Positions 1 through 49,050 of a stretch of 49,050 nucleotides of DNA are shown in pieces. How positions within the stretch are numbered: position 1 is the first letter of the stretch; every line of letters begins with the position of its first letter. Both the position numbers and the translations under genes were made by a program. Source of the stretch: a virus; the IMG/VR virus record IMGVR_UViG_3300037189_005169, positions 1-49,050 of that record; one strand, given 5' to 3'. The notes beneath the pieces are model-generated. The model worked only from the letters and a program-made list of their open reading frames with translations, was not told where the DNA came from and ran no database searches.

Positions 1-1512
1 TCCAAAATAACCATCTCCATAAGTATCTAATTTTCCGCTTGGGGTAGATGTTCCAATACCTACGTTACCAGTTGAAGTGATACGCATTCTTTCAGTTGAA
101 CTTGTTCCAAAAGCGAGTGTCCCCGTGCTTGGAGTTATTAAACTAACTCCTGAGGTTAAATTTATATTTAAATCTGCATCGTTTTGATTACTAAAAGCTG
201 CGATTGTTCCAGTTCCGTTTCTATCCACTTGTAATCTAAAAACAGGACTTGTCGTTCCAATGCCTACATTACCAGAAGTATCAATACGCATTCTTTCAGT
301 ATTATTTGTAGAAAATTTGAAAGAGTGATTTGTTTCAGTACCTATATTTAAAATACTGTTTGATGTATCAATGCCCATATTCGCGGTAATCATTCCGCTT
401 CCAATAGTCAATACTGGGAATGAAGTTTTATATAAATGTAACATTGAAGTTGGCATCGTTGTACCTACACCAACATTCCCCCCAACATACAATGAATTAG
501 TAATATTAGATGTTCCATTTACTTCAAATGTATATGTTGGACTTGTAGTTCCAATTCCTACTTTGCCATCTCCTTTAACAACAAATTTACCCGATCCTAC
601 TAATAAATCATAACTACTTGAGTCTCCACCACCACCATCAATATATACGCCATATCTAAGTGTTCCATTATTATATCCTGAATAAACGGTATGTCCAAGA
701 GACGATGTATTTTGAATAGTTGAAGTCCAATTGCCGCTTTCATTACTTGTTACGTGAAGTTTAGTGAATGGACTGCTTGTCCCAATTCCTACATAACCAG
801 ATGAATCAATTCTCATTCTTTCATTCAAGGATGTTTTAAATATTAAATTAGCGCCTCCTGAAGTATTAGTCGTTAAGTTTACATCGCTACCACTATACCC
901 CCCAAAGTTATTAGATAATATACTACCGCTTCTTGAATAAATAGATCCGTTTACATCGAGCAACGCTCCTGGACTTGTGGTTCCGATCCCTACATTAGTT
1001 CCATTATCATAAATTAAACTATTACCAAGTGTAGTTGTTCCTGTGAATTTAGAAACGTAGTTTGTTGTTCCTGATACAGATGGGACACTTGAGGTTAATG
1101 CTAATGTACCTGAAGCATTTGGTAATGCATAAGTTCTATTATCAGTTAGCGTAGTATATGTAATAGTAGCACTATATATAGAAGGCGTTTGAAGTAATAA
1201 TTGCCCATAAGTAATAGCTGCTACAGTTGAAGTTGGAGTTGTCATAAAAGTAAACTCTTCCGCGTCTAAAAATAGTCTACCATAAACAGAATATGCAGGA
1301 TCTAAGAATTTATACTCACTTGCGCTTACATAAAAGTTCCCCATATTAAGATTAGTGGTTGCTCCCGTATAAGGAACATATCCACTTAAACTAATTTGGT
1401 TTATCCAAGAAACCCCTGATCCAGTTGATGAAAGTATTTGTCCTGAAGAACCAGCTGCGCCAGAGGAATCCCTAAGGCCAGCTTGTACTTCTATATCACT
1501 TTTAAATTTCAT
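1..1512 (-). CDS. Tail fibre-like protein, C-terminus cut by window edge
   Basis: The frame is open from an ATG at 1512 to base 1 with no stop, so 504 residues are visible and the C-terminus lies outside the window. The protein begins MKFKSDIEVQAGLRDSSG and carries several copies of a motif close to VGIGTTSP, alternating with stretches such as ERMRIDTSGNVGIGT. Such GIGT repeats occur in fibre and adhesin proteins of Bacteroidota and their phages, often with an S74-type intramolecular chaperone at the C-terminus, which cannot be checked here. It is the last visible gene of a leftward run and lies 4 bases after the next fibre gene. A receptor-binding or fibre role is inferred from repeat type and position. 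Confidence 0.75.
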   Translation of the reverse strand, partial: MKFKSDIEVQAGLRDSSGAAGSSGQILSSTGSGVSWINQISLSGYVPYTGATTNLNMGNFYVSASEYKFLDPAYSVYGRLFLDAEEFTFMTTPTSTVAAITYGQLLLQTPSIYSATITYTTLTDNRTYALPNASGTLALTSSVPSVSGTTNYVSKFTGTTTLGNSLIYDNGTNVGIGTTSPGALLDVNGSIYSRSGSILSNNFGGYSGSDVNLTTNTSGGANLIFKTSLNERMRIDSSGYVGIGTSSPFTKLHVTSNESGNWTSTIQNTSSLGHTVYSGYNNGTLRYGVYIDGGGGDSSSYDLLVGSGKFVVKGDGKVGIGTTSPTYTFEVNGTSNITNSLYVGGNVGVGTTMPTSMLHLYKTSFPVLTIGSGMITANMGIDTSNSILNIGTETNHSFKFSTNNTERMRIDTSGNVGIGTTSPVFRLQVDRNGTGTIAAFSNQNDADLNINLTSGVSLITPSTGTLAFGTSSTERMRITSTGNVGIGTSTPSGKLDTYGDGYFG

Positions 1513-1516
1513 ATAA

Positions 1517-2863
1517 TTATTTTTGTACTAATACTCTAACTGGATTAGTTGGTGTAGTAGCAAAGTTTATTGTAACTGTATTTGTTGTTGTTCTTATGTT
1601 GTCTGAATAAACAGTTTCATAAGTTACAGTATCATATAATTGTATTATTACGTCCCTTGTATTCAAACCATGTGTTAGAACTGAACTTGCAGAACTAACC
1701 GTTGCAGCATAAGAAACGGTATCTGCAGTTACTGTTGCTGTTCCTGCAGAATAACTAACAGATATACCTGTTCCAGCATTTACATTACCAATACCAACTG
1801 TAGTTAATGTAGCTAAGTCAATATTACTCTGAACTCTTGTCCAATCAGATAATGTAGTTGGAGTATTTGTATTAGCTATTAATGAATCCCCAACTCTAAC
1901 TTGTTCTGTAAAGAAGAATCCATCAACCGTTACGGTCCACATAAATCCTTTATTAATAGTAGCAGTTGGTGGCGAGTCTAAGTTTGGTGTATTTGTAGAA
2001 GCATCATATCCTCCTTGGAATACTAAAGCACCAACTAAAGATGCATCAACATAAGACTTAACAGCTGCTGAAGTTGGTAAAGTTGTATCGTTATTATTAG
2101 CAGGAATACCCTCTGCAGCAGTTACTACAGCAGTAGGATCCATCATTGAAAACTCAACAGCTCCTGAAGCAATAGTTGTTACTATAGAAGTTGTTCCAGA
2201 TCCAGTAACGTCACCAGATAATGTAATTGTTTGGTTACTTGGAGTTGGTAATGTAACTGTCTTTAAGTTTATGGCTGTAACGTGTCCTTGAGCAGAACTT
2301 GTAATGCTATCTACTGCTGTGAATGTTGATCCAAAAGCAGGTGATGCTGTACTTGTTGTATCTGTTCTTGTAACATTCGCGTGATTAATAGTTATTGTAT
2401 CTAATCCGCTGGATACCGTAGAAATTGCTGTTCCTCCATATATACTTACTATGTCTCCTGAATTTACAGTTTGAGCTGTTCCAGAATCTCCTCTTAAAAC
2501 CCAAATATAAGTACCAGGAATATCTGATACAGGTGACCAAGTATTATCACCTCTTAAATATTTTGTATTATCAGCAGTACCAGTTGCGCTTAAGTTAGCT
2601 GTTAATGTAGCTGCACCACTCTGTAATGTTGTTGGACTTAATGAAACAAACGAACCACTTGTAGCTGTAAATGACGTAACTCCACCACCTACTTCTACCC
2701 AAGATCCATTTGCCCATACCTTTAATACATCTATTGTTGTATCATAGTAAAGCTGTCCTTCTACACCTATACCTGCAGCTGCATTGTTTGGTTGATTCTC
2801 AATCCTTGCTTTTATAAGCTCGTTTTGACTAAGATTAACGCTATTTAAAAATTGAATTGCCAT
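1517..2863 (-). CDS. Tail fibre/appendage protein (448 aa)
   Basis: The 448-residue protein starts MAIQFLNSVNLSQNEL and is rich in Thr, Ser, Val and Gly with few charges, as expected for beta-structured fibres. The N-terminal part (about residues 30-60: GQLYYDTTIDVLKVWANGSW) resembles the phage motif in which a display string is followed by a tryptophan-rich strand. Around residues 280-350 is a segment (VFQGGYDASTNTPNLD...VRVGDSLIANT) that I recognise from other phage tail proteins. The C-terminus (LTHGLNTRDVIIQLYDTV) is a small beta domain also seen in phage fibres. It lies between two other tail genes on the same strand. Tail appendage is likely; the exact role is unknown. Confidence 0.7.
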   Translation of the reverse strand: MAIQFLNSVNLSQNELIKARIENQPNNAAAGIGVEGQLYYDTTIDVLKVWANGSWVEVGGGVTSFTATSGSFVSLSPTTLQSGAATLTANLSATGTADNTKYLRGDNTWSPVSDIPGTYIWVLRGDSGTAQTVNSGDIVSIYGGTAISTVSSGLDTITINHANVTRTDTTSTASPAFGSTFTAVDSITSSAQGHVTAINLKTVTLPTPSNQTITLSGDVTGSGTTSIVTTIASGAVEFSMMDPTAVVTAAEGIPANNNDTTLPTSAAVKSYVDASLVGALVFQGGYDASTNTPNLDSPPTATINKGFMWTVTVDGFFFTEQVRVGDSLIANTNTPTTLSDWTRVQSNIDLATLTTVGIGNVNAGTGISVSYSAGTATVTADTVSYAATVSSASSVLTHGLNTRDVIIQLYDTVTYETVYSDNIRTTTNTVTINFATTPTNPVRVLVQK

Positions 2864-2878
2864 AGTTTCTTATTGTTA

Positions 2879-3676
2879 TTAGTTCATGTATGCCTTGCCA
2901 GAAAAACCAGCAGAAAATTCTATTGTTAGATTATTTAAATCAACATATGTTACCTGACCATACATAAGTATGTTATTTATATTAACTACTGAAACAGAAG
3001 GAAATTTATTCAAGTTATGTGCAACATTCCATGTGGCACTAGCCGTTGATTGTATAAATACATAGTTCTTATCTCCTACAGGAAGATCTTCAGCAGTAAT
3101 AAATGGATGTATTCCATCCTCACCATCATTTATTAAATCAGATGTTTTTGTAGGTACATTACCAGTAAATCCATCAACTAGAGATATAAGATATTCGTCA
3201 TCTTCTACAATGCTTCCGTTACCAGTTATATAAGATAATGTTACATCAAAAAAGTTAGGTTCTAATAAGTTTTCAATTAAACTATCTAACTTATAGTAAC
3301 CAAATATATTTACATCATTAGCCTTGCAGATTAATATTTTTTTATCAACTAAGAAGTTAAGGTATTCAGATACATCATTACCCTTTAAGGTATACTTACT
3401 TAGTATAAAATTTGTTATATCTGAAAAGTCATATGGAGTACCAACCTGTGGATCAAATGTTATCGTACCACGTAATCTATCATCTAATGGCTCAAGTATA
3501 TCGTATCTGTATCTAATAGGAGTTCCGATATCTATAACCTGATTCTCATTAAAATATACAGCTAACTTCGTTGGTGTAAAGTTCTTTGTAGTATTTTGAG
3601 TTTCAGAATCAGAACCAATCCATTTATCAGATCCAGTTACCTTTGTATCAATTATGTATCTACTTATCTGAGTCAT
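2879..3676 (-). CDS. Phage structural protein with C-terminal fibre-type domain
   Basis: 265 residues starting MTQISRYIIDTKVTGSDKWIGSD. The C-terminal 60 residues (WNVAHNLNKFPSVSVVNINN ... FSGKAYMN) match a widespread phage tail or baseplate ending of the type HNL.K.PSV.VV...FSGKAY.N. The N-terminal two thirds are not recognised beyond a likely attachment role. The gene sits upstream of the fibre genes in the same leftward cluster and starts 4 bases after the stop of a small basic gene. Confidence 0.7.
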   Translation of the reverse strand: MTQISRYIIDTKVTGSDKWIGSDSETQNTTKNFTPTKLAVYFNENQVIDIGTPIRYRYDILEPLDDRLRGTITFDPQVGTPYDFSDITNFILSKYTLKGNDVSEYLNFLVDKKILICKANDVNIFGYYKLDSLIENLLEPNFFDVTLSYITGNGSIVEDDEYLISLVDGFTGNVPTKTSDLINDGEDGIHPFITAEDLPVGDKNYVFIQSTASATWNVAHNLNKFPSVSVVNINNILMYGQVTYVDLNNLTIEFSAGFSGKAYMN

Positions 3677-3679
3677 ATT

Positions 3680-3814
3680 TTATTTACCTTGACCTCTATA
3701 ACTTTTTTTATAGTTCTTAGAAGACTTTAATTTAGATGATTTATTTTTAGAATGTACTCCAGGTCTTGAAATACTCTTCTCTATCTTAGTAGCAACAACA
3801 GTCTGTTTCGCCAT
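3680..3814 (-). CDS. Small basic protein (44 aa)
   Basis: An ORF of 44 codons from the ATG at 3814 reads MAKQTVVATKIEKSISRPGV and then a Lys/Ser-rich tail ending YRGQGK. It overlaps the 3' end of the spanin-like gene by 34 bases and ends 4 bases before the next start, so it fits the packed operon. The composition (many Lys, Ser, Asn) recalls other very small basic proteins in this cluster. No function is recognised. Confidence 0.5.
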   Translation of the reverse strand: MAKQTVVATKIEKSISRPGVHSKNKSSKLKSSKNYKKSYRGQGK

Positions 3815-4266
3815 ATCAAATATAATATAATAATTAATAAAAATATCCAGAATATCCAGCTGTAATTCGCTGGCTTTTCTATTTTTTTACCGCTTACAAG
3901 TACGTCTTCTGTTTCTTTTACTTTAACGCTTGATGTAGAGTCAATATGCTTTGTTTCTGACTCTTTTTTATTATTTACATATAAAGTGTTAGCTTTATTT
4001 TTTTTGATCTTTAAAACAACGTTTTTATAACTCTTCCCGTCCACAATAATTTCTTTACATGAATCAATTGGAGTTATAGTAATTTCACTACTATCAATAG
4101 TTGTAGCTATATTTGTAGAGTCTATTTTTTCTTTGTTTTCTATAGTTATAACTTTAACTTCTGTTGTTGCAGTGCTATCCTTCTTTATGGTTGTTTTTTG
4201 AATATCAACCTTACGTGCTCCGCAACTAAGTAAAACTAAACTAACTAAAATAAATAAATGCTTCAT
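3781..4266 (-). CDS. Putative unimolecular spanin (lipoprotein with C-terminal TM)
   Basis: 161 residues. The N-terminus MKHLFILVSLVLLSCG is a lipoprotein signal with a lipobox ending in Cys15. The middle (about 20-130) is hydrophilic and Lys/Thr/Ser-rich, and the C-terminus has one strong membrane segment (YSWIFWIFLLIIILYLIW, about 134-152) followed by a basic tail. An outer-membrane lipid anchor plus an inner-membrane helix in one chain is the architecture of u-spanins such as T1 gp11, which fuse the two membranes in the last step of lysis. It directly follows the endolysin and overlaps it by 26 bases, as expected for a lysis cassette. The role is inferred from topology and context, not from similarity. 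Confidence 0.7.
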   Translation of the reverse strand: MKHLFILVSLVLLSCGARKVDIQKTTIKKDSTATTEVKVITIENKEKIDSTNIATTIDSSEITITPIDSCKEIIVDGKSYKNVVLKIKKNKANTLYVNNKKESETKHIDSTSSVKVKETEDVLVSGKKIEKPANYSWIFWIFLLIIILYLIWRNRLLLLLR

Positions 4267-4687
4267 GAATTCTTCTTCTTGTTAAACCTGTAACTACTTT
4301 TTTATTTACCTTATTCCACTTTTTAAATTCTAATGCTATCAATGGATCATTATGATTCTTATTAATCATCTTTAATAATGTGCTTCCAGTGAATGCGGCT
4401 ATTCCGATATTATAGCATATACTAACACATGCGTTGAACTGATTCTGATTTAAAGGACTAGTTATAAGATTTGAAACTTTTTTAGCAAAATTATCTGCCA
4501 CCTTCTTAAATATCTCTAGCGCCTTATCTCTTGTTATTGGCTTATCTAGCATTGTTACACGCTTACCATCATTGTAATAAGTCGATCCAAAACCAATGGT
4601 AGGTACTTTAGCACTGCATAAATAAGGTTTATCACTAAACCCTTCAAACTCAGTTATAAGTAAATATCCACTACTGTTCAGTCTCAT
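4241..4687 (-). CDS. Endolysin, GH24 lysozyme
   Basis: 148 residues of T4-type lysozyme fold. The catalytic pattern E-x8-(D/C)-x5-T is visible as Glu15, Cys24 and Thr30 (FEGFSDKPYLCSAKVPTIGFGS). Cys replaces the Asp found in T4 lysozyme, as in the P1 Lyz-type branch. Downstream motifs NQNQFNACVSICYNIG and TGLTRRRIHEAFIY are typical of the family. No signal peptide or anchor is visible, so export through the neighbouring holin is expected. It cleaves the N-acetylmuramic acid to N-acetylglucosamine bond of peptidoglycan. It overlaps a small membrane protein upstream by 17 bases and the spanin-like gene downstream by 26 bases. Confidence 0.9.
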   Translation of the reverse strand: MRLNSSGYLLITEFEGFSDKPYLCSAKVPTIGFGSTYYNDGKRVTMLDKPITRDKALEIFKKVADNFAKKVSNLITSPLNQNQFNACVSICYNIGIAAFTGSTLLKMINKNHNDPLIALEFKKWNKVNKKVVTGLTRRRIHEAFIYFS

Positions 4688-4847
4688 TCTTCTTATTTTT
4701 TTCCATTAGATACCACCTTCTTGCGGTATATCCTGTAGCTATTATAAAAGCTACAACCTTCATAGCAACATCAACATTAGTAAATGTAAACATAAAATAT
4801 CCGCCTGTAATAACTGATTGTCTTAAATCTAAAATGTATTGTTTCAT
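4671..4847 (-). CDS. Small membrane protein, putative holin or antiholin
   Basis: A 58-codon ORF from the ATG at 4847 begins MKQYILDLRQSVITGGYFMF and contains two short hydrophobic stretches (about residues 12-24 and 26-42), followed by a charged tail (ARRWYLMEKNKKNETEQ). Two small membrane proteins directly before an endolysin suggest a holin/antiholin pair. It overlaps both neighbours: its start overlaps the stop of the 60-residue membrane protein and its end overlaps the endolysin start. The sequence itself is not assigned to a holin family. Confidence 0.55.
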   Translation of the reverse strand: MKQYILDLRQSVITGGYFMFTFTNVDVAMKVVAFIIATGYTARRWYLMEKNKKNETEQ

Positions 4848-5026
4848 TTTCTTAATCTTTCAACTATATTAGTAATTCCTTCTATACCAATATAAGCTGT
4901 AGCAATAACAACCCAGTCTGAAGATGTTAACGTTGAACTAAATAAACCTCCACAAGCTATTAGAAAAACTAATAACTTTCTAGAAATCCATTTGCTTAAT
5001 ATTATATCAAACTGCTCCTTACTCAT
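4844..5026 (-). CDS. Holin-like membrane protein (60 aa)
   Basis: MSKEQFDIILSKWISRKLLV starts a 60-residue protein with two hydrophobic segments (about 17-34 and 38-55) and a charged C-terminus (VERLRK). Size, topology and position two genes before the endolysin suit a class II type holin. Which of the two small membrane proteins forms the lytic hole cannot be told from sequence. Confidence 0.6.
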   Translation of the reverse strand: MSKEQFDIILSKWISRKLLVFLIACGGLFSSTLTSSDWVVIATAYIGIEGITNIVERLRK

Positions 5027-5048
5027 GATATACTAATGCTTATACTGA

Positions 5049-5309
5049 TTACCATATAGCTACAATATTAGTAGAACTAGTACCTGTTGCAAAAACTCTT
5101 AATACATTAACTGGGAAGAAGGTTCCATTTGGGATATTTGTAAATGTAACCTCATCTCCACCTTCTGTAAGAACCTTTAATGTTCCTCCAGTTCCTATGT
5201 AAAGTACACATGGTTGAGCAGCATCTGGTCCTGAGATTGATGGAATATTAACCGTATTTGATGGAGTAACAGCAGCCGCTCTCATCCCTTGTAATTTAAA
5301 ATTACTCAT
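5049..5309 (-). CDS. Putative virion decoration protein
   Basis: 86 residues, Gly/Thr/Val-rich with almost no charged clusters: it starts MSNFKLQGMRAAAVTPSNTV and ends VLRVFATGTSSTNIVAIW. Small beta-rich proteins with a strand pattern GDEVTFTNIPNGTFFPVNVLRV and this ending occur in many phages as virion proteins, and I read it as one of these. It overlaps the preceding small gene by 4 bases (ATGA type). Confidence 0.5.
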   Translation of the reverse strand: MSNFKLQGMRAAAVTPSNTVNIPSISGPDAAQPCVLYIGTGGTLKVLTEGGDEVTFTNIPNGTFFPVNVLRVFATGTSSTNIVAIW

Positions 5310-5461
5310 AATATCTTATTTATTAATAAATTAGGGTTGTTTAGTTTTGCCTTTTTGGCAGCACACCCACAATCTTTTCCTGTTTTCTTGGCAACAGCAT
5401 CCACCACAGCTTTTATTCCTGTAACAGTGGTTACCTTTTCAATTACATTACCTAGTAACAT
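5306..5461 (-). CDS. Small conserved-type phage protein with CGC motif (51 aa)
   Basis: A 51-codon ORF from the ATG at 5461. It has a helical N-terminal half (MLLGNVIEKVTTVTGIKAVV) followed by TGKDCGCAAKKAKLNNP. Short proteins with a central D-C-G-C and nearby Lys/Arg plus LN are common in Bacteroidota phages; the paired Cys could bind metal. The function is unknown. Its start shares bases with the stop of the upstream gene (TAATG) and its stop overlaps the next start, so translation is probably coupled. Confidence 0.6.
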   Translation of the reverse strand: MLLGNVIEKVTTVTGIKAVVDAVAKKTGKDCGCAAKKAKLNNPNLLINKIL

Positions 5462-5601
5462 TATTTTTTCTTTTTAACTTTTAGTAAAGTTTTTGTTCCT
5501 TTTTTTTCTGCTAAACGCATTTTAGGACCTTCCATTTTTTCGTGTTTCATCATTGCTTTTTTAGATGAATACATTTCTCCAGTTGCTTTTTCTTTTATCA
5601 T
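5461..5601 (-). CDS. Small Lys-rich protein (46 aa)
   Basis: An ORF of 46 codons starting MIKEKATGEMYSSKKAMMKH and ending in a poly-Lys tail. Nearly a third of the residues are Lys, so it may bind nucleic acid or be packaged with DNA. It is joined to the next gene by a TAATG overlap. No family is recognised. Confidence 0.5.
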   Translation of the reverse strand: MIKEKATGEMYSSKKAMMKHEKMEGPKMRLAEKKGTKTLLKVKKKK

Positions 5602-5618
5602 GACTATTTATTTATTAA

Positions 5619-6191
5619 TTAACAAGTTCTACAAGACGTTCCTTTATTTTTACCAGTATCAATAGATCCTTCACTTCCATCACCTTTTTTTTGGTTCTTA
5701 ATCGCATTCTTATTCATTCTTTCCTTCTCTGATTTATCCCAATCTTCAAAAGTTTGACCAGGTTTTGCATATTTTTTATAAGAAGGAGTATTAACAGCTA
5801 CATATCTTTCTTGTTTTGTAGGTGTATTTCTAACAGTAGGAATAGCAGCACTTGGTTTTGTACTTTCTGTTAATCCAGCTGGAGTAGGTCGAGCTACAGA
5901 TGTAAACTCTCTTGATCCAGAAGTCTCTGTCTTTTTAACTACTGGTTTATTAGAAGTTATCTTTGATCCAACAGGTGATATTCCAGGTGATTGTCTCCTT
6001 GGAGTATTTGCTCTAGGTTTAGAAGATTCTGAAGAACTGCTCCATGAATGTCTAAAAGTAATAGCTCCAGTATCTGGATCTACAGTCTGAGTCTTCTTAA
6101 TAGGATCACCCGTCTTTACTCCATTCTCTTGAGCAATTCTTTTTTCAGCTATAGCTTTTAAAGCTGAATTTCTCATTGGGATATTTTCCAT
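5619..6191 (-). CDS. Disordered hypothetical protein (190 aa)
   Basis: 190 residues of low-complexity, hydrophilic sequence rich in Ser, Thr, Pro and Lys (for example RQSPGISPVGSKITSNKP), with no membrane segment and no clear domain. It ends with a Cys pair (SCRTC). A short segment near residue 45 (DPDTGAITFRHSW) is the only part that looks ordered. The start is joined to the stop of the upstream gene by TAATG. The function is unknown. Confidence 0.6.
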   Translation of the reverse strand: MENIPMRNSALKAIAEKRIAQENGVKTGDPIKKTQTVDPDTGAITFRHSWSSSSESSKPRANTPRRQSPGISPVGSKITSNKPVVKKTETSGSREFTSVARPTPAGLTESTKPSAAIPTVRNTPTKQERYVAVNTPSYKKYAKPGQTFEDWDKSEKERMNKNAIKNQKKGDGSEGSIDTGKNKGTSCRTC

Positions 6192-6325
6192 TATTTCTTC
6201 TTCTTTGATTTACCAGCCATACTAAGAGCAATTGCTATAGCTTGCTTCTGAGGCTTACCATGCTTCATCTCTGTTCTAATATTTGAACTGATAGTTTTTG
6301 AACTACTTCCTTTTTTTAGTGGCAT
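6191..6325 (-). CDS. DUF6496-like small phage protein (44 aa)
   Basis: The ORF from the ATG at 6325 encodes [20 protein letters not shown], then [20 protein letters not shown] and four Lys. The core [16 protein letters not shown] is a well conserved signature of a small family of unknown function (DUF6496) in phages and some bacteria. The first 23 bases overlap the 3' end of the upstream 41-residue gene. It is too short for the ORF size cut-off but well supported by the motif. Confidence 0.75.
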
Positions 6326-6428
6326 TTCCTTGTGTTTTAATGTTACCTTTTAGATAAGACATCTTTCCATCTAGAGATTTTTTAGAATCCCATTTCTTAG
6401 CTAAAGCTACGGTCTTTTTCAATGACAT
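6303..6428 (-). CDS. Small basic protein (41 aa), first gene of leftward unit
   Basis: 41 codons from the ATG at 6428: it starts [20 protein letters not shown] and is strongly basic. It is the first gene left of the palindromic promoter at 6441-6456, whose minus-strand -7 box ends 21 bases before this ATG, a normal leader length. The function is unknown. Confidence 0.5.
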
Positions 6429-6440
6429 GATTATTTGTTT

Positions 6441-6456
6441 TATCTTTGCAAAGATA
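6441..6456. promoter_or_regulatory. Palindromic divergent promoter
   Basis: TATCTTTGCAAAGATA is a perfect 16-base palindrome. Each half is a Bacteroidota -7 box (TAnnTTTG): plus strand 6441-6448, minus strand 6456-6449. Divergent genes begin 22 bases to the right (6471) and 21 bases to the left (6428). No good -33 TTG at the usual spacing is seen on either side. Confidence 0.65.
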
Positions 6457-6470
6457 TAAAATATAATCTA

Positions 6471-7037
6471 ATGGAATTTAGTTCAAAACTACGCAAAAAC
6501 TACGACCGAACCGAACCTAAATACGACTACCTAAAATACTACAGGGTCGTTCGTTACTGGGTTAAGGCAAAGTATGGTCTTGGAACATCAGACCTTGATA
6601 TGATCTCCTTCCTATACACCCAAAAACTATTCAGCAGGGCAGACTTCAAAGAATACGAGTGTATCTTCACATGGGATGTGAATCGATTCCAACGACTTCT
6701 TAAGGAGGGATGGATCTCTATATGGAGAGACCGTAAGGGTACAGAGGGTGCACTATACGAGGTATCTCATAAGGGTAAACTACTGATGGTCAGCGTATAC
6801 AAGAAACTAAACGGTGAGGAACCGATCTCTGAAGCGCAGCAGAACAATCCGCTGTTCAATACCAACGTGTCCTATACAGACAATATGTACAAGAGGGTGA
6901 TAAAAACAATGAACCGAAACTACGCAGAAAAAAGAAGGCTGAAGAAGATAGAAGAAATCGCCTATCAAAAACAGCCTCATGTAATTAAGAAACGTGCCGC
7001 TAGAGGACTACCACCACATCCCTTTCTTGAATTATAG
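6471..7037 (+). CDS. Probable winged-helix DNA-binding protein (188 aa)
   Basis: An upstream in-frame ATG at 6435 lies before the -7 box and would not be transcribed, so I choose the ATG at 6471 (MEFSSKLRKNYDRTEPKYDY). Residues about 40-105 show a helix, a second helix (SRADFKEYECIFTWDVNRFQ) and a strand-turn-strand pattern (LLKEGWISIWRDRKGTEGAL) that suggest a winged helix. The C-terminus is basic. Apart from the early operon, this is the only rightward gene in the left third, and it shares a palindromic promoter with the leftward unit, which would suit a regulator. Its 3' end overlaps groES tail to tail by 38 bases. The family is not identified. Confidence 0.6.
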   Translation: MEFSSKLRKNYDRTEPKYDYLKYYRVVRYWVKAKYGLGTSDLDMISFLYTQKLFSRADFKEYECIFTWDVNRFQRLLKEGWISIWRDRKGTEGALYEVSHKGKLLMVSVYKKLNGEEPISEAQQNNPLFNTNVSYTDNMYKRVIKTMNRNYAEKRRLKKIEEIAYQKQPHVIKKRAARGLPPHPFLEL

Positions 7038-7257
7038 TATAGGGTACATTCTCTATAAGCATCGTGTATCCAGCGTTCTTATCGTAGTAGATAAGGTCAC
7101 CATCACTCACACACTCTACTGTGGTACCTGGCTTAACAACCTGTCCCTTCTTATACCTAAATTTCTCAGCATCACTGCCAGTAAGCAGCAGACCAGAGTC
7201 CGTTTTAATCTGTTCATCTATCGTTGTAATTACTATGTACTTGTTTATTGGTTTCAT
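7000..7257 (-). CDS. groES: Co-chaperonin GroES (Cpn10)
   Basis: 85 residues that align with GroES: N-terminal MKPINKYIVI, a mobile loop TDSGLLLTGSDAEKFRYKKG (the GroEL-binding GIVLTGS motif is here GLLLTGS), then GQVVKPG and GDLIYYDKNAGY with a C-terminal ERDVVVVL strand. At 85 residues it is shorter than the usual ~97. The intact hydrophobic tripeptide in the loop suggests it can still bind GroEL. Its ATG shares one base with the groEL stop (TAATG), so the two are probably translationally coupled. The order groEL-groES is the reverse of the usual bacterial operon. T4 gp31 is a known phage GroES analogue; having both partners in one phage is unusual. Confidence 0.92.
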   Translation of the reverse strand: MKPINKYIVITTIDEQIKTDSGLLLTGSDAEKFRYKKGQVVKPGTTVECVSDGDLIYYDKNAGYTMLIENVPYTIIQERDVVVVL

Positions 7258-8861
7258 TAGGCTCTTGTCATTGTTATTATCGCATTAGTACTCAATATAG
7301 TGGTGGCTACACTCACCGCGTTCTTCAACGCGTTCTTGGTAACCTTCAGTGGATCAATAACCCCCATCTTAAACATATCACCATACCTCTCATTCTTAAC
7401 ATCATACCCCCAGTCCTTAGCAAACGCTAGCTCCATAACGTCATAACCATCCAAACCTGCGTTGGTCATGATCTGTAACAATGGCGCCTGTACCGCTCTT
7501 GCTATGATATGCATCGCAGCATACTCGTTAAGACTAATATCCTCAACAGTATCGTCAGCATCCGCAATGATACTATAAGACTCACTGAACAAGGCCAATC
7601 CACCACCTGGTAGGATACCCTCCTCCAACGCTGATCTCACAGCACATACAGCATCATCAACCCTGTCCTTACGCTCCTTCTGCTCAAGGTCTGAGTTACC
7701 ACCAACGTAGATAACACCGATACTACCTGTCAAACTGGCAATACGCTGCTTGATAAAGTCTCTATCTCCCTTACGGTCTGCCATATTGTGCGCATCCCAA
7801 AGCTGAGCAACTCTCTCCTTGATCTCCTCGCTCACAACCTCAGCTCTAACGATCACTGTGCTGTCTCTTCCAACGATAATCTTCTCTGCTCTACCCAAGT
7901 CCTCCATTCCAATCAAGCTCAAGTCATCTCCTGTGCTCTCTGAGAAGTACTTGGCGCCAACCGCAAGTGCGATATCACCCATCAGCTCATTACGCTTGTA
8001 CCCAAACTGAGGTGGTGCAATGTTACAAAACTTCAAGTTGTTCTGTACCACGTTGGCAGCCAGCGTGTTAATAACGTTCTGGTTACATGTACCAATGATC
8101 AGTAACTTCTTCTGTTGCTGTATCACTGGCTTAAGTATCCTCTCAATCGATAGTATGCTGTTAATCTCCTGATCAGTAACCAAAACAAGAACATCCTCCA
8201 TGATGCACTCATCCTTCTTATGATTATTAATAAACATGTTAGAGGTATATCCTCTATCGATCTTAATACCACTGGTAATACTCGTATACGTCTCAGCAGT
8301 CTGAGAGTCCTCAATAGTCACAATACCATCACTACCTACGCTCTCATACACACTAGCAATCGTCTTACCAAGCTCCGCATCGTTATTGGCAGAGATTGAT
8401 GCCACATTATGCAACGTCTTACCGCTAACCTTCTTCGATCTCTTCTCCAATCTACCAATCAAACGATCAGTCACGCTGTTCATGTGTCTGATAACCTCTG
8501 TTACGTTGTGCTTATCACTCAAGATCTCCTGGCCCTGCTTAACAATAGCCTCTGTAAGTACAATAGCCGTTGTTGTACCGTCACCAGCACTAGTAGCCGT
8601 ACGATCCGCAGCTTCCTTCATCATCTTAACCGCTAGGTTCTCTACAGGATCTAACAGATAGATAGATTTAGCAACAGTAACACCATCCTTTGTTACCGTT
8701 ATCCCATGTGTGTGGTTTGGTGATTCAATAAGTACCGTCTTTCCTCTCGGTCCAAGCGTACTCTTAACTGCCTTAGCAATAGTAGTAATTCCGCTAATCA
8801 GTTTGTCTCTTCCTTCGTTGTCGAAGTGCAAGTCTTTAGGACTGTATCCAAAATTTTCCAT
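7257..8861 (-). CDS. groEL: Chaperonin GroEL (Cpn60)
   Basis: I use the ATG at 8861 (MENFGYSPKDLHF, 534 aa) because a -7 box TATATTTG lies 23 bases upstream; the longer frame to 8924 would start before it. Group I chaperonin motifs are all present: STLGPRGKTVL (about 34-44), ITVTKDGVTVAK, AGDGTTTA (Asp94, equal to E. coli Asp87), DRGYTSNMF, and DDAVCAVRSALEEGILPGGG with the Asp equivalent to Asp398. The residue aligned with E. coli Asp52 is Glu46, and a two-residue insertion follows it. The C-terminal GGM tail is absent (it ends ITMTRA). It probably folds phage proteins with the adjacent GroES. Phage-encoded GroEL is known, for example in Pseudomonas phage EL, but rare. Confidence 0.95.
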   Translation of the reverse strand: MENFGYSPKDLHFDNEGRDKLISGITTIAKAVKSTLGPRGKTVLIESPNHTHGITVTKDGVTVAKSIYLLDPVENLAVKMMKEAADRTATSAGDGTTTAIVLTEAIVKQGQEILSDKHNVTEVIRHMNSVTDRLIGRLEKRSKKVSGKTLHNVASISANNDAELGKTIASVYESVGSDGIVTIEDSQTAETYTSITSGIKIDRGYTSNMFINNHKKDECIMEDVLVLVTDQEINSILSIERILKPVIQQQKKLLIIGTCNQNVINTLAANVVQNNLKFCNIAPPQFGYKRNELMGDIALAVGAKYFSESTGDDLSLIGMEDLGRAEKIIVGRDSTVIVRAEVVSEEIKERVAQLWDAHNMADRKGDRDFIKQRIASLTGSIGVIYVGGNSDLEQKERKDRVDDAVCAVRSALEEGILPGGGLALFSESYSIIADADDTVEDISLNEYAAMHIIARAVQAPLLQIMTNAGLDGYDVMELAFAKDWGYDVKNERYGDMFKMGVIDPLKVTKNALKNAVSVATTILSTNAIITMTRA

Positions 8862-8884
8862 ATTATATTTGATTATTATATGGG

Positions 8885-8892
8885 CAAATATA
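8885..8892 (-). promoter_or_regulatory. Promoter -7 box for groEL-groES
   Basis: On the minus strand TATATTTG fits TAnnTTTG. A TTG at 8910-8908 lies 15 bases upstream, somewhat short for a -33 element. The leader to the groEL ATG would be about 15-20 bases. It directly follows a terminator hairpin, so the chaperonin pair appears to be its own transcription unit. Confidence 0.6.
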
Positions 8893-8908
8893 CAACTTTT
8901 TTTAATGC

Positions 8909-8938
8909 AAAAAACGCAGAGCATCTAGGCTTGCGTTT
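8909..8938 (-). terminator. Rho-independent terminator
   Basis: On the minus strand AAACGCA (8938-8932) pairs with TGCGTTT (8918-8912), 7 bp with a 13-base loop, followed by further T residues. It ends the small-gene unit at 8971-9510 just before the groEL promoter. Confidence 0.65.
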
Positions 8939-8970
8939 CTCGATTTCCTTCATCCGAATGGAATGATGAA

Positions 8971-9153
8971 CTATTTATTAAATTTCTTTTTCAATACGTC
9001 AACAGTCTTATTTCTAAAGTTAGACTCTGCATATAAAGGTCCTGCACTAGCGTTAGCTAATATTCTCTTGTTCTCAGCCTGTACATTCTTTGGTAATCCA
9101 ATCATGTCACTGTCAAGCATTGCTCTCTTATCTCCTTTTTTAAATCCTGGCAT
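8971..9153 (-). CDS. Small hypothetical protein (60 aa)
   Basis: 60 residues, MPGFKKGDKRAMLDSDMIGL at the start and VDVLKKKFNK at the end, basic and soluble. It starts one base after the stop of the 59-residue gene upstream and is followed by the terminator at 8909-8938. No function is recognised. Confidence 0.55.
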   Translation of the reverse strand: MPGFKKGDKRAMLDSDMIGLPKNVQAENKRILANASAGPLYAESNFRNKTVDVLKKKFNK

Positions 9154-9154
9154 C

Positions 9155-9334
9155 TTATTTCTTTTTTAAAATTATGTTATGACTCAACGGTCTCATTGAC
9201 ATAGAGTTTGCCATCATCATAGCCTCAGCCATGTTCATGTTCTTCTTCAACTGCTTCTGTGCCTTAGCAGCCTTTACCATCTTAGTGATACCAATCGTCT
9301 GATCTGGCATCGGGTTGTTTATACTGTTCTTCAT
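9155..9334 (-). CDS. Small Met/Lys-rich protein (59 aa)
   Basis: 59 codons from the ATG at 9334: MKNSINNPMPDQTIGITKMV, then a helical Lys/Met-rich stretch (AKAQKQLKKNMNMAEAMMMA). Twelve Met in 59 residues is striking. A -7 box TAACTTTG sits 18 bases upstream. The function is unknown. Confidence 0.5.
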   Translation of the reverse strand: MKNSINNPMPDQTIGITKMVKAAKAQKQLKKNMNMAEAMMMANSMSMRPLSHNIILKKK

Positions 9335-9352
9335 AGTTATTTATTTTTGTTG

Positions 9353-9360
9353 CAAAGTTA
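9353..9360 (-). promoter_or_regulatory. Promoter -7 box TAACTTTG
   Basis: On the minus strand this fits TAnnTTTG and lies 18 bases before the ATG at 9334. It overlaps the stop codon of the 50-residue gene upstream (AAG TTG TAA). Confidence 0.45.
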
Positions 9361-9510
9361 CAACTTTAATTCATTTATCCATCTGATGTGTAAACTAATA
9401 ACAAACAAGTAAAGTATGAACTCTCCATAGTCATACTCCTCATCTATATTGTATAGAGCCCAACCAAATACTAATCCTAACCTTAATCTGTTTTGAATTT
9501 CAATTTCCAT
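9358..9510 (-). CDS. Small hydrophobic protein (50 aa), possibly leaderless
   Basis: 50 codons from the ATG at 9510: MEIEIQNRLRLGLVFGWALY followed by an acidic patch (NIDEEYDYGE) and a hydrophobic segment (FILYLFVISLHIRWI). I recall similar short MEIEIQNRLR proteins from Bacteroidota phages and mobile DNA, without a known function. The -7 box ends only 3 bases before the ATG, so the mRNA may have almost no leader. Confidence 0.55.
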   Translation of the reverse strand: MEIEIQNRLRLGLVFGWALYNIDEEYDYGEFILYLFVISLHIRWINELKL

Positions 9511-9513
9511 ACG

Positions 9514-9521
9514 CAAAGATA
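9514..9521 (-). promoter_or_regulatory. Promoter -7 box abutting a start codon
   Basis: TATCTTTG on the minus strand, followed by CGT and then the ATG at 9510. With transcription starting about 5-8 bases downstream of the box, the transcript would begin at or near the start codon. Confidence 0.5.
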
Positions 9522-9828
9522 AAAAAAATATGTTAGAAATTTATAGTGATTGGGTTATACCCCGTTTTACGAAAAAGTTACCAAAAGGGAAACCGATTTT
9601 TTTCAGAGGGGTGGGGGTCACTTTTCAGAATTTTCTCCCGAACTTTTGGCGTTTTCTACCACGCCATAGGGATGACCTCGGCCGTCATGACAATGTACGT
9701 CATCAGGTTGGCTATCATCGGGACGGCCTAGCCTAGCCCTAGCCCATTGCACCCACTCCCCTAGGGGCGCGTTACCAATCCAATCCAATACACGAGTCGG
9801 TGACGCGGGAAGTCGCGCTATCACTAGG

Positions 9829-10015
9829 AAGTGTCGATTTATGACAAGTTAGTGACGCGATAAAATAAAGTTGTCACCGCGTTAGCCCCAATAAAATCAG
9901 GGGTTAAGCTAAAAAGGGGACGAAATGTCGTTTTTCATGGTCTAATTACTGCTATATATATATTTCTATATTCTTTTTTTTTTTTATTTCAAAAGTAAGA
10001 GTAAAATCGACACTT
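9829..10015. repeat. 12-bp inverted repeat flanking AT-rich core
   Basis: AAGTGTCGATTT at 9829-9840 and its exact complement AAATCGACACTT at 10004-10015 flank 163 bases that include the most AT-rich tract of the region. Such arrangements are seen at origins and at protein-binding control sites. Confidence 0.55.
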
Positions 10016-10109
10016 CGACACTAATCTCTGTTAAGCCTTGATATCATTGAATTGTTTCCATGACAAACTTTTTAAAAAACGACACCGAAGAAGGCAAAAA
10101 CGACCCAGC

Positions 10110-10187
10110 CCGCGCCAATGCTGGAAAAAAACGTCCCCTAAGTTTTATTGGTTTGGTATAGAGGGACGGGAAACCGCGCCATTGCTG
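10110..10187. repeat. Direct repeat CCGCGCCA(A/T)TGCTG
   Basis: Two copies, 10110-10123 and 10174-10187, identical in 13 of 14 positions, stand out by GC content in an AT-rich genome. They may be iteron-like binding sites in the candidate origin. Confidence 0.45.
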
Positions 10188-10498
10188 AGGTATTGGTTTT
10201 AAAGGAATTTTGATTCTAAGGCAAAAACTCGATAAATTGGTATTACGATACGTTCTGGATCATTATCGTGGCTTAAAATCGATTTTAGAGGGTCACAGAG
10301 GCTGCCTTATCCCCCTCACGTTTCAATTACCCTAATATTTATCATATAATAAAGTGATCCGATCCATAAAAGCCCTATTCTATTGGCCTGACGTATAAAT
10401 CCAATGTGTAACCCTATAATTTTAACTATTGTGCGTAACATAGTAGTCCCGTAAACACTAGGATCTTAAAAATAAAGTGTTAAAGTTTTGTTAAAAAG

Positions 10499-10529
10499 TT
10501 GCAGGAGCCAGATATCCATCGTATGTTTG
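10499..10529 (+). promoter_or_regulatory. Strong early promoter 1
   Basis: TTG (10499-10501), exactly 20 bases, then TATGTTTG (10522-10529). Upstream is the A/T element GTTAAAGTTTTGTTAAAAA. The full -33/-7 arrangement of Bacteroidota is visible. It shares the upstream element and the start region TTTGCAGTGT with promoter 2. It is oriented towards the early operon. Confidence 0.75.
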
Positions 10530-10667
10530 CAGTGTTCAAATGAGACATGCTAGTCTAAGTTCATGAGATCAACATCCGAGTATTGTAAGTTATTATTTAG
10601 GGCGTTACGCTAAGCAGTATACCGAGATAGACGAGAAGATAGCAAATGTTAAAGTTTTGTTAAAAAT

Positions 10668-10698
10668 TTGCGAGATTGAAATTTTATTATAATCTTTG
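10668..10698 (+). promoter_or_regulatory. Strong early promoter 2
   Basis: TTG (10668-10670), exactly 20 bases, then AATCTTTG (10691-10698; the first position differs from TAnnTTTG). It is preceded by the same upstream element as promoter 1, 169 bases further on, and followed by the same CAGTGT start. Transcripts would run through the hammerhead ribozyme into the early genes. Confidence 0.7.
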
Positions 10699-10814
10699 CA
10701 GTGTCGAGACCACAGATTTAAAAAGTGGCGGAAGTGGAAAACACTATAAAGCGGGTAAGTCTACTCTGGCGTAAAAACCGAAGGCCATGATCTCCTCAAA
10801 TAGAGACAGACATG

Positions 10815-10873
10815 TAAGTGTATACGGATGACAACAGGCCGTACTGATGAGCTACAGAATAGCGAAACACTTA
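10815..10873 (+). ncRNA. Type III hammerhead ribozyme
   Basis: Every core element is present in order. Stem III 5' strand TAAGTGT (10815-10821); cleavage triplet GTA with cleavage after A10822; stem I TACGG (10823-10827) pairing with CCGTA (10839-10843) around an 11-base loop; core CTGATGA (10844-10850); stem II GCTA (10851-10854), loop CAGAA, TAGC (10860-10863); core GAAA (10864-10867); stem III 3' strand ACACTTA (10867-10873, 7 bp including the conserved A-U pair). Stem III is the open one, so it is type III. It lies between the early promoters and the first early gene (ATG 10886). Self-cleavage would separate a ~120-300 base leader RNA from the early mRNA, which then begins with a 5'-OH. 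Confidence 0.9.
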
Positions 10874-10885
10874 ACACATATTATT

Positions 10886-11095
10886 ATGACCTACACAATT
10901 TTATCAGCTAGATTAAATTATAGCCAAGAAAATAAGTTTTTAAAAAAAATAAATGCTAATTCTTTAGATGAGGTAAAAGAAATAATAAAAAAACCTATTA
11001 ATGAAGACGGATTATTTATGAATCCAGCATATACCACAATACTACTAGATAGTAAAGTTATTTACAATCAACATTTACCAATTTATATAAAATAA
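10886..11095 (+). CDS. First early gene, hypothetical (69 aa)
   Basis: An in-frame ATG at 10847 lies inside the hammerhead core, so I choose the ATG at 10886 (MTYTILSARLNYSQENKFLK), 12 bases after the ribozyme. The protein is AT-rich in codons, soluble, with a Lys/Asn/Ile bias and an ending of the type VIYNQHLPIYIK. No family is recognised. As the first gene after two strong promoters it should be among the earliest and most highly expressed. Confidence 0.6.
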   Translation: MTYTILSARLNYSQENKFLKKINANSLDEVKEIIKKPINEDGLFMNPAYTTILLDSKVIYNQHLPIYIK

Positions 11096-11096
11096 T

Positions 11097-11300
11097 ATGA
11101 CCTACGAAGAACTAAAACAAAAATTAAATCCTGCAGTAAGAGTAGAGCCTGAGTACACAACATTTGTAGACGATAGAGGGCGCACTATATATAGAGGCAG
11201 TATTGAAGGCTCGGTTTACTTTACCGATAGCCTAGAGGAACTAAGAAAATACATTAAAAACCACGTACCACATGTAGAGGGTACATTTAGAGACAAATGA
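11097..11300 (+). CDS. Hypothetical early protein (67 aa)
   Basis: Starts MTYEELKQKLNPAVRVEPEY right after the previous stop and ends EGTFRDK. It has alternating charged and beta-prone residues (GRTIYRGSIEGSVYF), is soluble and has no recognised domain. Its stop overlaps the next ATG (ATGA). Confidence 0.6.
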   Translation: MTYEELKQKLNPAVRVEPEYTTFVDDRGRTIYRGSIEGSVYFTDSLEELRKYIKNHVPHVEGTFRDK

Positions 11301-11407
11301 AAAGAACAATCACACAAATCGCAATCGGCACCATAGGTGTGCTATCGACATCGAGTATAGTATTAATCGCTTGCATCATAGCGGGCATAATAACATTAAG
11401 AAAATGA
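11297..11407 (+). CDS. Single-span membrane peptide (36 aa)
   Basis: 36 codons: MKRTITQIAIGTIGVLSTSS followed by IVLIACIIAGIITLRK. A single hydrophobic segment spans about residues 8-33, with basic ends. ATGA overlaps on both sides (with 11300 and with the ATG at 11404) support it as a real coupled gene despite its size. Early host-membrane modification is possible but not shown. Confidence 0.5.
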   Translation: MKRTITQIAIGTIGVLSTSSIVLIACIIAGIITLRK

Positions 11408-11616
11408 AAGAATCTAAAGACTTATTAAGAAAAGAGGGTTACTTTGTTGACAACCTTTGGCACGTTAATGACGTGCAGGAAAACTTCAAGTGTGACGAGG
11501 AGACGGCACAAAACATTTTGTATTGGACGCTGACTAGCCCTAACGTCATCGAGTACATTAACGACATGATTAACCTAATAGCAACCAACGAAAATTTAGA
11601 TGAAATCAGTTTATAA
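11404..11616 (+). CDS. Hypothetical early protein (70 aa)
   Basis: Start chosen at 11404 (MKESKDLLRKEGYFVDNLWH) because it overlaps the previous stop as ATGA; the longer frame from 11371 would run through the membrane peptide gene. The helical segment WHVNDVQENFKCDEETAQNILYWTL resembles a small all-helical phage protein. The function is unknown. Confidence 0.6.
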   Translation: MKESKDLLRKEGYFVDNLWHVNDVQENFKCDEETAQNILYWTLTSPNVIEYINDMINLIATNENLDEISL

Positions 11617-11992
11617 ATTATACAAGGTTGACTTTATAAGACACAACGATAGCGAAATTACTATCGAGGCGCATAGTCGTAGAGGTTCGGTATACATAGC
11701 TACATTGAGACGTTCGGACGATAGGTATTGGGAAGGTGGATCGGACTTTGGTTGGAGTGATAAGAAGAAATTCAAGGGTATCATCCAAGAATTCTTTCAG
11801 TACCTAGTACAAGAGGCTAAGGAGTACGACAATCGTTGGTACACATTTCATTGTATAGTTAGAATGATAGGTAACGGAGAAACACGACCACTAACGTGGG
11901 ACGAGACGGAGTATAGAAAGGTACCAGAGGGAGATCAGGAACCAACATTTAAGGGTGGAGTAACATTTAAACAATTTAGTTATGGAATTTAA
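11600..11992 (+). CDS. Hypothetical early protein (130 aa)
   Basis: Starts MKSVYKLYKVDFIRHNDSEI, overlapping the previous gene by 17 bases. It has a compact mixed alpha/beta pattern rich in aromatic residues (DDRYWEGGSDFGWSDKKKFK) and no membrane segment. The codon use is richer in G and C than in the AT-rich neighbours. No family is recognised. Confidence 0.6.
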   Translation: MKSVYKLYKVDFIRHNDSEITIEAHSRRGSVYIATLRRSDDRYWEGGSDFGWSDKKKFKGIIQEFFQYLVQEAKEYDNRWYTFHCIVRMIGNGETRPLTWDETEYRKVPEGDQEPTFKGGVTFKQFSYGI

Positions 11993-12272
11993 GAACGAGT
12001 ACAAGAGTACAAGAAGTGGTTTCAGCCACACGAGTAGGCTATACCACGAGAGCGGTAAATTATTGGCTGAGGCCAAGTGTAACTACCTAAATAGAACGTG
12101 GGAAGTTTATCCGTTTCAGTCTTCAATGAAACAAGCGGTCGCTAACGCCATAGAGAACGAAATTAAGACACAACAAGCCCAAATGGGTATTAAGAGACTA
12201 ACCAAAGAAAAACGAGCAGAAATCGAGGCTTATTCAAGCACAATCCAACAACTTAAAAGTATAGAATTATGA
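11982..12272 (+). CDS. Hypothetical early protein (96 aa)
   Basis: Starts MEFKNEYKSTRSGFSHTSRL and overlaps both neighbours by a few bases. The C-terminal half is helical and charged (IENEIKTQQAQMGIKRLTKE). Soluble, function unknown. Confidence 0.6.
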   Translation: MEFKNEYKSTRSGFSHTSRLYHESGKLLAEAKCNYLNRTWEVYPFQSSMKQAVANAIENEIKTQQAQMGIKRLTKEKRAEIEAYSSTIQQLKSIEL

Positions 12273-12478
12273 CACTATTAGATAGACTAAAGCCTGAGTT
12301 TATAGTAAAGCTAGACTCAATAGAACAACAATATCCAGCAACATTTAAGTGTATTACTACATCGTTAAGGGACAATGAATATTATACTGAATTAACAATT
12401 AGTGACGTAATATCATTATTCAGTCACTTAAACTTAGACTTAAACATTTCAAACTTAAACACATTATTTATATCATGA
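12269..12478 (+). CDS. Hypothetical early protein (69 aa)
   Basis: Starts MTLLDRLKPEFIVKLDSIEQ with ATGA overlaps at both ends. Leu/Ile-rich but amphipathic, not membrane-like. Function unknown. Confidence 0.55.
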   Translation: MTLLDRLKPEFIVKLDSIEQQYPATFKCITTSLRDNEYYTELTISDVISLFSHLNLDLNISNLNTLFIS

Positions 12479-12744
12479 GAATAGACATCACAAGCACATA
12501 TGGTTTCGACCATAATTGGACACTAGTAGTAAAGGACAAATCATTTTACTTAGGTCAGGACGTAAAGTTTTGCAATAGAGTACTAGGGCTAGAGCCTAGA
12601 GACGTTGTAAGGGCGATAGGTACGGGAGAGATTAGCGAAGGCACCAAGGGTAACAAGGCCTTGGCCAAGTTTATATGTAAGAGCCTAGGGCTTAACGCTA
12701 AGACGCTTAACAAACTTAACAATTGGGAACTATGCGCACAATAG
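12475..12744 (+). CDS. Hypothetical early protein (89 aa)
   Basis: Starts MRIDITSTYGFDHNWTLVVK. A beta N-terminal half is followed by a helical part with a Lys/Gly-rich turn (GTGEISEGTKGNKALAKFIC). No family is recognised. It overlaps the next gene's ATG at 12732 by 13 bases. Confidence 0.55.
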   Translation: MRIDITSTYGFDHNWTLVVKDKSFYLGQDVKFCNRVLGLEPRDVVRAIGTGEISEGTKGNKALAKFICKSLGLNAKTLNKLNNWELCAQ

Positions 12745-12965
12745 AGGTAATAAGAATAAGCACAACGGCATATGAGCAGGAGGACTTCTTCTTGCTGACA
12801 GACCTAACGGAACAACAAATCGCTGAGGTTTTAACACCTATAGTAGAGCTAGAACGTAACGAGGTTCAGGAGTACGACAACGACATGTTGGTAGAGAACC
12901 TAGAACTAGCGTACCCTAGCGCGTTCATTAAGGTATACACTGAATTTAAAACAATAACAATATAA
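12732..12965 (+). CDS. Hypothetical acidic early protein (77 aa)
   Basis: I choose the ATG at 12732 (MRTIEVIRISTTAYEQEDFF); a start three codons earlier is also possible. It is highly acidic with many Glu and Asp (VELERNEVQEYDNDMLVENL). Small acidic early proteins are often host inhibitors or DNA mimics, but nothing specific supports that here. Confidence 0.55.
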   Translation: MRTIEVIRISTTAYEQEDFFLLTDLTEQQIAEVLTPIVELERNEVQEYDNDMLVENLELAYPSAFIKVYTEFKTITI

Positions 12966-12969
12966 CAAT

Positions 12970-13158
12970 ATGGAAATTAACGTAGTGGAAAAGGCGTCAG
13001 AACTTGCGCACAGAGATTTAAACCGAATGGTAGAGAACGAATTGGATCTTTACACAACGGACGACAACGGAGACCTGAGATACAAAGAAAAATATCAGGA
13101 CATATTCAATGAACTTTACGATGAATACTATAGCTTCTTAACCGATGAGTCGTTTTAA
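12970..13158 (+). CDS. Hypothetical acidic early protein (62 aa)
   Basis: Starts MEINVVEKASELAHRDLNRM. Helical and very acidic in the C-terminal half (DIFNELYDEYYSFLTDESF). It overlaps the next start by 14 bases. Function unknown. Confidence 0.55.
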   Translation: MEINVVEKASELAHRDLNRMVENELDLYTTDDNGDLRYKEKYQDIFNELYDEYYSFLTDESF

Positions 13159-13342
13159 CGAATACTCGACACACATGGAGCAGGCATTGGACTATATATA
13201 CCAACAATTGCCTTATCATGCACTACAAAGGATATATGCGACAGATAGCATAACAAAAGAATTACAACAATCGTGGTATAAATTAAGTTATCATAAAAAA
13301 GAAAAAATATATGAAACAATCATACGTACGGATGAGAAATAG
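13145..13342 (+). CDS. Hypothetical early protein (65 aa)
   Basis: Starts MSRFNEYSTHMEQALDYIYQ. Helical, rich in Tyr and Gln. It overlaps both neighbours. Function unknown. Confidence 0.5.
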   Translation: MSRFNEYSTHMEQALDYIYQQLPYHALQRIYATDSITKELQQSWYKLSYHKKEKIYETIIRTDEK

Positions 13343-13526
13343 TGGTAACTATAATCTAGAATGGTTCCACAAGTACTACACAGACAAGAAGGGCGCAATG
13401 GATATCAACACGTTTCAGATGATATTTAATTACGGAAACTTGGACATGATTGTAGAGCATCTAGATAAGGAATTTAATCTAACAAAATTAGAAGACAACA
13501 ACGGAAAATTAATAAAGGTATTATGA
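13311..13526 (+). CDS. Hypothetical early protein (71 aa)
   Basis: Starts MKQSYVRMRNSGNYNLEWFH within the previous gene. A second in-frame ATG seven codons on (MRNSGNYN) is an alternative. The C-terminus VEHLDKEFNLTKLEDNNGKL is helical. It overlaps the next ATG at 13523. Function unknown. Confidence 0.5.
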   Translation: MKQSYVRMRNSGNYNLEWFHKYYTDKKGAMDINTFQMIFNYGNLDMIVEHLDKEFNLTKLEDNNGKLIKVL

Positions 13527-13672
13527 CGATAGATGAAATGATTAAAGCTACAAAATTATGTACTAAAGCATTAATGAGATTGTCTTATATAGACTTTTGT
13601 AAAAAAGAAAACCAAAAAGAAATATGTAATAAAATAAAGACAAACCCTATTAATTTTAAAAACTATGGATAG
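13523..13672 (+). CDS. Small hypothetical protein (49 aa)
   Basis: 49 codons, MTIDEMIKATKLCTKALMRL at the start and NPINFKNYG at the end, with three Cys. The gene is clearly more AT-rich than its left neighbours. ATGA-type overlap with the preceding gene and an 8-base overlap with the next gene support it. Confidence 0.5.
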   Translation: MTIDEMIKATKLCTKALMRLSYIDFCKKENQKEICNKIKTNPINFKNYG

Positions 13673-13913
13673 TATAGAAGAATTATCTGAATGGTTGAAA
13701 ACAACCAAAGGTATTACTAAAATAGATCTTGAAGATTTAGTTAGTTATATTCCTGAGTATGAACAATACTTAGAAGATAATGAAAAAGGCTGGTTAGCAC
13801 AACAAGTAAAATGTGATCTTTGTGGATACGAATCTACAGCTGTTTATCACGAATCATCAAATAGACTTGAGTGTCCTGAATGCGGACATATGTCAATATT
13901 TAAAATAATTTAA
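13665..13913 (+). CDS. Zinc-ribbon protein (82 aa)
   Basis: Starts MDSIEELSEWLKTTKGITKI. The C-terminal part carries two Cys pairs, CDLCG at about 50-54 and CPECG at about 70-74, spaced like a zinc ribbon. The N-terminal half is helical and acidic. Such proteins may bind nucleic acid or partner proteins. AT-rich like the preceding gene, which suggests the two came together. Confidence 0.6.
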   Translation: MDSIEELSEWLKTTKGITKIDLEDLVSYIPEYEQYLEDNEKGWLAQQVKCDLCGYESTAVYHESSNRLECPECGHMSIFKII

Positions 13914-13915
13914 AA

Positions 13916-14158
13916 ATGAGAATAGTAAACGGGCGTTGGGAAACCCAACACGGAGATAAAATAAATACTCCAGAACAACAACAGCAATTCATAGACAAGT
14001 TAAACAGAGTAAAGGAATTCTCTAGAGGTAGAGAGTTAACACATCGTAAGGTAGAGGTGCTATTCAGGATCCTAGACACAAACGAGACAACAGACAGAGC
14101 CTTGACAAAGTTACTAGAGATGAATACTAAAGAGATTAAGAACTTATGTTTGGAATAG
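13916..14158 (+). CDS. Hypothetical early protein (80 aa)
   Basis: Starts MRIVNGRWETQHGDKINTPE; helical with many charged residues (LNRVKEFSRGRELTHRKVEV). It overlaps the next start by 13 bases. Function unknown. Confidence 0.55.
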   Translation: MRIVNGRWETQHGDKINTPEQQQQFIDKLNRVKEFSRGRELTHRKVEVLFRILDTNETTDRALTKLLEMNTKEIKNLCLE

Positions 14159-14448
14159 GCGACAGAGTGGTGTGTGTTGACGCGAGTAAACAACCGCACA
14201 CTGCTGAGGAGTTGACAACAGACGTGCCTAACTGGGTTGTAAAGGACAAGCAATACACGATAAGAGCAATAGCGCACCATGACTTCGGTGCCATTGGCGT
14301 GTTATTGGAAGAGGTTGTAAACCAACCAAAGTACTTTAAGTTAGTGGGTAAAGTAATAGAACCAATGTTCGCTGAATGGCGTTTCAGGAGATTAGAAGAA
14401 TCAAAGCTATTAAGTAAATATGCAGTCCTTGTAAAAGATACAATGTAG
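14146..14448 (+). CDS. Conserved-type phage protein with SH3-like pattern (100 aa)
   Basis: Starts MFGIGDRVVCVDASKQPHTA. The pattern GDRVVCVD ... VVKDKQYTIRAI ... GVLLEEVVN ... EWRFRRLE is one I know from many small phage proteins of unknown function and suggests a small beta-barrel. It is the last gene before a non-coding gap at 14449-14561. Confidence 0.6.
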   Translation: MFGIGDRVVCVDASKQPHTAEELTTDVPNWVVKDKQYTIRAIAHHDFGAIGVLLEEVVNQPKYFKLVGKVIEPMFAEWRFRRLEESKLLSKYAVLVKDTM

Positions 14449-14561
14449 GCCGTGTTAATGACTATATGGTGTACTTAATAGCAATAAAGTCATATATCAC
14501 CATCAATTAACATATTCTTGACAGCTCGGAGAGACGGGGTTAATTTTAAAAACAAATAACT
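14449..14561 (+). ncRNA. Possible structured RNA in intergenic gap
   Basis: Nested pairings can be drawn: TGTTAAT (14453-14459) with ATTAACA (14506-14512), ATGGTG (14466-14471) with CACCAT (14498-14503), and ACTT (14473-14476) with AAGT (14487-14490). Together they make an extended hairpin of about 60 bases inside the early operon. There is no T run, so it is not a simple terminator. A processing or regulatory role is speculative. Confidence 0.35.
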
Positions 14562-14825
14562 ATGATAACAATAAACAAGAGAGGATTAAACGGACTATCG
14601 TTTGACTTCTACACAAATGATGAGTTCTTCAAGGAAGAGTTCACAGTTTCTATTAAGTGGGACAAGATCGAGTTTAGTAGACCAACGATCGACACAAAGA
14701 GAAGGATCAGGAAGGCAAGTAAAAACCATGGTGCATGGAAGTTTACGTTAGCACTAGACAACGCCAAGTGCGGTAAGTATTTCGACTACGAGAAGACAGA
14801 GGACAACCTAATATTAGAACTTTAA
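14562..14825 (+). CDS. Hypothetical early protein (87 aa)
   Basis: Starts MITINKRGLNGLSFDFYTND after the first junction repeat. Beta-rich with many basic residues in the middle (TKRRIRKASKNHGAWKFTLA). No membrane segment. Function unknown. Confidence 0.55.
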   Translation: MITINKRGLNGLSFDFYTNDEFFKEEFTVSIKWDKIEFSRPTIDTKRRIRKASKNHGAWKFTLALDNAKCGKYFDYEKTEDNLILEL

Positions 14826-14839
14826 AAACAAATAAGATT

Positions 14840-15061
14840 ATGATAACACAAGATTTATTAAATGAAATTATACAGGATACCTCTTTGAATGGTAAGTATG
14901 TTGAATTTTACGAAATGTTACAAGAAGAAATAGATAATTATTATAATGAACGTATTGAACAAATGAAAGGCACTTTAAAATTTGTATATCCAAATTTATC
15001 AACTGAAATCGATAGTTATGATAAAATGAAAGTATTATATGAATATTCAAAATTAATTTAA
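14840..15061 (+). CDS. Hypothetical helical protein (73 aa)
   Basis: Starts MITQDLLNEIIQDTSLNGKY. All-helical, acidic, AT-rich in codon use. It is flanked on both sides by copies of the junction repeat. Function unknown. Confidence 0.55.
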   Translation: MITQDLLNEIIQDTSLNGKYVEFYEMLQEEIDNYYNERIEQMKGTLKFVYPNLSTEIDSYDKMKVLYEYSKLI

Positions 15062-15075
15062 AAACAAATAAGATT

Positions 15076-15642
15076 ATGAGAAACATACATGTATTACAAG
15101 AAAACATCTACATTACTTCTGATGAAGAAATTAAAGAAGGGGATTATTATATAACTCCTAACAATTCAATTCTTAAATCATTGGGTCAAATGTTAACTAA
15201 TGTTGAAGATTACAAAAAAATAATTCTAACAACAGACCAAGACTTAATCAAAGATGATGTACAAACTATTGATGATGACTTCCTTGAATGGTTTGTGAAA
15301 AATCCAAGTTGCGAGGAGGTTGAAACTGAAAGATTAGAAGATGGAAAATACGTTGATAGATTTGCGGATGGTAGTGTAGTTGAGGGGGTTTATGAAAATT
15401 ACAAAATCATAATTCCAAAAGAAGAAAAAGATTACACAGCATTATTACAACCAGTAGGAACTAAACAAACAGCAGTAGAATGGTTATACAAAAACTTAAA
15501 ATCACATTTTAAACACGATGGAGATCTACTTGAAGTAGTTCAATTTAGTTTTGAACAAGCAAAACAAATGGAGAGAGAACAGTTAAATGAAAGGTATTTA
15601 AAAGGTATTGAGGTTTATAACACAAAATTTAAAAACAAATAA
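15076..15642 (+). CDS. Hypothetical protein (188 aa)
   Basis: Starts MRNIHVLQENIYITSDEEIK. The N-terminal ~65 residues (GDYYITPNNSILKSLGQML ... KKIILTTDQDLIKDDVQTID) resemble a short module found in phage proteins of Bacteroidota, followed by EWFVKNPSCEEVETER. The C-terminal part (KQTAVEWLYKNLKSHF) resembles another such module, so it may be a fusion. It ends in FKNK encoded by the junction repeat. Function unknown. Confidence 0.6.
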   Translation: MRNIHVLQENIYITSDEEIKEGDYYITPNNSILKSLGQMLTNVEDYKKIILTTDQDLIKDDVQTIDDDFLEWFVKNPSCEEVETERLEDGKYVDRFADGSVVEGVYENYKIIIPKEEKDYTALLQPVGTKQTAVEWLYKNLKSHFKHDGDLLEVVQFSFEQAKQMEREQLNERYLKGIEVYNTKFKNK

Positions 15643-15646
15643 AATT

Positions 15647-15907
15647 ATGGAACATATAGCAGTAGAATTGGTGGTTTATGCAGAACTTGATTTACCGACA
15701 AATAATTATTTAATAGAAGAAGCAAAAGAAATGGAAGAGCAAAAACAAAGTTATAGTGAGGAAGAATTATTACAATTTTCTGAATGGGTTTCACATAATG
15801 ATTGGGTTTATTTACCAAGCAAAGGTTATTGGGTAAACGAAGAAGAAGAAGAATCAGAACAGAAATTTACCACAAAAGAATTATTAGAAATATTTAAAAA
15901 CAAATAA
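15647..15907 (+). CDS. Hypothetical acidic protein (86 aa)
   Basis: Start chosen at 15647 (MEHIAVELVVYAELDLPTNN), just after the junction repeat; the longer frame from 15608 would overlap the previous gene. It has a short segment FSEWVSHNDWVYLPSKGYWV resembling phage modules that occur next to WLYKNLK proteins, and many Glu. It ends in IFKNK from another repeat copy. Confidence 0.55.
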   Translation: MEHIAVELVVYAELDLPTNNYLIEEAKEMEEQKQSYSEEELLQFSEWVSHNDWVYLPSKGYWVNEEEEESEQKFTTKELLEIFKNK

Positions 15908-15908
15908 G

Positions 15909-16145
15909 ATGAATGTAAAAGTGATCGTAGAAACAGACGACTCGGATCTAGAGACAATCGTGATCGGAGTTGCATCCAGCAGAGAGACTGCAATGGAAAT
16001 GATTAACAAGTATTATGGAAGTGATTTAGTTATATCACACTTCAATGACGTCAGGGATAGCGGTATAGACTGCACCATGATCACTGAGGTTGGTGGGTAC
16101 AAGTCACACGTCATGATCGAAGACTTCGAGGTAGATGACAAATGA
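15909..16145 (+). CDS. Hypothetical early protein (78 aa)
   Basis: Starts MNVKVIVETDDSDLETIVIG. Alternating strands and one helix (SSRETAMEMINKYYG) suggest a small alpha/beta fold. Codon use returns to the G/C-richer early type after the AT-rich block. It overlaps the next gene by 11 bases. Confidence 0.55.
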   Translation: MNVKVIVETDDSDLETIVIGVASSRETAMEMINKYYGSDLVISHFNDVRDSGIDCTMITEVGGYKSHVMIEDFEVDDK

Positions 16146-16338
16146 ACTAGCACTTAACAAGGTAAGGTCTAAGTACCAGTGTCTTCTTAGGGAAGACACA
16201 CGAGCATGGGACACATGGGGAGTTAGTCCTGAGACCATAGAGAAGATGATATCATCACACAAAAAAGACATAGAGGTCTGGGAGTACATACTAAAACTAT
16301 TAGAAAATGAAGCAGATAATATTCGAAGAGGCCTATAA
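16135..16338 (+). CDS. Hypothetical helical protein (67 aa)
   Basis: Starts MTNELALNKVRSKYQCLLRE. Helical with Trp pairs (AWDTWG, VWEYIL). It overlaps both neighbours. Function unknown. Confidence 0.5.
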   Translation: MTNELALNKVRSKYQCLLREDTRAWDTWGVSPETIEKMISSHKKDIEVWEYILKLLENEADNIRRGL

Positions 16339-16696
16339 TGACATACTAAGTGTCAGGGTGACAACACCAGTCTCTACATCCCTGATTTACAGAGGAGTAA
16401 AGGTAGAGAATGTTGAGGGAAACATTAGGATACTAAACATGAACCGAGGCGGTGACTTTTATAAAGAGGTAACGCCAGAGCAGTACGAGGTATTCTTCAA
16501 GAAAGGTTTCCGAAAGGGAGTGTACGAAGTGTGCCTAGACAACTATAAGAGGGCGTTAGATATGCTATCTATTAAGATACGTAACGAAGTATCCAAGAGA
16601 AATAATGTAAAGCACTACGAGGCTTTAAAGGAGTACAGAAACACAATTATGAACAAAATCAGTGAAACAATTAAATTAAATGAAACTAGACAATAA
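16307..16696 (+). CDS. Hypothetical early protein (129 aa)
   Basis: Starts MKQIIFEEAYNDILSVRVTT. The N-terminal half is beta-rich and the C-terminal half a basic helix (KIRNEVSKRNNVKHYEALKE). It overlaps both neighbours. No family is recognised. Confidence 0.55.
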   Translation: MKQIIFEEAYNDILSVRVTTPVSTSLIYRGVKVENVEGNIRILNMNRGGDFYKEVTPEQYEVFFKKGFRKGVYEVCLDNYKRALDMLSIKIRNEVSKRNNVKHYEALKEYRNTIMNKISETIKLNETRQ

Positions 16697-16934
16697 TTAT
16701 TCAGTAAACACAGACGGTGCAGGAACAATACTATTATTCCAAGAGCAACGCAAGAGAGAGAAGGACGGAGTTGAAGTAGAATTCACTTTTCGTGACCAAT
16801 GGTTCTTTTTATCAATACAACAAGCACTTAATAAATATCTTGACTTAAAGATTGAAAAATCAAAAGATATAGAAGATTGTATAAAAAAGATTGAAGAAGT
16901 GCGAGATATTATAAAAAAAGTTGTATCTTTGTAA
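16680..16934 (+). CDS. Hypothetical early protein (84 aa)
   Basis: Starts MKLDNNYSVNTDGAGTILLF; a beta part is followed by a helix (YLDLKIEKSKDIEDCIKKIE). The last codons and stop (TTG TAA) coincide with the -7 box of the HNH leader at 16924-16931. Confidence 0.55.
   Translation: MKLDNNYSVNTDGAGTILLFQEQRKREKDGVEVEFTFRDQWFFLSIQQALNKYLDLKIEKSKDIEDCIKKIEEVRDIIKKVVSL
16924..16931 (+). promoter_or_regulatory. Promoter -7 box for HNH leader copy A
   Basis: TATCTTTG fits TAnnTTTG and overlaps the end of the preceding gene. The paralogous cassette at 19.5 kb has TATATTTG at the same position relative to its leader, which supports a functional promoter. Confidence 0.6.
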
Positions 16935-17015
16935 CGTAGCGAAGTGAGACACGTTATAATCTAAAATATTTAATAATCCTGTCAAGGAGGCATGTCTCAC
17001 ATTACTGCCGAATTG
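16931..17015 (+). ncRNA. Structured HNH leader RNA, copy A
   Basis: GTGAGACA (16944-16951) pairs with TGTCTCAC (16993-17000) across 41 bases. The enclosed part has a hairpin TCCT-GTCA-AGGA (16977-16988) followed by GGCA. Fifteen bases separate the stem from the HNH start at 17016. Copy B has identical spacing and a covarying stem. It contains a strong AGGAGG, but at about 28 bases from the start codon it is not a normal ribosome binding site. Confidence 0.75.
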
Positions 17016-17819
17016 ATGGGATTTTTTTATGATATGAAAGTTTGTAGTAAGTGTAAAGTTGAGAAAGAATTTAGTGAGTTTGGTTTGTGTAAAAAATCAA
17101 AAGGAGGTTTAAAGTCAAATTGTAAAGAATGCAGAAGCATAGAAGGTAAGGAGTATGTTTTAAATAATAAACAAAAAATAAAGGAATATAAATTAAAAAA
17201 TTCTGAATATATAAAGAAAAAAAATAGAGAGTATTATCTAAAAAATAAAGAATCGATAAGTGAAAAATTTAAAACGTATAAATTAAATAATAAAGACATA
17301 ATAAAAATTAAAAGCAGAGAAAAATATTTAATAAACAAAGAAAAAATATCTGATAAATGTAAAGAGTATAGATTAAAAAATTCAGATAAAATAAAACTAG
17401 CAAAAAATAAATATTATTTAGAAAATAAAGAAGCTATTAGTATTAAAGGAAAGCAATATAGATTAACTAATAAAGATAATAGAAATAAAAGAGAAAGAGA
17501 AAGAAGAGAAACAGATTCACTACATAAATTAAAATGTAATATACGTGGGTTAATTGGAGGCTCAATAAGAAAGCATGGATATTCTAAAGATTCAAGAACA
17601 TATGAAATATTATGTTGTACTTTCGAAGAGTTTAAGATTCATCTTGAAAATAAATTTACTGAAGGGATGAATTGGGAAAATGCAGGTAAATGGCATTTAG
17701 ATCATATAGTACCAATATCAATTGCAAAAACAAAGGAAGAAGTGATAAAATTAAACCACTATACAAACTTTCAGCCTTTATGGGCTGTAGATAACTTAAC
17801 AAAAGGAAATAAATATTAA
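17016..17819 (+). CDS. HNH endonuclease A (267 aa)
   Basis: Start set at 17016 (MGFFYDMKVCSKCKVEKEFS), the position conserved with the paralogue; the ATG at 16992 lies in the leader stem and is not conserved. Domains: a zinc-binding CSKC...CKEC module (about residues 9-35), a long Lys/Asn/Tyr-rich helical region of about ten imperfect repeats like YKLKNSEYIKKKN (about 40-165), and a C-terminal HNH nuclease (KWHLDHIVPIS ... HYTNFQPLWAVDN). Similar enzymes are free-standing homing-type nucleases of phages. Very AT-rich compared with neighbours, as expected for an acquired gene. It interrupts the early operon before the recombination genes. Confidence 0.88.
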   Translation: MGFFYDMKVCSKCKVEKEFSEFGLCKKSKGGLKSNCKECRSIEGKEYVLNNKQKIKEYKLKNSEYIKKKNREYYLKNKESISEKFKTYKLNNKDIIKIKSREKYLINKEKISDKCKEYRLKNSDKIKLAKNKYYLENKEAISIKGKQYRLTNKDNRNKRERERRETDSLHKLKCNIRGLIGGSIRKHGYSKDSRTYEILCCTFEEFKIHLENKFTEGMNWENAGKWHLDHIVPISIAKTKEEVIKLNHYTNFQPLWAVDNLTKGNKY

Positions 17820-17838
17820 TAATTAAATTAAACAAATC

Positions 17839-18408
17839 ATGAGTGTATTTAAAAAGTTGTCAGAGATTGACATTAAATCAAAAGTAGAAAAGAAAGGTAG
17901 TCAAAGTTATCTATCATGGAGTCATGCATGGAGCATGGCAAAACAACATTATCCAGATATTCAAAGAACTGTATATGAAGACAGTGCGACTGGATTAAAT
18001 TACTTTACAGACGGACGTACTGCATATGTGAAAGTTGGAATAACAATTGAAGGAGTAGAACATATAGATTATCTCCCAGCAATGGATTTCCGCAATCAAT
18101 CAATAAGTATTGATAAAGTCACGTCTATGGATATTAATAAAACAATCCAGAGAAGTACGACAAAGGCAATTGCCCTTCACGGTTTGGGTATTTCTTTGTA
18201 CTCTGGTGAGGACTTGATATCTACAGCAACAACACCTAAGACACCTGCAATCACAGAACTTAACATAGGTGACGCCAACTGGGACAAGGTTATTAAGTAC
18301 ATAGGAGACAACAAGCATTTAGGTTTGGCTCCGATTGTTAAGAACCTACAGGCAAAGTACACAATATCAACGAATGTAAAGAAAGAATTAGCGAAGTATG
18401 TTGGATAA
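17839..18408 (+). CDS. Single-strand annealing protein (DUF1071/Sak-like)
   Basis: 189 residues starting MSVFKKLSEIDIKSKVEKKG. The core SYLSWSHAWSMAKQHYPD ... YEDSATGLNYFTDGRTAYVKVGITI ... LPAMDFRNQSI ... IQRSTTKAIALHGLGISLY matches phage recombination mediators of the DUF1071 (Sak/Rad52-like) group. It would anneal single strands during phage recombination and replication. It overlaps by 11 bases an exonuclease gene, its natural partner; an SSB-like gene follows further on. Confidence 0.85.
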   Translation: MSVFKKLSEIDIKSKVEKKGSQSYLSWSHAWSMAKQHYPDIQRTVYEDSATGLNYFTDGRTAYVKVGITIEGVEHIDYLPAMDFRNQSISIDKVTSMDINKTIQRSTTKAIALHGLGISLYSGEDLISTATTPKTPAITELNIGDANWDKVIKYIGDNKHLGLAPIVKNLQAKYTISTNVKKELAKYVG

Positions 18409-19111
18409 ACTAAGAAACGATGAAGACTATTACGGAGAATATGGTAACCAGTTCCTAAGTAATAGCGCGGTAGGAGTACTACTAAGTAACCCTAAAATGT
18501 TTGGAGTAAAGCAGGAACCAACGGTTCAGATGCTACAGGGTAGCTACTTTCACACTGCCTTATTAGAACCTGAGAAATTAAGCAACTTCGAGATTGTTGA
18601 GGCATCCACTAGGAATACCAACATATACAAGGACGCGTCTAAGGGTAACATACTTCTTCTAAAGAACGAGGTAGATAATTTAGAGGAAATGATCAAGGCG
18701 ATCAAGTCAAACTTCTTCTTCTATGACAACATATACCGAGAAGGTAATCTTTATGAAGAGCCTGCGATTATGGAGTTATTCGGTCATATGTTTAAGGGTA
18801 AGGCTGATATTGTAACAGACGAGATCGTTATTGATATAAAGACAACATCAAGTATCAAGGACTTCAGGTGGTCGGCTAAGAAATACAATTACGATTCACA
18901 GGCTTATCTTTATCAACAATTCTTTGACAAGCCTCTGGTGTTCTATGTTATCGACAAGACAACACATGAGCTTGGAGTATTTGAGACGACAGAGGACTTC
19001 GTTCTAGGCGGTAGAGACAAGGTTCTTCAAGCTATTGAAATATACGATAAGTTTTATGGTAAAAATAAAACTGAAGATATTAACAATTTTTTTATAAAGG
19101 AAACATTATAA
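18398..19111 (+). CDS. PD-(D/E)XK exonuclease (RecE/Cas4-like)
   Basis: 237 residues starting MLDKLRNDEDYYGEYGNQFL. Near residue 48 is GSYFHTALLEPEK, the conserved helix-1 region of the YqaJ/RecE-type nucleases. The catalytic centre is visible as KGKADIVTDEIVIDIKTTSS (Asp, then Asp-x-Lys), and a following helix has NYDSQAYLYQQF (the Tyr/Gln motif). Together with the annealing protein it makes a two-component recombination system. It is followed by the tRNA-like array after a promoter. Confidence 0.85.
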   Translation: MLDKLRNDEDYYGEYGNQFLSNSAVGVLLSNPKMFGVKQEPTVQMLQGSYFHTALLEPEKLSNFEIVEASTRNTNIYKDASKGNILLLKNEVDNLEEMIKAIKSNFFFYDNIYREGNLYEEPAIMELFGHMFKGKADIVTDEIVIDIKTTSSIKDFRWSAKKYNYDSQAYLYQQFFDKPLVFYVIDKTTHELGVFETTEDFVLGGRDKVLQAIEIYDKFYGKNKTEDINNFFIKETL

Positions 19112-19115
19112 TTCG

Positions 19116-19123
19116 TATATTTG
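19116..19123 (+). promoter_or_regulatory. Promoter -7 box for the tRNA-like array
   Basis: TATATTTG in the context TTCGTATATTTG, placed about 10 bases before the first tRNA-like element. The same TTCGTATATTTG string occurs again at 19528-19539. Confidence 0.6.
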
Positions 19124-19132
19124 CATACCAAA

Positions 19133-19262
19133 AATTATGTGGTGTAAGGCTAGGGCTTTTCTCTGGCGTGGAAACACGTAGTAAACAATTAGCAGATGTA
19201 CACTGCGACCATAAAGAGAAATTGTTAGAACTAAGATACAGGTTCAAGCCCTGTCATAATTT
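19133..19262 (+). ncRNA. Oversized tRNA-like RNA 1
   Basis: A 7-bp acceptor (AATTATG 19133-19139 with CATAATT 19255-19261) and a 5-bp T arm (ACAGG-TTCAAGC-CCTGT, 19238-19254) are perfect. Between them are about 98 bases instead of about 40. They include a CGTG-GAAA-CACG hairpin (19167-19178) and a long arm TAGT/ACTA plus AACAATT/AATTGTT (19179-19233). No clear anticodon is seen. It could be a tRNA with an insertion, a tRNA mimic or a decayed gene. Confidence 0.45.
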
Positions 19263-19336
19263 CTAATGCAGTTCGATTCTGCTCGTTGATTGAGGTTATG
19301 TGAAGCAGGCGACAAGGTTCGATCCCTTGCATTTAG
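19263..19336 (+). ncRNA. Degenerate tRNA-like segment 2
   Basis: The T arm CAAGG-TTCGATC-CCTTG (19313-19329) is perfect. CTAATGC at the start pairs with GCATTTAG at the end only with a bulge, giving a normal length of 74 bases. The hairpin GCAG-TTCGATT-CTGC (19268-19282) sits where a D arm would be but lacks the GG of a D loop. It may be a broken tRNA. Confidence 0.35.
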
Positions 19337-19379
19337 TTGGTACTGCGGACAATCTGACAGCTTGGAAAGACAGCAACAC

Positions 19380-19502
19380 AGTCAGGTGGCGGAATTGGTA
19401 GACGCTAAAGCGGTAAGATAGTTTAAACCCGTTAAGTGCTTGGGGTAACAGTGCGCACAATTATTTATTACTATCATACAGGTTCGAATCCTGTCCTGAC
19501 TA
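19380..19502 (+). tRNA. Leu-type tRNA with an oversized centre
   Basis: Perfect 7-bp acceptor (AGTCAGG 19380-19386 with CCTGACT 19495-19501), a typical class II D arm (GCG-GAATTGGTAGA-CGC, 19389-19405) and a perfect T arm (ACAGG-TTCGAAT-CCTGT, 19478-19494). The length is 123 bases against about 85-90 for tRNA-Leu. The centre has GATAGT (19417-19422) pairing with ACTATC (19470-19475) around 47 bases. I cannot place a convincing anticodon: TAA at 19431-19433 and AAG at 19415-19417 are candidates. No CCA is encoded. Confidence 0.5.
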
Positions 19503-19531
19503 CAAACTGAAAATATATGATAAATTTTTCG

Positions 19532-19539
19532 TATATTTG
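19532..19539 (+). promoter_or_regulatory. Promoter -7 box for HNH leader copy B
   Basis: TATATTTG followed by GTAACGTA, matching the position of the box in copy A relative to the leader. Confidence 0.6.
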
Positions 19540-19623
19540 TAACGTAATGACGTGAGAAGCACTACATCCGAAAATATTTAACAATCCTGTCAAGGAGGCA
19601 CTTCTCACAATACTGCTAAATTG
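19539..19623 (+). ncRNA. Structured HNH leader RNA, copy B
   Basis: GTGAGAAG (19552-19559) pairs with CTTCTCAC (19601-19608) across 41 bases, the same spacing as copy A; two base pairs are changed on both sides at once. The internal hairpin TCCT-GTCA-AGGA (19585-19596), the AATATTTAA stretch and AGGAGGCA are conserved. Fifteen bases separate it from the ATG at 19624. Confidence 0.75.
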
Positions 19624-20319
19624 ATGGGATTTTTTAATGATATGAAGACGTGTAGAAATTGCAAGACAGAAAAAGAATTAATAAATTTTGGAATTGATAA
19701 ATATCAAGAAGACGGATATAATTCACTTTGTAAATGCTGTAGAAAAGAATACTATTTAAATAATTTAAATAAAAGAAAAGAATATCTTGTAAATAATTCA
19801 GAGCATATAAAAAAAAGAGAAAAAGAATATAATTTAAAAAACAAGGAATATAAAAAATCATATTATATATATGATAAACATAAAAGAAAGGAATATTATT
19901 TAGTTAATAAATTAAAGATAAAACAATATCAAATAAATAATAATGATAAAATAAAAAAACAAAAAAATAAATATTACAAAAATAAAATAGCAATAGATTC
20001 ATTGTTTAAATTAAGTAGTAATATTCGTACTTTAATTAGAATGTCTATAAAAGGAAATGGTTATACTAAAAAATCAAAGACATATCAAATACTTGGTTGT
20101 TCTTTCGAAGAGTTTAAACAACACTTAGAGAGCCAATTCACTGAAGGTATGACATGGGATAACCAAGGTAAATGGCACCTAGACCATATATACCCAGTAT
20201 CACTAGCAACAGATGAACAACACTTAATTAAATTAAACCACTACACAAACTTTCAACCATTGTGGGCGGAAGATAATATTAAAAAATCAAATAAATTAAA
20301 CAGGGTAGCCGAAAACTGA
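19624..20319 (+). CDS. HNH endonuclease B (231 aa)
   Basis: Paralogue of endonuclease A. Start at the ATG 19624 (MGFFNDMKTCRNCKTEKELI), aligned with the start of copy A. It has the same plan: an N-terminal CRNC...CKCC zinc module, a Lys/Asn/Tyr-rich repeat region that is shorter here, and a C-terminal HNH domain (KWHLDHIYPVSLATDEQHLI, then LNHYTNFQPLWAEDNIKKSN). The HNH ends of A and B are much more alike than the repeat regions. It probably arrived with its leader as a unit. It lies between the tRNA-like array and the SSB-like gene. Confidence 0.88.
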   Translation: MGFFNDMKTCRNCKTEKELINFGIDKYQEDGYNSLCKCCRKEYYLNNLNKRKEYLVNNSEHIKKREKEYNLKNKEYKKSYYIYDKHKRKEYYLVNKLKIKQYQINNNDKIKKQKNKYYKNKIAIDSLFKLSSNIRTLIRMSIKGNGYTKKSKTYQILGCSFEEFKQHLESQFTEGMTWDNQGKWHLDHIYPVSLATDEQHLIKLNHYTNFQPLWAEDNIKKSNKLNRVAEN

Positions 20320-20352
20320 ATAGAGTAGGTAAATACACTTAAATTAAATAAA

Positions 20353-20637
20353 ATGTCAAAATTACTAAATGTTTCAATTGATGTTACAAAAATCAAAAAA
20401 GAATTATTAATCTCAGGTGCCAAAGGAACCTATCTAAACCTAACCGTTTCGGTTAATGATGAGGAAGATAAGTTTGGTAACACTGTTAGCGCATGGCAGT
20501 CTCAGTCTAAAGAAGAAAGAGAAGCTAAGGTTGACAGAAATTTCTTAGGAAATGGGAAGGTAGTCTATGACTCAGAACAAAAGGCACCACAGCCTAAAGC
20601 AGTAGCACAGGAAGAACAACCAGATCTTCCGTTCTAA
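20353..20637 (+). CDS. SSB-like single-stranded DNA-binding protein (94 aa)
   Basis: Starts MSKLLNVSIDVTKIKKELLI; the N-terminal part is beta-rich (GAKGTYLNLTVSVNDEEDKFGN) and the C-terminus is a flexible Pro/Gln linker ending in an acidic tip EEQPDLPF, which mimics the partner-binding tip of SSB. At 94 residues it is small for SSB. The position next to recombination genes and before the primase-helicase supports a replication role. A terminator follows 10 bases after the stop. Confidence 0.7.
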   Translation: MSKLLNVSIDVTKIKKELLISGAKGTYLNLTVSVNDEEDKFGNTVSAWQSQSKEEREAKVDRNFLGNGKVVYDSEQKAPQPKAVAQEEQPDLPF

Positions 20638-20647
20638 ATTTAATCAA

Positions 20648-20670
20648 GCCTCCTTAACGGGAGGCTTTTT
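20648..20670 (+). terminator. Rho-independent terminator
   Basis: GCCTCC (20648-20653) pairs with GGAGGC (20660-20665), loop TTAACG, followed by TTTTT. It ends the unit containing the annealing protein to SSB genes. The same stem is reused at 28633. Confidence 0.85.
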
Positions 20671-20676
20671 AATCAC

Positions 20677-20754
20677 ATGGAAATTATAACTACATTTTTA
20701 ATAGGCGTACTATTAATATATAACAATCGGAACAATGGAAGTAACAATTTTTAA
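20677..20754 (+). CDS. Possible membrane micropeptide (25 aa)
   Basis: 25 codons: MEIITTFLIGVLLIYNNRNN and GSNNF. A single hydrophobic segment lies at about 3-15. It overlaps the start of the primase-helicase gene by 20 bases. It may only be a leader peptide or chance. Confidence 0.25.
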   Translation: MEIITTFLIGVLLIYNNRNNGSNNF

Positions 20755-23152
20755 AGACATAAAGTCAACCTCAACACCATTCTTCAAGACGATAGGAGTT
20801 GTGCTTGATAGGGTTCGAAACGGAGCCTCCAAGGATGTTGTAGAGGGTATACGTAACGAGAAGGATAAGACCGCTCGTAACATACTAAAGCAACAACTAC
20901 CTGCGGTATGTTTCTCAGGTAAGTTTACAAAGAGAGAGGACAAAGCCATTTTAGAGCATTCTGGGTTCATTTGTTTGGACTTTGATGGTTATGCTACCGA
21001 CAAGGAAATGAATGCCGATAAGGACGTTATTTCAAGTAATAAGTACACGTACTCCGTATTCGTATCTCCGTCTGGTAACGGCCTAAAGGTTATCGTTAGG
21101 ATACCTAGAGACGTTGATAACCACAAGAACTATTTCAACGCGCTGGAGAGATACTTCAACTCGAAGTACTTCGATAAGACCTCAAAAAACATATCACGAG
21201 TATGCTACGAGTCTTACGATCCTGAGATCTATATCAACACAGATAGTGAGCTATGGGACACGATCTCTGATCACGAGTACGTGGAGCTAGACAAGGTAAA
21301 GTCAAAACCTACCATCCCTATCACCAATGAGAACAAGATCATAGACATCCTTATGAAGTGGTGGACTAGGAAGTACGGACTAGTAGACGGAGAACGTAAC
21401 AACAACGTGTACATACTAGCCTCGGCATTCAATGACTATGGGGTTACCAAGTCACTAGCAGAGTACGTTATGGGTCAGTTCGATACACCTGACTTTCCTA
21501 TACAGGAGATCAGAACAATCATTGACTCAGCATACAAGCAGACCCACAAGTTCGGGACAAAGTACTACGAGGATGACGAGAAGCTTACTCAAGTACGTCA
21601 GAAGATCAAGAGAGGTATATCTAAGAAGGAGATAAAGTCAGATCTAATGAACTCAAACATTGATGAGAACGTTATCGATAATGTTATCGAGACAATAGAC
21701 AAGGACGAGTCAGCCGCTAAGTTTTGGAGTAAGTCAGACAAGGGTGCCATAAGCATCATACACTATTTATTCAGAGAGTTCTTAGAGGACAACGGGTTTT
21801 TCAAGTTTATGCCAAACGGAGGCAAGAACTTTATATTCGTAAGAGTAACCAACAACCTCATTGATCATACGTCTGAGGATGAGATAAAAGATTTTATATT
21901 AAACTATTTACAAACTATTGATGATTTATCAGTTTACAACTACTTTGCAGACAAGACTAGGTTCTTTAAGGAGGACTTTCTATCACTTCTATCTTCTGTT
22001 GATGTATATTTCATGGAGGATGATAAGGATAATTCGTATCTTTATTACTTAAACTGTGCAGTACGCATAGACAAGGACAACATTGAGATCATTGATTACA
22101 TTGACCTTGGTGGTTATATCTGGACCGATCAGGTGATTAAGCGTGAGTTTAACATCTGTGAAGTAACTGATTGTGATTTTAAAACATTCATATCAAACGT
22201 ATCTAACGATGATCAAGCTAGGATTAACTCTATTGAGAGTACGATTGGATTTCTATTGCATGGTTATAAGAATTTATCTTACTGTCCTGCGGTCATTCTA
22301 AATGACGAGGTTATCACAGATAACCCAGAGGGTGGAACAGGTAAGGGACTATTTACCAATGCAATATCACAGATGAAGAAGTTAGCCTTCATTGACGGTA
22401 AGAGTGTTAACTTCGACAGTTCATTCCCGTATCAGACAGTATCAGTTGATACACAGATACTTGCGTTTGATGACGTTAAGAAACACTTCAACTTCGAGAG
22501 ATTGTTCTCTGTAATTACAGAGGGTATTACTCTAGAGAGGAAGAACAAGGATGCGATGCATATACCATTTAATAAGTCTCCTAAGATTATAATAACAACC
22601 AACTACGCTATCAAGGGTAAGGGTAACTCGTTCGAGAGAAGGAAGTGGGAGCTTGAGTTCAAGCAGTTCTACACCAAGGAGTTCACTCCTCTTGTTGAGT
22701 TTGGAAGGTTATTATTTACAGAGTGGGATGCTGACGAGTGGTGTAAGTTTGACAACTACATGATCAAGAGCCTGCAAGCTTATCTTACTACTGGTTTAGT
22801 TAAGAGTGAGTTTGTTAACCTTAAGATACGTAAACTATCTGCCGACACATGTCACGAATTTATTGAGTGGTGCGGACTAATGGGCGACAAGTCTATCATA
22901 ACACTTGGAGACGTTCTGTACAAGCAGGATCTTTACCTAGACTTCATTCAGGATAATCCTGACTTTGCACCGAAGTCGAAGAAAACGATCTCAAGAACAG
23001 AGTTCTATAAGTGGCTGATATCGTACGGCCTATTTGTTACTGGATCTACTCCAATAGAGGGACGTAATAACATGGGAAGGTGGATAAAGTTCAAGGATGC
23101 TAATAGTCAAGACGAAGACGAAGATGAAGAACAGCGATCTATTGAATTTTAA
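20735..23152 (+). CDS. Primase-helicase (VirE-N/BT4734-type primase with SF3-like helicase)
   Basis: 805 residues. The N-terminal ~200 residues have the primase-like pattern of the VirE-N/BT4734 family: AVCFSGKFTKREDKAILEHS, then LDFDGY (about 81-86) and VFVSPSGNGLKVIVRI. A middle region (WTRKYGLVDGERNNNVYILA) resembles the primase C-terminal region. The C-terminal half is a P-loop ATPase with Walker A PEGGTGKG at about 531 and a Walker B-like ILAFDDVKK, then PKIIITTNYAI, as in D5/SF3-type phage helicases. It would prime and unwind at the replication fork. It overlaps the next gene by 29 bases. Confidence 0.88.
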   Translation: MEVTIFKDIKSTSTPFFKTIGVVLDRVRNGASKDVVEGIRNEKDKTARNILKQQLPAVCFSGKFTKREDKAILEHSGFICLDFDGYATDKEMNADKDVISSNKYTYSVFVSPSGNGLKVIVRIPRDVDNHKNYFNALERYFNSKYFDKTSKNISRVCYESYDPEIYINTDSELWDTISDHEYVELDKVKSKPTIPITNENKIIDILMKWWTRKYGLVDGERNNNVYILASAFNDYGVTKSLAEYVMGQFDTPDFPIQEIRTIIDSAYKQTHKFGTKYYEDDEKLTQVRQKIKRGISKKEIKSDLMNSNIDENVIDNVIETIDKDESAAKFWSKSDKGAISIIHYLFREFLEDNGFFKFMPNGGKNFIFVRVTNNLIDHTSEDEIKDFILNYLQTIDDLSVYNYFADKTRFFKEDFLSLLSSVDVYFMEDDKDNSYLYYLNCAVRIDKDNIEIIDYIDLGGYIWTDQVIKREFNICEVTDCDFKTFISNVSNDDQARINSIESTIGFLLHGYKNLSYCPAVILNDEVITDNPEGGTGKGLFTNAISQMKKLAFIDGKSVNFDSSFPYQTVSVDTQILAFDDVKKHFNFERLFSVITEGITLERKNKDAMHIPFNKSPKIIITTNYAIKGKGNSFERRKWELEFKQFYTKEFTPLVEFGRLLFTEWDADEWCKFDNYMIKSLQAYLTTGLVKSEFVNLKIRKLSADTCHEFIEWCGLMGDKSIITLGDVLYKQDLYLDFIQDNPDFAPKSKKTISRTEFYKWLISYGLFVTGSTPIEGRNNMGRWIKFKDANSQDEDEDEEQRSIEF

Positions 23153-23381
23153 GTGGTGCATAGAGAATGACCTTCAGGTTTATGTTAAGCCTGAGCATTC
23201 TTTTGCACGTATCTGCATACGCAGAGGTGGTATAACTTCTGAAGGTAAGGACTACTACTACACAAATGGAGTAAGAGTTAATACGCCAGAGCAGAGGGGA
23301 ACGGTGCTGTATAAGTCTCAGGACCTAGCAGCTAAAGAACTTAACAGGGTTTATAAATACTTAAGAAATGAAAAAACTTAG
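23124..23381 (+). CDS. Hypothetical protein (85 aa)
   Basis: I choose the ATG at 23124 (MKNSDLLNFKWCIENDLQVY) rather than an earlier one in the acidic tail of the primase gene. Beta-rich, basic (FARICIRRGGITSEGKDYYY). It lies between primase-helicase and SF2 helicase and overlaps both, so a replication link is plausible. Function unknown. Confidence 0.55.
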   Translation: MKNSDLLNFKWCIENDLQVYVKPEHSFARICIRRGGITSEGKDYYYTNGVRVNTPEQRGTVLYKSQDLAAKELNRVYKYLRNEKT

Positions 23382-24603
23382 AGATTATCAGGTAGAGAAC
23401 GCCAGTAAGGGTGTTGAGATTCTTAAGGATAAGAAGATCGTTTATCTATGCATGAGTGTTAGGACTGGTAAGACAGCAACCTCAATGGAGATCGCTAGAC
23501 TATACGGAGCAAAGAGCGTTTTATTTCTTACTAAGAAGATCGCAATGAACTCTATAAAGTCTGACTATGATGAGTTTGGATATGCTAAATACTTTAGTAT
23601 AGAGGTGATGAATGACGAGTCAATGCACAAGCTTACAGGTAGTTACGATCTTGTAATACATGATGAGCATCATAGGTTTGGAGCAGAGCCAAAGCCAGGA
23701 AAGGCAACGAAGACATATAAGAAAATGTTTGGCCATCTGCCTATGATATTCCTATCAGGTACACCTACTCCAGAGGGTTATAGCCAGATCTATCATCAGT
23801 ACTGGGTTTCTAACTACTCGCCATTTAAGCAGTATACCAACTTCTACAAGTGGGCTAAGGACTTCGTGATCCCTGGGATTAGGTATACAAGTCATGGTCC
23901 TGCTGCCTGTTATAAGAACGCGTACATAGAGAGGATACGACCAATAACTGATCCGTACAATATAACGTACACACAAGAACAGGCTGGGTTCGAGTCAGTA
24001 ATAGAGGAAGAGTGCTTGTATGTAGATATGAAGCCATCAACTTATAGTATGTGTGATAAGCTCATGAAGGACTTCATCATACAAGGTAAGGACGAGGTGA
24101 TACTTGCAGACACTTCGGTTAAACTTCAACAGAAGTTGCACCAGATGTACAGCGGTACGGTTAAATTTGAGTCTGGTAACGCGATGGTTATTGACTACAG
24201 CAAGGCTGAGTTTATAAAGGAGAGGTTTAAGGGAGTTAAGATTGGAATATTCTATAAGTTTATAGCTGAGCTTCAAGCACTTAGCGAAGTGTTTGGAAAT
24301 GCTTTGACCACTGATCTTGATGAGTTTAACTCAACAGACAAGTCAATCGCTCTGCAGATTGTATCTGGGCGTGAAGGAATAAGCTTGAAGAATGCTGAGT
24401 TTCTGGTGTTCTATAACATTGACTTCAGTGCAACATCGTACTGGCAAGGTCGTGATAGAATGACCACTATGGAGCGTAAGTTCAATAAGATATACTGGAT
24501 ATTCAGTAATAAGGGAATAGAGAAAAAGATTTATAAATCGGTAATGGATAAGAAGTCTTACACATTATCACATTTTAAGAAAGATTATGGTCAAGTTCCT
24601 TAG
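23368..24603 (+). CDS. SF2 DNA helicase (SNF2/DEAD-like)
   Basis: 411 residues. Q-like start LRDYQVENASKG, motif I MSVRTGKTATS (about 29-39), motif Ia LFLTKKIAM, motif II DEHH (about 99-102), motif III SGTPTP (about 129-134), motif V region IVSGREGISLKNAEFLVFY and motif VI QGRDRM (about 360). Shorter than most SNF2 proteins but all core motifs are present, so it should be an active ATP-dependent translocase. It sits directly behind the primase-helicase, an arrangement common in crAss-like replication blocks. Confidence 0.9.
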   Translation: MKKLRDYQVENASKGVEILKDKKIVYLCMSVRTGKTATSMEIARLYGAKSVLFLTKKIAMNSIKSDYDEFGYAKYFSIEVMNDESMHKLTGSYDLVIHDEHHRFGAEPKPGKATKTYKKMFGHLPMIFLSGTPTPEGYSQIYHQYWVSNYSPFKQYTNFYKWAKDFVIPGIRYTSHGPAACYKNAYIERIRPITDPYNITYTQEQAGFESVIEEECLYVDMKPSTYSMCDKLMKDFIIQGKDEVILADTSVKLQQKLHQMYSGTVKFESGNAMVIDYSKAEFIKERFKGVKIGIFYKFIAELQALSEVFGNALTTDLDEFNSTDKSIALQIVSGREGISLKNAEFLVFYNIDFSATSYWQGRDRMTTMERKFNKIYWIFSNKGIEKKIYKSVMDKKSYTLSHFKKDYGQVP

Positions 24604-24814
24604 ATTCACAATAATATGGATCAGCCAAAACTTAGCGATCCCCTTCTGGACCATAGGTCATATACACCTTATGACTACTGTTTATGAGGATATTATGGAG
24701 ATAATCGCTTCGTTAGGCATGAACATTATAGTATTCATAGGATTTTGGTTAAACTGGTTAGAAAATAAAAAAGAAAATTATGACACCAAAAGAAAAAGCA
24801 ATAGATTTAGTTAG
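24587..24814 (+). CDS. Small membrane protein (75 aa)
   Basis: Starts MVKFLRFTIIWISQNLAIPF and has two hydrophobic stretches (about 5-30 and 42-58) and a basic tail. It overlaps the helicase by 17 bases and the next gene by 35, which lowers confidence, but the membrane pattern is coherent. Function unknown. Confidence 0.45.
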   Translation: MVKFLRFTIIWISQNLAIPFWTIGHIHLMTTVYEDIMEIIASLGMNIIVFIGFWLNWLENKKENYDTKRKSNRFS

Positions 24815-25004
24815 AGATATGGAGTTTGAAATTCCCTATGTCCATGATCCAACAGAACCACAAGGCGATGATATTGCAAAACGATGTACGTTAATATTAG
24901 TTAATGAAATGTTAAATAATTTTTTATCAAATAGAACTACAGAATATGGCAGAGAAAGATATCATTTTTGGCAACAAGTTAAACAAGAGATAGATGGCAT
25001 CTAA
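24780..25004 (+). CDS. Hypothetical protein (74 aa)
   Basis: Starts MTPKEKAIDLVRDMEFEIPY; a helical domain of a type often seen in phages (KEKAIDLV...CTLILVNEMLNN...WQQVKQEI). AT-rich. Function unknown; it overlaps the nuclease gene by 11 bases. Confidence 0.6.
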   Translation: MTPKEKAIDLVRDMEFEIPYVHDPTEPQGDDIAKRCTLILVNEMLNNFLSNRTTEYGRERYHFWQQVKQEIDGI

Positions 25005-25248
25005 GTTTCAAACAAAGATTAAGAAGCACTATGAGGCAAACGGATGGATAGTTATCAACACAATTAAGTTGAGTGTTAATGGCTATCCTGATCTGTTCTG
25101 CTTCAAGGACGGTAAGGCTCTATTTATAGAGTGCAAGGAAGGTAACGATACTCTAAAGCCCTTACAGGAATTTAGAATAGACGAGTTAATTAAACAAGGA
25201 TTTGAGGCGTTCTGCCTACATTCAATAAAAGGAAAAATATACCCATGA
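24994..25248 (+). CDS. VRR-NUC-type nuclease (PD-(D/E)XK, 84 aa)
   Basis: Starts MASKFQTKIKKHYEANGWIV. The catalytic pattern is clear: GYPDLFCFKDGKALFIECKE (Pro-Asp, then Glu-x-Lys), followed by the helix LKPLQEFRIDELIKQGFEAF. Stand-alone VRR-NUC proteins of this size are common in phages and may cut branched DNA. It lies within the replication block. Confidence 0.85.
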   Translation: MASKFQTKIKKHYEANGWIVINTIKLSVNGYPDLFCFKDGKALFIECKEGNDTLKPLQEFRIDELIKQGFEAFCLHSIKGKIYP

Positions 25249-25727
25249 CACCAGAAAGATTTAAAAAAATAATAGAACTAGAAACAGGAATCGATGTAGA
25301 TATTGTTTCCAGAAAGAGAAACTTTGTAGAGATAAGAGCTTTATACTACAAGATACTGAGAGACGTGCTAGGAATGACACTACAATCCATTGCTGATACA
25401 GTAGGAAAAGATCACGCTACAGTACTTCATAGTATCAAGAACTTTGATATATGGTCAAGCTATAGCGAGGACCTAAGAAAAAGCTATACCAATGTGATGC
25501 ATATGATACACCACTATGAGTATGACTCTATGGATAACTTAGAACTTAGTAAGTTGAGATACAATAACATACTTCTAGATCTAAAGGTAAAAGAACTTAC
25601 GGACCATATAGCGTCAATGAGAAATACAACGACAAGTAGACTTCACGATCTTATAGATAGAGTCCCAGCAGAGAAGGAGGAGTTAATGTACGAACGCATA
25701 AGCGCTATTGTAAGGATGAATTGTTAA
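25245..25727 (+). CDS. DnaA domain IV-like DNA-binding protein (160 aa)
   Basis: Residues about 20-68 (SRKRNFVEIRALYYKILRDV, LGMTLQSIADTVGKDHATVL, HSIKNF) match the helix-turn-helix and signature helix of the DnaA C-terminal domain (GRDHSTVLHA type). The AAA+ ATPase domain is missing. The rest is coiled and charged. It could bind DnaA-like boxes at the phage origin or compete with host DnaA. Overlap with the nuclease stop is 4 bases. Confidence 0.8.
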   Translation: MTPERFKKIIELETGIDVDIVSRKRNFVEIRALYYKILRDVLGMTLQSIADTVGKDHATVLHSIKNFDIWSSYSEDLRKSYTNVMHMIHHYEYDSMDNLELSKLRYNNILLDLKVKELTDHIASMRNTTTSRLHDLIDRVPAEKEELMYERISAIVRMNC

Positions 25728-25759
25728 TAACTTTTATTACATATAAACAATTTTGTTTA

Positions 25760-25767
25760 TAATTTTG
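25760..25767 (+). promoter_or_regulatory. Promoter -7 box TAATTTTG
   Basis: Fits TAnnTTTG, in a 53-base gap after the DnaA-like gene and 13 bases before the ATG at 25781. No TTG lies at the ideal -33 spacing. Confidence 0.45.
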
Positions 25768-25780
25768 ATAAAAAAATATT

Positions 25781-25939
25781 ATGGAATACATCAACAGCAC
25801 AATGAAAAACATCAATGACCTTACAGACGAAATCTATGAAGGTCTTGCGGACGGAGACTCTGACGCAGTAAATAAGAGTATAGTAAAACTTATGGCTATA
25901 CTAAAGGACGTACAACAATCTATTAAAGAGGAGTTATGA
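25781..25939 (+). CDS. Small helical acidic protein (52 aa)
   Basis: 52 codons: MEYINSTMKNINDLTDEIYE at the start, ending LKDVQQSIKEEL. An amphipathic helical hairpin is likely. The stop overlaps the next ATG (ATGA). It is the first gene after a -7 box. Confidence 0.55.
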   Translation: MEYINSTMKNINDLTDEIYEGLADGDSDAVNKSIVKLMAILKDVQQSIKEEL

Positions 25940-26181
25940 AAGTAAAGCTCTTAAGAAAGATTCGTAAGCTGTGTTTAATTAAATATGTTTTTGATAAACA
26001 TAACTATAATAAAGAGTTGGTTTTATTTAATATAAAAGCTAATTCAATTCAAAAAAATACATACGAACCAATGTATTCACCTCCTGATTTAGCATTTGTA
26101 TTGGATGAATTAAAACAAACAAAACTACTTAAAAAATATTGGGAGAAGAGAGCTTATAAACAATTTAAAAAAATAAAATAG
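25936..26181 (+). CDS. Hypothetical basic protein (81 aa)
   Basis: Starts MKVKLLRKIRKLCLIKYVFD; strongly basic, AT-rich in codons, with an aromatic/Lys-rich end (KKYWEKRAYKQFKKIK). I know similar short proteins with an N-terminal LLRKIRKRF motif from Bacteroidota phages, without function. Confidence 0.55.
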   Translation: MKVKLLRKIRKLCLIKYVFDKHNYNKELVLFNIKANSIQKNTYEPMYSPPDLAFVLDELKQTKLLKKYWEKRAYKQFKKIK

Positions 26182-26184
26182 TAA

Positions 26185-26448
26185 ATGATAATAGTAGACG
26201 GAAAACACGAGTACGATTATACATTAGAAGATGATAACGTACATACACTAAGATACTCTGATAATGGATCTTGGACCTATCCTAAAGAAATAGCTATGCA
26301 AATAGTTGATGATGGAAATGGACTTATAGTTCAGCTTGATGAAGAAGGAAGAATAAATTATTCTGAGGCAGAAAGACTTCTTATTCTTTTAAAGATTATC
26401 AATAGAGATACAAAATATGAAGTAGTAACTAATAAAGAATTATTATAG
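26185..26448 (+). CDS. Hypothetical protein (87 aa)
   Basis: Starts MIIVDGKHEYDYTLEDDNVH; beta-rich N-terminal half and a helical C-terminal end (SEAERLLILLKIINRDTKYE). Soluble and acidic. Function unknown. Confidence 0.55.
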   Translation: MIIVDGKHEYDYTLEDDNVHTLRYSDNGSWTYPKEIAMQIVDDGNGLIVQLDEEGRINYSEAERLLILLKIINRDTKYEVVTNKELL

Positions 26449-26450
26449 CC

Positions 26451-26693
26451 ATGCCAGATATCTCAATGTGTGACAATTTTAATTGTCCTAGCAACAAGTA
26501 CTGCTACAGATTTACAGCTACTCCAACTCAGTACAGACAAGCCTACGCTTCATTTACTATTGAAGGAGATGAGATGAGCTGTAGTTACTTCTGGAGAAAC
26601 GGAGTAGAATCTGACAGATGCAAGAACGTAAAACATGAAGGAGCAACGTGCTCCTCAGACGATTGTAAATACCCTGAATGTGTTAAAAAATAA
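26451..26693 (+). CDS. Cysteine-rich phage protein (80 aa)
   Basis: Starts MPDISMCDNFNCPSNKYCYR. Eight Cys in 80 residues, the first three as C-x4-C-x5-C followed by YRFTATPTQYRQAYASF. This N-terminal pattern is known from small phage proteins and suggests metal binding. It has an unusual second Cys cluster at the C-terminus (CSSDDCKYPECVKK). Function unknown. Confidence 0.6.
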   Translation: MPDISMCDNFNCPSNKYCYRFTATPTQYRQAYASFTIEGDEMSCSYFWRNGVESDRCKNVKHEGATCSSDDCKYPECVKK

Positions 26694-26697
26694 AAAT

Positions 26698-26943
26698 ATG
26701 AAATACACAAGAACAACCACCAATGACATTATAGTTAATGGTCATGAGATTGTAGCTCAAGATTCTATAGTAGAATCGGTTATAAAACAGCTTAAGAGCA
26801 GATCTGAAGTAGGAATTAAGAAATATAATACTACATTAGATCGAAAAGATTTAAATCGCTTAGAATGGCTACAGCACCTTCAAGAAGAATTATTTGACGC
26901 AAGTCTATACATTGAAAAACTAAAGACATATGAAAGAACATAA
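26698..26943 (+). CDS. MazG-like small protein (81 aa)
   Basis: Start chosen at 26698 (MKYTRTTTNDIIVNGHEIVA); the longer frame from 26635 lies inside the previous gene. The core VGIKKYNTTLDRKDLNRLEW followed by LQHLQEELFDASLYIEKLK is a conserved phage module; EEL-x-D on the second helix resembles the metal-binding motif of MazG-type nucleotide pyrophosphohydrolases. It may trim the nucleotide pool, but the domain is only half the usual size. Confidence 0.6.
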   Translation: MKYTRTTTNDIIVNGHEIVAQDSIVESVIKQLKSRSEVGIKKYNTTLDRKDLNRLEWLQHLQEELFDASLYIEKLKTYERT

Positions 26944-27076
26944 ACAATCTCCTCTACAGAGGATACTAATAGTAATGCAGTACCTGTACCGCAGAGGCGG
27001 TAATAAAGAATCTGTAAATAATGTTTACCGTAACATAATAAAGAAAAAGTATGAAAAAGTATACTCAAGAGTTTAA
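26930..27076 (+). CDS. Small basic protein (48 aa)
   Basis: 48 codons: MKEHKQSPLQRILIVMQYLY and RRGGNKESVNNVYRNIIKKK, ending YSRV. Helical and basic. Overlaps of 14 and 26 bases with its neighbours fit the packing. Function unknown. Confidence 0.45.
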   Translation: MKEHKQSPLQRILIVMQYLYRRGGNKESVNNVYRNIIKKKYEKVYSRV

Positions 27077-28625
27077 AGATTCAATATTACATTACTTCTC
27101 AACTGGACACAGTATAACTGTATCATGTAACAAGGCCTGTGATGATCATAATGTTGTTTATAACGATAGTATGAGAAGAAAGGTATCCAAGTGGCTTGAA
27201 AAAAATAAGATATCTAATAATCTAGAAATAGAGAATACAGATGTTTTCAAAGAAGCTAAGAAGAAGGTATATGATAACTCTAAGAAGAAATTCATTGTAT
27301 CATGGTGTCAATCAGAGACAGATATAAACCATAGGCTAATGACAAATATGGAGGCTTATGCAGAGCATATTGATGCCTCTATACACATCATAGCTGGTAG
27401 GTACAAGAATCCAATATCGCTATCTGCTAGTAAGTCAATCCAGAATAAGGAGGATATTGCTCAGAACTCATGGCATGAGAGAGTGGTTCCTTATCTTGAT
27501 GCAAATAGACATAAGATACACAAGCATTTATGTATCCTATCGGACCTTAAAATTCAACCAACAGCATCTACTCCATTATCTGGAATAAATGGGCTTACAG
27601 GGCTTGAATCATGCATCATTGGGCATCCTAGAGTTCATCTTAAGTCACTACCAATACTTGACGGTTATCCTCATAAGCTAATCCTTACTACAGGATCTGT
27701 TTCTGTTGAGAATTACACTGATACAAAGGTTGGTAAGAAGGGTGAGTTTCACCATACATACGGATTTGTTGTTGTTGAGTTAGACGGTGATAACTTTCAC
27801 GTAAGACAGGTAACATCTGATGATCTTGGATCGTTCTATGACCTAAACTTCTATGTATCCAATGGATTGGTTGAGAAGACTGAAGAGAATACCGTAATGG
27901 TGTTTGGAGATCTTCACCTTGGAGAAACAAATGAAGAGGTTCTTGAGGTAGCATTCGACATGGCCGATAGACTTAATTGCAAACAGATCATACTTCATGA
28001 TGTATTCAATGGTCACTCTATATCTCATCATGAGAGAAACCAGCCATTCCAACTACTTAAGCGTGAGGAGGATGGATCAGGTAATCTAATTAATGAACTT
28101 GATGAGATGGTTGACTTCTTCGAGAAGTATTCAAACTATAACTTTGCTGTAGTTAGAAGTAATCATGACGAGTTCCTAGATAGATGGCTTAGTGATATTG
28201 ACTGGCGTAAGCACAGTAACAAGATGGCCTATATACAGTTAGCATCTATGATGGTTAACTCTGATGAAAATAAAGGGGTTATTCCATTGTACCTGAAGAC
28301 AGTTAATGTTACCAATGCATTTTGTCTAGGAATTGACGATAGCCTTAGAGTTATGGACTGGGAGCTTGGAGTCCATGGTCACATAGGAGCTAACGGTAGT
28401 AGAGGTAGCGCTATGCAGTATGCTCAGATGAATACCAAGAATATCACAGGACACACACACTCTCCATTGAGATTGGACGGTCATATATGTGTTGGTACAC
28501 TAACTCATCTTAGAGTTGGTTACAATAAGGGGTTATCCAGTTGGATGAATACAAATGCTGTAATACATCCAAACGGTAAAGCTCAGCTAATAAATATTGT
28601 AAACGGTAGATATACCACACTATAA
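27051..28625 (+). CDS. Metallophosphoesterase with N-terminal HTH (524 aa)
   Basis: Residues 1-55 (FKDSILHYFSTGHSITVSCN) look like a helix-turn-helix. The C-terminal half carries the calcineurin-like set: GDLHLGE at about 286, the ILHDVFNGHS loop, SNHDE at about 370-374, HGHIGANG and GHTHS at about 467, so both metal sites are complete. The middle (IIAGRYKNPIS ... HKHLCILSDLKIQPTASTPL) is a conserved region I associate with phage proteins of the T5 A1 type. It could be a nuclease acting on DNA, as Mre11-like enzymes do. A terminator follows 7 bases after the stop. Confidence 0.8.
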   Translation: MKKYTQEFKDSILHYFSTGHSITVSCNKACDDHNVVYNDSMRRKVSKWLEKNKISNNLEIENTDVFKEAKKKVYDNSKKKFIVSWCQSETDINHRLMTNMEAYAEHIDASIHIIAGRYKNPISLSASKSIQNKEDIAQNSWHERVVPYLDANRHKIHKHLCILSDLKIQPTASTPLSGINGLTGLESCIIGHPRVHLKSLPILDGYPHKLILTTGSVSVENYTDTKVGKKGEFHHTYGFVVVELDGDNFHVRQVTSDDLGSFYDLNFYVSNGLVEKTEENTVMVFGDLHLGETNEEVLEVAFDMADRLNCKQIILHDVFNGHSISHHERNQPFQLLKREEDGSGNLINELDEMVDFFEKYSNYNFAVVRSNHDEFLDRWLSDIDWRKHSNKMAYIQLASMMVNSDENKGVIPLYLKTVNVTNAFCLGIDDSLRVMDWELGVHGHIGANGSRGSAMQYAQMNTKNITGHTHSPLRLDGHICVGTLTHLRVGYNKGLSSWMNTNAVIHPNGKAQLINIVNGRYTTL

Positions 28626-28632
28626 AAACAAA

Positions 28633-28657
28633 GCCTCCTTTAATTGGAGGCTTTTTT
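28633..28657 (+). terminator. Rho-independent terminator
   Basis: GCCTCC (28633-28638) pairs with GGAGGC (28646-28651) and is followed by TTTTTT. The stem is identical to that at 20648. It ends the replication operon. Confidence 0.85.
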
Positions 28658-28670
28658 AACTTACATTATT

Positions 28671-28985
28671 ATGAATAGACCTTTATGTAAATGCGGAAAT
28701 AAATGCAGACCTAATGGATTTAGTCGTGTTACTGGCAATCCATTATTTAATACTTATTGTCGATCATGTTCTAAAACAAAACATGGTAAGAAAGAACGAA
28801 TAAATAAAGTACTAAAAAAAGATACTTGTGAATTGTGTGGATTTATACCTATTAATCCATGTCAACTTGATTTAGATCATATTGATGGAAATAGAAATAA
28901 TAACGATTCATCTAACCATCAGACATTATGTGCAAATTGTCATAGACTAAAAACATTTAATCAAAAAGATTGGACAGTTTTTTAA
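28671..28985 (+). CDS. HNH endonuclease C (104 aa)
   Basis: I use the ATG at 28671 (MNRPLCKCGNKCRPNGFSRV); an upstream ATG at 28644 is inside the terminator loop. Two zinc-binding parts are visible, CKCGNKC...CRSC at the N-terminus and CELCG...CANCH at the HNH core. The catalytic stretch is LDLDHIDGNRNNNDSSNHQT. It is unrelated in plan to HNH A and B and has no leader RNA. It stands alone between the terminator and the convergent late operon. Confidence 0.85.
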   Translation: MNRPLCKCGNKCRPNGFSRVTGNPLFNTYCRSCSKTKHGKKERINKVLKKDTCELCGFIPINPCQLDLDHIDGNRNNNDSSNHQTLCANCHRLKTFNQKDWTVF

Positions 28986-29001
28986 TCGAAGGCTTTTTTG
29001 T

Positions 29002-32000
29002 TTAATTTCTAGTTCCGCTCTGACTTCTACTTCCAGAAGCTTCTCTACTTCCAGAAGATTCTCTACTTCCAGATGATCCTCTATTTCCTTCAGTATCTTC
29101 TACATTTTCAGGTCTTAGGCCCATCTGCTCTATCATTCCTCCTTGGAAGTAACCACTTCCAAAACCACTAGACTTGTAGTCAAACTTAACCTCTGGAAGA
29201 CCATTCAATCCTCTATAGATATCACGAACATCTCTAACAACTCTCCAAGGTATAATAGGTGTAGACAATCTACTTCCAACTAATTGACCAGCACCTCCTA
29301 AAGCCTTCTGTGTTTTACCAGAAGCAGCATTCTTCATTGCTTGTTGAAGTTTTTTACCTTCATCAAACGCATCTGCCTTTATATTCATCTGTTGACCTAA
29401 GAACTCTCCAAGTTTCTTATCCTTCTGAGCTAACATAAACTGTACAGCTGGAGGATTCATCTTCTTCACATACTTATTAGCCCATGGATTCTTCTCTAAC
29501 CAATCGTATAGATCGTCATCTGCTCCAGTAGACTTAGCTAATGCAAATGCAGCTAGAGTTACAGCAGCTCCAATAAACATTCTAGCATTGGCATTCTTAG
29601 CAAGTAACTGATACTTCAAATCCTTCTCAAGATTCTTCATGCCTTCTTCTGTACTAATATCAAGTTTACTTGCTCTAGACTTAATGTTCCAGTATATTGT
29701 ACTTAGTGTAGGTATACCAGCCTTTTGAGCAGCTAGTAAGGTCCAGTTGGTACCACCACCAACATAAGGGTTAAGTATATTTGTTGTAACTATTGAAGCA
29801 GCAGTTAATGCAGCAGCATCGTTCCATTTCTTATCCTTAACAGCTTTGTCTGTTCTAGTCTGTACCCATGAATTAAATAGATTCAATGGTTTAGATATAA
29901 TGTTGTTTGGTTCATGACCTAATTCAAATCCAGCAACTGTTTCAGCAGATTTTAAAGAAGCTTCAAGTTCATCCAATGTAATTTTATTACCCTGAACTAA
30001 TGATTCATTAACCAAGTCATTTGCAAATCTATAGATACTTTCTTTAGAATCTGAGATAACCTTCTTACCTGCATTCTCATTTATTTTATTTATAATTTCT
30101 TTAGAAGTAACTAGCGCATCTTCAAATGATTGTCCAGTTAATTGTTCTGAAACATAGTTCTTAGCTTCTGTTTTAGACATACCCTTCTTTCTTAGTATCT
30201 TTATTAAGTTATATTGAAAGAATCCTTGAGCAAGTGCAGCCTTATGCATACTATCGGCAGACTCTAGGAATGGTTTACCAAGAGCAGCTGAAGTTAGTGC
30301 ATGATATAATCTGCTATCGCTAGCGTTAACTATTAGATCCATTGTCTTACTTTTAGTAATAAACGGAGATGTAACATCACCAAACTCAAGACCAGCATTC
30401 ATTGTTATATCCTTAAATGTCATTTGAGCTAACTTATTTCTTGAAGCCTTCATTGCCTTAGTATCTACATTATCAAACATAAATCCAATCTTTTTAAAAG
30501 CTCTAGATATATACCCAGATGTTGTGTTCTCAATAGCCTGAGCTACAGATACTAACGCATTTCTTTGTGCTAAACCGATAAACTCTTTAGCAACTACAAC
30601 AGCCTTATAAGCTCCATTTGACTGAGACCAGGCAATCTTACTTAATAAAGTTTCTATCTTCTTATTTATAGATCTCTCGGCAAACTTTAAGTATTCCTGG
30701 CTTAGTTTGTTTCCATTACTGTCCTCTTGAGAGAATAATTCAGATAAGCTCTTAGCTAAATTCTTAGCCTCATCAAAACTTTTCTGGTCTAACTCATTCA
30801 TACCAAGGGCAGTATTCATTAATCGATCATAAGTATCAGACTCCTTTTCAAATAAGCCATAGTTGTATAGCTCTGCTAACTTCTTAGCACTTGTCTTTAG
30901 ATCTACCTTCTTTCTTGGAGTGTTTCTATTCTCTAACTCATTAAGAGACTTTTCAATAATGCTTGCTCTAAGGTTGTTGTACTCATCCTCTAATTCTTTA
31001 GCAGCGTCCTTACCTATTATCTTCTCTACATTTTCTCTTATCTTATCTACACTTCCTTCCTCTCCAGCAAGTTTCTTCCAGTCAAGAACATTACGCTTTA
31101 CTTTACCTTGTTTAGTTCTAACTGTTATCTCTTTACCAAATCCAGCATCTATTAAGGCTTGCTTAACTACTTCTTTATCAGAAAGTTCTTTAGCTTTTAT
31201 TTCTTTTTCAGTTATTCCTTCAGTCTTGAAACCTTCAGTCATATCCTTTCTAAACATATCCTCATTGGCCCAGTTATTACCGTACTTCTCCTTGATATGA
31301 TTGATACCAATCTCGATAGCGTCAGCTATACTTACACCAGCCTTGATAGAATTCTTTATAACAGTTATACCAGAGTCAATAAGAGCAATCGGTATACCAA
31401 CAGTAGCGTCATAAGCTTTACCTCTTAGTTTATTCTGTATCTTTTCAAGAGCAGCAATAGCTTTATCAGCCTTTACTCTTCTTGCTGTAGGTAGTTTTTT
31501 ATAGATCTCGTTAACTTGTTTCTCAACACCACTTAATATCATTTGTTCCAAGTCAGACTCAGCAACTATGTTCTCATACTCCTGCTGAATTGCATCAGTG
31601 TCAGACTGAATAGCTTTCTCAATAGCCTTCTTATCTCTTAACTGATCACTTGATAAAAATTTATCAGTAACAGATTCATAGTTAAATCCATCCTTCATTA
31701 TAGCTCTTAATCTACCAGCGTTTATAGCAAGTGAAGATTCTCTTAAGAACTGTTGTGATTTTGCTCTAACTAGATCCTGTAACTTCTTTAGTCCTACATT
31801 ATCTGGTTCTAAGTTAACTCTATCAAACATTTCATTCTCTAATGAAACATATAATACAGCTTTTTCATGAGGCTTTAAATTGGCAGTATCTAAGAACTCA
31901 AGTGTTTTTTCAATATACTTATCTCCATAAACTTCCTTGGCCATAGCTACAGTTTCCTTACCATGCATTCCAGCATCAATAAGAGACATAACCTCTGTTT

Positions 32001-35000
32001 CTTGTGCGTTACGTGGAGCTTCACCTTCAACTTTCTCTATGGTTTCACCACTTAGATACTTTCCAACTATACCAGATTGTGGTAATTCTTTAACCTTGTC
32101 TCTAAACGCCTCAACATCGTTAGTAGCAACCACTTCTTCTTTTACTGTTGTCAGCTCATTATAAGCTCTCTCAGCTAAAGAAACCTGATCAGCACCTAAT
32201 TCACTATCTATAGTTTTTTTGATCTCTGTGATAGACATGCCGTCATCGATCATATCCTTAACAATATCCTTCATATCTGAGTAATCCTCAGATTCCTGCA
32301 TTCTAACTTTAGGATTATCCATTATAATTCCTTTACCGTAAGGCATATTTGCAGTAGCTCCTACTCTTCCAGAAAATGCAGTTCCTAATTCTTTTGCTGT
32401 TTTACCTTCTAAACTAGTTAATATTTCTTTACCGTTTGATCTAGTTTTAGGAAGAATAAGGACAGGTTTTTTATTAGATACATTTCCATTTTCATCTACA
32501 ATTTTAATATGATATGGGTATGATTGATGACTATCTTGAACTACTTTTACTTTTCCATCTATTTCTATAACAGCATATACATCTCCAGTATTTAATCCTT
32601 TAGTTAATTTTTCAGCAGATGTTTTAGCTATTAAATCAATTAAACTTTGTGATTTTTCTGTTTTACCTACACCTAAGCCCTTGTTTTTATCTCCATCTAA
32701 AAAGCTAATAATTTCATTTTTATTATTTTTAGCACTTTCTGACTTAGCTAAATTAGAAACTATATCTCTTAATACATTACCTCTTTTTTCAAACGTAGAT
32801 GAAGTTACATCTTTAAAGAAATTATCTACTTCTGATTTTAATACTTTAGCGCTTCCGTTAGGAGATAAAGATATGGTTCCTCCGCTTGATTTAACAGCTG
32901 ATCTAACAGCTGATCTAAAATCAGACAAACTAAATAATCCAGCATCTATCATAGATTCAGTAACCGCTAAACTTGACGTAACTCCCTGAGGACTACTTAC
33001 TAATTTAGCGTCTGTTCCTTTTACTAAAGCTAAATATGATTTACCAGTTTCAGGATCATATGTTTCATTGATTGCGTTTGCTAATCCATTGGCTACTCCT
33101 TTGTTAGAGTTTGCCCATACATCTCCAAATTTAGTTACAAAATAAACACCACCATTACCAACAGCTACCTCTTTTCCATTTACAAGTATAGAACCAACTA
33201 ACATATCATCTGGAGATGTTGTAACAACTCTTTTACCATTTAACTCAGATAAGTTTTCAGGCTCAGTTAATAATCCACTTTGTTTTAATTCATCTACCCT
33301 ATCTTGTTCTAAATATTTAATTTCAAGATTAACTTTGTCATTTCCATATTGAAATTTTTTAGTTAACCCATCTGACGGAGTATCTACTTTTTTACCACCT
33401 TTAAATATTTCAGTATCCTTAGATACAATCTCTTCTCCAGTAGCAATCTTTCCAGATAATGTTTTAAGCATATCTACAATCTCACCCTCTGTGAATGGTT
33501 TTAAACCAAACATCTTAGCAAGACGATCCATAGCTCTCTTAATTATAGATTTAGTAGGAGCATCGAATCCTTCATAACCATCAGCAAGATATCCAAAAAG
33601 TTCAGCCATCTTCTCTTCGCTCTGAATATTTTCATCGTAGTTCTTAGAAAATTCTTCTAAAGTTCTCTTAAGTTCAGGATTACCATCAAGAGTTTTAGCA
33701 ATAGAATCAATCATTCTCTTGGTTAGATCTCTAGCGTTAGCATCTGTCTTTACTTTATCTAATAATACAGAATGGAATACCTCGTGAGCAACAGTTCTAG
33801 CGTTAGCTTCCAAAGCATTTATATGTATGGTCTTCGTTGCTGGATCGTAGTATCCTCTTCCGTTTTTACCAGCTACTCCTATAAAAGATTCTTTAGTATC
33901 ATGAACAACAAACTTAACATTAGGCAATATGTTAGCTAAAGACTTCTTAGCATTTTCAACCTGAGAATCTAATTTAGTTCTATCGTATGCTGGTTTATTA
34001 ACATATTTAGCCTTAAACGCTTCAAGTTTAGATTTAGCAATAGTTGGTTTAATTTCTATTAAATTCTTACCATCCTGTGTTACGAATAATTCTGGGTTAA
34101 ATTCACCCCATCCATCCTTAGTCCCTCTCTTAACATCATAAAGTATACCCTTCTTATCAGAAAGTTGAGCGATAGCTTGTTGCTTAGTATCATCCAATAA
34201 CTTAACCATCTCAGAACTTGTAAGAGGTCTAGATATCTGCATAGATATTGTAGGCTCAGTTCCTTCAACCTCAGATGAAGATATAACCTCAACATCCTTA
34301 GGAAGTTTAGACAATATATCTTCGGTAGACATTCTTTTATTTGTTCTACCCTCAAGCAATCCTATGTTTAAGTGGTGTCCTTCTGGAGCATTCTTAACCT
34401 CAACAGTCTCACCAACCACATTTACAGTACGTCTCTGCTCTGGCTCATAAGCTAATGCTTCTGCATACATATCCTTCGTATCTTGAGATAATGTAGTATC
34501 CTCTTCGATAAGTTTAGTTACCTCTTCTTGGTTTATTGTAGACATCTCCTTGGAAGCTAATCCATAAAGGGTATCATACTCACCAACCTTATTTTTTTCA
34601 GCGTTAATTTGATCATAAACAGCCTTAAACTTAGCTTCTTTAGATTCTGGAACAATAGCTTTAAATCCCCTTTGAATGTTACCAGCATATTGCTCTTCAA
34701 ATGGTTTTACAATAGTAGAGCCCTCCTTTAGTTCAACATCGGTAGGAGCAAATTCTTTAGTAGTCTGAGCTCTAGTTTTACCCATCCATTCAGACACCAC
34801 CATATCATAACCATTCTCACCAGCTATTTTAGTAATATAAGCTGCCTTAGTATTAGCGTCAAATGCCTTACCAGGATTTTCTTCTTCATGAAGAGTCTTT
34901 GCTTGTTCAGCATAGTTATTAGGATCAGTATTGGCATCGTATACCTTTTCTTTCGGTATAGTAACAGCGTACTTAGCCTCACCTCTTACCATTGTTTCGC

Positions 35001-37566
35001 TATCATCTGGCTTAGTATAGTACATAGCTACTCCTCCTACCTTACTTAATGCACCTGCCTCTTCTTTAGATGTAGCAATAGTACCTCCAGTAGATTTTTT
35101 TATCTTATCATAACCCTTACCTCCAACATGGAAGAATACAAAGTCACCGTTCTTATCCTCTGTAAGATTAGCATAGTTTGATGATGTTTCTGGAGAAATA
35201 ACTTCAACAGGTTTAACCTCTTCAACAACTACTTCTTCAGTAGGTTCGTACTTAGCGTCTATCAAAGCATTTCTTTCAGTTTGAGCAGCTCTATAGTCAG
35301 ACTCTAGTGATTTAATAAGCTCTGCTTTATTTGGTAAGTTACCTTCATTTACAGCAATTGCTTCTGTTTTAATATCGGCAATCTTATTATTTAAATCAAT
35401 AATTGTTCTATACACATCATCAGGCATGTTATTTACCTTTTCTATTGTGTTAGCTATTATTTTAGAATTTTGAACTGTAGCTTTTTCTATCTGTCTATTA
35501 ATTACAGCCTTCTCTGTATCGTTTAAAGATTCATTCTCTAACTGTTTAGAAAACTCTATAATTTTTTTAGAGTTCTCATCTAATATATTTAAATCAGTAT
35601 TATTCTGATGTGACTTAAGTATTGCTCCAGCAACATGAGGTGCTGCCTTTAATACATTAGTAAGTGTAAATGTATCCTTTAATACAGTTCCAGCATTATC
35701 TAAAAGACCAACGTCTTTTTTACCTAAAACATATTTATCAGTAAAGTTTTGTGCAAAATTAGTAAACTCTTCACCAGCAACTTCCTTACTCATATCAATA
35801 GACCAATCCTTGGCCCATTCTTTAGCTTTTTCTTTAACAGACTTAGCTATTAGATCGCCTTCATTTTTAACTATAGAATCAAAAACTCTTCCTCCCTTTG
35901 TAAGTATAGATAGTGTAGGTATTTCAGATATAACCTCAGCAGATCCCCAAAGAGCTGGAGCTACAGCCATTTCTAATGGAGAATAACTAGCCTTGCCATC
36001 AAGAACTTCTTTATTCATTTGAGTAAATTTCTCTCCAGTAGAAGATATACCAACAACTCCTAATCCACCAATACCAGTAGAAGTGGCAACTAAGTTTGGA
36101 ATTTGTTTAGAAACAATATCAGAAACATAGTTAATAAATCCTTCAGGACTTTCTATACTTTCTACATTCTTTCTTAATTGACCTTCTTCTTCAGATATAT
36201 AATCACCTATCTTATTTGTAACCTGTTGTCCAGCATTAGAATATAATTCTCCCTGTATTCCACCTCCAAATTTTGCAGCATAATTAGTAAATCCTAATAT
36301 ACCATTTAATATTTTAGCTCCTCCTAATCCAATATTTGAAATTGCATTATCGATATCTCCATATCTTCTCTTAAGCAAATCAAATTCTTGTTGTGCAGTA
36401 CCTAAATCTTCCTTATTTTTATTGATTACAGATTGTTTTTTCTGTATGGTATCTCCAATACCAACTATCTCATTTCCTAAAGAAACATATGCATCATATA
36501 TATCCTTCGGAAGAGCTTGGTTATTATTTTTATAATTAAGAAGTTGTTGTTCTAAATCTTTATATTCCTTAATTTTTTTATTACCAATAACCTCGTATGC
36601 ATTTATAACTTTCTCCTCCTTCAAATTACTTTCTTGAAGATGTTCTGCTATTTGTTTTCTTGATTGTTTTAATAAATTTTTATCACCTTCGTCAAGATTA
36701 TCTAAGAAAGAATTTATATTATCAGTTTCAATATAATCAACCTGCTTGTCCTTATATCTTTTTTTAGCCAGTTCTGTTATCTGATCTTCTGTTAAATCAA
36801 TTTTATTCTTAGCAGCGTCTTTTTTTACTTCTTTTTTTTCTTCAGACAATGGATCTAAATCAGCCTTAAGTTCTCTTATTCCTGGTTCATCAGTAATAGA
36901 AGCAGCTTGATCTATTAAGTTATTATATATGTTTAATGATTTTGCTTTTACATTATTCCAAACACCAGTATTTGTAAGCAAGTCGTCAAGTCTTTTATTT
37001 GCTTCTAAATCTACAGCCTCTTCATTCTTAGCCTCTTTGAATTGATTCTCTATTTCAGATAATCTTGATTTAGTAATTTCATCCTGAGCTTTAATAACAG
37101 AAGATAGCTCATCTGTTTTTCTTAATACCTCTTCTTGATTTTCTGGAGTAACTTTTATTGTAGACAATTCTTTCTGTAACTTTAATCTTTTACCTATTAA
37201 TTCAGACGATTTAGAAACCTTTGTAACAGGTTTAGCCTGAAGAGTCTTTTGTTCTTCAGGTGTAAATCCAGTAAAAGTTTTCATTTTAGGTGGTCCATCT
37301 AAACCATCCGATTCCACAGGAGCTTGAATTTCTTCTGTAGCCGATGAAGTAGGTATGGTTTTCTGTTTTGGTTTGGATACCAACACATTTTCTTGAGAAG
37401 TAGGTTGTGAAACAGACTTTTTTTTTTGAGCTATAAATGTTTCCTTAAATCTACGTAAGTCTTCATCAGAAGCTCCTTCTTGAGCATATTTAGTTAGTTC
37501 AGAAATTAATTGCTTATGATTTTCATCATTTAATCCAGACGGGTTATTTTTAGGTCTCTGTAACAT
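29002..37566 (-). CDS. Giant polyvalent internal (cargo) protein, 2854 aa
   Basis: The largest gene of the window, starting MLQRPKNNPSGLNDENHKQL. Residues about 30-450 are charged and coiled-coil-like. About 780-960 (FFHVGGKGYDKIKKSTGGTI and following) resembles the toxin or ART-like modules of phage polyvalent proteins. A zincin motif HEVFH lies at 1261-1265 in TVAHEVFHSVLLD. A long helical region covers about 1900-2600. Near 2660 is a hydrophobic segment (MFIGAAVTLAAFALA). The last 25 residues are repeats of SGSRE type. No DxDxD RNA polymerase motif is visible. As the last gene of the late operon it is probably packaged in the head or tail and ejected with the DNA. Confidence 0.75.
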   Translation of the reverse strand: MLQRPKNNPSGLNDENHKQLISELTKYAQEGASDEDLRRFKETFIAQKKKSVSQPTSQENVLVSKPKQKTIPTSSATEEIQAPVESDGLDGPPKMKTFTGFTPEEQKTLQAKPVTKVSKSSELIGKRLKLQKELSTIKVTPENQEEVLRKTDELSSVIKAQDEITKSRLSEIENQFKEAKNEEAVDLEANKRLDDLLTNTGVWNNVKAKSLNIYNNLIDQAASITDEPGIRELKADLDPLSEEKKEVKKDAAKNKIDLTEDQITELAKKRYKDKQVDYIETDNINSFLDNLDEGDKNLLKQSRKQIAEHLQESNLKEEKVINAYEVIGNKKIKEYKDLEQQLLNYKNNNQALPKDIYDAYVSLGNEIVGIGDTIQKKQSVINKNKEDLGTAQQEFDLLKRRYGDIDNAISNIGLGGAKILNGILGFTNYAAKFGGGIQGELYSNAGQQVTNKIGDYISEEEGQLRKNVESIESPEGFINYVSDIVSKQIPNLVATSTGIGGLGVVGISSTGEKFTQMNKEVLDGKASYSPLEMAVAPALWGSAEVISEIPTLSILTKGGRVFDSIVKNEGDLIAKSVKEKAKEWAKDWSIDMSKEVAGEEFTNFAQNFTDKYVLGKKDVGLLDNAGTVLKDTFTLTNVLKAAPHVAGAILKSHQNNTDLNILDENSKKIIEFSKQLENESLNDTEKAVINRQIEKATVQNSKIIANTIEKVNNMPDDVYRTIIDLNNKIADIKTEAIAVNEGNLPNKAELIKSLESDYRAAQTERNALIDAKYEPTEEVVVEEVKPVEVISPETSSNYANLTEDKNGDFVFFHVGGKGYDKIKKSTGGTIATSKEEAGALSKVGGVAMYYTKPDDSETMVRGEAKYAVTIPKEKVYDANTDPNNYAEQAKTLHEEENPGKAFDANTKAAYITKIAGENGYDMVVSEWMGKTRAQTTKEFAPTDVELKEGSTIVKPFEEQYAGNIQRGFKAIVPESKEAKFKAVYDQINAEKNKVGEYDTLYGLASKEMSTINQEEVTKLIEEDTTLSQDTKDMYAEALAYEPEQRRTVNVVGETVEVKNAPEGHHLNIGLLEGRTNKRMSTEDILSKLPKDVEVISSSEVEGTEPTISMQISRPLTSSEMVKLLDDTKQQAIAQLSDKKGILYDVKRGTKDGWGEFNPELFVTQDGKNLIEIKPTIAKSKLEAFKAKYVNKPAYDRTKLDSQVENAKKSLANILPNVKFVVHDTKESFIGVAGKNGRGYYDPATKTIHINALEANARTVAHEVFHSVLLDKVKTDANARDLTKRMIDSIAKTLDGNPELKRTLEEFSKNYDENIQSEEKMAELFGYLADGYEGFDAPTKSIIKRAMDRLAKMFGLKPFTEGEIVDMLKTLSGKIATGEEIVSKDTEIFKGGKKVDTPSDGLTKKFQYGNDKVNLEIKYLEQDRVDELKQSGLLTEPENLSELNGKRVVTTSPDDMLVGSILVNGKEVAVGNGGVYFVTKFGDVWANSNKGVANGLANAINETYDPETGKSYLALVKGTDAKLVSSPQGVTSSLAVTESMIDAGLFSLSDFRSAVRSAVKSSGGTISLSPNGSAKVLKSEVDNFFKDVTSSTFEKRGNVLRDIVSNLAKSESAKNNKNEIISFLDGDKNKGLGVGKTEKSQSLIDLIAKTSAEKLTKGLNTGDVYAVIEIDGKVKVVQDSHQSYPYHIKIVDENGNVSNKKPVLILPKTRSNGKEILTSLEGKTAKELGTAFSGRVGATANMPYGKGIIMDNPKVRMQESEDYSDMKDIVKDMIDDGMSITEIKKTIDSELGADQVSLAERAYNELTTVKEEVVATNDVEAFRDKVKELPQSGIVGKYLSGETIEKVEGEAPRNAQETEVMSLIDAGMHGKETVAMAKEVYGDKYIEKTLEFLDTANLKPHEKAVLYVSLENEMFDRVNLEPDNVGLKKLQDLVRAKSQQFLRESSLAINAGRLRAIMKDGFNYESVTDKFLSSDQLRDKKAIEKAIQSDTDAIQQEYENIVAESDLEQMILSGVEKQVNEIYKKLPTARRVKADKAIAALEKIQNKLRGKAYDATVGIPIALIDSGITVIKNSIKAGVSIADAIEIGINHIKEKYGNNWANEDMFRKDMTEGFKTEGITEKEIKAKELSDKEVVKQALIDAGFGKEITVRTKQGKVKRNVLDWKKLAGEEGSVDKIRENVEKIIGKDAAKELEDEYNNLRASIIEKSLNELENRNTPRKKVDLKTSAKKLAELYNYGLFEKESDTYDRLMNTALGMNELDQKSFDEAKNLAKSLSELFSQEDSNGNKLSQEYLKFAERSINKKIETLLSKIAWSQSNGAYKAVVVAKEFIGLAQRNALVSVAQAIENTTSGYISRAFKKIGFMFDNVDTKAMKASRNKLAQMTFKDITMNAGLEFGDVTSPFITKSKTMDLIVNASDSRLYHALTSAALGKPFLESADSMHKAALAQGFFQYNLIKILRKKGMSKTEAKNYVSEQLTGQSFEDALVTSKEIINKINENAGKKVISDSKESIYRFANDLVNESLVQGNKITLDELEASLKSAETVAGFELGHEPNNIISKPLNLFNSWVQTRTDKAVKDKKWNDAAALTAASIVTTNILNPYVGGGTNWTLLAAQKAGIPTLSTIYWNIKSRASKLDISTEEGMKNLEKDLKYQLLAKNANARMFIGAAVTLAAFALAKSTGADDDLYDWLEKNPWANKYVKKMNPPAVQFMLAQKDKKLGEFLGQQMNIKADAFDEGKKLQQAMKNAASGKTQKALGGAGQLVGSRLSTPIIPWRVVRDVRDIYRGLNGLPEVKFDYKSSGFGSGYFQGGMIEQMGLRPENVEDTEGNRGSSGSRESSGSREASGSRSQSGTRN

Positions 37567-37581
37567 TTATTTTATTTTAAA

Positions 37582-39060
37582 TTATTTACCACTTGCAATT
37601 CTAGCAGCTCTCTGTTCAGGAGTTTCTTGTCCTCCTTGCTTTTGTATGGTTTTCCAGTTTTGATCAGCCTGAGGTTTTAAGTAATCATAAAGTTCCTTAT
37701 AACCGCTTAAGTATCTTCTTTTATTAGGATCATATATCTGAGTAGCTATGTTTGATATTTTTGAAATATCAGGAGCTGTATCACCCTTCTTTTTACTTGA
37801 ATAAGTAACATCAGATACAGTAGTTACTCCATCAACTACATTCTTTTCTTCAATCTTCATCTGTAACTCATTAGTTACTGGATCTATATATATAGCCTTT
37901 AGATTCTGAGCAGCACCTGTTGACTTATCAATTACTGGAACATCCATAGTAAATCCTGATCTTGAGGTTGTTTTACCAGTAGCTGGATCTATTGTAGATG
38001 TAGTATATCTTATATCTTGAGTTGTAGGAACAACTGGAGCTGGCTTTCCTCCTCCACTTCTATCTGGAGCCCATCCACGCCAAGTATTCTCTACTTGTTT
38101 TTGTTCGTATACTAATCTCTCTCTTAAATATCTCTTAGCTGTATCCTTAGCTATCTTATCTTGTTCTGGAGTTAACACTGGCTCTGGATTACCAGATGCG
38201 TTTAACTGAACATATATCTTTGAAGGATCTTTAGCAGCTTCTGCTTTATTTATTGTAGGAGTAAATCTCTTACCTTTAAGATCTCCATAATCAACGAGTA
38301 CAGATAATGCCTTAAGTGGTTCACTAGTTATACCATTAGCTACATTATTCTCAAACTCATTGAATCCACTTCTAACGGTAGGATCATTAATGGTCCATAT
38401 TCCACCAGCACCTACACTACCATACTTAGTAAAATCTTTGATCTTATCTGCCTGAGCATCAAGTTCAACATCTAATTTTACTTTAGGTACAAGTAGATTT
38501 CTTTCGTTATTTAACCAGTTAACCTCAACAAGATCATTAGGATCCTTGCCAGCAATAAATCCTCTACCCTTATTATCCATTATAATGCTCTTATCCTTTA
38601 GAGAAGCAGCTAGACCAAGTGTCTGAGCCATATAATCTGAAGCAGCTGATAAGTTACCAGCCTTGCTTTCTGCTATATATGTATCATACGCTGCCTTTGC
38701 ATTCTTTCCTACAGCATCGATCTGGTTAAATGTATCCTTTGCGTTTTGATTGAATAAGTTAAAATCTTTCTGAGCTGCTTTTCCTTCACGAACCATCTTA
38801 GCGTAGTTACCTACAGCGTTCTTGTAGTTATATGCGGCATCTGTAAGTTTCTGATTGATAGCCTCGTCCTTACCAAGAGTAATCTTACTCATTGCTGTAA
38901 GAGTATCGTTGGTATCCTTCTCTAGTTTATCTCTATTTGCTTGTCTTGCAGCTTCAGAATCTATTAATGATTTCTGAACATCACCAATTACTGCGTTCCA
39001 ATCGAACGTTGGTGTTGCTTTTACATCTGCTGGATTGACATATCCTCTGAATTCTGCCAT
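37582..39060 (-). CDS. Putative internal/cargo virion protein (492 aa)
   Basis: Starts MAEFRGYVNPADVKATPTFD. The first ~180 residues are helical and Ala/Lys/Asn-rich (DAAYNYKNAVGNYAKMVREG); the second half has beta character with Pro/Thr linkers (TTQDIRYTTSTIDPATGKTT). Lies between the Ala-rich putative ejection protein and the giant protein, one after the other with 1-15 base gaps. In crAss-like phages this position holds cargo proteins. The role is inferred from position and composition. Confidence 0.6.
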   Translation of the reverse strand: MAEFRGYVNPADVKATPTFDWNAVIGDVQKSLIDSEAARQANRDKLEKDTNDTLTAMSKITLGKDEAINQKLTDAAYNYKNAVGNYAKMVREGKAAQKDFNLFNQNAKDTFNQIDAVGKNAKAAYDTYIAESKAGNLSAASDYMAQTLGLAASLKDKSIIMDNKGRGFIAGKDPNDLVEVNWLNNERNLLVPKVKLDVELDAQADKIKDFTKYGSVGAGGIWTINDPTVRSGFNEFENNVANGITSEPLKALSVLVDYGDLKGKRFTPTINKAEAAKDPSKIYVQLNASGNPEPVLTPEQDKIAKDTAKRYLRERLVYEQKQVENTWRGWAPDRSGGGKPAPVVPTTQDIRYTTSTIDPATGKTTSRSGFTMDVPVIDKSTGAAQNLKAIYIDPVTNELQMKIEEKNVVDGVTTVSDVTYSSKKKGDTAPDISKISNIATQIYDPNKRRYLSGYKELYDYLKPQADQNWKTIQKQGGQETPEQRAARIASGK

Positions 39061-39061
39061 A

Positions 39062-39859
39062 TTATACTGGTTTGTTTAAAAACGATAATGAGTTCGTCCA
39101 ACTTGGAATTAATGGTTGCGGTCCAAATGGAACTTGAGGTGCTGGTGCTGCTGGTGCAGTTTGTCCAAAACCAGTACTCATTGCTGGTGCATTTTGATTA
39201 TAATAAGCAGCTGTTTGAGCCATTTGAGCTGGATTTTGAGGTGCAGCTTTATTTTCTCCAAATGATGGTATCATTCCAAGACCTTGATTTATAAGTCCAG
39301 CACCTGCTTTAGCAGCTCCAGAATATAATCCCATCTCAGCTTGTTTAGCCGCAGCTGCCGCATTTTGAGCTCCTGCTAATCTATCAGCCTCTAAGTTAGC
39401 TAAGTTTGAATTAACATTCATTCCAGACTGTGCCTGAGCTACACCAATTTTAAATAAGTCAGCTGCCGCTGCATCTCTTGTAGCTGCCTCACCTTCAATT
39501 CCAGCACCTACAATTTTACCAAGACCACCAGCTAAATTTCTAGAATCTCCTTCCTGTAAAGCTGAAACGGCTTGACCTACCTGAGAGGTAGTTTCTCTTG
39601 CTGCTCTATTATATTGTTCCATAGGCATCTGTAATGCTTGGAATAGGTCCTGACTTCTTAATTGTTCTTCTTTTCTAGCTGCTACTTGAGCTGCTTGTTC
39701 AGCTGCTCTTGATGCATCTTGTTGTTTACCTGCTTGGATTAAATCTGTTGCTAAGTTAACTGCTCCTAAGCCCATGGTTACCCATGGAGTTGCTGCTGAT
39801 GCTGCTCCTGCTAAACCTCCTGGGGCTGTTGATCCAACTGTTCCTGCCGCTGTACCCAT
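39062..39859 (-). CDS. Putative DNA ejection/internal virion protein (265 aa)
   Basis: Ala, Gln and Gly make up much of the 265 residues. The N-terminal glycine/alanine-rich segment (GGLAGAASAATPWVTMGLGA) is moderately hydrophobic, the centre is a long helix (SRAAEQAAQVAARKEEQLRS), and the C-terminus is Pro/Ala/Gln-rich. This resembles internal proteins of T7 gp14 type that line the ejection channel. The role is inferred. Confidence 0.6.
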   Translation of the reverse strand: MGTAAGTVGSTAPGGLAGAASAATPWVTMGLGAVNLATDLIQAGKQQDASRAAEQAAQVAARKEEQLRSQDLFQALQMPMEQYNRAARETTSQVGQAVSALQEGDSRNLAGGLGKIVGAGIEGEAATRDAAAADLFKIGVAQAQSGMNVNSNLANLEADRLAGAQNAAAAAKQAEMGLYSGAAKAGAGLINQGLGMIPSFGENKAAPQNPAQMAQTAAYYNQNAPAMSTGFGQTAPAAPAPQVPFGPQPLIPSWTNSLSFLNKPV

Positions 39860-39860
39860 A

Positions 39861-40259
39861 CTATATTTTTTTTATATATTCTACAATATTTTTAGAAGAT
39901 GAACTATAATCTGCATCTTCGAATAACTTCTTTAAAACTGGATTAGAACTTACTGTCATAATAAGATCATATCCAATGCCTTTCATATAATGCTCTATAT
40001 TATAAAGTAAAAATTTAAGAGCATCCTTTCTATATTTCTTTTCTGCCTCTTTATTCCCAGTTATAAAACCAATCCAACACCAAGAAGAATCGCTAACATA
40101 AACTGGAGCTGCATACAAATCAATTCCTTCTGCACTTACCACAAAAATCCTTTCTGGTAATGATGACTTCAATAATATAGGAAAATTCCATTTAGACCAC
40201 CAGTTTACTAGTGTTTCATAATAATCATCCCTGTATTCTAATCTACACTTATGCATCAT
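39861..40259 (-). CDS. GNAT-like acetyltransferase (132 aa)
   Basis: Starts MMHKCRLEYRDDYYETLVNW. The stretch GIDLYAAPVYVSDSSWCWIG is typical of small phage GNAT-like proteins, followed by the basic helix KKYRKDALKFLLYNIEHYMK and GYDLIMTVSSNPVLKKLFED. The usual acetyl-CoA loop is reduced. It lies inside the late operon but has its own -7 box that abuts the start codon. The target is unknown. Confidence 0.65.
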   Translation of the reverse strand: MMHKCRLEYRDDYYETLVNWWSKWNFPILLKSSLPERIFVVSAEGIDLYAAPVYVSDSSWCWIGFITGNKEAEKKYRKDALKFLLYNIEHYMKGIGYDLIMTVSSNPVLKKLFEDADYSSSSKNIVEYIKKI

Positions 40260-40260
40260 G

Positions 40261-40268
40261 CAAAGATA
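40261..40268 (-). promoter_or_regulatory. Promoter -7 box abutting the GNAT start
   Basis: TATCTTTG on the minus strand, followed by a single C and two ATG triplets (40259 and 40256). A transcript started from it would be leaderless. It may also be a chance match, but the gene is separated from the upstream one by just 15 bases. Confidence 0.4.
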
Positions 40269-40274
40269 GTAAAT

Positions 40275-41015
40275 TTACGGTAAACTTTTGAATGTACTAC
40301 TTGCAACAGAAAATAACTCAACTCTGTCTGTATTCGGATTTTCTAATTCAAACTGCATATAGTATCCACGTACACCGTAAGATTCAGCAACTGAGTTTTG
40401 AAAATAAAATATAAAATCTGTTACTAGTGGCATACTACCTCCAGTTGTATTTATTGTTATTGTTGTATTTGTCTTTGCTGTAATCACACCTAATTTCTGA
40501 GGTACTCCAGCATTATTTTTATAAGCTTCAGCTCCAATACTTATAATACTTCCAAGATTAAAATTAAATGATACTATAACTGCTGTAGGAACAGTAGCAT
40601 TAACTGCTATAGGTTTACCTATACCTTGTGTTGATCTTAGATTTAAATCCTTAGTATTAGCATTGCTTCTGATATATGCAAAAAAATCTCCCTCCTTAAA
40701 TTCAAAGTATGAACGATCTATAGATCCAGTAGATAAATCTGTAAACATATCAACATCCCAAGAGTCATCACTATTTAATGTTATGGTATTGAAATTCTTT
40801 ACAATATTAGTCTCAAAATTAAAAACAGCTGTTACTTTAGATGTATACTGAGTGTCATAGAAATTATTCCTAATAGGATTTGTATTATGACGATATAGGT
40901 TACCATTCTTAAATGTATAGAAATAAGAATTCATACCAATCATCATCTCTGGTATATAAGAAAAGAAAGATGTCCATCCCTGAACGTATTCGCTATATGA
41001 TAATGTTTTTTCCAT
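40275..41015 (-). CDS. Virion structural protein (246 aa)
   Basis: Starts MEKTLSYSEYVQGWTSFFSY and contains PEMMIGMNSYFYTFKNGNLY followed by RHNTNPIRNNFY. This motif is conserved in crAss-like virion proteins, where it also appears at the end of larger tail proteins. The middle is beta-rich (KLGVITAKTNTTITINTTGG). It follows the large tail protein in the late operon with ATG/stop contact, so a tail role is likely. Confidence 0.65.
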   Translation of the reverse strand: MEKTLSYSEYVQGWTSFFSYIPEMMIGMNSYFYTFKNGNLYRHNTNPIRNNFYDTQYTSKVTAVFNFETNIVKNFNTITLNSDDSWDVDMFTDLSTGSIDRSYFEFKEGDFFAYIRSNANTKDLNLRSTQGIGKPIAVNATVPTAVIVSFNFNLGSIISIGAEAYKNNAGVPQKLGVITAKTNTTITINTTGGSMPLVTDFIFYFQNSVAESYGVRGYYMQFELENPNTDRVELFSVASSTFKSLP

Positions 41016-41387
41016 TTAACAAGGTCCGTATATATTTAATGTAATTTCTCCTCCACTCAATGTTACGCTATCAACTTCAGCACAGAAGTTTCTAGAGTCA
41101 TATCCTCCTATTCCTCCTATTGTTCCAGATTGTTCAATACCTTCACAATCTAAATATGAATAATTTTGTGGAGATGAAGATGTTGTGCTAACCATATATT
41201 CACTACATGTACTAGGCGGCGGAGGAGTTGTGCAATTTATTACGTTTAATAAAAATCCATTAAACTGTTGTCTATAAATACCAGAGAAAGAATAAAATCC
41301 ATCTGGTGCCTTTATAGTTAGGTTAGAATCTTCCCATGCAGCTGTTGCTGTTGAAAAGTTATCTGTATCTATATAAAATGTAGCCAT
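41016..41387 (-). CDS. Small tail-associated protein (123 aa)
   Basis: Starts MATFYIDTDNFSTATAAWED; beta-rich, with a Pro-rich hinge (CTTPPPPSTC) and several Cys. The pattern STATAAWEDSNLTIKAPDGFYSFSGIYRQQ is a display-like repeat I know from Bacteroidota phage tail proteins. It is placed between two structural genes with 1-5 base gaps. The role is inferred. Confidence 0.5.
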   Translation of the reverse strand: MATFYIDTDNFSTATAAWEDSNLTIKAPDGFYSFSGIYRQQFNGFLLNVINCTTPPPPSTCSEYMVSTTSSSPQNYSYLDCEGIEQSGTIGGIGGYDSRNFCAEVDSVTLSGGEITLNIYGPC

Positions 41388-41391
41388 ATAT

Positions 41392-44300
41392 TTATAAACA
41401 ATAATTAATATCTAAAACAGTACCATCTGTATCTACCAAACACCATTTGGTCCAACTACCACTAGGATTTATAGGTTGAGAATACGCAATATATTCTTGA
41501 ACAGGCCAAGTATAAGGAGTTGTTAACCCAGGATCAGTATATAAAATATCTCCAATTTGTAAATCAAAATTATTAGAGTATCTTGTAGTTGTTAAATATG
41601 TAGGTTCTCCAACTGTATATTTTGAACAAGTTTCATTAGAAGATTCACTTCCAAATAATATCATATTAAAAGCATAAGATGAAGCTTCGCAATCAGTACA
41701 AGCAACCTCATAACTTGTTTCATCATAACATAGTTCTATACCGTATGCCTTAGTATAATCCCATATCAAGTATAAATACTGTTTATCAAGTGGATTATTA
41801 TAAACAAATGAAGTTGTATAAGAACCTGTTGATGGGTTTAATATAGGAGTAGCTGCAGTTGATGTAGTTAATAATGTATTAATATCTGCATCAGTATATA
41901 ATGTATTTGAAACTAAATATCTAAATGAATTATCTTCAAAAACAAATGTATCTCCTGTTAGCTTGTTAGACTCAAATGTTATCGTACTTCCTATTGCTGG
42001 AAAAACACCTGATGAAGCCATACCACTATCTGCGTCAAATAATGATACTCCGTCAGACTCTAATAGAACATAATCAGTATTATATGCGCTATTAAATGTT
42101 CCTAAACTCCATCTATAACTATTATGTATGGTTTCATCTACAGATGTTGGAGAGTTAGTAACCACTCTAATTACTGTAATTTCTTGAGATATAGGACAAT
42201 TAGGAGTTAATACATAAGAACATTCTTCCTCTGACTCTATAATAACTCTAACTGTAGTTGGGAGTATGGTATCCTTTGTGAAAGAAACAGTTCCTGTGCC
42301 ATCTATTAATTCATTTATAACGTATACAGAATCGTATATAACACTTATGTTTGCAGCTCCTAAAGAAAAATTATAATCAAATACTACGTCTCCAACAATA
42401 TTTCCTAACTCTAATGTAAACTCATATGTTCCAATGAATAATTGTTGAGATATAGTAACACCACAAGAATAAATATCAATTTCATAAGGAAGTTTCTCAT
42501 CATTAATAGATAAAACATACTCATTCATATAAGGATCAAATCCTCCTATTTTTTGAGTTCCTAATGAATTTTTAAACTCATCTCTAAACCAGTTCTTTAA
42601 TCCAAGATTAGATACTACATCTAATTGATCTGATTGTGCTGATCCTCCTTTTAGATTTAATACAGCAGTACGCTTAACATCGGTAAAGAAAACCTCTCCA
42701 CCTCTAACTGCAAAGCTCTCTGGATTATTACTAATACCATAGTCTTCAATTCTAGCTATCTGAGTACCAAGTACTTCTGGTATAGATGTAAGAGCACCAC
42801 CAGCAGCAGCATCAGATAGTAAGTTCTTACCAGCTAATACATATGATATCTTATCCTCCTGAAGAGTTAAAATATCTGTCTTTCTTGCATATAATTTATT
42901 AATAGGACCAAATGATTTTTCACAATCCTTCCAGTTAGAAAGAGCGAGGTTAAATTCATTTAGTTTATTTATATTTGTTTCTGCATTATAAACTCCACTA
43001 TATGTAAGTCCTGCGTATCTATTAGCTTCTTTGAAGTCTTCCTGAGATACAGCTGTAACTCTACTTCCAAGATAGAAAGGAGCTCCAATAATAGAGTCAT
43101 TTATCTTATAACTCTCAACTCCATTACCAAACGTGTAGCAGTTAAAGAAGTTTAATGTAACTATAGCAGGCAAACTAGATGTCTGTGATTGATCACCATC
43201 TAAATTACCACTCATGTGAAGTCTATTTACTATAGGGAAACTATCACTTCCTTCATAGAATATCTCTCCATCAGAATCTTCTGCTTCAGTTTCAAATACC
43301 ATTAGTGAAGTAGCTCTTTGAACCACTATCTGTATATTTGTTCTTGAGTATGTTGGATTTATAAGAGCATTACAAGAAGGTGTTCCTGTAGTAACTACTA
43401 ACCATAACTGACCACTAACCGCATCTAACTGAAACTGATACTGATTAACATTTTGAACAAACGGTAGGTGACATGTATAACCAGAAAACGGGCTACTACC
43501 ACAGTTAACAAAATCCTCTAATGTATGTGTCTGATCATTATTATTAGGAGTTTCTCCTCCATAATAAGATCCACTACCAAAGTCTATATTATCTCCCTCT
43601 ACAAAATTATATAGGTTTCCATAGTCCTGAGAAGCTATAAATGTTTTAGCAAACGTATACTCGCTAGATCCACAAGATCCAGCATCTATACCAGATCCTC
43701 TCTTTAATACAATATTAAATGTAATAGAACTTCCAGCTGGAATATCATATGGAATATATGGTGTTGTTGTAGGAGTAATAATAGCACTAACATAGTCTGG
43801 ATTATCTATATAACATGGATATAGTGTAGTTAAACCAGTCTCTAAACCACCATAATCTATAAAAGAGTTTGGTTTATACTGAGCTGAAAAATTAGCTGCC
43901 TTTAAAGCCATATACATACCAGCTGGTTCAGATAATGTACCTCCTGATTCATTTGTGTTACCAGTAATAAAGTCAATAGGTTGAGCAGCTAGTTCTAAAA
44001 CCTTTGTTTTAACAAGTGTATCTAACGCACCATTAGAATCTCTCTTAACTATAAGAGTTGAGTTCTCTTGAACCTTACTTCTATTGTCTCCCTCTAATTT
44101 AAACCATGTTAACCCAGTATCGGCAATATAAAACTGATTAGAATAAACAATCTGATAATTTGCTTTAGATGGTTTTACAACAAACTTATATCTTGTAGCC
44201 CAACTTGGAGCTTCATTATTAACTGTAGCGACTATATAGTTCTTAGTAGTTGATGCAGATGCTGGTATAAATACTGTATTCATAGTATTAACTAGAGCAG

Positions 44301-46038
44301 TAGAACTCCTTAAGTTGTCATCCATATAAACAATAGCAACCTCATAACCTCTGTTACTATGTAAACTCTGTCTAGCGCCTATCTTATAGAATGTAGAACT
44401 AAATATTGAATTACTAAAGTACTCATAAGCATATAAATAGGTTCCAGGATTAGATGGATCTTCATTTTTAATCTTAATAGCTGGAACTTGAATTTGAAGT
44501 ATATTACTTCCAATAGTAGCTGTTATCTTAAAACCTTGATTTACTGCTGTTATACCACTATCAACATCTTGCCAAGGAGTAGTAAATGGTGGATATATAC
44601 CCTTTGCTACCATAGAACAATTAAATAGATCTGTTAAAGATGTTCCAGAACTACACGAGGCATAAGACTGATGATTAGATATTGAATTTACAAACTCATC
44701 ACTAGTGGCTAAATCATAAACACTTGAATAATCTCTTCTTAATGTAAATACATAGTCTTGAGTAAACTCATTTAATGGTGCTGGAGGTGTGTTATATAAA
44801 GGATATCCAGAAAATGAATCATGAACTAAACTAAAAGACATTGTAAATGCAGATCCTTCAGATAAATCAATACCTGTTAAATCTAAATCTATAGTAGAAT
44901 TATTTGTAGTTATTGTATTACTTGGATCTATAGTATAATTAACACCATCTACTAGTTCATATGGTACTAGTGTAAAATTTATTTCTTCATTTACTACATC
45001 TAAAGAGTAGTCTAATGTTGTGTCAATATCGTATCCATCAATATAGTTACCATATATTAATCTGTTACCCATAACTGTCTGTGACTTAGCAGTTCTAGGT
45101 ACATTATCATATAGTCTTAGTAATTCGCTCTCTGTAAGTACAGTGTATATCTTTCTATTGTCAAATAAGACACTTTGAATAGTATTATCAGACCATCCCT
45201 GTTCTGCCTTGTCATACTTCTCAATTACATTTACAATATTTGAATCCGATAGTTTAAAGCATAAATCAAGACCAATAACATTATAATCTCCAACATTAAA
45301 GGATACGTTTGCAGAGTTAAATATATTCTGCATTGCCTTATTTGTATATGTAGAAAAGTCTAATTCAAAAGGACCAGGCTCAAATGCTACTGTAGTAAAC
45401 TGAGATAATGCACTATACTCATTATCCTTGTATTTATATCTATACGCAAAAGAAATAAATCTTTCTGTCATATAGTTCTCATCTCCAGGCTGTTCTAACA
45501 ATATAACTGTTGGAGATTCAATTGGAGGAGCTACAATAACCGATATGTCTTCCTCTACTATAGCGTCAACACCAAGAACTGGATTAGGATAGTTTCTGTT
45601 TATATTTATCTTTCTTGGAGGATTTAAATTATCAGTCCAAAATAATAAATCATCAATCTTATTTATACCATTTATAAGGTATTTTAAATCAAAATTAAGA
45701 ACAGTTGTAGATATAACATGATACTTTACAATTAAACTATTTGTATTGTAAGATAGTATCATATCAACATTACCTGGATCACATATAAACCAGTATATAG
45801 TTTCATTTGTACCATCCTCAAAAACACCTATACATCTAGCATCTTTACCTAGTGTATTTGGACCATATCGTATATCTGTAAGTTTTGTATTACCCTTTGT
45901 ATTCTCAACAGCTCCAACGCTATTAGATTCTGAAGATCCAATTCTAATATTTAACGCATCGATATATTGACCAGCAGGAACTAACCTCTCGTCAAAATCT
46001 TTGTTCATTTTACCAGCTACAAAGTTTATTTCTGCCAT
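41392..46038 (-). CDS. Large tail protein, crAss-like stabilisation/muzzle type (1548 aa)
   Basis: The N-terminus FVAGKMNKDFDERLVPAGQY followed by IDALNIRIGSSESNSVGAVE and NTKGNTKL is a hallmark of a large crAss-like tail protein often labelled tail stabilisation protein. It probably lies at the distal tail. Around residues 60-130 beta-propeller-like strands appear (DARCIGVFEDGTNETIYWFI). The rest is beta-rich with Cys-containing modules, and the C-terminus (TKWCLVDTDGTVLDINYCL) looks like an appended display domain. It lies directly after the ring/hub gene with a 1-base gap. Confidence 0.75.
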   Translation of the reverse strand: MAEINFVAGKMNKDFDERLVPAGQYIDALNIRIGSSESNSVGAVENTKGNTKLTDIRYGPNTLGKDARCIGVFEDGTNETIYWFICDPGNVDMILSYNTNSLIVKYHVISTTVLNFDLKYLINGINKIDDLLFWTDNLNPPRKININRNYPNPVLGVDAIVEEDISVIVAPPIESPTVILLEQPGDENYMTERFISFAYRYKYKDNEYSALSQFTTVAFEPGPFELDFSTYTNKAMQNIFNSANVSFNVGDYNVIGLDLCFKLSDSNIVNVIEKYDKAEQGWSDNTIQSVLFDNRKIYTVLTESELLRLYDNVPRTAKSQTVMGNRLIYGNYIDGYDIDTTLDYSLDVVNEEINFTLVPYELVDGVNYTIDPSNTITTNNSTIDLDLTGIDLSEGSAFTMSFSLVHDSFSGYPLYNTPPAPLNEFTQDYVFTLRRDYSSVYDLATSDEFVNSISNHQSYASCSSGTSLTDLFNCSMVAKGIYPPFTTPWQDVDSGITAVNQGFKITATIGSNILQIQVPAIKIKNEDPSNPGTYLYAYEYFSNSIFSSTFYKIGARQSLHSNRGYEVAIVYMDDNLRSSTALVNTMNTVFIPASASTTKNYIVATVNNEAPSWATRYKFVVKPSKANYQIVYSNQFYIADTGLTWFKLEGDNRSKVQENSTLIVKRDSNGALDTLVKTKVLELAAQPIDFITGNTNESGGTLSEPAGMYMALKAANFSAQYKPNSFIDYGGLETGLTTLYPCYIDNPDYVSAIITPTTTPYIPYDIPAGSSITFNIVLKRGSGIDAGSCGSSEYTFAKTFIASQDYGNLYNFVEGDNIDFGSGSYYGGETPNNNDQTHTLEDFVNCGSSPFSGYTCHLPFVQNVNQYQFQLDAVSGQLWLVVTTGTPSCNALINPTYSRTNIQIVVQRATSLMVFETEAEDSDGEIFYEGSDSFPIVNRLHMSGNLDGDQSQTSSLPAIVTLNFFNCYTFGNGVESYKINDSIIGAPFYLGSRVTAVSQEDFKEANRYAGLTYSGVYNAETNINKLNEFNLALSNWKDCEKSFGPINKLYARKTDILTLQEDKISYVLAGKNLLSDAAAGGALTSIPEVLGTQIARIEDYGISNNPESFAVRGGEVFFTDVKRTAVLNLKGGSAQSDQLDVVSNLGLKNWFRDEFKNSLGTQKIGGFDPYMNEYVLSINDEKLPYEIDIYSCGVTISQQLFIGTYEFTLELGNIVGDVVFDYNFSLGAANISVIYDSVYVINELIDGTGTVSFTKDTILPTTVRVIIESEEECSYVLTPNCPISQEITVIRVVTNSPTSVDETIHNSYRWSLGTFNSAYNTDYVLLESDGVSLFDADSGMASSGVFPAIGSTITFESNKLTGDTFVFEDNSFRYLVSNTLYTDADINTLLTTSTAATPILNPSTGSYTTSFVYNNPLDKQYLYLIWDYTKAYGIELCYDETSYEVACTDCEASSYAFNMILFGSESSNETCSKYTVGEPTYLTTTRYSNNFDLQIGDILYTDPGLTTPYTWPVQEYIAYSQPINPSGSWTKWCLVDTDGTVLDINYCL

Positions 46039-46039
46039 A

Positions 46040-46957
46040 CTATTTTATCCACTTATCTTTGCCTCTCAGATTCATTAATAATCTTCCTGGATGCATATTA
46101 CTCAATCTTATCTTTGCGTTTCTTAAAAGGGCTGTTTTGTCCTTCTTAGCTCGTTGTACGATGTACTCCTGTACACCATGCTTATTGTTTAATATTGCAT
46201 ACTTGATATATGAATACATGAACTCCTCTGCAAGTTTATTTACATTAACTTCAGAATCGTCTCCACCTTCCATTCCATCAGAAATATATTCTAATATACA
46301 TAGTTGGCCAGCCATTCCAGAACTAAAGTTAATAACTCCAGATTGTTTATCTATTCTGTATGTAGGGTTTGAGTTTGCTGTTTCAGTATTTAATCCAAAT
46401 CTAGCTCCAACATTATAATCAAAGTACCATCTATCGTCTACATAATATCCCTGTCTTCCATAGAACTTACCTTCTCCAAGATATATTGTCTTTATATTAT
46501 TATTTATTCTATCGTAATCTAATATAGAGGTTCCCTCTAATACATTACCATCCTCATCAAATAAGACGCGACAGTTATTATCCTGTAAATAACTATTACT
46601 ATAGTTTGCTTGTATGTTTTCAGAAAGCGGTCTAAGTACACCGTCCTTATATAGTGAAATCCTAACATAATTAACATAATTATTAGGAAGAACAAACTTT
46701 AAATCATCACATATGCTTATCTCAAGAATTTTTATTTCTTTTAAAGCGTCATAATTTATTTCTTGAATTCCTCTCTTGGCATGAAATAAAACATTATATT
46801 TAGTAACGTTATTAATTATTTTATCATTACCAACATACATTAACATGAAATTGTTAACTATATCTGATAAAGATATATACTGGTATGATCCCCAATTTTC
46901 ATTTTCAGGTAAATTACCTGCGTTCTCATAGTACTGATAACCGTTTAAATATGCCAT
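46040..46957 (-). CDS. Ring/tail-hub protein (305 aa)
   Basis: Starts MAYLNGYQYYENAGNLPENE. The C-terminal part (EEFMYSYIKYAILNNKHGVQ, then RAKKDKTALLRNAKIRLSNM and HPGRLLMNLRGKDKWIK) is strongly conserved in crAss-like phages next to the large tail protein. The N-terminal 120 residues (SLSDIVNNFMLMYVGNDKII) resemble the same family. It probably links portal and tail as a ring or hub protein; which one cannot be told. Confidence 0.7.
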   Translation of the reverse strand: MAYLNGYQYYENAGNLPENENWGSYQYISLSDIVNNFMLMYVGNDKIINNVTKYNVLFHAKRGIQEINYDALKEIKILEISICDDLKFVLPNNYVNYVRISLYKDGVLRPLSENIQANYSNSYLQDNNCRVLFDEDGNVLEGTSILDYDRINNNIKTIYLGEGKFYGRQGYYVDDRWYFDYNVGARFGLNTETANSNPTYRIDKQSGVINFSSGMAGQLCILEYISDGMEGGDDSEVNVNKLAEEFMYSYIKYAILNNKHGVQEYIVQRAKKDKTALLRNAKIRLSNMHPGRLLMNLRGKDKWIK

Positions 46958-46958
46958 A

Positions 46959-47657
46959 TTATCCTTCTATTTGTTTATTAGCAGTTTCTTCAGCTGTTCC
47001 AAAGTTATATAACTCAACCTCTCTAATAGACATACCTGCATACTGTAGTATCTTAGCTACTAGCAATGGCTCATCTGATTCTGGTAACTCAAAGTCTTGA
47101 TAATCTAAAGCTGATTGATCAAATAAAGGAGAACCACCAACAATTGCAGTATAGGTCCACTTAGGATCCTTAGGCAGTCTTATGTACTGAGAGTCAATGT
47201 TAGATGTTATTGTATTTGGATATACACGTATAAAATTAGCCTCCATAGAATATACTGGAAACATCATAGATGGAGCGGTAAGATTTGAAGCTAATAGATT
47301 TATTAATTTATCTTGACTAACTCTATCTACCTCCTTTGTATTATTGTATATAATGTTATTTATATAGTAATAATCTGAAGGAAGAGTAAATGTAGTGTTT
47401 GGAATAGAATAAGCTAGATTAACTGTTGAAGAAAAACTATCTATAACAATCTCTATATTTCTAACCACATCAGAATATCCGCTTCCAGATAATCTTGCAT
47501 TCTGTTTTACTATCCAATTATTATACTGATAGAAGTAATTTTCAAATATATCTAACTGTGCCTGTTTAGCATATAAGTTAAAATCATCAGGCGTAATGTA
47601 CCCAAAGTTATTCTTATTAGCTACTGATAACACAGTGTTTCTAACCGAATTTATCAT
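46959..47657 (-). CDS. Head-tail ring (connector) protein (232 aa)
   Basis: I choose the ATG at 47657 (MINSVRNTVLSVANKNNFGY) because a -7 box lies 15 bases upstream; the frame to 47693 would start inside the terminator. The N-terminus with GYITPDDFNLYAKQAQLDIF and ENYFYQYNNWIVKQN is typical of a crAss-like ring protein that attaches to the portal. Downstream strands around FTLPSDYYYINNIIY also fit. It is followed by the hub gene with a 1-base gap. Confidence 0.7.
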   Translation of the reverse strand: MINSVRNTVLSVANKNNFGYITPDDFNLYAKQAQLDIFENYFYQYNNWIVKQNARLSGSGYSDVVRNIEIVIDSFSSTVNLAYSIPNTTFTLPSDYYYINNIIYNNTKEVDRVSQDKLINLLASNLTAPSMMFPVYSMEANFIRVYPNTITSNIDSQYIRLPKDPKWTYTAIVGGSPLFDQSALDYQDFELPESDEPLLVAKILQYAGMSIREVELYNFGTAEETANKQIEG

Positions 47658-47671
47658 GCTTAAACTTTTTA

Positions 47672-47679
47672 CAAAGATA
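47672..47679 (-). promoter_or_regulatory. Promoter -7 box for the ring-to-cargo operon
   Basis: TATCTTTG on the minus strand, 14 bases before the ATG at 47657 and directly after a terminator. It would drive the tail and cargo genes down to 29002 independently of the capsid genes. Confidence 0.65.
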
Positions 47680-47680
47680 C

Positions 47681-47709
47681 TAAAAAAAAACACCCTATTT
47701 TTTAGGGTG
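47681..47709 (-). terminator. Rho-independent terminator
   Basis: On the minus strand CACCCT (47709-47704) pairs with AGGGTG (47696-47691) around a 7-base loop and is followed by nine T. It ends the unit of the 246-residue gene, 9 bases after its stop. Confidence 0.85.
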
Positions 47710-47718
47710 CTTCTTGGT

Positions 47719-48459
47719 TTATTTTACGTGATTCTCTAGTAATCGTAAGACTTCAATTCCTTCGTCTGACTGAAGATAAGAAGCTAGTATGTAAATTGGT
47801 TCCTCTCCAAAAGGAACTGTAAGTAATTTCTTTTTATTAGAAGGTAAGTTAAAATAAATATCCTTATCCTTATTCTTTAATCTCAATAAATCATATTCAA
47901 AGAACTTTGCACAAGTATTTTGAAGTTGAAGCATTGGATCGTTTAACATCTCTAAGAACTGAATAGGATTGTTTCTTGAATAAACAAAAACATCACGCTT
48001 TAATTCAGCACTAGACATCTTCTCTACTTTAGCTCCAAGTAATACACGAGCAATAGCCTCAAGCATCTCAAGACTTAAGTCTCTTGCAGCAATCTGAGCA
48101 TCTAACTCATATGAAAATCTATCGATTTCAGTTGAAGCATCCTTCTCTGTATTAACCTCTTCAAATACTGTTCCATATCCTGGATGTATAGATAAGAAGT
48201 GTTGTAATACTGGATTTGTCTTAGGAACACTTAGTGCACCATCAACAAAAATAATAGGTTCTAGGATTGCATTTCCATCCTGTTCATCCTCAAAAGGGCT
48301 TCTTTGGTTTTTAGCATATCTTAATGCTCTTTGAGAATTACCGTCAAAATGTAGTAATGTTGATCTGTGGGTATTTCTTGATGCCAACATATATGTAAGT
48401 GGCGTGTGTTTTTTCTTTAGGATATATACTTTATCCGTCAAGGTTGCTTGATTTTTCAT
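47719..48459 (-). CDS. Capsid-associated protein downstream of the major capsid gene (246 aa)
   Basis: Starts MKNQATLTDKVYILKKKHTP followed by LTYMLASRNTHRSTLLHFDG. Charged, helical in the second half (SLEMLEAIARVLLGAKVEKM). A protein of this kind follows the major capsid protein in crAss-like genomes, and I read it as an auxiliary head protein. It is flanked by terminators on both sides, so its level can be set apart from both the capsid and the tail operon. Confidence 0.6.
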   Translation of the reverse strand: MKNQATLTDKVYILKKKHTPLTYMLASRNTHRSTLLHFDGNSQRALRYAKNQRSPFEDEQDGNAILEPIIFVDGALSVPKTNPVLQHFLSIHPGYGTVFEEVNTEKDASTEIDRFSYELDAQIAARDLSLEMLEAIARVLLGAKVEKMSSAELKRDVFVYSRNNPIQFLEMLNDPMLQLQNTCAKFFEYDLLRLKNKDKDIYFNLPSNKKKLLTVPFGEEPIYILASYLQSDEGIEVLRLLENHVK

Positions 48460-48480
48460 TTGATAAGATTTAATTTATTT

Positions 48481-48513
48481 AAAAAAAATAACAGGGGATG
48501 TTACTCCCCTGTT
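48481..48513 (-). terminator. Rho-independent terminator after the major capsid gene
   Basis: On the minus strand AACAGGGG (48513-48506) pairs with CCCCTGTT (48497-48490), 8 bp with an 8-base loop, followed by an A and eight T. No separate promoter is seen before the next gene, so partial read-through is likely. Confidence 0.85.
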
Positions 48514-48525
48514 AGGTATTATTGA

Positions 48526-49050
48526 TTATGCTTCGAAAATGAAGAAGTTATTTGCACCTAAAGTACATAAAGCTCTTTCAGATAAGAAGTGAACTTCCAT
48601 AGCATCTAAGCTAGAAGTAGAAGCTCCACCAGCAGAACCAGTGATCCAAGTTTTGTAACGTCTGTCTTCAGTTTCAGAAGCTCTGTAACGTACGTGTAAG
48701 AATGGACGTTTAGCGTTTTTACCAAGAACTTGGTCATAAACTGTAGTAGATCCAGCTGGAACTAATACTCCATTAACAGCTCCACCTTTGATACCACCTC
48801 TTAATGTAGCATCGTTTAAGTATTTCCAGTCAGTTTTATAGAAATCATAACCTCTACGGAAACCTGTGAAACCTAAGTTTAATGACATATCTCTATCGTT
48901 GTCAAACAAACCGTAAGATACTCCACCTGCAGCATTAGAAGATTGAGCTCCTAACATATCGTCAACATCAAAAGAGAATTGACGGTTTAAGAACAATACA
49001 TTCTCTTCAATAGCTCCTTGTTTGTCAAGTCTTTGGATGATAGCATCAAA
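48526..49050 (-). CDS. Major capsid protein, C-terminal part (5' end outside window)
   Basis: The frame is open to base 49050, giving 174 residues up to the stop. It reads FDAIIQRLDKQGAIEENVLF, then NRQFSFDVDDMLGAQSSNAA, SYGLFDNDRDMSLNLGFTGF, DFYKTDWKYLNDATLRGG, PFLHVRYRASETEDRRYKTW and ends LCTLGANNFFIFEA. This is the conserved C-terminal region of crAss-like HK97-fold capsid proteins. An internal TTG at 48996 is not a real start because the conserved frame continues upstream. It forms the phage head shell. Confidence 0.88.
   Translation of the reverse strand, partial: FDAIIQRLDKQGAIEENVLFLNRQFSFDVDDMLGAQSSNAAGGVSYGLFDNDRDMSLNLGFTGFRRGYDFYKTDWKYLNDATLRGGIKGGAVNGVLVPAGSTTVYDQVLGKNAKRPFLHVRYRASETEDRRYKTWITGSAGGASTSSLDAMEVHFLSERALCTLGANNFFIFEA

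Follow-up and report, generated by a model that had tools for sequence, protein, structure and literature searches.

A single-copy type III hammerhead ribozyme and a covarying pseudoknotted leader RNA precede the first gene of a predicted early operon in a family of phages

The DNA analysed here, a viral stretch of 49,050 nucleotides that we refer to as the window, carries at positions 10815-10873 of its plus strand a type III hammerhead ribozyme that, judged by sequence, is complete, belongs to a family, occupies a fixed place in single copy and lies behind a leader RNA whose structure covaries. The best explanation for this arrangement is probably RNA processing, with the hammerhead cutting free a structured early leader RNA. 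Elements of this kind are known, and as far as can be told the novelty lies in a lineage-wide, single-copy unit that includes a pseudoknotted leader. The function of phage hammerheads has been open since 2011; a lineage with one hammerhead per genome, at a fixed place, joined to a covarying RNA and with a cultured representative (Elemovirus) makes it testable what a phage gains from cutting its first transcript and what job the freed RNA performs.

A preliminary description of this DNA had claimed a complete type III hammerhead with all parts in order and free of mismatches, and every part is indeed in place. Stem III, an open helix of 7 bp (10815-10821/10867-10873), leads into the cleavage triplet GUA, whose A10822 occupies the H17 position of the hammerhead consensus, placing the predicted cut between 10822 and 10823. 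Stem I (10823-10827/10839-10843, 5 bp) is followed by the core motif CUGAUGA (10844-10850), recognized in the sequence itself and by both the Rfam model RF00008 and our own model R1, then by stem II (10851-10854/10860-10863, 4 bp, loop CAGAA) and by GAAA (10864-10867), which closes the catalytic core (10844-10867). All three stems are free of mismatches, and the CUGANGA core, GAAA and U-H triplet that mark the type III hammerhead are all present. ViennaRNA gave mean pair probabilities, in the context of the leader, of 0.90 for stems I and II and 0.81 for stem III, and self-cleavage would be expected after A10822. An ATG at 10847 lies inside the core, in frame with the first gene; as many relatives have CUGAAGA or CUGACGA at this point, translation probably starts at ATG 10886.

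An Infernal search with Rfam models, which the same description had proposed as a check, returned a full-length RF00008 match with an E value of 1.4e-7 (cmscan of the 701 bases from 10300 to 11000 against 4227 families), although its 41.5 bits fall under the gathering score of 48.5. A scan of the whole window with Rfam does not list the hammerhead, and RF00008 appears only in the short-region scan, so standard annotation would miss it; routine Rfam annotation likewise misses the family, whose tested members all stay under the cut-off. R1, a covariance model that we made from 39 phage hammerheads, gave 66.3 bits (E 3.4e-19), a score that is partly by construction since the window is one of the 39 training rows. 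The next R1 site in the 49-kb window reaches only 10.3 bits, and no second hammerhead was found there. The core-only pattern CTGANGA-N-GAAA matches the window 6 times against 3.66 expected by chance; the evidence is the full architecture, and the core pattern alone is worth none.

The motif is not peculiar to the phage of the window, as dozens of related viruses share the arrangement and form a large phage family. The search pattern CTGANGAGNNNCAGAANNNCGAAAC, which leaves stem II unconstrained, matched 90 IMG/VR stretches, and stem II pairs at 3/3 positions in 89 of the 90; this figure is unbiased, whereas the paired percentage for the family as a whole is biased by the choice of members partly on their pairing. 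As a yardstick, the same pattern matched 8 times across 257 Gb of genomes from bacteria and archaea, with stem II paired in 2 of the matches. The sole full ribozyme among these cellular hits is L095, and the others (L096-L102) were rejected because their stems fail. We obtained 76 non-redundant ribozymes with all three stems, with GUA as the cleavage triplet in 46 and GUC in 29, and an ORF begins with ATG 6-50 nt downstream (median 18) in 74 of the 76. Across an alignment of 39 relatives all three stems covary, 14 of the 18 pairs changing on both sides, with a covariation of 0.82 against 0.185 for shuffled alignments. Loop II is CAGAA throughout by design of the search, and loop I is variable. 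Exactly one R1 ribozyme was present per record in 20/20 whole phage records. The space free of ORFs upstream of the ribozyme has a median of 768 nt, compared with 237 nt for ORF starts elsewhere.

The 78 first genes found behind ribozymes fall into 57 unrelated families, and this, taken with the −7 element found upstream, indicates a unit composed of promoter, leader and ribozyme rather than of ribozyme and gene. Using the first-gene protein as bait yielded one spurious relative, L004, which lacks the ribozyme. Among the side observations, a GC-rich phage contig (L094) carries on its minus strand two type III hammerheads (3113-3169 and 3493-3549) about 380 nt apart around a small gene, each followed by a start codon.

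Two promoter-like sites lie upstream of the hammerhead and 12 nt separate its end from ATG 10886, which bears out the placement given in the preliminary description. The upstream −7 element, TATGTTTG (10522-10529, plus strand), is exact to TAnnTTTG, the Bacteroidota-type promoter −7 consensus, and has a predicted start at about 10535. The proximal element, TAATCTTTG (10690-10698, plus strand), has one additional spacer base and a predicted start at about 10704, on the edge of the structured leader. The two sites share a 61-nt direct repeat (D1) of 74% identity. Among 55 AT-rich related leaders the −7 element lies upstream of the ribozyme in 37, against 0.12 expected. We infer that the promoters are used and that the operon is early; the hammerhead-bearing transcript is predicted to be the first RNA that this virus of Bacteroidota makes. 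The first gene of this rightward operon (10886-11095, plus strand, from the ORF list) encodes a protein of 69 aa that has no Pfam or PHROG match, and the operon spans 10.9-29 kb on the same strand as the leader and hammerhead. The non-coding stretch between the promoters (10573-10704), which looks structured, can be recognized in all 68 Elemovirus records at about 73% identity and recurs 5' of other ribozyme leaders (L037, L064, L068, L076 and L088).

The predicted 5' cleavage product is a conserved pseudoknotted leader RNA (10703-10822, plus strand) defined by alignment A3 of 14 phages and by model R2. Alignment A3 places on the plus strand the helices Pa (10710-10713/10725-10728), Pb (10733-10736/10742-10745), Pc (10753-10756/10763-10766), Pd (10768-10769/10778-10779) and Pf (10786-10789/10811-10814), a hairpin with an AAAUA loop (10795-10805) and a pseudoknot (10759-10762/10782-10785). 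The pseudoknot is of the H type: bases 3' of CGAA pair with the loop of a hairpin whose stem is GGGU/ACUC, and this loop pairing occurs as GUCU/AGAC, GACU/AGUC or GCAU/AUGC. In A3, 18 of the 28 proposed pairs change on both sides, and the covariation of 0.409 compares with 0.143 for shuffled alignments (0/500 shuffles) and at most 0.07 for slid-partner controls. Pf ends at G10814, adjoining the first base of stem III; its pair probability is just 0.09-0.14 in pseudoknot-free single-strand folding, and its support thus comes from covariation. Model R2 scores 136 bits in the window and matches 26 of the 58 loci searched, the window included. The leader (10703-10813) has no Rfam match, RF00008 being the sole hit at E<=5 in 10300-11000 among the 4227 families.

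The least biased evidence for an intact ribozyme core comes from three scans that searched for the leader only and made no use of the ribozyme pattern: the hammerhead was intact in 15/15 genuine contigs recovered in this way. One contig found via its leader, L106, had been overlooked by the ribozyme pattern, its loop II being CGGAA. Four further matches to the leader pattern were set aside as chance, L105 and L107 for want of an R2 hit and L103 and L104 as GC-rich unrelated sequence. That the motif matches by chance, or is a relic without activity, might be suspected from the score below the RF00008 gathering cut-off and from the ease with which the core-only pattern arises by chance, but such a reading is contradicted by the covariation of all three stems, the fixed position, the single copy and the intact core in every one of the leaders found independently of the ribozyme. 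Its recurrence at one and the same position in dozens of related phages makes it very unlikely that the motif arose by chance or is dead, and we regard this account of the window hammerhead as extremely improbable.

A second leader class, of different sequence and with compensatory pairs in its own alignment (A4), precedes the same ribozyme in L032, L015, L051, L052, L057, L059, L060, L068, L075 and L087. It too has a hairpin with an AAAUA-type loop and a likely pseudoknot. The occurrence of two leader classes before one ribozyme makes a single fixed leader function uncertain. HK022 put RNA, phi29 pRNA and lambda nut are structured phage early RNAs or leaders, and to our knowledge none of them is followed by a ribozyme. 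The leader could act in the manner of put as a cis antitermination or polymerase-binding RNA, with the ribozyme severing the tether after binding. The leader would be the earliest RNA to be transcribed, it shares its strand with the long rightward operon (10.9-29 kb), it is independent of the first gene, and its structural classes change fast, as is often so in recognition elements; cleavage, however, would break the connection to the nascent RNA through which elements of this type normally work, and we think this role unlikely. We give a still smaller chance to the idea that the leader senses a signal and the hammerhead responds to it, the two forming a natural allosteric riboswitch-ribozyme that gates the early genes by regulated cleavage. 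Pf adjoins stem III in class I leaders, so that binding of a ligand or protein could couple to cleavage, and leader and ribozyme are strictly linked, the former being pseudoknotted like many sensor RNAs. Against this, the same ribozyme is preceded by different leader classes, the loops are variable with no long invariant block resembling a ligand pocket beyond GGGU/ACUC and AUAA, and type III hammerheads with contacts between loops I and II are normally fast and constitutive (PMC6155905).

Under the processing model that we prefer, the early transcript would begin near 10704 (proximal promoter) or near 10535 (distal promoter), and the nascent RNA would fold into the pseudoknotted leader and then into the type III hammerhead directly behind it. 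The hammerhead would cut co-transcriptionally after A10822. The compact leader so released would measure about 118 or 285 nt, in agreement with the roughly 120 or 300 bases put forward previously, and would end in a 2',3'-cyclic phosphate generated by the ribozyme. The polycistronic early mRNA would keep a 5'-OH and would open with the rest of the ribozyme, 63 nt upstream of the first ATG. The most likely role would be the constitutive release, with definition of the 3' end, of a phage early non-coding RNA, and the 5'-OH of the mRNA may be a second benefit. The 7-bp stem III could hold the two products together after the cut, which speaks against release; it may keep both halves joined until a ribosome or helicase opens the stem. 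The leader structure is conserved while the first gene is freely exchanged, so the ribozyme appears to serve the leader and promoter unit, and for the same reason most weight falls on RNA release or processing and less on protection, antitermination or sensing. The module had been described as the gate of the early operon, an emphasis that may be misplaced: the leader that would be released is itself conserved and pseudoknotted, and processing is the better fit. Both the cleavage in the cell and any independent action of the freed leader are predictions of this model. We offer more tentatively, as a possibility somewhat short of even, that these leaders constitute a new family of pseudoknotted phage early non-coding RNAs of about 120 nt, each with a 3' end produced by its own dedicated hammerhead, which exists to release the RNA; in Bacteroidota phages such RNAs would act on RNA polymerase or help to take over the host.

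The closest precedent is found in the HF1/HF2 haloviruses. There, Perreault et al. 2011 (PMC3088659) report a hammerhead variant (HHphage) separated by 13 nt from the first ORF of a polycistronic early transcript, whose mapped 5' end falls no more than three nucleotides from the point of cleavage. That precedent, together with the tight spacing of ribozyme and ATG in nearly all cases (6-27 nt), favours an account in which the ribozyme serves mainly the mRNA, its 5'-OH and defined 5' hairpin shielding it from 5'-end-dependent decay or setting translation, and the leader being a folding aid. Such an account leaves unexplained both the 120-250 nt of upstream RNA kept with pseudoknot covariation and the restriction to one operon per genome, and we consider it rather unlikely compared with leader release. 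HHphage likewise has its hammerhead some 10-30 nt before the operon's first start codon (13 nt there, 12 nt here), but it is a variant-core hammerhead of archaeal viruses whereas ours has the canonical core and occurs in Bacteroidota phages, and we found no mention of a conserved structured leader for it (PMC3088659). That paper also describes many prophage hammerheads, among them multiple ones flanking prophage genes in the Agrobacterium tumefaciens ardA region and elsewhere, which likewise process phage transcripts near start codons but occur several per operon, in contrast to one per genome at the first early gene here (PMC3088659).

A 2017 review regards the role of prokaryotic hammerheads as open and notes their persistent link to phage genomes (PMC6155905). 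In the open-licence literature we found nothing on hammerheads in crAss-like phages or other Caudoviricetes, nor on a structured leader tied to a hammerhead. The claim that such a placement is undescribed holds in part only, given the HF1/HF2 hammerhead before the first early ORF (PMC3088659). The RF00008 type III hammerheads of plant satellites and bacteria share the catalytic core, three-helix topology, open stem III and GUA/GUC triplet with the phage members, which differ in scoring below the cut-off where tested and in carrying CAGAA in loop II in nearly all cases (a product of the search design); RF00008 also occurs in circular-RNA replicons, in contrast to the single copy in a phage leader found here.

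The phage had been called crAss-like, an assignment that its nearest relatives do not support. The nearest named ones by protein are the unclassified podovirus MW202828, Elemovirus, Pervagoviridae (phi38:1, Calle) and Pachyviridae (phi13:2, Gundel), and a structural protein and the primase point to a podovirus group near these. By DNA the nearest named phages are 68 records of the cultured genus Elemovirus, on Flavobacterium sp. BAL314. Both Elemovirus records that we examined have the hammerhead at the corresponding position, 13 nt upstream of the first gene that reads rightward, and its stems I and II differ from those of the window yet stay paired (compensatory changes). In record MT497105 the predicted cleavage site falls within 967-1023. 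The Elemovirus RF00008 score of 36.3 bits is also below 48.5. No R1, RF00008 or R2 match was found in phi38:1, phi13:2, Gundel, Calle, Panino, phi46:1 or the Manatee Spring phage, which indicates that phages of the wider group can do without it, and other known ribozymes were not found in a 20.8-kb stretch of MW202828. Elemovirus record MT497105 (L002) contains at 2735-2815 a second hammerhead-like RNA, weakly matched by the RAGATH-1 model (RF03152, 27.8 bits), with a type I layout, GUC triplet, CUGAUGA and GAAA, about 24 nt before another early gene; its topology differs and it is not the element of the window. The deposited annotation has a minus-strand ORF over this region that is probably spurious.

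Elsewhere in the window, the 2854-aa protein encoded at 29002-37566 has no PHROG or PDB sequence match. At 19133-19262 the Rfam tRNA model scores 31.4 bits, above its gathering cut-off; the match contains two large insertions, was missed by ARAGORN and adjoins an endonuclease VII-like gene (19621-20319); it is possibly a broken or interrupted tRNA. A DUF805b cis-regulatory RNA match, also over its gathering score (37.9 bits, E 2.8e-7), lies at 20299-20331, overlapping the end of an ORF just upstream of a gene start. Finally, the interval between convergent operons holds a symmetric hairpin (AAAGCCUCC/GGAGGCUUU, 28609-28677) that has T runs on both strands and is likely a bidirectional terminator.
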